Position numbers and translations under genes: made by a program. From NCBI GenBank assembly GCA_903860985.1, contig CAIOSO010000020.1, positions 1-49,889 on the forward strand: a DNA stretch of 49,889 nt. The letters run 5' to 3'. Positions 1 through 49,889 of the stretch are shown piece after piece; the stretch's first letter is position 1; each line of letters starts with the position of its first letter. Below the pieces are notes generated by a model, which made no database searches, was not told where the DNA came from, and saw only the letters and a program-made list of their open reading frames with translations. Source of the DNA: an uncultured Flavobacteriales bacterium. GTDB taxonomy: Bacteria; Bacteroidota; Bacteroidia; Flavobacteriales_D; Crocinitomicaceae.

Positions 1-15
1 CTGTTGGAAAAACAG
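1..15 (-). terminator. Possible short hairpin after lepB
   Basis: CTGTT and AACAG form a 5-bp stem around GGAAA just past the lepB stop codon. It touches the window edge, so its full extent and any T tract cannot be seen. Weak candidate only. Confidence 0.2.
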
Positions 16-18
16 TCA

Positions 19-1902
19 TTAATCAATCATCTTCAGGATGCGGTTCCAACGGATTCCCATATATGAGCTTTTGGAGAACCAAACAAGTGAAGCCCTTCCA
101 ACAATGTGATCTTCTGGGACAAAGCCCCAAACACGTGAATCGGCTGAATTGTAGCGGTTATCCCCCATTAACCAATAGTAGTTTAAGGCGAATGTATAAC
201 TCGTTACTTTCTTACCGTCAATGAAAATCCCAGCTTTTGTTTCTTTCAACTGATGTCCTTCATACGCCGTAATGATGCGTCGGTACCAAGGAATATTTGT
301 CGCAGTTAATTGAATGGTTTGTCCTTTTCTTGGAACTTGAAACTCCTGAAAGTCTGTTGGCGTGTTATTCACGTTGAAGTCTTTCGGGAAGTAGCTCAGG
401 TTGGCAATGCGTTCCATGGAAGTAGGAACATATCCTTTCTTGTGACGATATGCTGGCATCAAGAAAGGAGAAAGCTTAATATGGAAGTCCTTTTCAATGC
501 GAGCTTTTTCACTTTTGGTCAGTGTTAAAGTATACACATCCGCTTCACGGGATTCGAAATCGGTACGTGTTCCGTCAGGAGCATTTTCTAATCCATATCG
601 CGTCAACATTTCACGGTCCGATGGAAATTGAACCTTTGTTTTCTCTACGGTATATTTCAAACATTGTCCTTCTGTCACTTTGGAAGGCGAACCATTCACG
701 TACAACACAGAATTCTCCACACGCAAAACATCACCCGGAATTCCAACACATCGTTTGATGTAATTCTCACGCTTATCGACTGGACGGAATGTAACTCCAC
801 CGTGCGATGCAGGAAGTCCGACATGGTCTTCCGGTCCACCAGGAAATTCTCCTGCAGCCAGTTTAGCGCGGGCTTTCTTTTTCCATTGTGCATGGGTTTC
901 AATGAACAAACTGTACATCTGCGATCCAATGGTGCTATCAATTTGTTCAGCGGAAACATTTCGTTGTTGTAGGAGGTTTCTCATTTGCATTACCTTAGAT
1001 TGAATTTCCTCGGAGGACTCGAACAAATAACGCGCTTCTTCATTCACAATGCCGTGGTAATCATGTCCCATGAGTCCGTTTGGCGTACGTGGATCGACAA
1101 TCGCCGTGTCACCTGAAGGATAATTGAAGACAACAACATCGTTTCGATTGATTTTACGGTAACCAGGTAAACGCGTGTACGTTCCTTTCTCCAAGGTCGT
1201 GTATGATTTAATGTTCACGAATGGCACAATGTTGTGTACAAGTGGATAGGATAGGGGAGTAACCGGTACTTTTGGTCCATACGCCAATTTGTTTACGAAT
1301 AAGAAGTCGCCTACCAACATCGTTTTCTCCATGGATCCCGTTGGAATTTGGAACGGTTCAAATACATAAGTGCGAATCACACTTGCGGCAACCAATGCCC
1401 ATAAAAAGGAATCACCCCATTCTTTGACACGTGTTTTCTCTCCGGGCTTGTCGCGACTCACCATGTCAAAACCTAAAGCGAGAACATGTCCAACCACAGG
1501 TAAGCACATGAACAAAACGATGTGATCTCCCCATTTTCTAATTTCTACTTCTCTAGAGTTAGACCAGTTTGTTTCATTCCCGAAGGTTGTTTCAGTGTTT
1601 GCAATCTTCGCCATAATCAAATACGGGAAGAAAATTCCTTGAAGCGTGTCCGCAAAGGAGAAGTATCCAAAGCGACGAATATAACTCACGTTTGCGACCA
1701 TCCACATGGCCAAATGAACACCTGGGAAAACCAATAAAAGTGACCACCACGGTTTCTTGGAAGTCATGTTGAACACAACGAAGTAATTATATCCCGGAAC
1801 TAATGCTTCCCAAGCTTGGTGTCCCGCTTTCGGGAAACTTTTCCACCACATCGCTAAATACGGGTGAACGATAATCAATAAATAGAAATAGAAAAAACTC
1901 AT
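19..1902 (-). CDS. lepB: Signal peptidase I, long Bacteroidota form
   Basis: Cleaves Sec/Tat signal peptides at the outer face of the inner membrane (S26 serine/lysine peptidase). The 627-residue protein has several hydrophobic segments in the first 180 residues. The catalytic Ser is in IPTGSMEKTM (Ser190) and the general-base Lys is in NYIKRCVGIPGD (Lys383). The conserved GDN...SADSR box lies near the C-terminus. It is about twice the length of E. coli LepB because of N-terminal membrane segments and a 190-residue insertion between Ser and Lys, as is common in this phylum. It is last in the parA-parB-DUF5683-dapB-lepB run, 7 nt after dapB. Identity is secure. Confidence 0.95.
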   Translation of the reverse strand: MSFFYFYLLIIVHPYLAMWWKSFPKAGHQAWEALVPGYNYFVVFNMTSKKPWWSLLLVFPGVHLAMWMVANVSYIRRFGYFSFADTLQGIFFPYLIMAKIANTETTFGNETNWSNSREVEIRKWGDHIVLFMCLPVVGHVLALGFDMVSRDKPGEKTRVKEWGDSFLWALVAASVIRTYVFEPFQIPTGSMEKTMLVGDFLFVNKLAYGPKVPVTPLSYPLVHNIVPFVNIKSYTTLEKGTYTRLPGYRKINRNDVVVFNYPSGDTAIVDPRTPNGLMGHDYHGIVNEEARYLFESSEEIQSKVMQMRNLLQQRNVSAEQIDSTIGSQMYSLFIETHAQWKKKARAKLAAGEFPGGPEDHVGLPASHGGVTFRPVDKRENYIKRCVGIPGDVLRVENSVLYVNGSPSKVTEGQCLKYTVEKTKVQFPSDREMLTRYGLENAPDGTRTDFESREADVYTLTLTKSEKARIEKDFHIKLSPFLMPAYRHKKGYVPTSMERIANLSYFPKDFNVNNTPTDFQEFQVPRKGQTIQLTATNIPWYRRIITAYEGHQLKETKAGIFIDGKKVTSYTFALNYYWLMGDNRYNSADSRVWGFVPEDHIVGRASLVWFSKSSYMGIRWNRILKMID

Positions 1903-1909
1903 AATGTCT

Positions 1910-2620
1910 TTATTTTAGTACGTCTTTCATGGTGTAAACTCCTTTTTTACCAAACAGGAATTCGGCTGCCAAAACAGCTCCCAAGGCGAATCCTTTGCGG
2001 TTATGGGCAATGTGTTCGATGCGAATTGTGTCAATTTCCGATGAGTAACTCACCTCGTGCGTTCCTGGAACATTCGGTTCACGCACTGCGTTAATGGAAA
2101 TTGCTTTATTTACTATGTTATCTGTAGAGAGTTGCCAGGTTGAATACGCGTCGTGTGATGTGATAATATCGTTTGCCAAACTCACTGCTGTTCCACTTGG
2201 TGCATCTAACTTTTGTACATGGTGAATTTCTTCCATGCTCACGGTGTATTCTGGATGACGGTTCATGATTTCCGCCAATTTTCGGTTGATTTCAAAGAAA
2301 ATGTTCACGCCAACACTGAAATTGCTCGCGTGCAACAAAGATCCATTTAAATCGGAAACCAATTGATTGACTTTCGGTAAATCTTGTTGCCAAGCGGTCG
2401 TTCCGACGACAATAGGAGTATGGTTTTTCATACAGATTTCCATATGCTGAACGGCAAGGTCAGGCTGAGTGAATTCAATGGCTACATCGACATCTTCCCA
2501 ATTGACTTCATGAATCGGATGATCACGATTCACACGTGCGGTTATTTCATGTCCACGCTCCAACGCAATCGTTTCAATTGCCTGTCCCATTTTTCCGTAA
2601 CCAATCAATCCAATCTTCAT
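1910..2620 (-). CDS. dapB: 4-hydroxy-tetrahydrodipicolinate reductase
   Basis: Reduces 4-hydroxy-tetrahydrodipicolinate with NAD(P)H in the lysine/diaminopimelate pathway, which feeds peptidoglycan. The 236-residue protein starts with the Rossmann motif GLIGYGKMG (residues 4-12). It carries the DapB signature EIHHVQKLDAPSGTA, with the catalytic His pair at 133-134, Lys137 and the substrate loop that follows. It is slightly shorter than E. coli DapB (273), as in other Bacteroidota. It sits between the DUF5683 gene and lepB. A TATTTTTG element lies 5 nt before the ATG, so it may also be transcribed separately. Confidence 0.94.
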   Translation of the reverse strand: MKIGLIGYGKMGQAIETIALERGHEITARVNRDHPIHEVNWEDVDVAIEFTQPDLAVQHMEICMKNHTPIVVGTTAWQQDLPKVNQLVSDLNGSLLHASNFSVGVNIFFEINRKLAEIMNRHPEYTVSMEEIHHVQKLDAPSGTAVSLANDIITSHDAYSTWQLSTDNIVNKAISINAVREPNVPGTHEVSYSSEIDTIRIEHIAHNRKGFALGAVLAAEFLFGKKGVYTMKDVLK

Positions 2621-2625
2621 AGGAA

Positions 2626-2633
2626 CAAAAATA
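2626..2633 (-). promoter_or_regulatory. -7 promoter element before dapB
   Basis: On the minus strand the sequence reads TATTTTTG, an exact match to the Bacteroidota TAnnTTTG element, ending 5 nt before the dapB ATG. Transcription would start about at the start codon. No clear -33 element was found. Confidence 0.4.
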
Positions 2634-2644
2634 CGTTTTTCACA

Positions 2645-3187
2645 TTAACGAAATTGAAACTTCAGGTGAATTCCTGCGGAACTTGGTCCTAACATGATTG
2701 GGCTTGCTTGCAGCGATAGTTTATCTGTGACATCAAAATGTAAAAAATGTGCTTCCACACCAGCTTCCGCAATTTGAATAAAATAAACGGCGGCACATCC
2801 CAGTATCGACATATCGCGTTTGTTTAAATAAGATTGATACAAACTTAAAACAGCTTGATCATCATAAACGGCCCAAGTTGGATTTAAATTGCCCGCATTA
2901 TTCATGCGGTTGTTGTATTCTGATTTTAGTGATTTTTGCGTTTGATTGTTGACGGTTAAAAAATACCCTGTTGTGCCTAAAGCGGCATAAATCAAAGGAA
3001 CCTTCCAAAACGCATGTTTTGGACCATTTTCCCGGTGAATGCTGTTGTAAACTTGTCCTGCTCCGGGAAGAATCGCCGAGTAAATCATCACTTTCTTATG
3101 TTCTGGAAAAAGGGAGTCCTTGATTGCTAGTGGCTGACACCAAGCTGAAAAGCTAGACAAAAGAAACAAAATGAGTAGGCGAGACAT
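2645..3187 (-). CDS. DUF5683 domain membrane protein
   Basis: A 180-residue protein of unknown function. Residues 1-17 are a hydrophobic export signal ending near AWCQ. The body contains KKVMIYSAILPGAGQVYN and a hydrophobic stretch around APLIYAALGTTGYF-like sequence, the hallmark of DUF5683, which in this phylum is regularly encoded between parB and dapB. The start overlaps the parB stop by one base (TAATG), so the two are translationally linked. The conserved neighbourhood suggests a link to envelope or chromosome maintenance, but no activity is known to me. Confidence 0.8.
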   Translation of the reverse strand: MSRLLILFLLSSFSAWCQPLAIKDSLFPEHKKVMIYSAILPGAGQVYNSIHRENGPKHAFWKVPLIYAALGTTGYFLTVNNQTQKSLKSEYNNRMNNAGNLNPTWAVYDDQAVLSLYQSYLNKRDMSILGCAAVYFIQIAEAGVEAHFLHFDVTDKLSLQASPIMLGPSSAGIHLKFQFR

Positions 3188-4074
3188 TATTTTTTTAATA
3201 AGGCCATCACTCGATTCAGTTCCACTTCAGAGGAGAAATGAACGACAACTTTTCCTTTTCCGCTTTCAGATTTATCAATGGAAACCTTTGATCCTAGTTT
3301 ATCGCTTAAAAAGGAGGTGAAAACTTGTTCGCTTGAGCTCAGTCCGATTTTCTCTGTTTTTGGCTTGGATGTGCTTGTTTTGGCTGTTGGTTTCACTAAT
3401 TGCTCTACCGCCCTTACAGAAAGGGATTCGTCAATGATTTGTTGAAAAGCAATTAATTGTTCTTTTTCATCAGTGATGCTCAATAAGGCACGCGCATGTC
3501 CCATCGTAATCACTTGGTCACGCACGCCAGCTTGAATGATAGCTGGTAATTTTAAAAGGCGGATGTGATTAGCAATATGTGAACGCGATTTAGCCACTTT
3601 TTCACTCAATTGCTCTTGCGTCAATTTGCACTCATCGATTAAACGTTCATAGGAGAAGGCTACTTCAATTGCATTCAAATCTTCGCGTTGAATATTTTCC
3701 ACCAATGCCATTTCTAGCATGGTTTGATCGTTTGCTATACGAATGTATGCAGGGACTTCTGTTAATCCGGCTAACTGTGAGGCACGAAACCGTCGTTCAC
3801 CAGAAATTAATTGGTAGCGATCACGTCCCAATTTACGCACGGTCAAAGGTTGAATGATGCCATGAGTTAAAATGGATTGACGTAATTCCTCCAAGGCTTC
3901 TTTTTCAAAGTGTGTGCGTGGATTGAATGGATTAGCTTCAATGAGGTGAATATCAATCAGGGAAACAGACCCAACCGTTGCTCCGTTCATCGAAGTGATA
4001 TCTGTCTCTGAATTTTGCAGTAAGGCACTTAGTCCTCGTCCTAATGCCGGTTGTTTTTTCGAATTAGAGCTCAT
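3187..4074 (-). CDS. parB: Chromosome partitioning protein ParB
   Basis: Binds parS sites near the origin and spreads along DNA as a CTP-dependent clamp, working with ParA. The protein (295 residues from the ATG) has the N-terminal ALGRGLSALL segment that contacts ParA. It also has the CTP-binding region with NPFNPRTHF and SGERRFRASQLAG, and the helix-turn-helix TQEQLSEKVAKSRSHIANHIR. A TTG 12 nt further upstream is also in frame. I prefer the ATG because family members usually begin just before KKQPALGRGL. The start lies inside the parA coding end (11-nt overlap). I found no parS-like site in this window. Confidence 0.93.
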   Translation of the reverse strand: MSSNSKKQPALGRGLSALLQNSETDITSMNGATVGSVSLIDIHLIEANPFNPRTHFEKEALEELRQSILTHGIIQPLTVRKLGRDRYQLISGERRFRASQLAGLTEVPAYIRIANDQTMLEMALVENIQREDLNAIEVAFSYERLIDECKLTQEQLSEKVAKSRSHIANHIRLLKLPAIIQAGVRDQVITMGHARALLSITDEKEQLIAFQQIIDESLSVRAVEQLVKPTAKTSTSKPKTEKIGLSSSEQVFTSFLSDKLGSKVSIDKSESGKGKVVVHFSSEVELNRVMALLKK

Positions 4075-4876
4075 GATCAATCTCAATTATTTTATCGTCG
4101 TTCCCAATTTTTGTCAAATCGTTTTTCTGTAACAATTCGCGTGCAAAGTTAAGGTAATTAATAGATCCTTTAGAGGATGCGTCGTGCATGATGACGGTCG
4201 TTCCGTGACTCGAAGCCTCGCTTAAGGTGGTGTTTCGGTGAATAACCGTATCGAAAACCAATTCTTGGAAATGTGTTTTTACTTCATCCACGACTTGATT
4301 CGCTAATCGCAAACGGGTATCGTACATCGTTAAAAGCATTCCTTCAATTTCCAATGCAGGATTCAGTCGTCCTTGAACGATTTTAATCGTATTCAACAAC
4401 TTACTTAATCCTTCCAGGGCAAAGTATTCACATTGCACTGGAATCATCACTGAATCAGCAGCAACAAGTGAATTGACGGTAATCAATCCAAGAGAAGGGG
4501 AGCAATCGATTAAAATAAAGTCATAATCATCCTTTACTTTTTCCAAGGTGCTTCTCAATAAATACTCGCGGTTCGGGAGGTTAATCATTTCCAATTCGGC
4601 ACCAACTAAATCCAAATGGGAAGGCAGAATATCTAAGTTTGGATTGTTTGTCGGTAAAATAACATCCTTTGGATGAAGACCATTCACCAAACAATCATAT
4701 ATGTTTCGTACGGTTTTTGGATCAAAGCCTGTTCCGGATGTCGAATTTGCTTGTGGATCAGCATCAACGATTAAGGTTTTATATTCAAGCACACCTAAAC
4801 ATCCGCCTAAATTTATGGTAGTCGTTGTTTTCCCTACGCCACCCTTCTGATTCGCTATCGCTATTATTTTTCCCAT
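4064..4876 (-). CDS. parA: Chromosome partitioning ATPase ParA/Soj
   Basis: Deviant-Walker ATPase that binds the nucleoid and moves ParB-parS complexes. The 270-residue sequence has the P-loop NQKGGVGKTTTTINLG (residues 9-24), with the signature Lys and no long N-terminal DNA-binding domain. That makes it the short chromosomal type. Walker A' VDADPQAN and Walker B DFILIDCSPSLG follow. It is the first gene of the leftward operon and overlaps parB. A one-mismatch -7 motif (TATCTTTC, 4888-4895, minus strand) precedes it. Confidence 0.95.
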   Translation of the reverse strand: MGKIIAIANQKGGVGKTTTTINLGGCLGVLEYKTLIVDADPQANSTSGTGFDPKTVRNIYDCLVNGLHPKDVILPTNNPNLDILPSHLDLVGAELEMINLPNREYLLRSTLEKVKDDYDFILIDCSPSLGLITVNSLVAADSVMIPVQCEYFALEGLSKLLNTIKIVQGRLNPALEIEGMLLTMYDTRLRLANQVVDEVKTHFQELVFDTVIHRNTTLSEASSHGTTVIMHDASSKGSINYLNFARELLQKNDLTKIGNDDKIIEIDHEL

Positions 4877-5026
4877 TCGATTTTTCTGAAAGATAAAAGT
4901 ACGAGTTGTAGAGGTTTGTTCGACAATTTCACACAGGAACTTATTAACGAATTGCTATTTTTTTTGTCAATACAATTGGACACGTCTTTGTTTTGTTGGA
5001 AATGCGGACAGTTGACGTGCTTTTTG

Positions 5027-5034
5027 TATCTTTG
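5027..5034 (+). promoter_or_regulatory. -7 promoter element before FHA gene
   Basis: TATCTTTG matches TAnnTTTG exactly, 23 nt before the ATG of the FHA gene. The 181-nt region between parA and this gene must drive both directions. No convincing -33 element at the usual spacing was found. Confidence 0.45.
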
Positions 5035-5057
5035 ATCAGAATTTACATACGAACACC

Positions 5058-5462
5058 ATGGATAAAATTCATCTTCGTATTGGCAGTGCAAGAGACAATC
5101 AATTTGTGATTGAGTCTATTGACGTCGCACCTTATCATCTAGAGTTATTTTGTGATACATCAGGAAATGTTTTTATCACGGATCTTGGTTCAGAACAAGG
5201 TACCTTTGTGAACGGAAGAAGGCTCGACGGATTCCAATTATTAAAGAAAGGTGACAAGGTTCGTTTTGGTCAAATTCATGTGTTTCAATGGGAGGAACTT
5301 CTTCCGGTTGAGAAAAATCAACATCAAGAAATAGCAGAACCAATTATGCCACCAAAAACACCACCAAAAATCAGTGCTATTTCCAACGTGAGCAACAAGC
5401 AATTGTATGTTATTTATGGCTGCATCTTATTCCTTATTGTGCTGATGTCCTTGTATCTATAA
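5058..5462 (+). CDS. Tail-anchored FHA domain protein
   Basis: A 134-residue protein. Residues 1-80 form a forkhead-associated domain, with IGS...N at 8-14, DLGSEQGTFVNGRRL at 42-56 and KKGDKVRFGQ at 63-72. A Pro-rich linker (92-106) and one C-terminal membrane helix (about 116-134) follow. FHA domains normally bind phosphothreonine. Here the usual GR is GS (residues 9-10) and the usual Ser before His is absent (VAPYH, 23-27), so phosphopeptide binding may be lost or altered. It is divergent from parA. The partner is unknown. Confidence 0.8.
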   Translation: MDKIHLRIGSARDNQFVIESIDVAPYHLELFCDTSGNVFITDLGSEQGTFVNGRRLDGFQLLKKGDKVRFGQIHVFQWEELLPVEKNQHQEIAEPIMPPKTPPKISAISNVSNKQLYVIYGCILFLIVLMSLYL

Positions 5463-5560
5463 TAGCTAGACCGCTGATCGTTTTTCTTTCTTGTGATTCC
5501 ATCTTTGTTTAAAAAGCGTTTAAATTGAAAAAATCAAGAAGAAATTTGTGTAAAAAATGG

Positions 5561-5588
5561 TTGCATTCAGAAAAAATTACTAATATTG
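5561..5588 (+). promoter_or_regulatory. Promoter of rplS
   Basis: A TTG (5561-5563) is followed after 17 nt by TAATATTG (5581-5588), one mismatch from TAnnTTTG, giving the typical Bacteroidota -33/-7 arrangement. The leader to the rplS ATG is about 33 nt. Confidence 0.5.
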
Positions 5589-5625
5589 CACCCCGTTTCT
5601 GTTTGAACGGCAAAAAAATTGTGAA

Positions 5626-5982
5626 ATGAGTATTATTAGAGAAATTCAAAAAGAACTAACAGTAGCAAACGATTTGCCTGTATTTGGTGCAGGAGATACC
5701 GTAATTGTTTCTTATAAAATTGTGGAGGGTAACAAAGAGCGTGTCCAGCAGTTTCAAGGTGTTGTTTTACAACGTCGTGGAAATGGTGCAACAGAAACGT
5801 TTACCGTTCGTAAAATGTCAGGAAATATTGGTGTAGAACGTATTTTCCCAGTGAACTCTCCGTTTTTAGCTGGTATTACCATCGTGAAAAGAGGTGCTGT
5901 TCGTAGAGCACGTATATTCTACTTCCGTGAGCGTACTGGTAAGTCTGCACGTATCCGTGAGAAAAAGAAATTTACTGCATAA
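5626..5982 (+). CDS. rplS: 50S ribosomal protein L19
   Basis: Large-subunit protein at the 30S-50S interface. The 118 residues match the family length and carry the signature FQGVVLQRRGNGATETFTVRK and GVERIFPVNSPF, followed by a basic C-terminus (RRARIFYFRERTGKSARIREKKK). It is transcribed alone: its own promoter lies upstream and a strong terminator 20 nt after the stop. Confidence 0.97.
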   Translation: MSIIREIQKELTVANDLPVFGAGDTVIVSYKIVEGNKERVQQFQGVVLQRRGNGATETFTVRKMSGNIGVERIFPVNSPFLAGITIVKRGAVRRARIFYFRERTGKSARIREKKKFTA

Positions 5983-6001
5983 GCTGCAGCAAAATATACA
6001 G

Positions 6002-6029
6002 AAGGGGATTCATCGAATCCCCTTTTTTT
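6002..6029 (+). terminator. Intrinsic terminator of rplS
   Basis: A perfect 10-bp stem (AAGGGGATTC with its complement), a 3-nt loop and a run of seven T follow the rplS stop codon. Confidence 0.9.
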
Positions 6030-6053
6030 ATACATATTTTTTTTGATTGAGAC

Positions 6054-6111
6054 CGCAGGATTGTAAATCCTGCGTGACGCAGGACTGCATCGCAGGATTT
6101 GTAATCCTGCG
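6054..6111. repeat. Paired palindromic intergenic repeat (REP/REPIN-like)
   Basis: Two 9-bp perfect inverted repeats with stem CGCAGGATT (6054-6074, loop GTA; 6091-6111, loop TGT) flank a third partial arm CGCAGGA (6078-6084). That arm could pair with either TCCTGCG. The element lies between the convergent ends of rplS and the OmpA gene and has no T tract, so it is not a plain terminator. The layout of two hairpins in tandem resembles REPINs. Confidence 0.75.
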
Positions 6112-6127
6112 TACTTTAAAACGTTCA

Positions 6128-8170
6128 TTATTCAACAATCTCGAACTCCGTGCGACGATTCATCGCTCGACTTTCAGCATCTTCATTGGGTACACGTGGC
6201 ATGCTTTCCCCAAAGCCACTAGCTGTCATACGATCGGCTGAAATCCCTTTATCTGTTAAATAGCGCTTCACTTCTTCCGCACGAGCTTGCGATAGTTGCA
6301 AATTACTGTCCTCGTTTCCTAAATCATCGGTGTGTCCGTTGATGCGGATGTTTAAGTTTTGATTTGACTGTAAATACTTCGCAAAGCCAGTTAAAATGAC
6401 TTGTGCTCTTTTGTTTAATTCATACGAATCCGTTGTATACAAAATATCGGCAATCGTATATGGTTTACCAGCAACAAGGCTATCGACTTGCATCGTTTTG
6501 ACCTCCACATGCCGTTCACTTCGATTTTGCAACTGTTCGCTGCTCACGGTTTGTGCTTGATATGCAAAATTTTCTTTGTTTACGGAGAGCGTAATGTCTT
6601 GATTTTGGTCCACTTTCACTACCGCAGCATATTTCCCATCTTCTGCATTCACCTTGAAATTAACCGTTTCTCCCGTCTCATTGTAGGTGATGTCAATGCT
6701 GGCGTTGCTGACGGCATTTCCGGCCTCATCCTTTAGTTCTCCGCGTAAAATGACTACTTCTTTTGGACGTGCAGCCTCATATAAGTCAAAAGAATAAATG
6801 TTCCAGTCACCATCCTTAGCGGTGGAGAAATAAGCAACTTTTCCACTTGTGGACACAAAAAGTCCCAACTCATCCTGTGGTGAATTGATGGGATAACCAA
6901 TATTCTTTGGTTCGGTCCATTTATCCCCTTCTTTACGAATGTAAAAAATATCTAGTCCACCGAGTCCTTTGCGCGATTTCGTGCTGGTCGATACGAAGTA
7001 CAATGTTTCTCCATCCTGATGGAAAAAAGGACTTTTGTCCTTCGCCGCTGTATTTACCACATCAAAAGGTTTTGCTGCACTCCAGGTTCCATCCGCTTGT
7101 TTTTCCGAATAATAAATGTCATTGTCGCGCGAACCTTTGCGAAGCGTAGCAAAGAAAAGTAATTTCCCGTCTGCGGAAAGTGAAGGTTGTGCTTCCCATC
7201 CGTCCTTCGTATTGATGTTTGGACCCATATTGATCAATGGTGTCCACTTGAAATCATTTCCACCACGACCACTTCGGGTATAGGATGTTGTATACAAATC
7301 GCAATTCAAATAATCTTTGTTGTAGACTTTCTCCACTTTACACGCACAAATGATCATTTCGCGATTGTCCACGGACAAAGAAGCCGTTCCGTAATTGTAA
7401 AAGGATCCGTTGTTAAACGGTTGAGGTAGGGGAGAACCAACGGAGTAAAGAACATCTGATGCGCCACGCTCTGAAATAGTGAACTCTTCGCGAATGTTCG
7501 TCGCGATGTCACCCAAATTGGTGCGATCTACCTTACGCGTATAGAAGAGCAAATCGTTATCTGGAGAAATCATGGGGAAGTATTCGTCCAATTCAGAACT
7601 GACTCCCCCCACTTTTTTCGGGATAAAGGGTACCGGATTTGCTACAAGCTCCTTTTGAAACTTGAGGTCATCGACGATGGCTTGGATTTCTACTTTCTGT
7701 GTAGCGTAGTTTTCCGAAATTCCACTCGGATTGATGCTGTCAAAGATTACGAATTTTTCTAAAAACGGAAGGGCTTTTTCATCTTCACCGTAGTTGTATA
7801 AAACCTTTCCGCAATAATAGTAGCAATCGGAGTGAAAACTTGGACATTTCTGAGTGGTGGTTTGATAAAATAGGATGGCTTTCTTTAAAAGTCCTTCTCC
7901 TTCGGCTGAATTTGGATCTGCTTTTAACTTATAACTTGCTTGCTTATAACACAATTGTGCATAGTAATAATAACTTTCTGCGTGATTTGGGTATTTGCGC
8001 ATGAGCTCGCCAAATTGACTCGTTTGACTCGTAAAATCATTCGCGGCAAGTGCTTCTGTTAATAGTTTCCGGATTTTTTTATCGTCTGTACTACATGGAT
8101 CATCTTGACTCCATGAAATTGAAGTGAGTCCAAGCAGTAGAAATAAAATGAAATGTATTTTTTGCATCAT
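6128..8170 (-). CDS. OmpA-family protein with TPR and beta-propeller (PorE-like)
   Basis: A 680-residue periplasmic or outer-membrane-associated protein. The domains in order are: signal peptide (1-21), TPR-like helical repeats (about 30-165), PD40/WD40-like beta-propeller blades (about 185-460; e.g. SPDNDLLFYTRK, SADGKLLFFATL), carboxypeptidase-regulatory-like domain (about 470-560), and OmpA peptidoglycan-binding domain (about 570-680; GHTDDLGNEDSNLQLSQARA). This is the architecture of PorE, which anchors the T9SS to peptidoglycan. Paralogs with the same layout are common in the phylum, so the assignment is probable only. No lipobox is visible. TAATGTGC octamers lie just upstream. Confidence 0.8.
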   Translation of the reverse strand: MMQKIHFILFLLLGLTSISWSQDDPCSTDDKKIRKLLTEALAANDFTSQTSQFGELMRKYPNHAESYYYYAQLCYKQASYKLKADPNSAEGEGLLKKAILFYQTTTQKCPSFHSDCYYYCGKVLYNYGEDEKALPFLEKFVIFDSINPSGISENYATQKVEIQAIVDDLKFQKELVANPVPFIPKKVGGVSSELDEYFPMISPDNDLLFYTRKVDRTNLGDIATNIREEFTISERGASDVLYSVGSPLPQPFNNGSFYNYGTASLSVDNREMIICACKVEKVYNKDYLNCDLYTTSYTRSGRGGNDFKWTPLINMGPNINTKDGWEAQPSLSADGKLLFFATLRKGSRDNDIYYSEKQADGTWSAAKPFDVVNTAAKDKSPFFHQDGETLYFVSTSTKSRKGLGGLDIFYIRKEGDKWTEPKNIGYPINSPQDELGLFVSTSGKVAYFSTAKDGDWNIYSFDLYEAARPKEVVILRGELKDEAGNAVSNASIDITYNETGETVNFKVNAEDGKYAAVVKVDQNQDITLSVNKENFAYQAQTVSSEQLQNRSERHVEVKTMQVDSLVAGKPYTIADILYTTDSYELNKRAQVILTGFAKYLQSNQNLNIRINGHTDDLGNEDSNLQLSQARAEEVKRYLTDKGISADRMTASGFGESMPRVPNEDAESRAMNRRTEFEIVE

Positions 8171-8178
8171 AACGAATT

Positions 8179-8225
8179 TAATGTGCTAATGTGCTAATGT
8201 GCCAATTTGCTAATGTGCTAATTGC
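8179..8225. repeat. TAATGTGC octamer tandem repeat
   Basis: Three exact TAATGTGC units (8179-8202) are followed by CAATTTGC, another TAATGTGC and a shortened TAATTGC. The array ends 8 nt upstream of the OmpA-family start codon and fills its leader/promoter region. Confidence 0.8.
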
Positions 8226-8227
8226 TC

Positions 8228-8251
8228 TCGCTCTCTCCGCCGCGGCGGACT
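8228..8251. repeat. Dispersed GC-rich palindromic repeat, copy A
   Basis: The core TCCGCCGCGGCGGA is a perfect 14-bp palindrome embedded in CTCTC-rich DNA. The same 24-nt element recurs at 37995-38018 with 22 of 24 identical bases. It lies just past the threonine aldolase stop codon. Confidence 0.75.
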
Positions 8252-8256
8252 GTTTC

Positions 8257-9279
8257 TCACTCTGAAATCATTCCAATCTTCTCGCAGGTAAAATCAATAT
8301 CCTCCGAAGAAACATCTAAATGTGTCACCAATCGCAGCATTCCCGGTCCAAAAGCCATGGCGAGAATCCCGAAGGACATAAACTGTGCCAGGATCTCATC
8401 CCGTTTGGCGGCATTTTTTAACTGAACGACAACGATATTCGTTTCAACGCCAAGAACGTCTTCCACCCAATCTTGTTTTAAAAAGGTTGCTTCGAGTAGC
8501 TTCGCATGACGATGGTCTTCTGTTAATCGTTCCCGATTGTTCTTTAAGGCGAAAAGTCCACCAGCGGCAATGATTCCAGCCTGACGCATTCCACCACCCA
8601 TTACTTTGCGCACGCGACGTGCTTTGTGGATGAACTCACGCGAGCCAACGAGCACTGATCCAACAGGAGCGCCGAGTCCCTTTGATAAACAAATACTAAT
8701 GGAATCAAAAGCGGCTCCATAGATAGCAGGATCCATTTGATTCACTGCGAGCGCATTACAGACACGAGCACCGTCTAAATGCAATGGGAGTCCAAGCGAA
8801 TCGCAAAGAGCTCTAATTTCAAGTATTTTATCAAAGGAATAAACAGCTCCACCGCCACGATTTGCGGTATCCTCCAAGGAAACCAGTTGCGTTAAGGGAA
8901 AATGCACATCTAGGGGTGGATTGATCCATTGTTCTATTGTTTTCGCATCAATGCGTCCACGATTGCCTTTTAATAAACGAACGGAAGCACCACTATTTTT
9001 TGCAATTCCGCCACCTTCATATTTATAGATGTGACTTTCTTCGTGACAAATAACCTCTCCACCTGGTTGTACATGTACATTTATCGCAATTTGATTGGTC
9101 TGCGTTCCTGAAGAACAGAAAAGTCCGGCTTCTTTGCCAAACAACTGTGCTGCATACGTTTCCAGTGCCATAATACTTGGATCTTCTCCAAAAACATCGT
9201 CTCCAACAGGGGCTGCAAACATAGCATCCTTCATGGCTGCACTTGGTTTTGTTACGGTATCGCTTCGAAAGTCAATCAT
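8257..9279 (-). CDS. ltaE: Low-specificity L-threonine aldolase
   Basis: PLP enzyme splitting L-threonine/allo-threonine to glycine and acetaldehyde. The 340-residue protein begins with the family signature MIDFRSDTVTKPS. It has DGARV (169-173), which positions PLP, and the PLP-binding Lys200 in ICLSKGLGAPVGS. I chose the ATG at 9279 over the in-frame TTG 18 nt upstream because the family starts at this motif. It is divergent from the TauE gene with only 29 nt between starts. A TATTTTTG element lies 15 nt before the ATG. The glycine produced could feed glycine-lipid synthesis encoded further on, but that is inference. Confidence 0.92.
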   Translation of the reverse strand: MIDFRSDTVTKPSAAMKDAMFAAPVGDDVFGEDPSIMALETYAAQLFGKEAGLFCSSGTQTNQIAINVHVQPGGEVICHEESHIYKYEGGGIAKNSGASVRLLKGNRGRIDAKTIEQWINPPLDVHFPLTQLVSLEDTANRGGGAVYSFDKILEIRALCDSLGLPLHLDGARVCNALAVNQMDPAIYGAAFDSISICLSKGLGAPVGSVLVGSREFIHKARRVRKVMGGGMRQAGIIAAGGLFALKNNRERLTEDHRHAKLLEATFLKQDWVEDVLGVETNIVVVQLKNAAKRDEILAQFMSFGILAMAFGPGMLRLVTHLDVSSEDIDFTCEKIGMISE

Positions 9280-9294
9280 TCCTATTATTTTTAA

Positions 9295-9302
9295 CAAAAA
9301 TA
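9295..9302 (-). promoter_or_regulatory. -7 promoter element before ltaE
   Basis: The minus strand reads TATTTTTG, an exact TAnnTTTG match, inside the 29-nt gap between divergent ltaE and the TauE gene. The promoter must extend into the neighbouring coding sequence. Confidence 0.4.
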
Positions 9303-9308
9303 ATCAAA

Positions 9309-10076
9309 ATGGAAAGTGAAATCAGTATTGCCATCGTTTGTTTACTCGGATCTTTTGCGACCTTCTTTTCGGGCTTCGGGCTCGGGACGATTTTACTTCC
9401 CGTTTTCAGCCTGTATTTCCCGTTAGAACTCGCTGTTTTGGCTACAGCACTTGTTCATTTTGCGAACAATATCTTCAAAATGTCTTTGATGTCGAAACAC
9501 CTAGATTTCTCCCTCTTTAAGCAATTTGGAATTCCTGCCTTGATTGGTGCGGTATTGGGAGCGAGCTTATTGACATGGGTTGGACACGCCGGGATTTTTT
9601 ACACATCGCCGATTTGGGAGGGAAAAGACATCAGTTATCTGTCTTTTTTTATTGGAGTACTCATGCTTATCTTCGTTGTCTTTGAATGGAAGTCCATTCG
9701 CTTCCCGTTTTCCCATTCTAGGTATTTTTTACCGTTAGGTGGACTCTTAAGTGGGTTTTTCGGAGGTTTTTCAGGACATCAAGGTGCATTACGTTCTGCT
9801 TTCTTGTCCAAAGTAACGATAGATAAGCAGCTTTTTGTTGCGACGAGTGTACTGATTTCCTTGTGCATCGATGTTTCGAGAATTTCTATTTACTCGAGCA
9901 CTACGGATTGGAAGCAGTTAAATTTAACCTATTTAATTCTTGGAGCCATTTCAGCTTTTATTGGATCCATATTGGGAAAAAGGTACTTAAATAAAGTATC
10001 TTATGGATTTGTCAAGTGGATGGTTGCTGTGTTCTTAAGCGGAATGAGTGTGTTGATCTTACTAGGTGGGATTTAA
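9309..10076 (+). CDS. TauE/SafE family sulfite/organosulfonate permease
   Basis: Integral membrane protein (255 residues, about 7-8 hydrophobic segments) of the TauE/SafE (DUF81) family. It has the two typical Gly-rich repeat halves: SGFGLGTILLPVFSLYFPLE near the N-terminus, and LLSGFFGGFSGHQGALRSAF in the middle. Relatives export sulfite, sulfoacetate or other anions. The substrate here is unknown. ATG 9309 is the first start not overlapping ltaE. The stop codon overlaps that of the convergent MORN-like gene by 4 nt (TTAA) and no terminator is visible. A second, dissimilar family member lies at 36581-37390. Confidence 0.85.
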   Translation: MESEISIAIVCLLGSFATFFSGFGLGTILLPVFSLYFPLELAVLATALVHFANNIFKMSLMSKHLDFSLFKQFGIPALIGAVLGASLLTWVGHAGIFYTSPIWEGKDISYLSFFIGVLMLIFVVFEWKSIRFPFSHSRYFLPLGGLLSGFFGGFSGHQGALRSAFLSKVTIDKQLFVATSVLISLCIDVSRISIYSSTTDWKQLNLTYLILGAISAFIGSILGKRYLNKVSYGFVKWMVAVFLSGMSVLILLGGI

Positions 10077-11044
10077 TGGTCATCTATTTTTTCATCGGAA
10101 ATTTCAGCGGCTTTTTTCGGGTCTCCTTTTTTAGGTTTTTCCAGTTTTTTGTAGAGTTCTGTTTTCACGCCAAATTGGTCAATGCTGAATTCTTCGAGTT
10201 TTTCACCTTTACTGGAGAACGTGGCTTGATACTTTAGTTTGCCGTCAGGATAGTATTCAACGTGTTTTCCATCGGGTATATTATTCTTGAAAAAGGATTG
10301 TTGTAAGATCATACCTTTCTCATCGACGGTTTTAAATTCACCATTTTTTAATCCATTGGACCAATTTTCAACATGGGCTTCTTTGCCACTTTCATAGTAA
10401 TAGGTCCATTTGCCATCTTTCTTCCCTTGTTTATAACTGAGGCGCATTTCTACTTTTCCAGAATCGGTATAGGTGATGTGTGGTCCATCTTGAAGTCCTG
10501 CCTTGTAGTAAACCATTTTGCCGAGTTTCGAGTCCAGGTAATAGAACTTTTGGACTCCATCCATCAAATTGTTTTTGTAGGTGTGAAGTTCAATAGTATC
10601 ATTGGCCTCGTTGTCATCGAAAAGAATATACGTTCCTTGCAAGAGATTATTGACGTGATTAATTTCTCGTTCCTTGCGTCCAGACTCAAAATAAACCGTG
10701 CTTTTCCCATTTAGTTTCCCTATGGAATAAGCTTGTATGGATTGACGGCAGCCATTTTGGAAATAGGAGGTGTCAATACCATCGCGATAACCATTGACTA
10801 TGTTTAGTGATTCTTCTAAATTTCCATTTTGATGACAGGTGACACAGGTTCCGTTGTAGGGTGTGGAGAAATCCCTTTTCATCACATACATGTTGCGTTG
10901 GTCATCGTATGACAAGAGGTTGTAACAGTTTTTAAGGTTACGGTAATCACATTTACGTATGCTAGTCCCGCATGGACTTTCCTCCTGTGAAAAACAGGTG
11001 CTGAAAAAGCCCAGTAAAATAACGAAAAGCATGCAGTGCTTCAT
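10073..11044 (-). CDS. Secreted MORN-like (YwqK-type) repeat protein
   Basis: A 323-residue exported protein (signal peptide 1-19, FFSTCFSQ). At least eight MORN_2/YwqK-like units of about 23 residues follow, with the pattern nG...G.w.yYy.sGk (e.g. KQGKKDGKWTYYYESGKEAHVENWSNGLKNG). The C-terminal tail (290-323) is charged. Such repeats are frequent and uncharacterised in Bacteroidota. A single CVTCH motif (a heme-binding pattern) occurs in the first unit, probably by chance. The gene runs toward the TauE gene, and their stop codons overlap. Confidence 0.75.
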   Translation of the reverse strand: MKHCMLFVILLGFFSTCFSQEESPCGTSIRKCDYRNLKNCYNLLSYDDQRNMYVMKRDFSTPYNGTCVTCHQNGNLEESLNIVNGYRDGIDTSYFQNGCRQSIQAYSIGKLNGKSTVYFESGRKEREINHVNNLLQGTYILFDDNEANDTIELHTYKNNLMDGVQKFYYLDSKLGKMVYYKAGLQDGPHITYTDSGKVEMRLSYKQGKKDGKWTYYYESGKEAHVENWSNGLKNGEFKTVDEKGMILQQSFFKNNIPDGKHVEYYPDGKLKYQATFSSKGEKLEEFSIDQFGVKTELYKKLEKPKKGDPKKAAEISDEKIDDH

Positions 11045-11072
11045 GCTAAAGAGTTTAGTATCAATCTGAAAG

Positions 11073-11465
11073 TTACGCTATTTTTTGAATCGCTTCCTTC
11101 ATTTTCTCCGGAATTTCAATCGTGCATTGTTTTTTAGAATTGAAAGCGACTAGCGTTGAGCTTCCTTTTGTCACTAAAACATCGTTCACGTGTATTTCAT
11201 AACCTAAGGTAAAACTCTTCGTTCCCATTTTGATTAATCCAACAGTTACGTATGGAATGTCATTTAAAACAATCGGTTTCAGATACTCTAATTCATTCTT
11301 TACCAAAACCACGCCTTCTTCCATCCAATTCCAATCCTTGCCAACTAGTTCTGCAAAGTAGTGCATGCGAGCGATTTCGAAATACGTCAAGTAAATGGCA
11401 TTATTTACGTGTCCGAGGATGTCTAAATCTGTTAGTCGAACGAAAATGCGCGCGGGAGAGATCAT
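11073..11465 (-). CDS. Acyl-CoA thioesterase, hot-dog fold (YbgC/FadM-like)
   Basis: A 130-residue single-domain 4HBT-family enzyme that hydrolyses acyl-CoA thioesters. The active-site segment is RLTDLDILGHVNNAIYLTYF (residues 10-29), with Asp15 as probable catalytic residue and the GHVNN turn. The remaining beta strands (VLVKNELEYLKPI, TKSFTLGYEI) fit the fold. The length is normal for the family. Its ATG overlaps the stop of the upstream dehydratase gene by 4 nt (ATGA), so the pair is co-translated. The substrate is not predictable. Confidence 0.85.
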   Translation of the reverse strand: MISPARIFVRLTDLDILGHVNNAIYLTYFEIARMHYFAELVGKDWNWMEEGVVLVKNELEYLKPIVLNDIPYVTVGLIKMGTKSFTLGYEIHVNDVLVTKGSSTLVAFNSKKQCTIEIPEKMKEAIQKIA

Positions 11466-13339
11466 TTATCGAGTTTTTGATATTCGGAATTATTGCTGAT
11501 GAATTCAGGGACAATCTTTTTCATTTGAGTAACAATTGCTTCGTTTTCCTGCTGTACAGCCAAGTTAATCAATGCTTGAATAGCCGCTAATTGTGTGTTG
11601 TTTTCGATGCGTGTCTTCGCAATAAGTATTTTCTGATGATGAGTGGGTATCGTATTTTCTTCGTTGGTAAGCAATTCTTCGTAGAGCTTTTCCCCTGGAC
11701 GCATTCCAGTGAATACTAACTCGATGTCCTTTCCAACTTCCAGTCCCGACAATTGAATCATCTTTTTCGCTAAATCGACAATTTTTACTGATTTCCCCAT
11801 TTCGAACACAAAGATTTCGCCACCTTTACCCATGGTTGCTGCTTCGAGTACCAATTGACAAGCCTCGGGAATCGTCATAAAGAAACGCGTAATACGTTCA
11901 TCGGTGATCGTCACTGGTCCACCATTTTCTATTTGCTTCTGAAAAAGTGGAATAACGGAGCCATTGGAACCAAGTACGTTTCCGAAACGCGTGGTAATAA
12001 ATTGCGTTTTCTGTTGTTCATTCATTTTTTGCACGTAGATTTCCGCAATGCGTTTGGATGCACCCATTACATTCGTTGGATTCACGGCTTTATCCGTTGA
12101 AATCATGATGAATTTTTTCACATGAACTTCCATGGAAAGGTCCGCGAGTAATTTTGTCCCACCAACATTCGTTTGAATCGCTTCTGCTGGATTCAATTCC
12201 ATCATGGGTACATGTTTGTAAGCTGCTGCGTGAAAAACAATTTCCGGTCGAAAATATTGAAACAACTTGCGCATGCGTACCTCGTTGGCAATATCTCCAA
12301 TAACGATTTCGAAGGGTAGGTTAGGGAAATGTTGGTTTAAGTCAAACTGCAAATCGTACATTGGTGATTCTGCTTGGTCCAACAAAACTATTTTTTTAGG
12401 ATGATAGCGCGCAATCTGATGAACGAGTCCACTGCCAATTGATCCGGCCGCACCGGTCACAAGAATGGTGGATGAGGTGAGTTCTTCCATTAATTCCTCA
12501 TTCGTCAATTCAATGATTTCACGTCCCAATAAATCTTCGATTCGGATTTTTTTCAATTGCCTTGAACTGAACGTTCCATTGATCCAACTTTTAGGATTGG
12601 GTACTTTTTGCACCTCCATCTTCAAGGAAATGGCTTCATCTAATACGGTCTGAAGTTTTTCTACATTCGGATTTTGAATGGCAACGATCAAGGTGTTTGC
12701 TTGAAATTCTTCTTTGAGTTTGGATAATTGTTTTGTGCTAAAGACTTTAATTCCTTCGATGCGTGAACCACTGAGTTTTTCATTGTCATCGATGAATGCA
12801 ACTCCTACTTGTTGGTTGCGTGTGTCTTTCTCTAAGGTGCGTTTTGTGATTAATCCGGATACGCCTGCACCGTAAATGATGACGGACTCCTGCTGTCCTT
12901 TGTCCTTCATCGTTTCTAAGTACAGTAATTTGATAACAAATCTTCCGCCAACAATGAACGTGACACTAGCTAAGAATTCCATGACCAATATCGACATCGG
13001 AAAAAGGAAAAATCCATCTAGTTGATAAAACCGAATGAGTCCTGCAAATAAAAAGAGCAGAGTGCAGCTTAACTCAGCGAGAAAAATTCGCTTTAGATCT
13101 TCTGTGGATGTGTACCTTACTAGTCCTTTGTGAATTTGGAATAGCGAGAACACAAAGAGTTTAACGAGAACAAAAAACCAAAGAGATTTTGAAAGAATTT
13201 CCCATTCCGATTGAATCAAAGAAAAATCCGCCTTGAGGTCAAAGCGGATTAAATAAGCAAAAGCAAGGGAAAACAGATGAATGATTAAGTCCAGAAGAAC
13301 GACCACCCATCTCGGTGTATTTTGTTTTAATTTAAGCAC
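11462..13339 (-). CDS. Membrane UDP-sugar 4,6-dehydratase (FlaA1/WbpM/CapD family)
   Basis: A 625-residue polysaccharide biosynthesis protein. Four membrane helices lie at about 12-32, 52-68, 88-105 and 112-135. A first Rossmann-like domain (VIIYGAGVSG, 153-162) and a catalytic NAD-dependent SDR domain (TGAAGSIGSG, 295-304) follow. The family catalyses 4,6-dehydration of UDP-GlcNAc-type sugars, starting synthesis of deoxy-sugars for surface glycans. The usual YxxxK is replaced by Met425-GAS-Lys429 after STDKAVNPTNV, the SMK-type triad known for long WbpM homologues. It starts with GTG, and a near-consensus -7 motif (TATCTTTA, minus strand 13343-13350) is immediately upstream. Confidence 0.88.
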   Translation of the reverse strand: MLKLKQNTPRWVVVLLDLIIHLFSLAFAYLIRFDLKADFSLIQSEWEILSKSLWFFVLVKLFVFSLFQIHKGLVRYTSTEDLKRIFLAELSCTLLFLFAGLIRFYQLDGFFLFPMSILVMEFLASVTFIVGGRFVIKLLYLETMKDKGQQESVIIYGAGVSGLITKRTLEKDTRNQQVGVAFIDDNEKLSGSRIEGIKVFSTKQLSKLKEEFQANTLIVAIQNPNVEKLQTVLDEAISLKMEVQKVPNPKSWINGTFSSRQLKKIRIEDLLGREIIELTNEELMEELTSSTILVTGAAGSIGSGLVHQIARYHPKKIVLLDQAESPMYDLQFDLNQHFPNLPFEIVIGDIANEVRMRKLFQYFRPEIVFHAAAYKHVPMMELNPAEAIQTNVGGTKLLADLSMEVHVKKFIMISTDKAVNPTNVMGASKRIAEIYVQKMNEQQKTQFITTRFGNVLGSNGSVIPLFQKQIENGGPVTITDERITRFFMTIPEACQLVLEAATMGKGGEIFVFEMGKSVKIVDLAKKMIQLSGLEVGKDIELVFTGMRPGEKLYEELLTNEENTIPTHHQKILIAKTRIENNTQLAAIQALINLAVQQENEAIVTQMKKIVPEFISNNSEYQKLDK

Positions 13340-13364
13340 ACGTAAAGATAGGAATACTTATGGA

Positions 13365-15608
13365 TTACTTCGTTCGAACCACGGTAACATTTCCATGTTT
13401 CAAGATTTCGTTACCTCCATTAGAAACAGCCTTCGCGATGTAAAAATAAACACCTTCTAGCACATCGTCTCCAGATTCATCTTTACCATCCCACATGAAT
13501 GCTGGATTGTCATACTCTCTGATCACTTGTCCCCAACGGTTAAGAATCGTACAATTGAACGTTTTAATCCCTCCAAAGAATAGCAATTGGAAATAATCGT
13601 TGTTTCCATCATTATTCGGCGTAAATACGTTTGGCACTTCAATGTCACAGAAATAAAAATCGATGCTTGCCGTATCAATAGAAACACCACACATGTTGGT
13701 AGTTGTTACAATATAGTTACCAGTTTCTGTTACACTAATTGCTGAAGTTGACTGTCCGGTTGACCAAAGGTAACTCACATTTTGAGGCTGCACCAACGCC
13801 GCGAGAACTTGCGTTTCACCGATACATAGTGTCGTATCTAAAATCGTTGTATACGGATCGGCTACAAAGGTTAATTGGAATGTTTCCGTAAAGCCACAAA
13901 CACTATCCGCTAAGGTAATGGAATAAATCCCAGCGGTATCTGCAACAATGGTCGGATTCTGTCCTGTAGCATTTGAGAAATTAACCAACGGTGAATTCGC
14001 TGTCCAATTAGATCCAGTGTATGAAAGCACACCGTTAATTTGAAGAGTAAGGTTGCAAAGAACTGTGTCTTGAAGTGGCGCAATGGGTGCTGGAATGGAA
14101 TCTACTGTAATCACAACGCTATCAACACATCCAATTTGGTCAATAACTAGCAAGGAATATACCCCGCTTTGTAAGCCGGTAAAGGTACCAGTTGGATTAT
14201 TAGAGATCAAGGCAGGTCCTTGATAAAGAACGAACTGATACGGAGTAATTCCAAGTGAAGTAGTAGAGGTGACTCCACCATCCGAAAGACTACAAAATTC
14301 TAAAGTAGAGTTAAAATTGTCAATATTTGGATTTGTAGATGGGAAGATTTCAATGGACTCCGTGTCAAAACAGCCGTTTTGATCTAAAACGTATATGGGG
14401 TAAACTCCAGGTGCTAAATTAATGAAATTGACCGAAGGAGAGAATGTAGTGCCGCTATCAATACTGTATTGGAAGATTGGTGTTCCACCAGCTATGTCAA
14501 AATCAATGACGCCATTATCCAATCCACAGGTGGTGGTGACAGAAGTTAAATTGACAATTTGCAATGAATCTACTCCATCTAATATGGCTATCATGGTATC
14601 GGAACAGTTGTTTTGATCAACCATAATAATAGTATACAAGGCTGTATCTAAATTATTAAATGTTCCAGAAGGTTGAAATGCTCCTCCAATACTGTAGGTA
14701 TAACCACCCGCTCCACCAGAAGATGCAGCTGTTAAGCTACCGTTTATACTACCACATGTAGGATTGATGGTTGTAGTTGTGTCAATTTGAGGGTAACTTA
14801 CAGATACAGTAACAGTGTCATAACATGTATTCACACTATCCGTCATCATAACGATGTAGGAAGTTGTACCTGTTGGACTTACTGGTGTTGGATCGTTTCC
14901 AGAATAAACACCTGGACCGTATGAATAATTATCGTGCAACCAAGTGATATTAAAGTTTGGTGCTGTAGTTGTAATCATAATATTATCTAATCCCCAGTGG
15001 TCAAATGCGGCACCTGATACCGCTAACTGTGTCCATCTAAACGATGTTGTCGTAGTTTGAGCGGCAGCTGGAATAGGTATGCAGTAGTTTTGCCAATTGG
15101 TTAAAACAGGATCATACCCACCATTTGGACTCCAGTATTGCATCGTTGTCCAAGAAAGTCCTGCATCTGTTGAATACTGTACATAAACACCCTCACTTGC
15201 TAAATCGGGACCTTCACATGGAGAAGCTTGAGCTTGAATCGCATAACGCATGTCAAAGCAAACTTGTCCACCAGAAGAAACATCCAACGCAATAGTCGTC
15301 ATTTCACGCGGCGCAACAGATTGATTTCCCATCCACATGAAGTCTGTTCCATCCAAAGAAGGAACACCACATGTATTGTTGGCAATCGTTACCACTTGAG
15401 AAAATTGCCATCCAACAGGTTGGCCACTATTAAAGTTTTCACCGAAGGCAACCTGACTGGTTCCACTTCCGGTAGCACTTAAAATCGTAGACCCATTACA
15501 AGGTATGATCGCGTTTTGAACACTCGCAACTACCGTACATTGGGCATGTAATGTTTGGAAAGAAGTAGCCACAAATGCAGCTGAAACAAATAAATTGGTA
15601 AATTTCAT
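13365..15608 (-). CDS. T9SS type B cargo protein with SprB-like repeats
   Basis: A 747-residue secreted surface protein. It has a signal peptide (1-22, HAQ), then a jelly-roll region ending AFDHWGLDNIMIT (about 60-220) that resembles reelin/MAM-type domains. Three SprB-like repeats of about 75 residues follow, each with Cys-Gly/N-G-...YSI...V.DQNGC. Next comes an Ig-like stretch with SYLWSTGQSTSAISVTETG, and finally the gliding-motility/T9SS type B C-terminal domain from VPNVFTPNNDGNNDYFQ to KHGNVTVVRTK (about 655-747). It would be exported by the T9SS to the cell surface. It follows the 133-residue secreted protein by 5 nt in the same operon. The ligand is unknown. Confidence 0.9.
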   Translation of the reverse strand: MKFTNLFVSAAFVATSFQTLHAQCTVVASVQNAIIPCNGSTILSATGSGTSQVAFGENFNSGQPVGWQFSQVVTIANNTCGVPSLDGTDFMWMGNQSVAPREMTTIALDVSSGGQVCFDMRYAIQAQASPCEGPDLASEGVYVQYSTDAGLSWTTMQYWSPNGGYDPVLTNWQNYCIPIPAAAQTTTTSFRWTQLAVSGAAFDHWGLDNIMITTTAPNFNITWLHDNYSYGPGVYSGNDPTPVSPTGTTSYIVMMTDSVNTCYDTVTVSVSYPQIDTTTTINPTCGSINGSLTAASSGGAGGYTYSIGGAFQPSGTFNNLDTALYTIIMVDQNNCSDTMIAILDGVDSLQIVNLTSVTTTCGLDNGVIDFDIAGGTPIFQYSIDSGTTFSPSVNFINLAPGVYPIYVLDQNGCFDTESIEIFPSTNPNIDNFNSTLEFCSLSDGGVTSTTSLGITPYQFVLYQGPALISNNPTGTFTGLQSGVYSLLVIDQIGCVDSVVITVDSIPAPIAPLQDTVLCNLTLQINGVLSYTGSNWTANSPLVNFSNATGQNPTIVADTAGIYSITLADSVCGFTETFQLTFVADPYTTILDTTLCIGETQVLAALVQPQNVSYLWSTGQSTSAISVTETGNYIVTTTNMCGVSIDTASIDFYFCDIEVPNVFTPNNDGNNDYFQLLFFGGIKTFNCTILNRWGQVIREYDNPAFMWDGKDESGDDVLEGVYFYIAKAVSNGGNEILKHGNVTVVRTK

Positions 15609-15613
15609 GGGAG

Positions 15614-16015
15614 TTATTTTACGACTACGTTCTTAATATTGAAGTCAGTTAACGTCGTTTTCGTCAAATGAGCTGGCATGTGATGAAAAATCGTTAATCC
15701 AAAATGCGTGCGATCTAAACACTCTCCAACTAATATTTCATTTGGTTGAAGGATTTGCGTGTACGTGTATTCTTCGTGGCCGCAAGTTGAACAAACACCA
15801 TCATAGAATAATTCAAAACTGTAGGTAACTGTTTTTTCAGAGTTGCTTAGATTTTCAATGGTTAATTGAATGAGGTCAGACTCGTATCCTTGAGCAGGAA
15901 TGTTGCAATTGATTTGTTTGGTGCTGATTTTAATTCCGTTTGTTTCAATGTTCTTTTGAGCATTTAATCCGAATCCTAAGAAACAAAAAGACAGAATGGT
16001 TAGGTTGAATTTCAT
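15614..16015 (-). CDS. Small secreted protein of unknown function
   Basis: I do not recognise a family. The 133 residues start with a signal peptide (1-19, GLNAQ). The mature part is mostly beta strand (YESDLIQLTIENLSNSEKTVTYSFELF) with Cys residues in CNIP, VCSTCGHEE and GECLDRTHF. It sits 5 nt upstream of the large type B cargo gene and is almost certainly co-transcribed with it, so it may assist or accompany that protein. No T9SS signal is visible. Confidence 0.65.
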   Translation of the reverse strand: MKFNLTILSFCFLGFGLNAQKNIETNGIKISTKQINCNIPAQGYESDLIQLTIENLSNSEKTVTYSFELFYDGVCSTCGHEEYTYTQILQPNEILVGECLDRTHFGLTIFHHMPAHLTKTTLTDFNIKNVVVK

Positions 16016-16104
16016 AAATTGTAACGTTAAAATTTCAAATCGTTTGACGCAACATTACATCTTTAAGTTGCATCTTTGGTAAAAATAGTAGAAAAAAATT
16101 AAAA

Positions 16105-16554
16105 ATGCTCGAAATCGAACGCAAGTATTTGTTGAAAACGATGGATTGGAAAGACGAAATCATCCAATCTATATCCAACATCAAACAAGCATATCTATTT
16201 GAAGATCATGATAAATCGGTCAGAATACGCGTCCGATCGGATGAGGCATTCCTGACGATTAAAATGGGACGAGGTTTGACGCGTAATGAATACGAATATT
16301 CAATTTCGGTCATGGATGCGGAAGAAATGATTGCAAAAGCAGAATTACGCTGTTTGGAAAAAATTCGTTACGTCGTTAATCACAAAAATAATTTATGGGA
16401 AATCGATGTGTTTCAAGGTAAATACGATGGATTGGTTCTGGCAGAGATAGAATTGGCGCGTCCGGATGAACAAGTAGACTTACCAGCGTGGATTGGCGAG
16501 GAGGTAACGGATAATCCAGCTTATTTGAATGTAGAGTTGTTTAAAAATTTATAA
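16105..16554 (+). CDS. CYTH domain protein (triphosphatase family)
   Basis: A 149-residue stand-alone CYTH/triphosphate tunnel metalloenzyme. The metal-binding ExExK signature is EIERKYL at residues 3-9. The tunnel strands carry alternating charged residues (SVRIRVRSDEAFLTIKMGRG, EYEYSISVMDAEEM, WEIDVFQGKYDGLVLAEIELARPDE). Known bacterial members of this length are tripolyphosphatases rather than adenylate cyclases. No CHAD domain is attached. Its stop overlaps the stop of the convergent 111-residue gene by 6 nt. A near-consensus -7 motif (CATCTTTG, 16071-16078) precedes it. Confidence 0.87.
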   Translation: MLEIERKYLLKTMDWKDEIIQSISNIKQAYLFEDHDKSVRIRVRSDEAFLTIKMGRGLTRNEYEYSISVMDAEEMIAKAELRCLEKIRYVVNHKNNLWEIDVFQGKYDGLVLAEIELARPDEQVDLPAWIGEEVTDNPAYLNVELFKNL

Positions 16555-16884
16555 ATCAATTCCCTCACTGATTAAATCATTGTCCAAAAGGTCAATCACC
16601 ATGATGCCCAAATGTGCCTTAAAATAATAGCGGAATTGCTCATTGTTTTTTATTATCGGCCATTTTTCTTCTTCTGAACAAATTTCGGCGCATTCTCTTT
16701 TGATGATTTTTTTCCGGTATTTCTCTAAAACCAATTCGTCCTCCCAGAATTCTTCTTCAATTAAATACACAGATGGTTCCGGGTTTTCGGTAAAATATAG
16801 TTCTTCTTTACTATGTTGGATAGCCCAAGCCTCGAAATGTTTCGTTGGGAAAATCACTATTTGTCCGCGGTTGATGATGTTCAT
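16549..16884 (-). CDS. Hypothetical cytoplasmic protein
   Basis: I do not recognise a family. From the ATG at 16884 it has 111 residues. It is acidic, with no signal peptide or membrane segment, and aromatic-rich (FPTKHFEAWAIQ, EEEFWEDELVLEKY). The start overlaps the stop of the upstream lipoprotein gene by one base (TAATG), so the two are translationally coupled. A longer in-frame reading from upstream exists but would overlap the lipoprotein gene by 45 nt. Confidence 0.55.
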   Translation of the reverse strand: MNIINRGQIVIFPTKHFEAWAIQHSKEELYFTENPEPSVYLIEEEFWEDELVLEKYRKKIIKRECAEICSEEEKWPIIKNNEQFRYYFKAHLGIMVIDLLDNDLISEGIDL

Positions 16885-17540
16885 TATGCTGGAATTAGGA
16901 TTAGTTTGTTCTTGTGGTAAGCGTACCAAAGCGCTGGTCTATTTTTCGTCTGATGACAAATGTAGCTGAATGTCACATTTTTTTCCGTTCGCATGATGTA
17001 TTGAATCCATTTCATTGGATTTATTTTATCTGTGCTTTCGATGACATGAATGCTTTGATTTGTACAGAAGAAAAGTAGGTTACTAGAGGTGAGGTTAAAA
17101 CGACTGTACATTTTTATGTCCAAATTTCGTTGACAGAATTCACGATCAAACCAATTGTAAAAGTTGTTTTTCACTACATTAGAATCGACATTCATTTGCC
17201 AAAATCGATGATGATAAAAATGGCTTTTGGAATCTGTCAGATTAAGTTGAAGGGCTTTTTTAAAAGCAAATTGATTCAAAAAGTACTTATTGGTATCTAT
17301 TTCGATGGCTATGATGCCTAATTCCACTGAATCTTGATTATAGTTTGGTAACAAGGTGTCAATGTTATTCTCAGGAGTGATGGAATCTGAATGATGGTGA
17401 TATGGTGATTTCGATCGAATACTCTCCAAATCTTTCATTTTACCAGATTTGTTTCCCGAGCATGAATCAAAAACAAAAACCAACAAAATTACACTCAGGT
17501 AATTTATCCATGTTAAAATCTGAATTTTCGGAGCTATCAT
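16884..17540 (-). CDS. Putative lipoprotein of unknown function
   Basis: A 218-residue protein. A hydrophobic segment (about 11-25) is followed by FDSC-SGN, a plausible lipobox with Cys27, so it is probably a membrane-anchored lipoprotein. A His-rich patch SPYHHHSDS lies soon after. The remainder (IGIIAIEIDTNKY..., YICHQTKNRPALWYAYHKNKL) matches no family I know. It is the first gene of a pair with the 111-residue gene and is divergent from another lipoprotein gene, with only 36 nt between start codons. Confidence 0.6.
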   Translation of the reverse strand: MIAPKIQILTWINYLSVILLVFVFDSCSGNKSGKMKDLESIRSKSPYHHHSDSITPENNIDTLLPNYNQDSVELGIIAIEIDTNKYFLNQFAFKKALQLNLTDSKSHFYHHRFWQMNVDSNVVKNNFYNWFDREFCQRNLDIKMYSRFNLTSSNLLFFCTNQSIHVIESTDKINPMKWIQYIMRTEKNVTFSYICHQTKNRPALWYAYHKNKLILIPA

Positions 17541-17552
17541 TGCGATTTTCTG

Positions 17553-17560
17553 TAAATTTG
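17553..17560 (+). promoter_or_regulatory. -7 promoter element before the 182-residue lipoprotein gene
   Basis: TAAATTTG matches TAnnTTTG exactly, 16 nt before the rightward start codon. It lies 2 nt from a leftward -7 element, and the two would direct polymerases through each other. Confidence 0.45.
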
Positions 17561-17562
17561 AA

Positions 17563-17570
17563 CAAAATTA
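17563..17570 (-). promoter_or_regulatory. -7 promoter element before the 218-residue lipoprotein gene
   Basis: The minus strand reads TAATTTTG, an exact TAnnTTTG match, 22 nt before the leftward start codon. It faces into the rightward element. Confidence 0.45.
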
Positions 17571-17576
17571 CGCATT

Positions 17577-18125
17577 ATGAAGAATATCATGTTTTTATTT
17601 TCAATGAGTATTGTACTCATTTCTTGTGGAGTTAAGGTTCCTTACACGACGCAAATCAGAGATGAATTCACCTTGGATTCAGATGAGAAAATGCGCCAAG
17701 TTCAATTCTACACCTCCCATACCATCATTTTGAATCAAGAAAAAAGAGATGATAGTCAAAATACTACCCAAAACGGAACGCTAGTAGCAAGTTCAAGTAG
17801 TGAACGTGAAAGTGTGGTTATTCCGGCTTTAACGAAATGTGTTTTTGAAGGATTTGGTCCAAAAGGTGAAGTGCAAGTACGCTTTGAAATCGGTGAAGCT
17901 AAAATATTGACTTTTGCCACCAAAACAGAAGGTAGTTCAGTTAAGCGCTATTACTTTGATGCAGATTGGAATAGCCAAGGTGGTCCAAAAATTACCTATG
18001 GTGAGAATGTCTACAAAGTTGATTTAATGCGTGGAGCTCCTCGTTCAGCACATTTATTGGTCGTAAAAAAACGATTGCAAAAGACGAAACGCAAAGAACG
18101 CGTCGTTCGTGGCTTGAAAGTGTAA
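17577..18125 (+). CDS. Putative lipoprotein of unknown function
   Basis: A 182-residue protein. The N-terminus MKNIMFLFSMSIVLISCG is a lipoprotein signal with lipidated Cys17. The mature part is a predicted beta-rich domain (VQFYTSHTIILNQE, VVIPALTKCVFEGFGPKGEVQVRFEIGEAKILTF) ending in a strongly basic tail (KKRLQKTKRKERVVRGLK). I recognise no family. It lies between the divergent lipoprotein gene and the 2-oxoacid dehydrogenase gene, 64 nt before the latter. Confidence 0.65.
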   Translation: MKNIMFLFSMSIVLISCGVKVPYTTQIRDEFTLDSDEKMRQVQFYTSHTIILNQEKRDDSQNTTQNGTLVASSSSERESVVIPALTKCVFEGFGPKGEVQVRFEIGEAKILTFATKTEGSSVKRYYFDADWNSQGGPKITYGENVYKVDLMRGAPRSAHLLVVKKRLQKTKRKERVVRGLKV

Positions 18126-18189
18126 GTGTACGTCTGGCTTTTATTTCTCACATTTCCATTTCCAATTTATTGGATCAAAAACCTAAGGC

Positions 18190-20175
18190 ATGTCACACAT
18201 TGCATTCAACAGAGATGGCTTTTCAGATGAAGAGTTAAAAGAAATTTATCTGAAGTTGGTTCGACCAAGAATCATCGAAGAAAAAATGCTCATTTTACTG
18301 CGCCAAGGGAAAATTACTAAGTGGTTTTCTGGTTGGGGGCAAGAAGGGATTTCGGTTGGTTGTGCTTACGCCATGAATGATGATGAATACATCCTTCCAA
18401 TGCACCGTAATTTAGGAGTGTTTACCACAAGGGATATTCCGTTAAACCGACTATTTTCTCAGTTTCAAGGAAAATTGAATGGGTACACGAAGGGACGTGA
18501 CCGCAGTTTTCATTTTGGTACTCAAGACCATAAATTGGTGGGGATGATTTCCCATTTAGGTCCACAACTTGGAATTGCCGATGGAATTGCATTGGCGAAT
18601 AAAATAACAAAAAGTCAAAAATCAACCCTCGTTTTCTCTGGAGACGGCGGCGCTTCCGAAGGAGATTTTCATGAATCCTTAAATGTAGCAGCTGTTTGGG
18701 ATTTGCCTGTAATTTTTGCGGTGGAAAATAACTACTGGGGACTTTCTACACCGTCAGTTGAACAATTTCGCTGTAAGCAGTTCATTGATAAAGGAATTGG
18801 TTATGGGATGAATGCGCTTCAAGTGGATGGCAACAACATTTTGGATGTTATTCGAACAGTTAGAAAAATAAATGATGAAATTCGATTCGACCCTAAACCC
18901 TATTTGTTGGAATTAATGACCTTCCGAATGCGCGGTCACGAAGAGTCTTCCGGAACGAAATATTATCCCGAAGGCATTCAAGATGTATGGGAGAAAAAAG
19001 ATCCGGTTTCCAATTTTGAGTCGTACCTGGTAGAAATCGGTTTGTTGAACGAAGCGGAAATTCAACGCATAAAAGAAACCATGAAAGAAGAAATTCAACA
19101 TGGCTTTGATGAAGCTCATGCTGAACCGGCGATTGAAGCATCTGTCGAATCTGAATTAGGGGATCTTTTCGCACCTCATATTCAACAATTAATTGAAGCA
19201 TCTGGACCCAAAGAAGAAAAGCGATTTATCGATGCCATTCAAGATGCGTTAACGCAGTCCATGGAGAAATATGAAGGCCTAGTTTTAATGGGACAAGATA
19301 TCGCTGAATATGGAGGCGCATTTAAGGTGACAGAAGGACTCTTGGAGAAATTTGGCAGGGACCGCGTACGTAATACACCGATTTGTGAATCCGCGATTAT
19401 AGGCGCAGGACTTGGATTATCTATTTCTGGAATGAAAGCGATGGTGGAAATGCAATTTGCTGATTTCGTCACGTGTGGATTCAACCAAATCATCAATAAT
19501 TTAGCAAAAATGCACTGGCGATGGGGTCAAAATGCGGATGTTGTTGTTCGAATGCCTACGGGAGCGGGAACGGCTGCTGGACCATTTCACTCACAAAGCA
19601 ATGAAGCTTGGTTTTTCCATACTCCAGGACTGAAAATTCTTTATCCGTCCACACCATACGACGCGAAAGGATTGCTAAATGCAGCATTCGAGGATCCAAA
19701 TCCAGTTTTGTTTTTTGAACATAAGTTTCTATACCGAAGTTTAAAAGAAGAAATACCAACGGATTATTACACCGTCGAAATTGGAAAAGCGCGAACGGTT
19801 ACTTCTGGAAGCGACTTGACCATCATTACCTATGGACTAGGAGTTCATTGGGCGACGGAGACGATGTCTCATCATCCTGAAATTTCCGCGGAAATCGTTG
19901 ATCTTCGAAGTTTAATGCCATTAGATAAGGAGACAATATTTGAAGCTGCTAATAAAACAGGAAGAGTCATTGTGTTGCACGAGGACTGTTTGACGGGTGG
20001 TATTGGTGGTGAATTAGTGGCATTGATTACCGAACATTGTTTTGAACAGTTAGATGCACCAGTTTTACGTGTTGCGTCGATGGACACACCTGTTCCATTT
20101 GCGGTCTCTTTGGAAAAACAATTTTTAGCATCCGAAAGACTAGGAGAGGCGATTGAGCGCATCATGAACTATTAA
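18190..20175 (+). CDS. Fused alpha/beta E1 of branched-chain 2-oxoacid dehydrogenase
   Basis: Thiamine-diphosphate E1 component that decarboxylates branched-chain 2-oxoacids (2-oxoisovalerate type) and acylates the E2 lipoyl group. The 661-residue chain is an alpha-beta fusion. The alpha half (about 1-330) has the TPP motif GDGGASEGDFHE...NN (151-181) and an early MHRNLG. The beta half (about 345-661) has GQDIAEYGGAFKVTEGL and IIGAGLGLSISGMKAMVEMQF. Such fusions are usual in Bacteroidota. It may be co-transcribed with the sulfatase-family gene 13 nt downstream. E2 and E3 genes are not in the window. Confidence 0.88.
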   Translation: MSHIAFNRDGFSDEELKEIYLKLVRPRIIEEKMLILLRQGKITKWFSGWGQEGISVGCAYAMNDDEYILPMHRNLGVFTTRDIPLNRLFSQFQGKLNGYTKGRDRSFHFGTQDHKLVGMISHLGPQLGIADGIALANKITKSQKSTLVFSGDGGASEGDFHESLNVAAVWDLPVIFAVENNYWGLSTPSVEQFRCKQFIDKGIGYGMNALQVDGNNILDVIRTVRKINDEIRFDPKPYLLELMTFRMRGHEESSGTKYYPEGIQDVWEKKDPVSNFESYLVEIGLLNEAEIQRIKETMKEEIQHGFDEAHAEPAIEASVESELGDLFAPHIQQLIEASGPKEEKRFIDAIQDALTQSMEKYEGLVLMGQDIAEYGGAFKVTEGLLEKFGRDRVRNTPICESAIIGAGLGLSISGMKAMVEMQFADFVTCGFNQIINNLAKMHWRWGQNADVVVRMPTGAGTAAGPFHSQSNEAWFFHTPGLKILYPSTPYDAKGLLNAAFEDPNPVLFFEHKFLYRSLKEEIPTDYYTVEIGKARTVTSGSDLTIITYGLGVHWATETMSHHPEISAEIVDLRSLMPLDKETIFEAANKTGRVIVLHEDCLTGGIGGELVALITEHCFEQLDAPVLRVASMDTPVPFAVSLEKQFLASERLGEAIERIMNY

Positions 20176-20188
20176 TTCCAAGAAAATC

Positions 20189-22018
20189 TTGATTAAAACG
20201 AGTCTAAAAATCCTTTCTCCACTAGCCATTGTATGGCTGTTTTCAGGTGTCTTACGAATGCTGTTGATTTCCATAAATAGCAAAAAATTTCCTGATATTG
20301 CTTTTCAAGATTACCTGATTGGAAGTGGATTTGATTTAGTAACGATCGCCCTATTTTTCTTGCCATTCATCACCTTACTATTTGTACCGCTGCCAGATAG
20401 ACTTGAGCGCTTTCGGTTTTGGTTGAAATTGCTGCTTTTTAGTTGCGCAACGTTTTTGATTTTTGTTTTTAATGGTTGGGACGTAGCCTATTTTTCCTAT
20501 ACGGCAAAACGCACGAGTTTTGATTATTTCGTTTACATGTTGACCAATACAGAAACGTCTAGTTTAGCGGGTGATTTTATCTTAGAGTTTTGGTGGCTAA
20601 TCGTGTTTTTTACCTTTACTTTCGCTTTTTCTATTTGGAGTTTTGTCAAAATAAAGGCAGGTCCAATCTCTTGGAAACTCCGAAGTAATTGGTTTCGTTT
20701 TATTCTTGTCGTGACAACCTTTGTGATTATTGGTCGCGGTGGATTTCAATTGAAACCTATCGGTATTATTGAAGCGACAAATTACAGTAGCTTATCCAAC
20801 GCACCCGCTGTCCTAAACTCGGCATTTACCATCATTAAAACAATTGGGATTAAAGGTGTAGAAGATGTAAAATACTTTGAAGAACCTGAATTAAATGCGA
20901 TTTTTAATCCGATTCAATCGAGTGAAGCTCAAAAGATGCTCCCGAATGGGACGAATGTCTGTTTTATTTTATTGGAAAGTTTTGGAACTATGTATGCTGG
21001 TCCAAATAGTCCGGAGAGTTATACGCCTTTCTTGGATTCCATTTTAAATCAGTCCATGTTTTTTGAGGATGCGATTGCAAACGGACGCACTTCGATGGAT
21101 GCGCTTCCTTCCATCATTTCATCCATTCCAGCCTATACCAATGAGTCGTTTATCTTATACTCCTTTAGTTCGAATCAATTTCAAGGACTTCCAACGATCT
21201 TAAAAAAGTCAGGTTATTATTCGGCCGTTTTTCATGGCGCAAATAACGGTTCGATGCGTTTTGATGCGTTTACTTCCGCTGCCGGGTTTGACGCGTACTA
21301 TGGACGGAATGAGTACCCAAATCAGTCGCACTTCGATGGTAATTGGGGAATAGAAGATCATCATATGTTAAGTTTTGCAGTGGACGAGATGAATCGCTTT
21401 AAAAAACCTTTCTTTTCGATGATTTTTACCTTGTCATCACATCATCCATACACCATTCCGACATCGTTTAAATCTCGTGTGAAGCATGGTCCAGAACCTT
21501 TGTGTGCGACCATTTCCTATGTTGATTTCGCATTAAAAGAGTTTTGGGAAAAAGCGAAAAAACAAGCATGGTTCAAAAATACGTTGTTTGTATTTTGTGC
21601 AGATCACGTTGGACCAACAAAAAGATGGGACCGCTGCTCATTGGAGTGGACATACCGCATTCCAATTGGATTTTATCATGCATCTATGAACTTGCCTAAG
21701 GTGAAAAAAGGAAAGATGTTTCAGCAAATAGACATCATGCCTACCATTATTGATTTATTAGGTATACAGTCTGATTTCTATTCTTTTGGAACCTCTTACT
21801 TCAATAAAAAGCGGATGCCTAAAATGATTTGTGAACAGGGGAATTTGATTGCGTTAGGCATATCCGAAAATGGATTAGAAACGACCGTTTGGAATGAGCG
21901 CATGAAGCAACAACGAAGTTCACATGAGCAACAAATTATCCGTCAGATGAAAGCATTGTATCAGCATTATGCGCATGACATGATCACAAATCACTTGACT
22001 CCAACCTCGATGAGGTAA
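20189..22018 (+). CDS. LTA synthase family sulfatase (membrane phosphotransferase)
   Basis: A 609-residue membrane enzyme. About five N-terminal helices (1-190) are followed by an extracytoplasmic alkaline-phosphatase/sulfatase domain. Metal and nucleophile residues are visible: Glu263 in ILLESFGT, Thr301 in [12 protein letters not shown] (the position of the LtaS catalytic Thr), SHHPYT and CADHVGPT. The family transfers phosphoglycerol or phosphoethanolamine groups from phospholipids to acceptors. Gram-negative members do not make lipoteichoic acid, so the acceptor here is unknown. The start is TTG, since the first ATG (20258) would cut into the first helix. It lies 13 nt after the E1 gene. 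Confidence 0.82.
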
Positions 22019-22072
22019 CGCTCACTAAAGTTAAGCTACGCTTAGTGCGCATCCATTTTGAAGTATTTTCGC

Positions 22073-22080
22073 TACCTTTG
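22073..22080 (+). promoter_or_regulatory. -7 promoter element before proS
   Basis: TACCTTTG matches TAnnTTTG exactly, 18 nt before the chosen proS ATG (22099), supporting that start over the upstream in-frame triplet at 22045. Confidence 0.5.
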
Positions 22081-22098
22081 CATTCTATAAATGGAGCT

Positions 22099-23571
22099 AT
22101 GGCACAGAAATACGTAACAAGAGCAGAAGATTATTCTAAATGGTATAATGAATTGGTTTACCGTGCAGATCTTGCTGAACATTCCGATGTCCGCGGATGC
22201 ATGGTGATTAAGCCATACGGTTATGCTATTTGGGAAAAAATGCGTGATATCTTGGATGTTAAATTCAAAGAAACGGGTCACTCGAATGCTTATTTCCCAT
22301 TGTTTATTCCTAAATCTTACTTGAGCAAAGAAGCGAGTCACATCGAAGGATTTGCGAAGGAATGTGCCGTTGTTACGCATTACCGTTTGAAAAATGCTGA
22401 GGATGGAAGTGGTGTAATTGTAGATCCAGACTCCAAATTGGAAGAAGAGCTGATTGTTAGACCAACATCTGAAACGATTATTTGGAACTCATATAAAAAT
22501 TGGATCCAGTCCTACCGAGACCTTCCTATCCTAATCAATCAATGGGCAAATGTTGTTCGTTGGGAAATGAAAACTCGTTTGTTCTTGAGAACCACAGAGT
22601 TTCTTTGGCAGGAAGGACATACGGCGCATGCGACAAAACAAGAAGCCATCGCTGAAGCAGAACTCATGTTGAATGTGTATGAGGACTTTGCAGAGAATTA
22701 CATGGCTATGCCAGTCATTAAAGGAAGAAAAACGGCAAATGAACGATTTGCAGGTGCAGAAGACACCTTGTGTATAGAATCAATGATGCAGGATGGAAAA
22801 GCGTTACAAGCTGGAACGTCACATTTCCTTGGACAAAATTTCGCCAAAGCTTTTGAAGTAAAATTTGCCGATAAAGAAGGTAAGTTAGATTACGTTTGGG
22901 CGACGTCTTGGGGTGTTTCTACGCGTTTGATGGGTGCATTGATTATGACGCACTCTGATGACGAAGGACTTGTTTTGCCTCCAGCGTTGGCGCCAATTCA
23001 AGTCGTTGCAGTTCCCATTTACCGCACGGACGAAGAATTAGCAGCAATTTCCGAGAAAATGACCGAATTAGCGGCTAAATTGAAAGCAAAAGGAATTTCC
23101 TTCAAATACGACGACGATGAAAACCGTCGTCCAGGATGGAAATTTGCTGAGTACGAATCAAAAGGAGTTCCTATTCGTGTAGCGATGGGTCCAAGAGATT
23201 TAGAAAATGGAAAAGCGGAGATTGCTCGTCGTGATAACAAAACAAAAGAAGTCGTTGATTTTGATGGATTGGAAAATCACATCGAACAATTGCTTGCGGA
23301 TATTCAAGTTAATTTGTTGGCACGCGCGAAAGCATTCCGTTTAGAAAACACACGTGAAATTGATTCCTACGAGGAATTCAAAAAGGAAATTGATAAAGGT
23401 GGATTCTTCTTGGCGCATTGGGATGGTACTTCTGAAACCGAAGAACGCATCAAAGAAGAAACCAAAGCGACCATTCGTTGCATCGCTTTGGATCGCAAAG
23501 AAGAAGCAGGAGTTTGCATGGTAACAGGAAATCCATCCGCAGGACGAGTAATATTTGCTAAAGCCTATTAA
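22099..23571 (+). CDS. proS: Prolyl-tRNA synthetase, archaeal/eukaryotic-like short type
   Basis: Class II synthetase charging tRNA-Pro. The 490-residue protein from [13 protein letters not shown] has motif 1 around [19 protein letters not shown] and motif 2 [20 protein letters not shown]. The anticodon-binding domain starts near [17 protein letters not shown], and the C-terminal zinc-binding-like extension ends with VIFAKAY. It lacks the INS editing insertion of the E. coli type, as in most Bacteroidota. The upstream in-frame start at 22045 precedes the promoter element and is not used. trmN6 follows immediately. Confidence 0.95.
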
Positions 23572-23572
23572 T

Positions 23573-24289
23573 TTGTCGGAATTTCGCTTTCAGCAATTTA
23601 CGATTGTTCAATCGAAAAACCCTTTGAAAGTTGGAACGGATAGTATGTTGCTGGGCTCATTTATTGATCCAACTCCATCAGAAATAGCTTTAGATATAGG
23701 AGCAGGAACCGGGGTGCTTACCCTAATGGTTCTTCAGAAAAATCCAAATTTAATCGTTGATGCTGTAGAAATCCATGAGGACGCTGCTGCGGAATGCGCC
23801 TTCAATGTGGAACAAAGTCCATGGCAAGATCGTGTCAAAGTGCACGCCCTAAACTATTTGGAGTTCAACCCCAATAAACAATACGATTTGATTTTTAGTA
23901 ATCCACCTTTCTATTTAGATGGACTAAAGTCGGGAATTGAAAGCATTGATCAGGCGAAACACATAAGTCATGAAATGTATGAACATTTTATTCGAAAAAC
24001 AGCTAGATTACTGCGTGAAGATGGGCGGTTTTATGTCATTGTTCCTTGGACTCAATTAGCATATTTACTAAACTTAGCGAAAGACAACAAGCTTTATCTA
24101 CAGGAGAAAATAACGATACATGCAACGGAGGAAAAGTTGAATACCCGAGTGATACTGATGTTTACCAAAAGGAACGAACCAATCATTCAATCGGAGTTTA
24201 CGATTCGATTAACAAGTGGTGGGTATACTCCTGAATACATTTCCTTGACCAAGCAATACCATGCGACAGATTTAACTCCGAAACATTAG
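23573..24289 (+). CDS. trmN6: tRNA1(Val) (adenine(37)-N6)-methyltransferase
   Basis: SAM-dependent enzyme that makes m6A37 in tRNA-Val (YfiC family). From the TTG at 23573 it has 238 residues. It shows the family opening FRFQQFTIVQSKNPLKVGTDSMLLG, SAM motif I DIGAGTGVL (41-49), and the N6-adenine motif NPPF (110-113). The start is uncertain: another TTG at 23555 overlaps proS by 17 nt, and neither is ATG. It directly follows proS with a 1-nt gap, linking two tRNA functions. The stop overlaps that of convergent porQ by 4 nt. Confidence 0.88.
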   Translation: MSEFRFQQFTIVQSKNPLKVGTDSMLLGSFIDPTPSEIALDIGAGTGVLTLMVLQKNPNLIVDAVEIHEDAAAECAFNVEQSPWQDRVKVHALNYLEFNPNKQYDLIFSNPPFYLDGLKSGIESIDQAKHISHEMYEHFIRKTARLLREDGRFYVIVPWTQLAYLLNLAKDNKLYLQEKITIHATEEKLNTRVILMFTKRNEPIIQSEFTIRLTSGGYTPEYISLTKQYHATDLTPKH

Positions 24290-25320
24290 TTTTTCTTCCA
24301 ATTGCTGAGAGAAGTACTAAATCCAAGTGAATGAATGGAGCCGGCTTTTGAATAAAACTGTACGCCGTAGTCTAAATTAAACTTTTTCAGTTTTAAGGAC
24401 ATCCCCATAGAAAATCCAGCGAGTCCTGGATGATCGATTAATTTCATTTGTTCGCGGCGCATGTAATTGAATCCGCCACGCAAATGAAAGGATTTAGCAG
24501 CATATAATTCTACTTGAAAATTAACATGATTTGCGATTTTACTTCCGATGTTCGGTGCATAAATGGCAATGGTATCTCCTGTCAATGGGTCATACGTTGG
24601 TTGGGCAAGTGGATCCAAGTAAATGTTATTCAATTGATTCAATTGATGTCCTTGAATTCCAAATCGAAAGGGTGCATGTTTCAATTTGTAACTAAGTCCA
24701 AGTTGAACTTCTAAGGGTAGCTTAGACTGACTATTGTTAGTGAAATCTTTCAGTAAGAGCCCCACATTTTTTACCAAAAACGTTGCGCAAAATAATTGAT
24801 TTGGGTGTACAATTAATCCACTAAAACTTCCTGTTACACCAAATGCACTGTATCGATAGAGGTGTGAACCTAAAAAAGAAACACTTGCGCCAATGCTTAA
24901 TACCTCGTTGATTTTTCGGCTGTAACTAGTCCCTACCGCATATTCACCTCCATTGAAACTGCCGATTACGTTACCTATCTCATCCGTTTCGACAAATTGA
25001 CCAAAGCTAAAATAACGTATACTTGGTGCAAAAGTACCTAGTTTGGTATGCAAGGCATAACTCACATTTCCGAAATTAACTCCGGCAGGGTAGTTGCCAT
25101 AAGAATATTGAATCTTCCCATTCATTTTCTCGTTCAACAATGCGGGATTATCTAACGCTAGTCCCAGGTCTTGGTCGTAAAAACTAATCAATCCATTTCC
25201 TGAACCTGCATTTCTTGCGGAACTAGAGGCATTCAGAAATTGAAAGGTTGTATTTCCAAGGTCGTATTGACTAAAACAAATAAGGGGAAGCAAAAATGTA
25301 AGGACAACTAATTTCAACAT
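24286..25320 (-). CDS. porQ: Type IX secretion system protein PorQ
   Basis: Outer-membrane beta-barrel protein of the PorV/PorQ (FadL-like) group, needed with PorU, PorV and PorZ for cargo attachment in the T9SS. The 344 residues comprise a signal peptide (1-17, CFSQ), the typical opening FQFLNASSSARNAGSGNGLISFYDQDLGLALDNPALL, and alternating beta strands to a C-terminal strand (SLGFSTSLSNWKKN). The family match is strong by this opening and by length. A TAAATTTG element (minus strand, 25341-25348) is 20 nt upstream. It is divergent from the sigma factor gene. Confidence 0.87.
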   Translation of the reverse strand: MLKLVVLTFLLPLICFSQYDLGNTTFQFLNASSSARNAGSGNGLISFYDQDLGLALDNPALLNEKMNGKIQYSYGNYPAGVNFGNVSYALHTKLGTFAPSIRYFSFGQFVETDEIGNVIGSFNGGEYAVGTSYSRKINEVLSIGASVSFLGSHLYRYSAFGVTGSFSGLIVHPNQLFCATFLVKNVGLLLKDFTNNSQSKLPLEVQLGLSYKLKHAPFRFGIQGHQLNQLNNIYLDPLAQPTYDPLTGDTIAIYAPNIGSKIANHVNFQVELYAAKSFHLRGGFNYMRREQMKLIDHPGLAGFSMGMSLKLKKFNLDYGVQFYSKAGSIHSLGFSTSLSNWKKN

Positions 25321-25340
25321 GGTTTTACAACGAAAAAAAT

Positions 25341-25348
25341 CAAATTTA
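25341..25348 (-). promoter_or_regulatory. -7 promoter element before porQ
   Basis: The minus strand reads TAAATTTG, an exact TAnnTTTG match, 20 nt before the porQ ATG. Confidence 0.45.
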
Positions 25349-25448
25349 ATTGTGAAATTAAGGTATAAAATCTATTTCTTAGTTAAAATCTTATCGGATT
25401 TCACGTTTTCGATCTATTTTGGACTGATTTTTGTTCCTGGACAATGCA

Positions 25449-25991
25449 ATGGAAAGAACTAGACATACCATCGTTTATAATGAGTTGATGCAGCAGCATG
25501 GAACCTTCTTTAAGCATGTCATGCGTCAAAGTATTCCGTATCAAGAGATACCGGATACTTTTCAAGAGTTTTCCATTCATTTTTTTCAACTTATTATCGA
25601 TCGTTACGATGTTCAGCCGGAGTTATTCACTTCATACGGTTGGTTGAAAACGATTACGCATCACTTCTGTATTTCAGAAATCCGAAAAAGACAAGCTAAA
25701 AAAAATCAAGTTTGGGAAAACACAACAACGGAAAAGGTATTCGTTCAAGAAAATCCAGTTTATGACCAGGAGGAGTTGATTTCTCAGTTATTTGAGGCTG
25801 TAATTGGTTCTGTGAACAAACGCGATGCCCTGGTTTTAAAAATGAAATACTGTTATGACAAGCCATCGAAATACATATCTGAAAAAATGGGTATCAAACA
25901 CGTTGATGTGTACATTGCGCGCATCAAAGAAAAGGTACGTCGACAAACCGGAAATGTGAACCTTGATGAATGGCTTAATAGCAAATCTTAG
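25449..25991 (+). CDS. Sigma-70 family RNA polymerase sigma factor (ECF-like)
   Basis: A 180-residue protein with a region-2-like part (DTFQEFSIHFFQLIIDRYDVQP...YGWLKTITHHFCISEIRKRQAKK, about 35-92) and a region-4-like helix-turn-helix (RDALVLKMKYCYDKPSKYISEKMGIKHVDVYIARIKEKVRRQ, about 125-168). This is the size and layout of ECF sigma factors. No anti-sigma gene is adjacent. I chose ATG 25449, since the in-frame upstream triplet is TTG. The divergent neighbour is porQ, and the convergent neighbour glsB overlaps its stop by 4 nt. The regulon is unknown. Confidence 0.8.
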   Translation: MERTRHTIVYNELMQQHGTFFKHVMRQSIPYQEIPDTFQEFSIHFFQLIIDRYDVQPELFTSYGWLKTITHHFCISEIRKRQAKKNQVWENTTTEKVFVQENPVYDQEELISQLFEAVIGSVNKRDALVLKMKYCYDKPSKYISEKMGIKHVDVYIARIKEKVRRQTGNVNLDEWLNSKS

Positions 25992-26902
25992 AAATCGATG
26001 TGACGTTCCTTTTTATCTGGATAAATATCTGCTATTTTTACGAGTATCCCTGTTTCTTCTACATTCCCAAACTCGGTATTGATTGCGGTATCAAAAGTCA
26101 TCATAGTTGGTGATAAATTCATATAGATATTCATCAGCGGCGGAATGAACTCCCCATGTTCTCTTGTGTAGGTGTTGAGTACTTTAAAGGCTTCTTTGTA
26201 GTCCAATCCCATGATTAACTCATCGAAAATAGCGGGGTCACTTTCGATTTGAAGCGGATGAAAGGCTTTCATAAGTCCACTTTTATCTGGGAAAAAGCGG
26301 TGTAAAAAGAACAACAAGAAATCACGGCAGGATACATTGTAGTTTGCATACATCGTTACTTTTCCAAAGAAATACTCAATTTCCGGATTAAAACGAATCA
26401 AAGCACCCAATCCATCCCAAATGTTATCCAAAGCAAATAATCCTTTTCTTGGGTTGTTGCTAGGTTGAAAATCAGGCTGTACCCAACTTCTACCTAGTTC
26501 AATTGTTTTCGGTAAGTAATCCCTTGTGAAGGAAGCATCAAAATCGAAATAATGTGTTGTGGACAAATGAATGTTCTGCTGCTCATCGATTGCCTCACTG
26601 CATTTTTTAAAGCGATAACCGCCAATAATTGCTTCATCTTCGACAGACCAAACGATGAGTTGTTCGTAGGCATATTCTCCTACATCGAAAGAATCCAAGT
26701 CGATTGCTTCTCCGGTTCCACCTCCCGCAGCACGAAAGGTCACTTCGCGCAGACGTCCAATTTCTTCCAGTACATTTGGTGAATTGTGACAATTAACCAC
26801 ATAAATTTCATTTTCACCCTTTCGCGTAACTCTAAGAAATCGCTCTGCTGTTAATTCAGCTTTCAGTAATTCTGTTTTTACAGCTTCTCTGATTGGTTTC
26901 AT
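25988..26902 (-). CDS. Glycine/ornithine lipid N-acyltransferase (OlsB/GlsB-like)
   Basis: A 304-residue GNAT-fold acyltransferase of the OlsB/hemolysin group. GRLREVTFRAAGGGTGEAIDLDSFD (50-74) is the typical acyl-ACP site region, followed by YEQLIVWSVEDEAIIGGYRF and PKTIELGRSWVQPDFQ. OlsB/GlsB attaches a 3-hydroxy fatty acid to ornithine or glycine. The upstream gene, overlapping by 4 nt (ATGA), encodes the O-acyltransferase partner. This matches the glsB-glsA pairing known in Bacteroides. The family is well supported; glycine as substrate is inferred from phylum habit. Confidence 0.82.
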   Translation of the reverse strand: MKPIREAVKTELLKAELTAERFLRVTRKGENEIYVVNCHNSPNVLEEIGRLREVTFRAAGGGTGEAIDLDSFDVGEYAYEQLIVWSVEDEAIIGGYRFKKCSEAIDEQQNIHLSTTHYFDFDASFTRDYLPKTIELGRSWVQPDFQPSNNPRKGLFALDNIWDGLGALIRFNPEIEYFFGKVTMYANYNVSCRDFLLFFLHRFFPDKSGLMKAFHPLQIESDPAIFDELIMGLDYKEAFKVLNTYTREHGEFIPPLMNIYMNLSPTMMTFDTAINTEFGNVEETGILVKIADIYPDKKERHIDF

Positions 26903-27720
26903 TTGGTATTTTTTAATTGATAAACAATCGATTTAAACCAATTCGCTGCGGTGAAATCGTCCATTTTTGGATCAATATCTGCGCCCATAATTGGTTCTCC
27001 AACGGTATAGGTGATGATTTTGTTTTTCTGATTCAGCATTTCGTCCGCCAAATAAAACATCTCTATGTTTGCTTTGATACCTAGAAACACACGAAATTTA
27101 TAAAGGCGGTAAAAGAATGGCGAAAGTTTCCCACTGATATGAATGGGTACAATTGGACGGTTCAATTCTCTTCCGTAAGTCATAAACGTTTTTTTCCATT
27201 CAAAATCTTGGATGATTCCTTCGTGAACACGGCTGACAATACCTGAAGGAAAAATACACAAGGCATGGTCTTCGTAAAACGCTTGTTTGATGCGTTCTCT
27301 AATGGAGATTCCATTCGACCCATGTTTGTTGATGCCAACAAAATACGTATTCAAGTTTTCGATGTTCAGTAAAATATCATTAACGATAAACTTTAAATCT
27401 TGACGGTGATTTTTTAAGGCGACAATGAACGCGATTGCATCAACACCACCTAATGGGTGATTCATGGCGATAATGATGGGTCCCGTTTTTGGAATGCGAT
27501 CTATGTCATTGATCTCAAATTTGAAATGAAAGTAGTTTGTTGCTGCTTCACAAAATTCGAGTCCAGAGAGTTCTCCGTGCGCTTGAATAAATGCGTTTAT
27601 TTCTTTTTCATGCAAGGTTTTTCGCAAATAGCGAATAAGGAATCCAGGTAAAAAACGCAATAACTTTGGGTTTTTACTTCGGATTAATTCTTTTATGTCA
27701 ATTGCTTTGGGTGCTTGCAC
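26899..27720 (-). CDS. PlsC-type O-acyltransferase (OlsA/GlsA-like)
   Basis: A 273-residue 1-acylglycerol-3-phosphate-acyltransferase-fold enzyme. The catalytic block is AMNHPLGGVDAIAF, with His88 and Asp94, one residue longer than the classical HX4D spacing, as I recall for this OlsF/GlsA clade. The later blocks are INKHGSNG, ALCIFPSGIVSR and RPIVPIHISGK. It would esterify the hydroxyl of the N-acyl amino acid made by the downstream GlsB-like enzyme to give the finished lipid. It is the first gene of the two-gene operon. A weak -7-like motif (TACTTTCG, minus strand) is 4 nt before the ATG. Confidence 0.82.
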   Translation of the reverse strand: MQAPKAIDIKELIRSKNPKLLRFLPGFLIRYLRKTLHEKEINAFIQAHGELSGLEFCEAATNYFHFKFEINDIDRIPKTGPIIIAMNHPLGGVDAIAFIVALKNHRQDLKFIVNDILLNIENLNTYFVGINKHGSNGISIRERIKQAFYEDHALCIFPSGIVSRVHEGIIQDFEWKKTFMTYGRELNRPIVPIHISGKLSPFFYRLYKFRVFLGIKANIEMFYLADEMLNQKNKIITYTVGEPIMGADIDPKMDDFTAANWFKSIVYQLKNTK

Positions 27721-27789
27721 GAGTCGAAAGTACGATTTTTCACGTTTCTACATGTTGAGAAACCACATGATTTATTCACATTTGGTTTG

Positions 27790-28563
27790 TTAGAACTCAA
27801 ATTCAAATTTCATTCCATCATACAACAAGGATACATTGTCGGGAAGTTCGGTTAAAATATCCTCATGCTTACCAAAAAGATGTGAGATATGGGTAAGATA
27901 GACTTGTTTGGGTTGTACATCAGCAATAAAAGCTAGGGCTTCATCCAAGTTAAAATGTGAAATATGCGGATGTTTGTGAAGTGCATTGAGAATGAGGATA
28001 TCCACATTTTTGATCTTTGCGCGTTCCTCCTTAGTAACTGTTTTTGCATCCGTGATGTACGCAAAGTTTCCGATACGAAATCCCAAAACAGGTAATTTGT
28101 AATGCATGACCTCTATGGGAGTCACAGGAATACCATCTAGTTGAAATGGATGTTTATCGATGGAAATCAAGTTTAGTTTGGGAATGCCGGGATAATGTTT
28201 TTCATCGAAAATATAATGGAATTCTCTTCTCAGAGCGGTTTCCACGCGATCTGAACAATATACATCCATTGGTTTTTTGGTGAAAAAATTAAATGCCCGA
28301 ACATCATCTAATCCAGCGACATGGTCTTTGTGTTCATGTGTGAAAAGAATACCTTCTAAATGTGTTACTCCTTCACGTAAGAGTTGATAGCGAAAATCTG
28401 GACCTGCATCCACACAGTAATTTGCGCCATTCATTTCGATTAAAATCGAAGCGCGAAGTCGTTTGTCTCGTGGATCAGACGATTGACAGACCTCGCATCC
28501 ACAGGCAATCATGGGGATACCCTGTGATGTTCCTGAGCCTAATATACGAACGGTTCCTATCAT
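27790..28563 (-). CDS. MBL-fold metallo-hydrolase, PhnP-like
   Basis: A 257-residue metallo-beta-lactamase fold protein of the PhnP/cyclic phosphodiesterase group. The opening is LGSGTSQGIPMIACGCEVCQSSDPRDKRLRAS, with a Cys cluster (21, 23, 26) that binds a structural zinc in PhnP. The catalytic metal motif is THEHKDHVAG (H76, H78, D80, H81), with later His/Asp ligands in YITDAK and THISH. PhnP opens ribose 1,2-cyclic phosphate. No phosphonate genes are nearby, so the substrate is open. It is co-directional with the exonuclease gene 12 nt upstream. Confidence 0.82.
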   Translation of the reverse strand: MIGTVRILGSGTSQGIPMIACGCEVCQSSDPRDKRLRASILIEMNGANYCVDAGPDFRYQLLREGVTHLEGILFTHEHKDHVAGLDDVRAFNFFTKKPMDVYCSDRVETALRREFHYIFDEKHYPGIPKLNLISIDKHPFQLDGIPVTPIEVMHYKLPVLGFRIGNFAYITDAKTVTKEERAKIKNVDILILNALHKHPHISHFNLDEALAFIADVQPKQVYLTHISHLFGKHEDILTELPDNVSLLYDGMKFEFEF

Positions 28564-28575
28564 TTTTCTATACTT

Positions 28576-29946
28576 CTATAAACTGACAATGCGGTGCTGT
28601 TTGTCCTTGCGTAAGAACAAATTAATTATGGACTTATTGTCGCGATTTTCTGAAGCTAATTCGATGTACCTCATCCAATGCATGGGTTCTTTTCCGTGGA
28701 AATGAAAAGGGGCAAAACCATATCCTTTGTAAGTACCACGATCAATCCAAATGAGGCTTTTTTCTCCTTTGTTTCGTCCTTTGTCGATAATAAAGAAGGA
28801 AGTTCCTTTGAAGTTAATGTGTTCTAAAAAGTTATTGATGCGTTGGTTGTACTCATCCGGACTTTCCTCTTGAACGCAAGCGCCTTTACACTCTTTAATG
28901 GTGTAATGGAAACAAGCGGATTTAGTCGGGTAGAGGTGACATAACTTTTGACAAAGTTCAAATTTCTGTACGACATGACTTAAATAATCGCTGCCCTCTT
29001 TTTTTGTGCTGAATTGAATGATCGCTTGCACTTCTTTCTTTGCTAAAGAGTTTACCTGAAGTTGAACGTATCCATGTTCATCAACCTCATCAAAGATGCC
29101 AAAGGGGAAGAAGCTTTTTCGCAATTTACGGTTGTAAATCGGCTGATGTTGTTTGATTAGCTCTGACTCCAGTAACATGGCAATGAGTTCGCTTCCCGTT
29201 AATTCGTGTTCGATTCGGCAAATATCCTGAATCATTTTGAGTCCTTTCGCGGTTTTGGTATTGCGTAAATGTTGCTCGATGCGTTTTTTAATGTTGATGC
29301 TCTTGCCGATGTAAATCAATTGATTGAATTCATTGTAGAGCAAGTAAACACCTGTTTTCGATGGGAGATTATCGATGAGCTCCAAACTTAAATTCGGATG
29401 AATGGACTTTGGATTCAGTTCTTGTTGAATGAAGGTACTGAGTTGGTTTGGATCCTTGTGATAGATTAAATGAAACAACTCGGTTGTCGCCTTGGCATCA
29501 CCATCCGCTCGGTGTCTTGCGTTATTGTCAATGCCAATTTCACGGCATAATTTCCCCAAACTGTAACTTGCGTGACCTGGAATCACATAGCGCGAAGCGC
29601 GGACCGTACACATGTGCGGAAGACGAAAATCGAATCCAAGTCTTCGAAATTCACTGCGGAACATGCCGTAATCGAAAGCGACATTGTGTGCAACAAATAC
29701 GCAATCGTTCGTAAATTCAATGATTTCCTTTGCGATTTCATAAAATTTTGGTGCGTCCGCAACCATGGAATCAGTAATGCCTGTTAAGCGCACAATAAAC
29801 TCTGGAATGACTTGTTCTGGATTGACAAGTGAAATGTATGAATCGATCACTTTTTCACCATCGTATTTGTACATCGCTAATTCAGTGATTTTGGAGTCTT
29901 TGGTATTTCCTCCTGTTGTTTCCACATCGACAATGACAAAATTCAT
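28576..29946 (-). CDS. DEDDh exonuclease fused to GIY-YIG nuclease with UvrC-like Fe-S motif
   Basis: A 456-residue two-nuclease protein. Residues 1-165 are a DnaQ-like 3'-5' exonuclease with Asp7/Glu9 in VIVDVETTG, Asp92 and HRADGD (His145, Asp150). Residues 195-275 are a GIY-YIG endonuclease (GVYLLYNEFNQLIYIGKS) as in UvrC/Cho. Residues 332-357 hold Cys-rich KLCHLYP...ACFHYTIKECKGACV, with the last spacings (x7, x3) as in the UvrC 4Fe-4S site. The UvrC C-terminal RNase H and HhH parts are absent. It is probably a DNA-repair nuclease. The ATG at 29946 is chosen because DnaQ homologies start there. Confidence 0.85.
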   Translation of the reverse strand: MNFVIVDVETTGGNTKDSKITELAMYKYDGEKVIDSYISLVNPEQVIPEFIVRLTGITDSMVADAPKFYEIAKEIIEFTNDCVFVAHNVAFDYGMFRSEFRRLGFDFRLPHMCTVRASRYVIPGHASYSLGKLCREIGIDNNARHRADGDAKATTELFHLIYHKDPNQLSTFIQQELNPKSIHPNLSLELIDNLPSKTGVYLLYNEFNQLIYIGKSINIKKRIEQHLRNTKTAKGLKMIQDICRIEHELTGSELIAMLLESELIKQHQPIYNRKLRKSFFPFGIFDEVDEHGYVQLQVNSLAKKEVQAIIQFSTKKEGSDYLSHVVQKFELCQKLCHLYPTKSACFHYTIKECKGACVQEESPDEYNQRINNFLEHINFKGTSFFIIDKGRNKGEKSLIWIDRGTYKGYGFAPFHFHGKEPMHWMRYIELASENRDNKSIINLFLRKDKQHRIVSL

Positions 29947-30003
29947 GAGTGCGAAGTTAGGAAAAGGTTTGATATGGGATTTTAACAATATATCAAATAT
30001 GTG

Positions 30004-30011
30004 TATTTTTG
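30004..30011 (+). promoter_or_regulatory. -7 promoter element before DUF4476 gene
   Basis: TATTTTTG, an exact TAnnTTTG match, lies 15 nt before the ATG in the 80-nt divergent gap. Confidence 0.4.
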
Positions 30012-30026
30012 ATAAAAAGAAGGATT

Positions 30027-31334
30027 ATGAAATGGATTACTGGTGCATTATGTATTTTTTTGAGTGCTTTCTCATTCGCTCAAAGTAACTTGACCATATT
30101 CAATAATGGTGGACAACAGTTCTATGCGATTTTGAATGGCATCAAACAAAATTCTCAGCCACAAACGAATGTGTATGTTTCGGGTATTAAAAACGGAGGA
30201 TATTCGTTGAAGATTATTTTCGCAGATGGTAAAACAGCGGATGTGGATAAGAATTTGTTTATCGATGCGCCAAGTGATATAACGACGCGCATTACCTTCA
30301 AAAAAGGGAAAGGTAAATTGCAATTAGTGAGTTTAGTTGCGACAGAAGGAGTCATCACTCCGGGAGCAGTTGTCTATCGTCCTTCGGATGCTTCGGTTTA
30401 TTCGGATGCCGTTGTTCAAACAACAACGGTTCAAACAACAACGACTCAAACCACAAACGCCACACCGAATGCACAAGTTCCTGCGAATGGAAACGTGAAC
30501 ATGAATGTGAATGCAAACGGAATGAATCAACAAACGACTCAATCCGGAAATGTGGGAATGAATGTCAACGTGAATGCCACAGGAACAGGAACGACACAAA
30601 CGCAATCCACACAAAACGGAAATGCGAATTTCAATATGAATGTTTCTGGGAGTGGAATGGATCCGAATATGCAAAATGGAAGTGTTGGTATTAGCATCAA
30701 CGTTTCTGGAATGGATCCGAACATGCAGAATGGAAATATGGGAGTGAACATGAATGTGAATGCAACGGGAATGGAACAACAAGTAGATCCCAATGCGAAC
30801 GTAAACATGAATATCAATACGAACGGCATGCAAACGCAAAATACCTATGGAAACAATGGGAATGTTCAGATGAATGTGAATGCGAACGGAATGAATACGC
30901 AGCAAACCTCTGGACAAACGACCTTTACGACAACGACCACTACCACCACGACAAATTCTGGAGGAAATGTTAACTATCAAACGAACAATCAACAGAATCA
31001 AGTCAATACGCAGGCAAATGTGAATACATCAGGAGCATTAATTGCTTGTAATCGCACATTAAACAATTTACCGACATTTTTGGAGGAACTGAAAGATCAA
31101 AGTTTTGAAGATGATCGCTTAGAAGCGGTGAAACTTGCTTTGAAAAACACGTGTTTAACAACCGAACAAGCAGGGAAAATCATTGAGTTATTTACGTTTG
31201 ATGAAAATAAATTAGAAGTAGCTAAGTTTTTGTCAGATCGTTTAATAGACCGCGAAAACGCAACGTCACTCGCGAAATTCATGTCCTTCGATTCCAGTAA
31301 AATGGAATATAGAAAATATGTAGCTAGTCATTAA
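30027..31334 (+). CDS. Secreted DUF4476 protein with Asn-rich repeats
   Basis: A 435-residue exported protein. It has a signal peptide (1-18, FSFAQ) and an N-terminal beta domain (20-110, LTIFNNGGQQFYAILNGIKQN) typical of DUF4476 proteins. A Thr/Gln-rich linker follows. About seven imperfect repeats with alternating Asn and hydrophobic residues (pattern NVNMNVNANGM, about 154-292) come next, then a poly-Thr run and the C-terminal DUF4476 helical domain (about 340-435, CNRTLNNLPTFLEEL...). The function is unknown. The alternating N-x pattern suggests a stacked beta or amyloid-like surface region. A bidirectional terminator follows. Confidence 0.82.
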   Translation: MKWITGALCIFLSAFSFAQSNLTIFNNGGQQFYAILNGIKQNSQPQTNVYVSGIKNGGYSLKIIFADGKTADVDKNLFIDAPSDITTRITFKKGKGKLQLVSLVATEGVITPGAVVYRPSDASVYSDAVVQTTTVQTTTTQTTNATPNAQVPANGNVNMNVNANGMNQQTTQSGNVGMNVNVNATGTGTTQTQSTQNGNANFNMNVSGSGMDPNMQNGSVGISINVSGMDPNMQNGNMGVNMNVNATGMEQQVDPNANVNMNINTNGMQTQNTYGNNGNVQMNVNANGMNTQQTSGQTTFTTTTTTTTTNSGGNVNYQTNNQQNQVNTQANVNTSGALIACNRTLNNLPTFLEELKDQSFEDDRLEAVKLALKNTCLTTEQAGKIIELFTFDENKLEVAKFLSDRLIDRENATSLAKFMSFDSSKMEYRKYVASH

Positions 31335-31357
31335 TTTAATGATTCAACGATGTAATG

Positions 31358-31394
31358 AAAAAGTCCCTAACAGAATCTGTCAGGGACTTTTTTT
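31358..31394. terminator. Bidirectional terminator between DUF4476 and DUF4139 genes
   Basis: AAAAAGTCCCT pairs with AGGGACTTTTTTT around an inner ACAG/CTGT stem. The A run on one side and T run on the other let it work in both directions between the convergent genes. Confidence 0.88.
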
Positions 31395-31397
31395 CGT

Positions 31398-33080
31398 TTA
31401 GATATTAATCTCTTTATCCTTTGAATGGCGGATTTTGTAGTCGAAATCGATGACTTTGTTTTCCTTTGGTTTCAGGTTGAAACTCCATTCAATGACTCCG
31501 GTTCGTTCGTTCAAGCGTCCCTTCGCTAAATTGGCCGATTCAATCGTGATGTCTGTGTTTTGCGTAATTGGAATTTGATCTTGAATCACGATGTCTATTG
31601 AACTGGATTTGCTATTTCGTACTTCAATGGAATAAGCAAAGGTGCGTTCGCGTTTGTCTTGAATCACTTTGTCCTTGCATTCTTTCTTTAAAAGTGTTCT
31701 TTTCACGACAATGTTTGGATCTTTTCCTAACGATAAGTTCAAGGTATCTTCCATGCGCGTTGGATCGATGTACGTTTCGCCGATATAAGAACCGTCAAAG
31801 AAAATATTCGCTTTTGCAGGGATTAATTGAAGTTCGTCCAATTTGGTCATTTGAGCAACAAGGTAAACTCCTGGGTCCAACTTCGGAACTGCGTAATACT
31901 TGAAGGTAGTTGCTAAATCTGTTTGTTTGATAAGAACCATGTGTTGATCGTTATTAGACGGAATCGTATATGGTAAATCGATTTTAAATTCTGCTGCAAT
32001 CAACATTTGCACTACTGTTGTGAAATTTGCAGCACTTAAGGCATCATCCATGTTTGATTCTTTTTGTGTAAAAGAGTAGCCCATGTTCATCGCTTGCGTG
32101 TTGATGAGTCCAGCATTTGTTCCCGAACAAACGGTTGTTTCCTGTAACTTTCTCCCATACGCCGCTTGGTAATCGATGTACCAAGGATTCAATTCTGGTT
32201 TCGTTTTGTTGGCGTATGGATTATTCGTGGAAATGTTCAAGCGTACATCGTTCCAGTCCAAACCTGAATTCTGGTGCACTTGTGCTTTGTAGGTTAAATT
32301 AATTTTCCCCGTAGAAGAATCACTGCGCAAATCATAGAGTGGTGTCCAGCCAGCTTGTGAAACAACATACGAAAAATTCAGCTTTCCAGAAACGACTTCG
32401 TTCGATGAAATGGTGATCACAATGCGCGGGATGGCTTTGTTGATTTCTCGATTTAAGCCATTTCCGTTTTGGTAATTTCTAAGTTCTTCCAAACGTGCTT
32501 CCATTTCTTGTTTCGCATCGACCTTTTGCGCCTTTTTACGCTGTAAAACCAAAAGTTTCTTGTTGATTTCGTTCATTTTTAGGGCGTAATAATCCACGGC
32601 AGATTTTAATAAGAGAATGGAGTCATTGACTTTTCCAGTTCCTTTCATCGAACCATTGTTGCTGATGATGTATTTAGTGGCATTCAGAACGCCGATTTCG
32701 TCATCAATTTCTTGAATATCGAAGCCCCAAGAGCGCAAGGAATCCTCAAGCAGAGAAATACTGCGTTTGATTTTCAATGGAATTCCATCCTCCGTTACTT
32801 GTGCAGGTTGGGGATAATGTAGTACATACTTTGAATCAAGAATCACAACATTCCCCGTTGCCTTTACTTGGATACTTTTCGGATCGATGTATGGACTAAT
32901 TCCTTCAATGCTCACTTCGGTTACGCCGACTTTTGCGGTGTAATTGGCTTTGTGATGTAATTGAGCGCCTTGTGAATAAACAGTTACTTCGGAAAGTGTT
33001 GCTTTCACTAGGTCTTTTTCTGTGGCTAGCGCTTTCCAACTGAAGGTTGCTAATGCCGTAAATAAGAAGATTCTTTTCAT
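31398..33080 (-). CDS. DUF4139 (MuiA-like) secreted protein
   Basis: A 560-residue exported protein. It has a signal peptide (1-19) and an N-terminal DUF4140 domain (about 25-125, LSEVTVYSQGAQLHHKANYTAKVG). A coiled coil with Lys/Glu heptads (about 150-205, LKMNEINKKLLVLQRKKAQKVDAKQEMEARLEEL) precedes DUF4139 (about 220-560), which includes SYVVSQAGWTPLYDLRSD and ends YKIRHSKDKEI. These proteins are sometimes named mucoidy inhibitor A but have no proven activity known to me. It is transcribed alone, with its terminator shared with the convergent DUF4476 gene. Confidence 0.88.
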   Translation of the reverse strand: MKRIFLFTALATFSWKALATEKDLVKATLSEVTVYSQGAQLHHKANYTAKVGVTEVSIEGISPYIDPKSIQVKATGNVVILDSKYVLHYPQPAQVTEDGIPLKIKRSISLLEDSLRSWGFDIQEIDDEIGVLNATKYIISNNGSMKGTGKVNDSILLLKSAVDYYALKMNEINKKLLVLQRKKAQKVDAKQEMEARLEELRNYQNGNGLNREINKAIPRIVITISSNEVVSGKLNFSYVVSQAGWTPLYDLRSDSSTGKINLTYKAQVHQNSGLDWNDVRLNISTNNPYANKTKPELNPWYIDYQAAYGRKLQETTVCSGTNAGLINTQAMNMGYSFTQKESNMDDALSAANFTTVVQMLIAAEFKIDLPYTIPSNNDQHMVLIKQTDLATTFKYYAVPKLDPGVYLVAQMTKLDELQLIPAKANIFFDGSYIGETYIDPTRMEDTLNLSLGKDPNIVVKRTLLKKECKDKVIQDKRERTFAYSIEVRNSKSSSIDIVIQDQIPITQNTDITIESANLAKGRLNERTGVIEWSFNLKPKENKVIDFDYKIRHSKDKEINI

Positions 33081-33175
33081 GTGTCATTTTTTTTCTTGCT
33101 TACATCCGTCTTTTGAAAAGGTTCAATCGAAAGTTGATTTGTCCATTGGATGAAGGATTCCTGTCCAAACATTCT

Positions 33176-33183
33176 TACCTTTG
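33176..33183 (+). promoter_or_regulatory. -7 promoter element before DEAD helicase
   Basis: TACCTTTG, an exact TAnnTTTG match, ends 4 nt before the helicase ATG at 33188, predicting a nearly leaderless transcript and supporting that start over longer in-frame readings. Confidence 0.5.
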
Positions 33184-33187
33184 TTGC

Positions 33188-34405
33188 ATGAAATTCAAGG
33201 ACTATTCCCTTATTGATGAAATTAAAGACCAACTTGACATCCTCGGATTCAAGCGTCCAACCGATATTCAACACCGCGCCATTAAACATATTTTAGATGG
33301 TGAGGATGTCATGGCGGTAGCGCAAACAGGCACAGGTAAAACGGCTGCTTTTGTTATACCGATGATTCATAAGTTTGCGACAAAAAAACGGGGTTCATAC
33401 AAAGGGATTCGTGGATTAGTACTCGTTCCGACAAGAGAATTAGCGAAGCAAATTTCGGAGGTGGTGGTTCAAATTGGCGCCAAAACCCCGGTTAGTGTAC
33501 TAGGACTGTACGGTGGAGTGGAACAAGAAAAACAAATCGCGAAATTGAACAGTGGCTTGGATGTTTTGGTTTCGACACCTGGACGCATGTTCGATTTAAT
33601 TGCGCAGGGATTCATTGATATTTCCAAATTGGAAATTCTTGTTTTAGATGAGGCAGATTTGATGTTGGACCTTGGTTTTACGAAGGATATCCATGATGTA
33701 TTAAAGAAAATCCCGAAAAATCGTCAAACCTTGTTTTTCACAGCGACGATATCGAAAAAAATTAAATCCTTGGCGTATGATGTCGTGAAAGACGCGATAC
33801 GTATTCAGATTTCTCCAAAGAATCCCGTTTCGAAAAATGTCACACATGCCGTGGCCTTTATTGAAATGGACGACAAACGATTCTTCCTGGAGAACATGAT
33901 CAAAGAATACCCTGATTTTAAATTCTTGGTGTTTGTGAGGACTAAAGTCCGTGCGGAACGTGTTGTTTCAGCGATGGAACGAGTAGGAGTGAAGGCTGAA
34001 GCGCTGCACGGAGGGAAAGAACAAGAAGATCGTTTTGCGATTTTGGATCGTTTTCGTTCGACAGAGAATCAAGTGTTAATCACGACGGATGTCGCGTGTC
34101 GTGGAATCGATATTCCAAATATGGATTATGTCATTAACTACGATTTACCTGATTCCCCAGAGAATTATGTTCACCGTTGTGGTCGAACTGGACGTGGTCA
34201 ACAAACTGGGCAAGCCTTGTCTTTTTGCAGTGAAGAGGAAATAACCTTTTTGGATGCAATCGAAGCCTACACAGGAGAAGAGATTTTGCGTTACGACATC
34301 GACAACAAAGATTATATGTCCATTATTGAAGATACAGAAGACTTAAATTACAATTGGAAGAAATTGATTGAAGAGAATTCAGATCCGAATGAATGGAAAG
34401 ATTAA
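33188..34405 (+). CDS. DEAD-box RNA helicase (RhlE-like)
   Basis: ATP-dependent RNA helicase acting in RNA decay or ribosome assembly. The 405 residues contain the Q motif (GFKRPTDIQ), motif I AQTGTGKT, Ia PTRELA, Ib TPGR, motif II DEAD (VLDEADLMLDLG), and motif III as TATIS in place of SAT. Motif V TDVACRGIDIP and motif VI HRCGRTGR follow. It has only a short acidic C-terminal tail instead of the long basic tail of RhlE. The start is set by the helicase core and by the promoter element just upstream. Confidence 0.93.
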   Translation: MKFKDYSLIDEIKDQLDILGFKRPTDIQHRAIKHILDGEDVMAVAQTGTGKTAAFVIPMIHKFATKKRGSYKGIRGLVLVPTRELAKQISEVVVQIGAKTPVSVLGLYGGVEQEKQIAKLNSGLDVLVSTPGRMFDLIAQGFIDISKLEILVLDEADLMLDLGFTKDIHDVLKKIPKNRQTLFFTATISKKIKSLAYDVVKDAIRIQISPKNPVSKNVTHAVAFIEMDDKRFFLENMIKEYPDFKFLVFVRTKVRAERVVSAMERVGVKAEALHGGKEQEDRFAILDRFRSTENQVLITTDVACRGIDIPNMDYVINYDLPDSPENYVHRCGRTGRGQQTGQALSFCSEEEITFLDAIEAYTGEEILRYDIDNKDYMSIIEDTEDLNYNWKKLIEENSDPNEWKD

Positions 34406-34414
34406 TAATAACAC

Positions 34415-34446
34415 TTTGGATAATAACTTTTCAATTCTTATTTTTG
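34415..34446 (+). promoter_or_regulatory. Promoter of chalcone-isomerase-like gene
   Basis: TTTG (34415-34418), a 20-nt spacer and TATTTTTG (34439-34446) make the best full -33/-7 Bacteroidota promoter in the window, 22 nt before the ATG. Confidence 0.65.
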
Positions 34447-34468
34447 AAAAACCTAAACACCATGTAAT

Positions 34469-35023
34469 ATGAAAAATTTAATCTTAATTCTTTTCTTTTT
34501 TATTGGAATTGAATCCTTTGCACAAACAAAAACGATTTCCGGAGTAAAATTCCCATTGACTGAAAAAATCGGTAAAAACGAATTGGTGTTAAACGGTGGT
34601 GGTTTGCGTGAAAAATATTGGATGGACTTATACGTTGCTGCGCTTTATTTAGAGTCAAAAACAACGGATGCAAGTAAAGTAATTTACGGTACAGAAGAAA
34701 TGGCGATTCACATCAAAATTATTTCTAGTAGTGTAACACGTGAACGTTTTCTTGAGTCAGTAAATGAGGGATTCGCGAATGCTACTTCCAAAGCATCAGC
34801 AGAGGATAAAAAGAAATTCATCAGTTTCTTTTCAGATGAATTTAAAATCGGTGATGTGATTCATTTCGATTACACACCAGAAAAAGGATTGAAAGTGACG
34901 AAAAACGGAGTGGTAAAAGGAACAATTCCTGGTTACGATTTCAAAAAATCACTTTTTTCTATTTGGCTAGGTTCAAAACCTGCGGATGAGAACTTGAAAA
35001 AAGGAATGCTTGGCAAAGGATAG
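34469..35023 (+). CDS. Secreted chalcone-isomerase-like protein
   Basis: A 184-residue exported protein. It has a signal peptide (1-18, ESFAQ) and a bacterial chalcone isomerase-like domain, with NGGGLREKYWMDLYVAALYLESK (43-65) and IPGYDFKKSLFSIWLGSKPADENLKKGMLG near the C-terminus. Bacterial members are periplasmic and bind lipid- or fatty-acid-like ligands, and catalysis on flavonoids is not expected. It is a single-gene unit with a clear promoter and terminator. Confidence 0.85.
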   Translation: MKNLILILFFFIGIESFAQTKTISGVKFPLTEKIGKNELVLNGGGLREKYWMDLYVAALYLESKTTDASKVIYGTEEMAIHIKIISSSVTRERFLESVNEGFANATSKASAEDKKKFISFFSDEFKIGDVIHFDYTPEKGLKVTKNGVVKGTIPGYDFKKSLFSIWLGSKPADENLKKGMLGKG

Positions 35024-35047
35024 AATATTATCCGAACAAAGAATTTT

Positions 35048-35074
35048 AAAAGACATCTTCGGATGTCTTTTTTT
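35048..35074 (+). terminator. Intrinsic terminator after chalcone-isomerase-like gene
   Basis: AAAAGACATC pairs with GATGTCTTTT around a TTCG tetraloop, with seven T after the stem. Confidence 0.9.
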
Positions 35075-35117
35075 GTTTGAACATGGTTCAAATTTCAATT
35101 TGTGACTTATATCACCT

Positions 35118-35145
35118 TTTGATTTGAATAGGTACTTTATCTTTG
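35118..35145 (+). promoter_or_regulatory. Promoter of the sulfur operon
   Basis: TTTG (35118-35121), a 16-nt spacer and TATCTTTG (35138-35145) fit the Bacteroidota promoter, 22 nt before the ATG of the dioxygenase gene. Confidence 0.6.
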
Positions 35146-35167
35146 TACTGTAAATAAATGAAAGCAT

Positions 35168-36580
35168 ATGAAAATAGAACAAATTTATACTGGATGCTTA
35201 GCTCAAGGAGCTTATTATATCGTGAGTGGAAACGAAGCGCTCATTATTGATCCGCTAAGAGAAGTTGAACCTTATTTAGCTCGATTAAATGAAGATGGTG
35301 TGAAGCTAAAATATATTTTCGAGACACATTTTCATGCTGATTTTGTTTCGGGACATCTAGATTTAGGTAAAAAAACCGGTGCTACAATCGTTTATGGTCC
35401 AACAGCGAATCCTGCCTTTGAAGCAATCGTAGCGCAAGACGAGCAAATCTTCGAAATAGGTTCCGTTAAAATCAAAGTATTACATACACCTGGACATACC
35501 ATGGAAAGTTCATGTTACCTGTTGAAGGACGAACACGGAAAAGATGTGGCATTGTTCTCTGGCGACACCTTGTTCTTAGGTGATGTTGGGCGTCCAGATT
35601 TGGCGCAAAAAGCTGCGCATATGACTCAAGAACAGTTGGCTGGACTTCTATACGAGAGTTTAACCAATAAAATCATGCCGTTGGCAGATGATATCACCGT
35701 TTATCCAGCTCATGGAGCGGGGTCAGCATGTGGTAAAAACATGATGAAAGAAACAGTTGATACCTTGGGTAATCAGAAAAAAATGAACTACGCCTTGAAT
35801 CAACCAAACAAAGAAGCATTTATTGAGGCCGTAACTGATGGACTTCTGCCTCCTCCAGCTTATTTTGGATTCAATGTAGCAATGAATAAAGGTGGTTACG
35901 ATCCTTTTGATGAGGTGAAATTACGTTCATTGACGCCACTTGCTCCTGAAGCATTTGAATTGGTGGCTGAATCAACAAGTGCCCTTATTTTGGATACCCG
36001 TTCGGCGGCATCCTTCACTTTAGGATTTGTGCCAAATTCGATTAACATTGGAATAAAAGGTGATTTTGCCCCATGGGTTGGCGCCTTGATTGGAGACGTA
36101 AAACAAGAGATATTATTGGTGACAGATCCAGGAATGGAAGAGGAAGTGATCACGCGATTAAGTCGAGTTGGCTTTGACCACGTTGTTGGTTACCTCGATG
36201 GTGGATTTGACGCTTGGAAGTCATCCGGAAAAGAAGTGGATCAGGTAAAGCGCATTACTCCAGAGACTTTTGCAGAACAGTTTGAGTTGAATAAATCACT
36301 GGTAATCGATGTGCGCAAAGAAGGAGAGTACGCAGCTGAACACGTGTCAGAAGCGTTTAGCAAGCCGCTTGCGTACATTAACGAGTGGACAAAAGACATC
36401 AATCCAAACGAACATTTCTTTTTGCATTGTCAAGGTGGATACCGCAGCATGATTGCAGCAAGTATTTTACAAGCACGTGGATTTAGAAATTTCTCCGAGG
36501 TTGATGGTGGATTTGCTGCCATTTCGAAAACAATAGTACCTACAACAGATTTCATCTGTCAGAGTAAAGTCCTAAAATAA
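35168..36580 (+). CDS. Persulfide dioxygenase-rhodanese fusion (MBL fold)
   Basis: A 470-residue protein. Residues 1-250 are an ETHE1-like metallo-beta-lactamase domain with the iron ligands THFHADF (His54, His56, Asp58), LHTPGHTMESS and FSGDTLF. It should oxidise glutathione or other persulfides to sulfite. Two rhodanese domains follow. The first (about 265-355) lacks a catalytic Cys (EILLVTDPGMEEE at that place) and the second (about 365-465) has Cys421 in HCQGGYRS. It is the first gene of a three-gene operon with a TauE/SafE exporter and a methyltransferase, which fits disposal of sulfite and sulfide. Confidence 0.88.
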   Translation: MKIEQIYTGCLAQGAYYIVSGNEALIIDPLREVEPYLARLNEDGVKLKYIFETHFHADFVSGHLDLGKKTGATIVYGPTANPAFEAIVAQDEQIFEIGSVKIKVLHTPGHTMESSCYLLKDEHGKDVALFSGDTLFLGDVGRPDLAQKAAHMTQEQLAGLLYESLTNKIMPLADDITVYPAHGAGSACGKNMMKETVDTLGNQKKMNYALNQPNKEAFIEAVTDGLLPPPAYFGFNVAMNKGGYDPFDEVKLRSLTPLAPEAFELVAESTSALILDTRSAASFTLGFVPNSINIGIKGDFAPWVGALIGDVKQEILLVTDPGMEEEVITRLSRVGFDHVVGYLDGGFDAWKSSGKEVDQVKRITPETFAEQFELNKSLVIDVRKEGEYAAEHVSEAFSKPLAYINEWTKDINPNEHFFLHCQGGYRSMIAASILQARGFRNFSEVDGGFAAISKTIVPTTDFICQSKVLK

Positions 36581-37390
36581 GTGGAGCTTTTTGGATATGT
36601 TGCAGCGGTTTTAATTGGACTTATTCTGGGCCTAATAGGCGGTGGAGGTTCCATTCTAACTGTTCCTGTTCTTGTTTATTTGTTTCACATTCAACCAGAA
36701 CTAGGAACAGCGTATTCGCTTTTTATCGTGGGAACAACGAGTTTAATAGGTGTCCTGCCTAAATGGCAACAGAAGGAAGTTGATTTACGAGCAGCGTTGC
36801 TTTTTGGATTTCCATCCATGCTGACTGTATTCAGTACACGCAAGTGGATTTTACCAACAATTCCTGATTTGATTTTTTCATCAGAACACCTTGTTTTGAC
36901 CAAATCGAATGCGATGTTGGTGTTGTTTTCGGTACTTATGTTATTTGCGGCATTCAAAATGTTAAGAGGTCAAACATCAGAACATGAACAAGTTCAAAAC
37001 GCGTTTGAATGGAATAATTATCCACTCATGTTTCAAGGAGCCATCGTTGGTATCCTAACCGGACTCGTCGGAGTAGGAGGTGGATTTTTGATCGTTCCTG
37101 CTTTGGTCATGTTTAGCAAATTATCCATGAGAATGGCCGTTGGAACATCGCTTCTCATTATCGCGGTAAATTCGTTGGTTGGATTTACAGGAGATGTTTG
37201 GACACAAGGTTCGCTGATGGATTGGAAATTTTTAGGGTTACTCACCTTGCTAGCGGTGATCGGTATTTTGGTCGGCGGAAAACTTGCCAAAAAAATGGAA
37301 ACAAACGTTCTTCGAAAGGGATTTGCATGGTTTGTCCTACTGATGGGTGCCTTTATTTTCGTGAAAGAAATATCTTCATTATTAAACTAA
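36581..37390 (+). CDS. TauE/SafE family sulfite exporter
   Basis: A 269-residue membrane protein with about eight helices and the family's duplicated Gly-rich segment: LILGLIGGGGSILTVPVLVYL near the start, and GILTGLVGVGGGFLIVPALVMF in the second half. It starts with GTG directly after the stop codon of the dioxygenase-rhodanese gene (no gap), so translation is coupled. Given the neighbour, exported sulfite is the most likely substrate. An alternative is sulfide or thiosulfate transport. Confidence 0.87.
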   Translation: MELFGYVAAVLIGLILGLIGGGGSILTVPVLVYLFHIQPELGTAYSLFIVGTTSLIGVLPKWQQKEVDLRAALLFGFPSMLTVFSTRKWILPTIPDLIFSSEHLVLTKSNAMLVLFSVLMLFAAFKMLRGQTSEHEQVQNAFEWNNYPLMFQGAIVGILTGLVGVGGGFLIVPALVMFSKLSMRMAVGTSLLIIAVNSLVGFTGDVWTQGSLMDWKFLGLLTLLAVIGILVGGKLAKKMETNVLRKGFAWFVLLMGAFIFVKEISSLLN

Positions 37391-37395
37391 TTAAC

Positions 37396-37989
37396 ATGCA
37401 AGCAGAATTTTGGAATGAACGGTATAAAGAAAAAGTGTTTGCATACGGATTGCAAGCAAATGATTTCCTACAAGAACAAAGCTTTCCTGAAGGATCAAAA
37501 ATTCTCTGTTTGGCAGAAGGAGAAGGCAGAAATGGTGTGTTTCTAGCAGAACAAGGTCATGATGTCACCTGTGTGGACTATTCCGAAGAAGGAATTAAAA
37601 AAATGAGTCAATTAGCAGAAATGAAAGGTGTGCAAATTCATACAGTTTGTGCGGATTTGAATGAATTTGAGTTCAACGAAAATACATGGGACGGAATCGT
37701 TATCATTTTTGGACACCTTCCAACCGCTTTACGTGAAAAAGTACATGGTCAATTTTACAAGGCACTAAAACCTGGAGGTAAATTGGTGTTGGAAGCATAT
37801 CATAAAACGCAGTTGAATTATAAAACGGGTGGACCAATGACTGAAACGATGTTGTATTCCGATGAGGAATTACGTACTGATTTCCATGAGTTTAAACACC
37901 TTGAAATAAACCAATTAGAAAGAGAAGTCCACGAAGGTGAGTTCCACTTTGGAAATGCCGCTGTTATTCAAGTGATTGCAGAAAAGTAG
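37396..37989 (+). CDS. Class I SAM-dependent methyltransferase (TehB/thiol methyltransferase-like)
   Basis: A 197-residue enzyme opening with FWNERYKEKVFAYG, then SAM motif I as LCLAEGEGRNGVFLAEQGHDVTCVDYS (about 36-62; the first Gly of the usual GxGxG is altered to AEGEG). Motif II is WDGIVIIFGHLP and the post-motif KPGGKLVLEAYHK. This resembles small TehB-like enzymes and thiol methyltransferases. It lies 5 nt after the TauE gene in the sulfur operon, so a sulfur or chalcogen acceptor is possible. That is inference. The longer reading starting inside the TauE gene is an artefact. Confidence 0.8.
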   Translation: MQAEFWNERYKEKVFAYGLQANDFLQEQSFPEGSKILCLAEGEGRNGVFLAEQGHDVTCVDYSEEGIKKMSQLAEMKGVQIHTVCADLNEFEFNENTWDGIVIIFGHLPTALREKVHGQFYKALKPGGKLVLEAYHKTQLNYKTGGPMTETMLYSDEELRTDFHEFKHLEINQLEREVHEGEFHFGNAAVIQVIAEK

Positions 37990-37994
37990 GTTTG

Positions 37995-38050
<56 letters not shown>

Positions 38051-38092
38051 TTTTCAATGAACTTTATTAAGTTTGTGTTGTACTTGAAGTTC

Positions 38093-38545
38093 ATGAAGCA
38101 TTTTTCCATTTCTATTGCATTGCTGTTATCGTTTTTTTGGACGAGTCAATCGTTGCATGGACAAGATAACTGTACCTTTCAAACGCACATTCGAAAAGGC
38201 AGTAATTACGTCTTTTCTACCTATTTGGCAGGAGATTACAAAACGCCATTGGAGGGAAAATGCGAATCCTTTATTCAAGGTCAACTCTACGAGAGACGTG
38301 AATTTCTTCACGGACATTTGATCTCCGAAGAGGCAAATTTTCAAGATGGAAAACCACGCATCATTCTGAAAACATATGCTGATCGTCCAGATGGAATACT
38401 TGCAGAACTTCGCTCTTATTGGGGAAATGGTCAGCCAGCCATGTATTGCTTATATTACTTGGATGAATCTGGTCGTCGATGCATGAAACAAACGGATTAT
38501 CATTTGAATGGTAAAAAACGATTTGTTCAATCGTTTAGACATTAG
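38093..38545 (+). CDS. Small secreted protein, MORN-like
   Basis: A 150-residue protein from the ATG at 38093, which gives a clean signal peptide (MKHFSISIALLLSFFW..., cleavage near LHGQ). An in-frame ATG at 38057 would add 12 hydrophobic residues. The mature part has weak MORN/YwqK-like units (GQLYERREFLHGHLISEEANFQDGKP, YHLNGKKRFVQSF). The function is unknown. It follows the hexamer microsatellite and copy B of the palindromic repeat, which occupy its upstream region. No standard -7 motif was found there. Confidence 0.6.
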   Translation: MKHFSISIALLLSFFWTSQSLHGQDNCTFQTHIRKGSNYVFSTYLAGDYKTPLEGKCESFIQGQLYERREFLHGHLISEEANFQDGKPRIILKTYADRPDGILAELRSYWGNGQPAMYCLYYLDESGRRCMKQTDYHLNGKKRFVQSFRH

Positions 38546-38552
38546 TATTTCA

Positions 38553-38560
38553 TACATTTG
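38553..38560 (+). promoter_or_regulatory. -7 promoter element before T9SS type A cargo gene
   Basis: TACATTTG, an exact TAnnTTTG match, lies 22 nt before the ATG at 38583 and only 7 nt after the preceding stop codon. Confidence 0.5.
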
Positions 38561-38582
38561 CAAATCATTAATCAATCAACAC

Positions 38583-39719
38583 ATGAAAAAAAATCTACTT
38601 AAATCACTTTTTTTGGGATTGAGCATCTTGTTCTTTTCTCAATTGACCTTTGCACAATTAAGCATCACTCCGGCGAGTGGGCCAAATGTATGTGACGGAA
38701 CTGCAGCGTTGAGCAACCCGTCTTCAGTTATTCAATCATCCATCACTTGGTATGGAATGGGCGCCGTCATCGCTACCAATACCTATCAAATTGGAAATTT
38801 GTGTCCAGGGAATTACGGTGTATACTATAATCAAAGTAATCCAGCAGGTGGAATAGATTCTATGACTGCAACTTTCATCATTTTAGGTGGTGGACCGAAT
38901 CCATGTGCGAATTTCAATGTGACTTTAACTACAACTCCTTGTTCAACAGTGAGTTCAAATGATGGTTCTATTTCACCGAATGTGACAGGTGGAACTGCTC
39001 CTTACGCCTATTTGTGGAGCCAAGGATCTGTTACACAGAATATTATCAACCTCATTCCAGGATTCACGTATTGTGTAAATGTCGTTGATGCGAATGGTTG
39101 CCAAATGAATGTATGTGATTCTATGACCGTTTCTGGAGCAAATACGGGAGACACCTTAGTCGTTAACAATGCAAATTGTGGTCCAGCAGCTGTTGGGAAT
39201 TTTGTTCAGCAATACGAAGATTGTAATTTTTACTTTAACGCATGTACGGGAGCTAGTATGACCTCGTCAACGATGATTGGAAATGATACTTTACAAACAG
39301 TTTGGACATTTGTGGATTCAATGAACTTCACTATGGCAACCTACACTGTCTATTACTACATTCCCAATGGAATGGCTAATGGATGTGTGAACTTGCAGTT
39401 TATTCTGTATTGTCCAATTAAATCAAGCAATTTCAAAACAATTGTGGTGAACGATATGGCACAGTTAAGTGGAGTAAAGGAAATCGTTAAAAATCCATTT
39501 AGTGTGATCAATCCAATCGGGAATGAGTTAAGCGTTCACTTTGATGAGGTGACTTCGGGAACGATGCGTTTGTACAACATGAATGGACAAGTGGTGAAAA
39601 CACAATCCCTATCTTCTGTTCAACAAGCAACAATCGCTACCACGAATGTACCAGCTGGAACGTACTTCTTCCAATTAGAAGTTGGTTCGACGGTTTATAC
39701 GCAGAAAGTAATCAAATAA
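38583..39719 (+). CDS. T9SS type A cargo protein with SprB-like repeat
   Basis: A 378-residue secreted protein. It has a signal peptide (1-24, LTFAQ), an N-terminal Cys-containing region, then one SprB-like unit (TTTPCSTVSSNDGSISPNVTGGTAPYAYLWSQGS...VVDANGC). A Cys-rich middle follows, and a C-terminal T9SS type A domain (about 310-378) with GNELSVHFDEVTSGTMRLYNMNGQVVKTQ...NVPAGTYFFQLEVGSTVYTQKVIK. The start is the ATG at 38583, 22 nt after a -7 element. The role on the surface is unknown. It has its own terminator. Confidence 0.87.
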   Translation: MKKNLLKSLFLGLSILFFSQLTFAQLSITPASGPNVCDGTAALSNPSSVIQSSITWYGMGAVIATNTYQIGNLCPGNYGVYYNQSNPAGGIDSMTATFIILGGGPNPCANFNVTLTTTPCSTVSSNDGSISPNVTGGTAPYAYLWSQGSVTQNIINLIPGFTYCVNVVDANGCQMNVCDSMTVSGANTGDTLVVNNANCGPAAVGNFVQQYEDCNFYFNACTGASMTSSTMIGNDTLQTVWTFVDSMNFTMATYTVYYYIPNGMANGCVNLQFILYCPIKSSNFKTIVVNDMAQLSGVKEIVKNPFSVINPIGNELSVHFDEVTSGTMRLYNMNGQVVKTQSLSSVQQATIATTNVPAGTYFFQLEVGSTVYTQKVIK

Positions 39720-39739
39720 GAATCAATCGAATAGATTTA

Positions 39740-39772
39740 ATGCCCTGGCGAGTTCGTCAGGGCATTTTTTTT
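39740..39772 (+). terminator. Intrinsic terminator after T9SS type A cargo gene
   Basis: ATGCCCTG pairs with CAGGGCAT around a GC-containing loop that can extend the stem, followed by eight T. Confidence 0.88.
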
Positions 39773-39823
39773 GGAATACTATTCTGTGTTGTTAAATGAA
39801 TGTTTATCCTCATAGAATTATGC

Positions 39824-39831
39824 TACTTTTG
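39824..39831 (+). promoter_or_regulatory. -7 promoter element before His/Cys-rich small protein
   Basis: TACTTTTG, an exact TAnnTTTG match, ends 4 nt before a GTG start at 39836. It lies inside the longer reading from 39800, so the GTG start is favoured. Confidence 0.5.
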
Positions 39832-39835
39832 TTCA

Positions 39836-40138
39836 GTGAAGAATAAAATTATTTCCAGTTTATTATTGTTTACCTTTTTCGTGCTGCTTACGCCACGGGA
39901 CTGGTGGCATGACTGCCATCATAAACAATTCTCCACGACTTCACTGAATGAAAGACATTTCGATGATGGTTCCTGTGACATTTGTGACATCGACCTGGGA
40001 TTTTTCACGGTTCAATCGATTCTTTTTTTTCGTTCGGATAAACCGACACTTCCAACAGTAGTTTCTGCTGGACTTTTGGATAAAGAGAACACTCCTTATC
40101 TGTCTTTTTCACTTCGAGGACCACCGCAAAACGCTTAA
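39836..40138 (+). CDS. Small exported His/Cys-rich protein, probable metal binder
   Basis: A 100-residue protein from the GTG at 39836 (a longer form from ATG 39800 adds 12 residues and precedes the promoter element). A hydrophobic signal (MKNKIISSLLLFTFFVLL) is followed by DWWHDCHHKQF and then DDGSCDICDIDLGF. This is the arrangement of short periplasmic metal-binding proteins encoded before TonB receptors in Bacteroidota. The HxCHH and CxxC groups could bind copper, zinc or a similar ion. It precedes a TonB receptor gene by 201 nt of structured leader. The role in metal handling is inferred. Confidence 0.6.
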   Translation: MKNKIISSLLLFTFFVLLTPRDWWHDCHHKQFSTTSLNERHFDDGSCDICDIDLGFFTVQSILFFRSDKPTLPTVVSAGLLDKENTPYLSFSLRGPPQNA

Positions 40139-40142
40139 TATT

Positions 40143-40249
40143 GATGGATGCACCTTTGACAAAAGTCAATAGGTGAAGATTCATTTGCATGGACGCTGCG
40201 TTTCCGCTTGTTGGTGCGTATGATGTCCCATGGATGAACAGCATCCATC
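40143..40249 (+). promoter_or_regulatory. Structured leader with competing helices before TonB receptor
   Basis: GATGGATGC (40143-40151) can pair with GCATCCATC (40241-40249) as a 9-bp closing helix. Inside it, CACCTTTGAC (40151-40160) pairs with GTCAATAGGTG (40165-40175) with one bulge and an AAAA loop. ATGGATG (40230-40236) competes for the same 3' strand (CATCCAT, 40242-40248). Mutually exclusive helices are typical of switches or attenuators. I recognise no known riboswitch core. Confidence 0.4.
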
Positions 40250-40339
40250 CTTTAGCCTAAAATGTATTTTTCGTGTTCGTTAAGACGCGAGAAACCATTC
40301 GCAGGAAGTATTTATGAAGTGTCTAGAAGTAAATCACAT

Positions 40340-42622
40340 ATGAAATTTATTGCATTACTCGTAGCCTTTGTTGCTTTGTCGACAAACGCACAAAAAGAAT
40401 TATCAGGTATTGTTAAAAATAAACGAACAAACCTTCCGATTGCCAATGCGCGCATTCACATAGAAGAAACAGGGGAGACGTCTATTTCGGATGAAACAGG
40501 ATTCTTCATGTTTATTGGAAATTATCCGGAAAGCATCCATTTGCATGTTTCGGCCATCGAATTTGAATCAAAAGTTTTGTTTTTAACACAATCTGCACAA
40601 GCACTTGGACGACAGTATCTAGTGGGGAGTAAAATTGAAATCTATATGGCGGAAAGGCATTTAGACCTTGAAGAAATTACCGTGTCAACCGGAATCAATG
40701 TTCAAAAAAATAAGAGTCCATTTCTGATTGAAACCCGAAAATTGTCCGATTTGAATGGGATTTCCACCCTCAACATGGGAGAAGCGTTAGCCCAGATTCC
40801 GGGAGTTTACCAATCGAGTTTGGGAAATGGCATTTCGAAACCGGTTATTCGAGGATTACAAGGAATTCGCGTGGTCAGTTTATTGAATGGCATGCGTATG
40901 GAAGGTCAGCAATGGGGTGGAGATCATGGAATGGGAATTTCGGAAGTTGGAATTGGTTCAGTCGAAGTGATCAAAGGTCCTGCATCTTTGTTGTATGGTG
41001 CGGACGCCTTGGGTGGTGTGTTGTATTATTCAGACGAATCGTATGCTGCTGTGAATTCTCAATCTGTAAAGGTTCAGTCCATTTATCACAGCAATACAAA
41101 CGGAGGAACGCTGCGAATGCTTTACAAGCAATCGAATCAGAAATTTCGGTTTTTAATCGGTGGTAGCTATGCGAATCATGCCGATTTTCAGTTGCCAAAC
41201 CACAAATTCGCTCAGAATTCGCGTTTCAACGAATCGGTTTTAAAGACAGCACTTTCATGGAACGGAAAAAACAAGGTGCATCACCTGCGTTATTCGTTTA
41301 ATCACGTAAACAGTGGGTTGCCGGGAGATACGCACGACTCCATTCCCAATCCACTTGAATTTCAATCAGAAGTTCAACGTCGAAAACAAACGATTCCAGC
41401 TCAATTTTTTGATAATCATTATTTATCCTTTGAGAACAAATGGTTTTTAGATAGAAATGAAGTTTCCGTGTTGCTTGGACAAACCATGAATCAATTAACT
41501 GAATATGACGAGGAGGCAACGATTCCAGGGATTCAAATGCGTTTGTGGAATTCATTGTACACGGCTAAATGGACGCATACCTTTAATCAAAAGCTAAAAG
41601 TGGTGAACGGAATGCAAGGAATGTTTCAAAATAACGTGAATGGGCCTGACGCTACCGAACGCTTATTGCCAAATTCACTTTCTTTCGATAATGGACTTTT
41701 CTCGATGTGGATGTATTCCATGGATCGCTGGAATTTTCAAGCAGGATTAAGGTATAACTTGAGATATATCAAGACGTTGGAGGAATTCAAAGGGAAACAA
41801 GCGATTTCAACATTTTATGGAAGTCCAAATGCGTCCATCGGCGCCGTTTATTCCACAGACAAGTTTACCTTTCGAACGAATGTTTCAACGGGATATCGAG
41901 CACCACATCCATCGGAATTGTTAGCAAACGGCTTTCATCACGGTGCTTTACGCTACGAAATTGGAGATGAACAACTGCGTCCGGAACGAGCAAGTCAGTT
42001 GGACTTAAGCTTCGAAGTAAAAAGAGATCACTTGGTCTTGATTGTGAATCCATTTTTGAATAATATCCAACAGTTTATTTACCTGCAACCGATTGATTCA
42101 ATGGTGGATAATTTACCCGTGTTTGCATACAAGCAACTGAATAAAGTACTTTTTTATGGAAGCGATTTCGGAGTGCATTACCATCCTCATTTTGCACATG
42201 ATTTACACCTAGAAGCAACGTATTCCTATTTAAACGTGCTGACTTCAACAGATAGTAGTGTGTCGATGATTCCACCGGGTCGCTTCATGATGAGTCTTCG
42301 CTACCAATTGGATCTTGGGAAAAAAATACAAATCAAGGATCTACTTGTTCAATATACGTATATGAACAAGCAAAACAAGCTTGCATTTAATGAGACAGCG
42401 AGTCCGTCGTATCAGTTGCTCGACGCTTCTGTACAATTAAAATGGAATGGAAAAACGGCCATGGATGTACAATTTGGTTGTAGAAATATCCTAAATACGA
42501 GCTACATCGATCACCTGTCTAGACTTAAAAACATTTCCATGGCAAGTCCAGGAAGAAATATCTATATCAGTATCAATTTTAACATCAGTCAGCAACTAAA
42601 AAAGAAAAAGGACGAAAATTAA
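40340..42622 (+). CDS. TonB-dependent outer membrane receptor
   Basis: A 760-residue receptor. It has a signal peptide (1-18, STNAQ) and a carboxypeptidase-regulatory-like domain (about 20-105, LSGIVKNKRTNLPIANARIHIEETGETSISDETGFF). The plug (about 125-235) carries LNMGEALAQIPGVYQSSLGNGISKPVIRGLQGIRV, GMRMEGQQWGGDHGMGISEVGIGSVEVIKGPASLLYGADALGG. A 22-strand-type barrel follows to the C-terminal strand NIYISINFNISQ. The WGGDHG plug loop recalls metal-type receptors, in line with the preceding His/Cys-rich protein. ATG 40340 is chosen because it gives the signal peptide. The substrate is unproven. Confidence 0.87.
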   Translation: MKFIALLVAFVALSTNAQKELSGIVKNKRTNLPIANARIHIEETGETSISDETGFFMFIGNYPESIHLHVSAIEFESKVLFLTQSAQALGRQYLVGSKIEIYMAERHLDLEEITVSTGINVQKNKSPFLIETRKLSDLNGISTLNMGEALAQIPGVYQSSLGNGISKPVIRGLQGIRVVSLLNGMRMEGQQWGGDHGMGISEVGIGSVEVIKGPASLLYGADALGGVLYYSDESYAAVNSQSVKVQSIYHSNTNGGTLRMLYKQSNQKFRFLIGGSYANHADFQLPNHKFAQNSRFNESVLKTALSWNGKNKVHHLRYSFNHVNSGLPGDTHDSIPNPLEFQSEVQRRKQTIPAQFFDNHYLSFENKWFLDRNEVSVLLGQTMNQLTEYDEEATIPGIQMRLWNSLYTAKWTHTFNQKLKVVNGMQGMFQNNVNGPDATERLLPNSLSFDNGLFSMWMYSMDRWNFQAGLRYNLRYIKTLEEFKGKQAISTFYGSPNASIGAVYSTDKFTFRTNVSTGYRAPHPSELLANGFHHGALRYEIGDEQLRPERASQLDLSFEVKRDHLVLIVNPFLNNIQQFIYLQPIDSMVDNLPVFAYKQLNKVLFYGSDFGVHYHPHFAHDLHLEATYSYLNVLTSTDSSVSMIPPGRFMMSLRYQLDLGKKIQIKDLLVQYTYMNKQNKLAFNETASPSYQLLDASVQLKWNGKTAMDVQFGCRNILNTSYIDHLSRLKNISMASPGRNIYISINFNISQQLKKKKDEN

Positions 42623-42640
42623 GCCTGTTGAATGTCCGCC

Positions 42641-43201
42641 TTAAGAAATCTCAATGCCGAAAGGAATGAGGAGTCCAGCTAATCCTTCTTGACTGAATTT
42701 GGCGCCCTTCATTCGGTTGTTCGATGGATCAATGATGAATCCTTGCGCTGCTGTAAAATTCGCTTTTTCTAGGTTGCTCATTTGAAAAACAGAACCGTTG
42801 AGCTGACATCCTTCAAAAGAGACACCTTCTAGTCCAGCTTCCGTGAAATCAACTTCTGTTAACCGGCAATTCGAAAATTTTGTTCCTTTCAATGGACATT
42901 GGTAAAAGAAGGAATAATCCAATGTGCAGGATTCAAACGTGCATTTTAGTCCATAGGGATTGCAGTCCTCAAAATGAATTCCCATGAGCTTACAGTCACG
43001 GAAATAGGCATCGCGAAAGGATGTTTTTTTACTACGGATGGAACTCAGGTCACAACTAATGAATTCGCAATCAACAAAAGTGAAATTCGATAAGTCAGCA
43101 CCATTTAGTTGGCACGATTGGAAGACACAGTTTTCGTATTCCGCTGTGGATATTTGCTCAATCGTTAATCCTTCGAAGGTTTGATCGGTAATGTAGTCCA
43201 T
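42641..43201 (-). CDS. Pentapeptide repeat protein (Qnr/McbG-like)
   Basis: A 186-residue right-handed quadrilateral beta-helix protein. Repeats of A(D/N)LxX or xxFxxC type run throughout (CQLNGADLSNFTFVDCEFISCDL..., LTEVDFTEAGLEGVSFEGCQLNGSVF). The C-terminal FIIDPSNNRMKGAKFSQEGLAGLL tail is shared with the Qnr/McbG group, some of which protect DNA gyrase. Whether this one does is unknown. The start overlaps the stop of the DUF4886 gene by one base (TAATG), so the two are translationally coupled. Confidence 0.85.
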   Translation of the reverse strand: MDYITDQTFEGLTIEQISTAEYENCVFQSCQLNGADLSNFTFVDCEFISCDLSSIRSKKTSFRDAYFRDCKLMGIHFEDCNPYGLKCTFESCTLDYSFFYQCPLKGTKFSNCRLTEVDFTEAGLEGVSFEGCQLNGSVFQMSNLEKANFTAAQGFIIDPSNNRMKGAKFSQEGLAGLLIPFGIEIS

Positions 43202-44433
43202 TAGTGTACCCGTTGAATCAGTACATAGTGATTAAAATCAATACGAATCATGAAAATGTCTGGATTATAAGGGAAGGTAATCGTTCCATCAGAATTAACC
43301 GTATGTGAAACAGGGATTTGTTGTCCGGCAAGGTTTAGGGCTTCGATGTTCATTACTTCGAAAAGTCTAGTTTGACAAACGAAATCACCTTGTTCATTTT
43401 GATATAGGTACGGCCATTGCGTTGTGATGTCGTCTAAGGAAACGGTATTCACGGTGATTTGTTGTTGAACCGTATCCATTCCACATGCGCCACTTGCGAA
43501 GAGCGTTACGGTGTATGTTCCTGCAACATAGGTGTGTGTTGGATTTTGTCCAAATCCGAAAGGACTTCCGTCCCCGAAGTCCCAAACGAGGTTTCCAGGT
43601 GAACTTGTCGTTGCAGCAAAAAGCACATCGTATTGATTGACACCAGCGACAAAAGAAGCGTTGAACAAAGAGTCATGGTGGACTAATTTCCAAGTTGAGA
43701 TGCTGTCAAGTACAATTGTACTAGCAACTTGCTGTAAAATCGCACACGTTTGCGGATCTAGTCCAGCCGTATAACTAGCGCCAACAGAAGATTTTTGGAA
43801 TAAAGAACTGTAAAACGTACAAGCCGCTAGATAGGATCCTTCCAGGCTAGGGTGGGACCCATCTCCAGCATATAAGTTGATTACTGGATAATTGTCACGC
43901 ACATATTTCCACGCAACACCGACAGGCGAAACGGAAGCGTTCGTTGAATCAGCGATGCGTAAGTATGCATTTCGCAAGCGGGTATTCATTTTATCAAAGG
44001 TATTGATGGAATCCCATTGCGGATCTCCAACTTGACGTCCCCAAGTCATGTAATAATTCACTTGTGAACAGCCGTTGGACGCATACACGCTATCGGAAAG
44101 TTGTTGCGCATAAGGCAATGATTGTTGATTCACTTGATCGTAGGGAAAACTGGGTTCCTGACTTTGTCCTTGCAATACAACGAAGTTCCATGGTTTCGCA
44201 TGAATTTTATCATAGGTTGTTGCATCGTTCGCATGAGATTGAAAGGTGAATCCACCATTCATTTTGCTATCCATGAGCATGTGATCACCCAATGATTCAG
44301 TTAAATCTTGCATCATTTGAGGTAAATTGTTTACGCTCAAATAACTATTCCCAATAAATAGAACGGAAATGCTGTCTTGTGACCAGGAAAGATTGAGGGC
44401 CGCAACAAAAAGGAAACTAAGGAATGTTTTCAT
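43201..44433 (-). CDS. Secreted DUF4886 SGNH hydrolase with PKD domain
   Basis: A 410-residue exported protein. It has a signal peptide (1-19, LSWSQ) and an SGNH/DUF4886 hydrolase domain (20-215) with the nucleophile Ser30 in LFIGNSYLSVNNLP. Asn/Gly oxyanion elements lie in VVLQGQSQEP, and the catalytic pair is in GDGSHPSLEGSYLA (Asp191, His194). A PKD domain (about 265-330) has VWDFGDGSP...THTYVAGTYTVTL. The C-terminal 75 residues resemble a divergent T9SS type A sorting domain (NIEALNLAGQQI...IRIDFNHYVLIQRVH). It is likely a surface esterase. A TAGTTTTG element lies 4 nt before the ATG. Confidence 0.82.
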   Translation of the reverse strand: MKTFLSFLFVAALNLSWSQDSISVLFIGNSYLSVNNLPQMMQDLTESLGDHMLMDSKMNGGFTFQSHANDATTYDKIHAKPWNFVVLQGQSQEPSFPYDQVNQQSLPYAQQLSDSVYASNGCSQVNYYMTWGRQVGDPQWDSINTFDKMNTRLRNAYLRIADSTNASVSPVGVAWKYVRDNYPVINLYAGDGSHPSLEGSYLAACTFYSSLFQKSSVGASYTAGLDPQTCAILQQVASTIVLDSISTWKLVHHDSLFNASFVAGVNQYDVLFAATTSSPGNLVWDFGDGSPFGFGQNPTHTYVAGTYTVTLFASGACGMDTVQQQITVNTVSLDDITTQWPYLYQNEQGDFVCQTRLFEVMNIEALNLAGQQIPVSHTVNSDGTITFPYNPDIFMIRIDFNHYVLIQRVH

Positions 44434-44437
44434 GCCT

Positions 44438-44445
44438 CAAAACTA
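44438..44445 (-). promoter_or_regulatory. -7 promoter element before DUF4886 hydrolase gene
   Basis: The minus strand reads TAGTTTTG, an exact TAnnTTTG match, ending 4 nt before the ATG, which predicts a nearly leaderless mRNA for this gene and the coupled pentapeptide gene. Confidence 0.45.
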
Positions 44446-44472
44446 CGAATTTTATCCTAATTCACTCTTTTC

Positions 44473-45270
44473 TTAAGTGTTTGAAAGGGCTGTTAAAGCA
44501 TAAACCATGGGGATTTTATTCACTAAATGTTTTATTTGAAAACGATTTGGTTCCACTTCAATTAAGTCATTTAAACAATCGTAAGGGGAGAAGGGATATT
44601 CCGAGAAATGATTGATGGTTAATCCAGCTTTTTGAAGCGCTTGGTAGACTTCGCTTAATCCATGATTCCAAGTGATGGTCGTGTCGGTGATTTCAATTTC
44701 TTTGTTAGCATAGGAGCTAGACACTTCTTCTACGATTGGACTTTCCTGAAAATAATTATAGGCAACCCGCTTAAAATCATTGTCGAACATCCAAACGACC
44801 GGATGAAAGTCGACGAAAATGAGTTTTCCACCTGGCTTTAATCGTTCGGCTATAACTTTCGCCCATTTATTCAAATCGGGAAGCCAACCAATGGTTCCGT
44901 AAGTCGTGTAAACGATGTCGAATTTCTCTGATAGGTGTTCGGAAGTATTGTACACATCGCTACAGATAAATGTCGCGTCGATGGATAATTCCGCAGCGAG
45001 ATTTTGTGCTTCTTTAATGGCCTTATCGGAAAAGTCGATACCTGTTACCGTTGCTCCCATTCGTGCTAGGGAAAGGGTGTCCTGACCGAAGTGACATTGC
45101 AGATGCAAGATCTTTTTCCCTTCGATATTTCCTAAAAGCGCCAATTCGATTTCTTTCAACGAACTTTCTCCCGCTCGAAATGCATCCATTTGATAAAAGT
45201 CGGAAGTTAAGTGTCCAGCAACACGGTTGTTCCAATTTTTACGATTTAATTCTAGGTAATTTTCTTCCAT
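44473..45270 (-). CDS. Class I SAM-dependent methyltransferase
   Basis: A 265-residue enzyme. SAM motif I is ILHLQCHFGQDTLSLARMGATVTGIDFSDKAI (about 54-85), followed by FDIVYTTYGTIGWLPDL and KPGGKLIFVDFHPVVWMFD. The C-terminal half has ITWNHGLSEVYQALQKAGLTINHFSEYPFSPY, typical of the UbiE-like methyltransferases often annotated without a substrate in Bacteroidota. It lies 39 nt upstream of the DUF4886 gene in the same direction. The substrate is unknown. Confidence 0.85.
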   Translation of the reverse strand: MEENYLELNRKNWNNRVAGHLTSDFYQMDAFRAGESSLKEIELALLGNIEGKKILHLQCHFGQDTLSLARMGATVTGIDFSDKAIKEAQNLAAELSIDATFICSDVYNTSEHLSEKFDIVYTTYGTIGWLPDLNKWAKVIAERLKPGGKLIFVDFHPVVWMFDNDFKRVAYNYFQESPIVEEVSSSYANKEIEITDTTITWNHGLSEVYQALQKAGLTINHFSEYPFSPYDCLNDLIEVEPNRFQIKHLVNKIPMVYALTALSNT

Positions 45271-45560
45271 TTTTTATGATTTTATATAGCTTAATGCGTG
45301 CTAAAAAACCCAATAAAAAGGATAAAGCCCAATTTTTTCATCAGGTGAAGGTACAAATTCTGTTCTGCATCTTCAACCACCAACTTTTCAGCCAATGAGT
45401 CGAATCAATTAACCCAATGACTTAACAATTTTATCATATGCTTAGTCGAATTAATTCGGATAGTTAATGTAAATTTGTTCTGAAATTCGCATTGACATCC
45501 TTGAGGTGAACTACTTGTTTGCACCGAAACCAATGAAGAATGGAAAGTCGAACGAAGACA
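45271..45560. other. Intergenic region between divergent methyltransferase and T9SS cargo genes
   Basis: 290 nt without a credible gene. It holds a rightward TAAATTTG element at 45470-45477, implying a leader of about 80 nt for the cargo gene, and AT-rich DNA with small inverted repeats such as TCGAATTAATTCGG. I see no RNA gene. Confidence 0.5.
45470..45477 (+). promoter_or_regulatory. -7 promoter element before second type B cargo gene
   Basis: TAAATTTG, an exact TAnnTTTG match, lies 83 nt before the ATG. It is the only exact match in the intergenic region. Confidence 0.35.
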
Positions 45561-47402
45561 ATGAATAAGGTTCTAGTATTGAGTTTGTTACTGCTCTTTT
45601 CAACACAATTGAATGCGCAGCAGTTAATCATTAATGAAATTTCTCAGGGAACAGGCACAAGCGAATATGTTGAATTTGTAGTGATCGGAACACCGACATG
45701 TGTCACCCCGGTTCCAAGTTTGGATTTACGCAAAGTCATTATTGACGATAATAATGGGTATTTCGCAGCGGGATCAGGGACGGGAATTGCAGGAGGTGCT
45801 GTTCGCTTTGCAAATAGTTCATTCTGGCAAAGTATCTCACAGGGGACTTACATTGTGATTTACAATGATGCAAGTCCGAACACAAGTTTACCAGCAGATG
45901 ATATTTCCACCACAGATGGTAATTGTCGTTTAGTCATTCCATCAAGTTCCATGTTACTGGAGAAAACGACAGTGAGTCCAACAACAACGAATCAAAGTTA
46001 TCCACCGGATGTCAACTGGACGGCGGGTGGATCTTGGTCGCCACTAGCGATGGCCAATACAGACGATTCATTTCAAGTACCAAATATTCCATCTACTGGC
46101 GTTCCTTTTCACAGTGTGAGTTGGGGAAATAACATCAATAATGCAATTGTATATTTTGCTGGGTCAGCTGCGGGAAAAGTATTCTCTTTTACGAACACGA
46201 CTTCAAATGATTGGAATTTAGTGGCCAATTGGACAAGTTCAGCCGTAGCGACAGGTCAAACACCTGGAATGGCTAACAATGCAGCAAATGACGCGTGGAT
46301 TGGAAGCATGAATCCACTGTGTAGTATGAATCCAGGAATGACGGTTACGCCATTGATTTTAAACGAAACATGCGTGAATGCGTGTGATGGATCCATACTC
46401 ACGAGTGTCACAAATGGGCTCGCACCCTACACGTACAGTTGGTCAAATGGAGCGACGACAAGTTCCATTTCAAATGTTTGTCCCGGATCTTACACCGTGA
46501 CAGTTACTGGAGCCAATGGTTGTTCCGCTATAGAATCATTTACCATTACAGCAGGAACGGCAGGATCGAACGCCGCAATTTCAGCAGCTGGGCCCTTTAC
46601 GAATCTAGATGCAGCGCAACAAATTCAGGCTTTGAATGGGGGAGGAGTTTGGTCGTCCACTTGTGGAACGTGTTTGTCATCAAATGGGGTGTTTAATCCA
46701 CAAACAGCCGGAGCAGGCTCATGGCAGGTGTGTTATCAACAAGGATCGGGAAACTGTTCAGATACACAATGCATTACGATTGTGGTCACGAATGGATGTA
46801 CGCCACAGACAACCACGGAATCCTTAACGATTTGTCCGGGTGATTCCGCCTTCATTAACGGAATTTGGGAAAATTCTCCAGGACAATATTCCGCAGCTTT
46901 TCAGGATGTCAACAATTGCGATAGTACGCACATTGCGACCTTAAGTTTGTATTCGGTTACTCCATTTACAGAAAACATCATTCTCTGTGAATTTGATTCC
47001 GTTTTAGTCTTTAATCAATGGATTTACGGAGCACAAACAGTAAGCCAAGTGGAACAAACCCTGAATGGGTGTGATTATGTTCACACGGTGAATATTCAAA
47101 TGGAATCTTGCACTATAGAACCATCGGTTATTTACATTCCAAATGTATTCACACCAAACGGTGACATGGTCAATGATACTTTTGAAATCATCATTCAAAA
47201 CGGAAAAGTAGAGCGCGGATGGATTTTCAATCGCTGGGGCAATGTCATTTGCACGTTTTCACCGACTCAGTTGAAGTGGGATGGGAAAGACGAGCTCACG
47301 GGCATTGCAGTTTTGGATGGTGTTTACACGTATCTTGTTTACTTCAATCCAGCTGATACGGTGAATGAATTGTACCAAGGATTTGTAACCGTTGTTAAAT
47401 AA
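45561..47402 (+). CDS. T9SS type B cargo protein with lamin-tail-like and SprB-like domains
   Basis: A 613-residue secreted protein from the ATG at 45561, which gives a clean signal peptide (MNKVLVLSLLLLFSTQLNAQ). An in-frame ATG at 45540 adds seven polar residues. Residues 21-210 resemble a lamin-tail/LTD domain (QLIINEISQGTGTSEYVEFVVIG). An SprB-like repeat follows (NETCVNACDGSILTSVTNGLAPYTYSWSNGATTSSISNVCPGSYTVTVTGANGCS), then Cys-rich Ig-like stretches. The C-terminal type B T9SS domain runs from YIPNVFTPNGDMVNDTFEI to YQGFVTVVK. It is a surface-exposed protein. Its function is unknown. Confidence 0.87.
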   Translation: MNKVLVLSLLLLFSTQLNAQQLIINEISQGTGTSEYVEFVVIGTPTCVTPVPSLDLRKVIIDDNNGYFAAGSGTGIAGGAVRFANSSFWQSISQGTYIVIYNDASPNTSLPADDISTTDGNCRLVIPSSSMLLEKTTVSPTTTNQSYPPDVNWTAGGSWSPLAMANTDDSFQVPNIPSTGVPFHSVSWGNNINNAIVYFAGSAAGKVFSFTNTTSNDWNLVANWTSSAVATGQTPGMANNAANDAWIGSMNPLCSMNPGMTVTPLILNETCVNACDGSILTSVTNGLAPYTYSWSNGATTSSISNVCPGSYTVTVTGANGCSAIESFTITAGTAGSNAAISAAGPFTNLDAAQQIQALNGGGVWSSTCGTCLSSNGVFNPQTAGAGSWQVCYQQGSGNCSDTQCITIVVTNGCTPQTTTESLTICPGDSAFINGIWENSPGQYSAAFQDVNNCDSTHIATLSLYSVTPFTENIILCEFDSVLVFNQWIYGAQTVSQVEQTLNGCDYVHTVNIQMESCTIEPSVIYIPNVFTPNGDMVNDTFEIIIQNGKVERGWIFNRWGNVICTFSPTQLKWDGKDELTGIAVLDGVYTYLVYFNPADTVNELYQGFVTVVK

Positions 47403-47452
47403 TTAGTTTCAGGTATCTGTGATGGATACAAAAATCATTTCAAATTTCCTTG

Positions 47453-47460
47453 TATCTTTG
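47453..47460 (+). promoter_or_regulatory. -7 promoter element of tmRNA gene
   Basis: TATCTTTG, an exact TAnnTTTG match, lies 9 nt before the mature tmRNA 5' end, leaving a very short 5' leader for RNase P to remove. Confidence 0.65.
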
Positions 47461-47469
47461 TAGCTCAAT

Positions 47470-47868
47470 GGGGCCGACCTTGGATTTGACAGCGATAGCG
47501 GTAGTCAAGTGTCAGCATGCAGAGGGTTGAGGTGAACCTCTTAAATATCTTGTCTCGAACAATAATTGACAACACGTCATACGCACTTGCTGCTTAATTA
47601 GCTGAATGTTAATTGGCTTAATCTGACTGAAGTATAGTAGGTCGGACAAGTACTTTCGGTAGATCGTCGCCTAATCGATTTACCACTCGAAAGTTCATCC
47701 CATTAGGCTAGTGTTTGCGACGGTACTAAGCAAATGCGAAATTCAGTACCTAAGTTCAGGTTTTGGGTGTTCTTGTCCGTGCCTGGATCGAAAAACAACC
47801 GAGGAATAAGCATGTAGAAAGCTTGAAAACTCGTCGTTTGGACGAGGGTTCGAACCCCTCCGGCTCCA
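47470..47868 (+). ncRNA. ssrA: tmRNA (transfer-messenger RNA)
   Basis: Rescues stalled ribosomes by trans-translation and tags the nascent protein for proteolysis. The 5' GGGGCCG pairs with the 3' CGGCTCC to make the 7-bp acceptor stem (one G-U). A T-arm GGGTTCGAACCCC lies near the 3' end with discriminator A at 47868. The sequence GACCTTGGATTTGACAGCGA after the stem is typical of tmRNA. The tag reading frame ends TAC GCA CTT GCT GCT TAA (47580-47597), giving ...YALAA, and most likely begins at GAC 47568 (DNTSYALAA). CCA is not encoded (ACT follows). It is a one-piece molecule of about 399 nt with a promoter and terminator. Confidence 0.95.
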
Positions 47869-47876
47869 CTCTGATC

Positions 47877-47907
47877 AAAAAGCTACTCCACAGGAGTGGC
47901 TTTTTTT
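47877..47907 (+). terminator. Intrinsic terminator of tmRNA
   Basis: A 9-bp stem (AGCTACTCC with GGAGTGGCT, one G-U) extended by AAAA/TTTT, with an ACA loop and a T run. Confidence 0.9.
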
Positions 47908-48020
47908 GTGGGCACAAATGAGGACTCGTCCTCAAATTTGGGCAAACAAAAAAAGACAACATCGCCTTGTGATGAAGCTTTTTGATCCATTGCACGTTAG
48001 CCCACGGGGAAAGCGCAGCT

Positions 48021-48037
48021 AAGCCCTTCGGCTCCAC
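48021..48037 (+). repeat. Imperfect copy of the tmRNA 3' end (possible attachment-site remnant)
   Basis: 15 of 17 bases match the tmRNA 3' end at 47853-47869, including an unbroken CGGCTCCAC. The flanking bases are unrelated. Duplication of an ssrA 3' end is what integrating elements leave behind, but no integrase is in view. Confidence 0.4.
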
Positions 48038-48041
48038 ATAC

Positions 48042-48078
48042 GCTCGCCGAAGTTTTTGAGTCAAAAACGAAGGCGAGC
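48042..48078. repeat. Imperfect inverted repeat
   Basis: GCTCGCC...GGCGAGC outer arms and TTTTTGA...TCAAAAA inner arms, separated by a 4-nt internal mismatch, form a 37-nt hairpin. It lacks a T tract on the plus strand. Confidence 0.6.
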
Positions 48079-48165
48079 TAAGGCGAACCCGTCCACTTGG
48101 CTAGGAAATCTTACCCAAAAACTGAAACGTTTTTAATAGAGTCGGAAAAGCAAATAACGCAGTAC

Positions 48166-49659
48166 TTATTCCTTTATTATTTCAAAAGTTTGAATGGAAT
48201 TTTCACCAACTTTAAACAAATAGATGCCTCCAGATAGATTTGAAACGACAATAGCGGTATTTTCATCATGTATGATTCCGGATAATACTGTTTTACCCAT
48301 ATGATCATAGATCTTGTAAAGAGAACCAATGGAATTAAGTGCTGTTTTCACATTGATCATTTCACTTGTTGGGTTCGGATAAAGATTCACAATGAAGTCC
48401 CTTGTTTCATCCTCAACACCTAGAAAGAAATCATTTGTTGGCCAGGTAGTAATAACAGAAGGCAAAGCGTATAAGATATCATTGATTGCTGCTTGTACAT
48501 TACCTACATTCGCTTTGGTATTTAATAAGATTACACCACTAATCTCATCGCCTCTCCTTGCCAGCTCACCATCACAAGTAGAAAATAATGATTCGTAGTG
48601 ATACCAATTATTATCTAAAGAATTTAAATAAAATGCCATGCCGAATCCTGAATATGCGGCTGATGGCGTGACCATTTGAGCAATGGTGGAAGCTTGTAGC
48701 ATGTCAGGTTTTGAAGAAAATCCATCTACCGCTGTAAGCCACAAACACATATCTTCTGCTGAAGCAACCCATCCTGAAGCTGCTCCCAAATTTTCCATGC
48801 AATATCCACCGTATGCACCCGGAACTAAGGTGGAACCGTCGTAAATAGAGCTGACAGTAGAATTATAATTATTATAATAATTTACTTCCATAGGCAACTG
48901 ATTGATTAAATCCGTTCGTCCAAGATGCATATTTGTTATGTTGAGTGGAATCAAAATAGAATCGCGAACATAATTTTCATACCCTTGTCCAGTTACTTTT
49001 TCAATAACTTGACCTAAAATAGCATGGCCAATATTACCGTATGCAGAATAAGATCCGGGATTATTATCCAAAGAAATATTTTCGAGTACATATTTAATTG
49101 TCGATTGAACAGTTCCAGGTGCTGGAACTCCCATGCCCAATGTTATTTGAAAAGGCGTACTTGTTCCAAACCAATTCCCAAAAAAAGGATCTCCAGATAC
49201 ATTACTATCCCAACCAGCGGTATGCTCAAGCAAGTGACGAACGGTAATTGAATTAACTAAAGGGTCAATCGGGTTTTGATACATGGCATCATTCAGAATA
49301 CCATTTGCACCAAACACATGATCACTCAAATTAATTTGTCCCTCTTCTACTAATTTCAAAATGGCAACACTGGTAACTGGCTTCGATAAACTCGCCACCC
49401 TAAAAATTGATTTAGGTTGCACTAGCGTACTTGTAGAGGTATTCGCATAACCAAATCCACGGCTATAAATTAAGCGACCCTTATAGGTGAGTGCTAATTG
49501 CCCGCCTCTGATATTATAATCAGCTAATAAATTAGTCATCGCAATATCAAAAATTTCTAAACCTGGCACGGCAGAGCCTGTTTGCGCGTAGGTATTTTGT
49601 GTTGAACTGAATAAGAATGTAAGTGCTAAACCTGATAAGAGTAAGTTTTTCATTTTCAT
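48166..49659 (-). CDS. Secreted serine hydrolase (class C beta-lactamase fold) with T9SS type A signal
   Basis: A 497-residue exported enzyme. It has a signal peptide (1-25, NTYAQ) and a beta-lactamase/D-Ala-D-Ala peptidase-like domain (about 32-400). The nucleophile is in RVASLSKPVTS (Ser90-x-x-Lys93) and the second motif is Tyr207-Gly-Asn209 in SAYGNIGHAILGQVIEKVTG. The C-terminal T9SS type A sorting domain (about 420-497) has NLYPNPTSEMINVKTALNSIGSLYKIYDHMGKTVLSG...LSGGIYLFKVGENSIQTFEIIKE. The family hydrolyses esters, amides or D-peptides. The substrate is unknown. By eye it is more AT-rich than the core genes to the left. Confidence 0.88.
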   Translation of the reverse strand: MKMKNLLLSGLALTFLFSSTQNTYAQTGSAVPGLEIFDIAMTNLLADYNIRGGQLALTYKGRLIYSRGFGYANTSTSTLVQPKSIFRVASLSKPVTSVAILKLVEEGQINLSDHVFGANGILNDAMYQNPIDPLVNSITVRHLLEHTAGWDSNVSGDPFFGNWFGTSTPFQITLGMGVPAPGTVQSTIKYVLENISLDNNPGSYSAYGNIGHAILGQVIEKVTGQGYENYVRDSILIPLNITNMHLGRTDLINQLPMEVNYYNNYNSTVSSIYDGSTLVPGAYGGYCMENLGAASGWVASAEDMCLWLTAVDGFSSKPDMLQASTIAQMVTPSAAYSGFGMAFYLNSLDNNWYHYESLFSTCDGELARRGDEISGVILLNTKANVGNVQAAINDILYALPSVITTWPTNDFFLGVEDETRDFIVNLYPNPTSEMINVKTALNSIGSLYKIYDHMGKTVLSGIIHDENTAIVVSNLSGGIYLFKVGENSIQTFEIIKE

Positions 49660-49684
49660 AACATTATTTTTAAAAGTTAGTGCT

Positions 49685-49711
49685 GGATGATTTTGATTTT
49701 CAAAATCATCC
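49685..49711 (-). repeat. Perfect hairpin upstream of serine hydrolase gene
   Basis: GGATGATTTTGA pairs perfectly with its complement over 12 bp around a TTT loop, 26 nt upstream of the start codon. It lies in the leader or promoter region and could be an operator or an mRNA hairpin. Confidence 0.65.
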
Positions 49712-49889
49712 TTAATCTTTGAACAAGTAGTGAACTAGTTCTATTTGTAAAATTATAATAGCTGTGGAAGATAAAATTGTAAAAATCGAAAGCGGTACGA
49801 ATATTTAACCAAGAATATGGAGGACAAAGACCAAATGAGTCTTAATGATCATACAAGGAGTATACTTCCTATTTAATTATATTTTCAAA
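49712..49889. other. AT-rich region at window edge
   Basis: No credible gene or RNA is visible in the last 178 nt. No exact TAnnTTTG element directed at the serine hydrolase gene was found, so its promoter is not assigned. Confidence 0.5.

Follow-up and report, generated by a model that had tools for sequence, protein, structure and literature searches.

Among the described systems, one of the nearest to the locus considered here is CruR of Bordetella pertussis, a DUF2946 upstream ORF (uORF) located before the gene of the TonB-dependent transporter BfrG (PMC9426467). In the passages cited from that work, the C-terminal RAPP motif of CruR is needed for expression and its CxxC motif for copper control, the 45-residue spacing between them being conserved (PMC9426467). 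CruR arrests translation in vitro with the RAPP prolines in the P and A sites, and the gene under its control is that of the TonB receptor (PMC12992588, PMC9426467). Small secretory uORFs with RAPP or RGPP have been reported before TonB receptor genes across Gram-negative bacteria, and Cu-related uORFs are stated, in the part of the same source used here, to be lacking in Bacteroidota (PMC12992588). CutF of Rhodobacter capsulatus opens a stem-loop lying over the start of the next gene, cutO; the cited part of that study counts 5,334 CutF-like proteins, of which about 40%, once normalised, are from Bacteroidota, and places TonB-like proteins among their commonest neighbours (PMC9973294). SecM of Escherichia coli is, in the passages cited, an arrest peptide that is exported and has RAGP close to its end; the ribosome stalled on it breaks up a stem-loop in which the start of secA, the next gene, is hidden (PMC10987492).

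The nascent-chain metal sensors whose workings are established, CruR and CutF, come from Proteobacteria; members of the Bacteroidota branch have been counted in earlier work. The locus analysed here belongs to an uncultured bacterium of the Crocinitomicaceae and is part of a 49,889-nt stretch of DNA, the whole of which is called the window below. In it, the gap between a small reading frame and the gene of a TonB-dependent receptor forms a conserved RNA structure under selection, a cis-acting element that precedes an uptake receptor. In the openly licensed literature that was searched, this RNA is not described, and a tested nascent-chain metal sensor of Bacteroidota was not found.

The locus and its small upstream reading frame

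The features of the locus are collected in Table 1. The earlier note on this DNA had pointed to HDCHH and CDIC motifs in the product of the upstream gene; both are found in the small ORF, and the association of a metal-binding-type upstream protein with the gap RNA, also proposed there, is supported. Two other start codons were considered and rejected: the in-frame ATG at 39800 for the small ORF, because it is located upstream of the -7 box, and the ATG at 40262 for the receptor, because conservation is seen for the ATG at 40340 with the signal peptide after it and not for the in-frame extension. The relatives of the window that have named records are MAGs of Flavobacteriales or Crocinitomicaceae, the exceptions being one labelled Polynucleobacter and one distant Sphingobacteriales.

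Table 1. Coordinates of the features of the locus in the window
Feature	Position	Strand	Remarks
Intrinsic-terminator-like hairpin, then T run	39739..39766	+	closes the gene preceding the operon
TACTTTTG, match to Bacteroidota -7 box TAnnTTTG	39824..39831	+	directly 5' of the small ORF
Small upstream ORF (signal-anchor, WWHDCHH, CDIC, RGPP, QNA)	39836..40138	+	GTG start, 100 aa + stop
Codons CGA GGA CCA CCG (Arg-Gly-Pro-Pro)	40115..40126	+	presumed arrest motif
P1, 5' arm ACGCTTAATATT	40131..40142	+	last two codons, stop codon, next four bases
Stop codon TAA of the small ORF	40136-40138	+	
Gap between small ORF stop and receptor ATG	40139-40339	+	201 nt
P2, 5' arm	40143..40151	+	long-range helix of the earlier note
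P3, bulged hairpin	40151..40175	+	AAAA loop
P5 arm inside P2	40180..40238	+	consensus base 40180-40186/40232-40238
Competing hairpin of the earlier note	40230..40248	+	present in the window, not conserved
P2, 3' arm	40241..40249	+	
P4 hairpin	40261..40299	+	AATG...TTTTTCG / CGAGAAACCATT
3' conserved block	40305..40329	+	includes P1 3' arm
P1, 3' arm AGTATTTATGAAGTGT	40307-40322	+	-33 to -18 from receptor ATG
TonB-dependent receptor, plug + beta-barrel (Pfam)	40340..42622	+	760 aa

The motif TAnnTTTG, which we take to be the Bacteroidota -7 promoter consensus, stands directly before the uORF as an exact match in 8 of the 10 genomes in which the gap RNA was found (referred to below as carriers), the other two, L025 and L030, reading TAATTTTA. 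In the window this box is located downstream of the terminator-like hairpin. This arrangement suggests that the uORF and the receptor gene may share one two-gene mRNA, with the promoter just before the uORF.

Elsewhere in the window, a tmRNA gene is present at 47470-47871 (+; Rfam RF00023, 127.6 bits), overlapped by a probably spurious minus-strand ORF listed at 47756-48064. A CTCTCGCTCTCACTCTC repeat run at about 38010-38055 (+), close to the listed start of ORF 37976-38545, reads (SL)n; the true start of that ORF is probably further downstream.

The RGPP motif of the small ORF is located three residues before its end and 43 residues after the CxxC. The relatives of this ORF have a hydrophobic start, W-x-H-x-C, CxxC and an R[GA]PP end; a hydrophobic N-terminal segment was seen by eye in 15 aligned members, and the window ORF, at 100 aa, is shorter than 150 aa. 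R[GA]PP is found near the end in 89 of 91 distinct junctions, at 2-6 residues from the end in 86 of them, and is replaced by KAPP in two (the uORFs of L109 and L128), a count that is partly given by construction because the search profile contains the motifs, which is not true of the fixed spacing. In the 75 junctions with a CxxC, the distance to R[GA]PP is 43 (56 junctions), 44 (14), 45 (4) or 46 residues (1), and a first, narrower set of 28 distinct members has 43 throughout. A clear CxxC is missing from 16 of the 91 junctions, and in L032 its first Cys is lost.

Members of the family were found in 49 of the 86 genomes of the genus; in the class, 50 of 295 genomes, from 31 of 155 genera, have one. 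The downstream gene matches a receptor profile in 82 of 89 called genes; the other seven include an ABC ATPase, a ZigA-like GTPase, two barrel-like proteins and three small lipoproteins. Several genomes of the genus, G004, G006, G009 and G062 among them, have a receptor that is 48-51% identical and no uORF match up to E 0.001.

When compared with DUF2946 (Pfam PF11162, gathering cut-off 23.7 bits), the window uORF gave no match up to E 1. Four of 15 family members did match within this limit (best 7e-4), none of 30 genomes reached the cut-off, the best genome match being 19.3 bits, and weak matches also occurred in 9 of 14 control genomes. Judged by these profile matches, the family is a sub-threshold relative of DUF2946. 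By its sequence the small ORF fits the layout of the CruR/CutF-like uORFs, namely an export signal, a Pro-Pro motif within the last 15 residues, Cys/His residues at a fixed distance from it and, downstream on the same strand, a gene of putative metal transport, and translational arrest is predicted. An exported frame ending in R[GA]PP is common to the junctions, which points to nascent-chain arrest.

As to the metal, the nearest solved relative of the receptor by sequence is ZnuD (E 6e-17), ahead of receptors for haem, colicin I, B12 and copper (OprC). The score against the NCBIfam ZnuD model NF038289 is 112.5 bits, below its curated cut-off of 950 bits, and in the NCBIfam ranking a haem receptor family comes first and ZnuD third, all below cut-off. 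At locus L180 (G379:C48), an RGPP-ending uORF of the family stands 74 nt before a gene matching the zinc chaperone ZigA with 539 bits (cut-off 600). These matches are a hint that some members of the family may sense zinc, and zinc is a lead for the metal that would be sensed here, with copper as another candidate. A literature search for zinc in connection with RGPP arrest peptides returned nothing specific. A similar small lipoprotein gene adjoins the receptor at eight loci (L207, L209, L211, L218, L219, L221, L222 and L223); this type of lipoprotein has the Cys followed by an acidic stretch and I-T-T/S-V-x-L, and a Pfam/NCBIfam scan of the protein from one of the eight loci gave no match.

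The structured RNA of the gap

With a covariance model the gap RNA was found in 10 of the 86 genomes of the genus, as one copy in each, with E values of 2.5e-33 or better, and the next-best match had E 0.0075. All ten copies are located between the small ORF and the receptor gene, and the same search gave a second copy in none of the 86 genomes. A search starting from the receptor had given nine further genomes with a homologous gap, 200-204 nt long. Among 299 genomes of the order the model made 7 matches, all in the same genus. In the covariance-model searches, genomes over 40 were scored with stricter filters, and weak distant copies may therefore be missed. Of the 13 weak matches listed (E 0.0075-0.76), the four examined (L083 and L093-L095) all fall within long reading frames. 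The gaps of G049, G003, G117 and G106, which are 175-286 nt long, have no recognisable copy. An origin from a repeat or a mobile element was rejected, a DNA search of the organism's own 2.44-Mb draft genome having returned only the locus itself. The earlier note had recognised no known riboswitch core in the gap. In the Rfam search, there is no family there at the gathering score and no match up to E 10.

RNAalifold gives the RNA a single architecture, in which an outer helix, P1, encloses P2 (itself holding P3 and P5) and the separate hairpin P4. P2 and P3 correspond to the 9-bp helix and the bulged hairpin described previously, of which the former (GATGGATGC/GCATCCATC) is present letter for letter and the latter as two 5-bp halves with one bulged T. 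The third element of that description, the 7-bp hairpin sharing 40241-40248 with P2, is also present in the window. The segment 40139-40340 folds with -58.2 kcal/mol, compared with -45.5 +/- 4.0 kcal/mol for its dinucleotide shuffles (z -3.1); of the 200 shuffles, one was as stable. The single-sequence z-scores of the ten carriers range from -0.7 to -4.2 with a mean of -2.4, and for the gaps of L024 and L031 single-sequence folding is not significant relative to shuffles.

With either scoring scheme, the RNAalifold consensus energy of the real alignment lies below that of all 400 column-shuffled ones (z -7.4 and -8.5), and the covariation part of this energy is above 398 of 400 shuffles with the default scheme and 400 of 400 with RIBOSUM. 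Cells changed on both sides number 18, compared with 7.6 +/- 2.0 in shuffles, none of 500 being as high. Standard pairs make up 91.9% of the pair cells on the model alignment against 37-45% in slid versions, a control that favours the fold because the structure was derived from the same sequences. As to the compensatory changes that the earlier note had asked for, covariation is seen in part of the structure and is absent from the competing hairpin.

The helices are kept to different degrees in the ten carriers. In P1 the outer pairs are retained in 100% of cells and the inner pairs in 97.1%, with a pairing probability of the outer pairs of 0.8 or more in 7 of 10 carriers and of 0.17 in L024; P1 has zero two-sided compensatory changes among the ten. 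P2 (9 bp, with an 8-bp core) keeps 96.3% of its pair cells, its pairing probability being about 0 in L024 and L027. P3 keeps 92.9% and is predicted with a probability of 0.69 or more in all ten. The base of P5 is the weakest helix (81.4% of cells kept), and the window's own minimum-energy fold pairs the P5 region differently from the consensus. P4 retains 92.1% of its pair cells, with two columns showing changes on both sides, and its mean identity of 0.602 against 0.585 at the fourfold sites of the receptor gene indicates a similar rate of divergence. The leader as a whole is conserved above the receptor fourfold sites in 45 of 45 pairs of carriers; its 5' and 3' blocks have a mean identity of 0.864 against 0.585 at these sites, and the middle of the alignment is variable.

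At 30 related junctions in the genus the same two genes lie only 23-72 nt apart, and hence the gap RNA is not the common feature of the pair. Hairpins around the stop codon recur among the relatives. Stable hairpins enclosing it were found at 31 of 63 non-redundant junctions of relatives and in 14 of 74 control gene pairs (Fisher 2e-4). The corresponding numbers for gaps of 20-60 nt are 17 of 34 and 4 of 41 (Fisher 2e-4), and those for gaps of 61-150 nt, 14 of 29 relatives and 10 of 33 controls, show no clear difference (p 0.19). A first, smaller control set had given 4 of 38 overall and 0 of 15 for short gaps, and we rely on the larger one; 100 shuffles were used for the controls and 200 for the uORF junctions. 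Pairing of the stop region with the stretch before the receptor start reached p<=0.05 in 15 of 86 junctions and in 5 of 78 controls (Fisher 0.034), and by a stricter measure, the expected number of stop-region pairs, p<=0.05 was obtained in only 11 of 73. In L175 and L179, with gaps of 122 and 107 nt, 10-11 contiguous pairs join the stop region of the uORF to the pre-start stretch.

The footprint of a stalled ribosome reaches about +16 from the P-site codon. If this general value is counted from the codon of the first Pro, the 5' arm is covered over three bases or more in 35 of 35 junctions, these being the significant non-carriers with at least 5 enclosing pairs.

A probable nascent-chain switch and its alternatives

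In our opinion the locus is probably a nascent-chain metal switch of the CruR/CutF kind, in which the gap RNA, a large, lineage-specific intercistronic fold, would supply the RNA half. The elements computed from the genomes that enter this model are the conserved fold, the promoter-like box, the RGPP/CxxC layout and the recurring stop-codon hairpins; that the ribosome stalls, that a metal is sensed, which way the switch turns and that P1 is its gate are what we infer. The uORF product, bearing Cys/His metal ligands, would be exported through its N-terminal signal during synthesis, and the ribosome would stall at RGPP, its cover on the mRNA extending roughly to the stop codon. If the P site holds the codon of the first Pro, at 40121, a footprint of about +16 would end at 40137, so that P1 would be held open and the region upstream of the receptor would be free for initiation. 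Relief of the arrest, presumably by metal on the nascent chain, would let the ribosome leave; P1 would then close over the pre-start region and/or Rho would gain access, and the receptor would be turned down. In the carrier lineage the P2-P5 domain (about 165 nt) would be accommodated inside P1, at the place where the relatives have a short loop.

P1 is the likeliest gate of such a switch and is not proven to be one, since the duplex of the stop region and the pre-start stretch, judged alone, is significant in only 1 of 10 carriers (L029) and P1 has no two-sided change. Its 3' arm ends 18 nt before the receptor ATG, and the initiation region is therefore overlapped only in part.

The alternative that survives best, which we nevertheless consider rather unlikely, is a CruR-like attenuation in which the stalled ribosome blocks Rho and the fold is incidental or serves to pause RNA polymerase. 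CruR acts via Rho in an intergenic region of 162 bp, similar in length to the 201-nt gap, according to the part of the work cited (PMC9426467). Such a mechanism is at variance with a fold that is under selection, and the relatives with short gaps leave little room for Rho loading past the stop codon.

It is improbable that P1-P5 acts independently of any arrest, as a spacer that tunes mRNA stability or the balance of expression between the two cistrons, or that keeps Rho and RNases off this long stretch. The conservation of the fold and the way in which P4 keeps its pairing without keeping its sequence are what is expected of a structural spacer, and gap length does vary widely among the relatives, but neither the R[GA]PP end at a fixed spacing from CxxC nor the stop-codon hairpins of the short-gap relatives would be explained by it.

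Two further readings assign ligand binding to the P2-P5 domain, and we give each of them a small chance. According to one, the switch has two inputs: the nascent chain would sense zinc, not copper, in this branch of Bacteroidota, and P2-P5 would be a second, independent sensor gating the re-formation of P1. The ZnuD-like receptor and the ZigA-like neighbour at L180 are hints for the zinc part of this proposal only. The other, equally doubtful, is that of a true ligand riboswitch, in which P2-P5 binds a metal or a metabolite and controls the receptor alone. A compact multi-helix domain with conserved 5' and 3' blocks before an uptake receptor does have this appearance, and the earlier note had proposed a ligand-sensing switch based on mutually exclusive helices. 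The competing hairpin, however, has all 7 of its 7 pairs in the window and L024 only, 6 of 7 in L025 and two to four broken pairs in the other seven carriers; with conservation in 2 of 10, the riboswitch reading is left without support for alternative helices, and this part of the earlier proposal is not supported. The RNA is moreover absent from Rfam and confined to one copy per genome at one locus of 10 genomes, relatives have the gene pair with only 23-72 nt between the genes, and a putatively sensing uORF is already present upstream. The gap RNA is thus probably not a classical riboswitch.

That the receptor gene has a separate 5' UTR, transcribed from a promoter within the gap, is very improbable: the sigma-70-like match at 40235-40263 is at chance level, with two such matches against 1.5 expected in the scanned stretch, and TAnnTTTG, present before the uORF in 8 of 10 carriers, occurs inside the gap in 0 of 10. 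A start of receptor transcription downstream of 40249, which the earlier note had named as evidence against its own reading, has no backing here.

Relation to known nascent-chain sensors

If the favoured model of a nascent-chain metal switch is correct, the evolution of its RNA half can be followed here, from stop-codon hairpins that are frequent in the relatives to a 200-nt fold in one lineage. It would provide a concrete model of how a stalled ribosome may be read out over a long spacer, and it raises the question of zinc as the sensed metal in Bacteroidota.

The likeness to CruR-bfrG is considerable. In both cases an exported small uORF directly precedes a TonB receptor gene (PMC9426467), and a CxxC is followed by RAPP in CruR and by RGPP here, three residues before the end. 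The spacing is nearly fixed, with 45 intervening residues in CruR and 43 in the window, and the intergenic region is long, 162 bp and 201 nt, respectively. The differences from CruR, as far as it is described in the passages cited, are that the window uORF falls below the DUF2946 cut-off and has Arg-Gly-Pro-Pro instead of Arg-Ala-Pro-Pro, and that CruR acts via Rho and senses copper, whereas here a conserved fold encloses the stop codon of the uORF. The small secretory proteins with a C-terminal RAPP or RGPP motif and a TonB receptor as the next gene are similar in their layout (PMC12992588); the passages cited from that source contain neither an RNA structure nor a tested Bacteroidota example.

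As at our locus, CutF is an exported nascent chain that has a proline motif at its C terminus, and a stem-loop of the mRNA precedes the next gene, cutO. In contrast to the switch proposed here, CutF turns a copper oxidase on when copper is present, and the intergenic regions of the CutF-like genes are mostly shorter than 100 nt in the part of the study cited (PMC9973294), compared with the 201-nt RNA and its conserved multi-helix fold in the window. SecM likewise is an exported arrest peptide, and the opening of a helix by the stalled ribosome, described for SecM (PMC10987492), is what we propose for P1; SecM, however, monitors Sec export and not a metal, and its structure hides the Shine-Dalgarno sequence (PMC10987492), whereas the helix here covers -33 to -18. 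The class of uORFs is already known from these systems, and what is new at this locus is the lineage-specific 200-nt fold placed between the uORF and the receptor gene.
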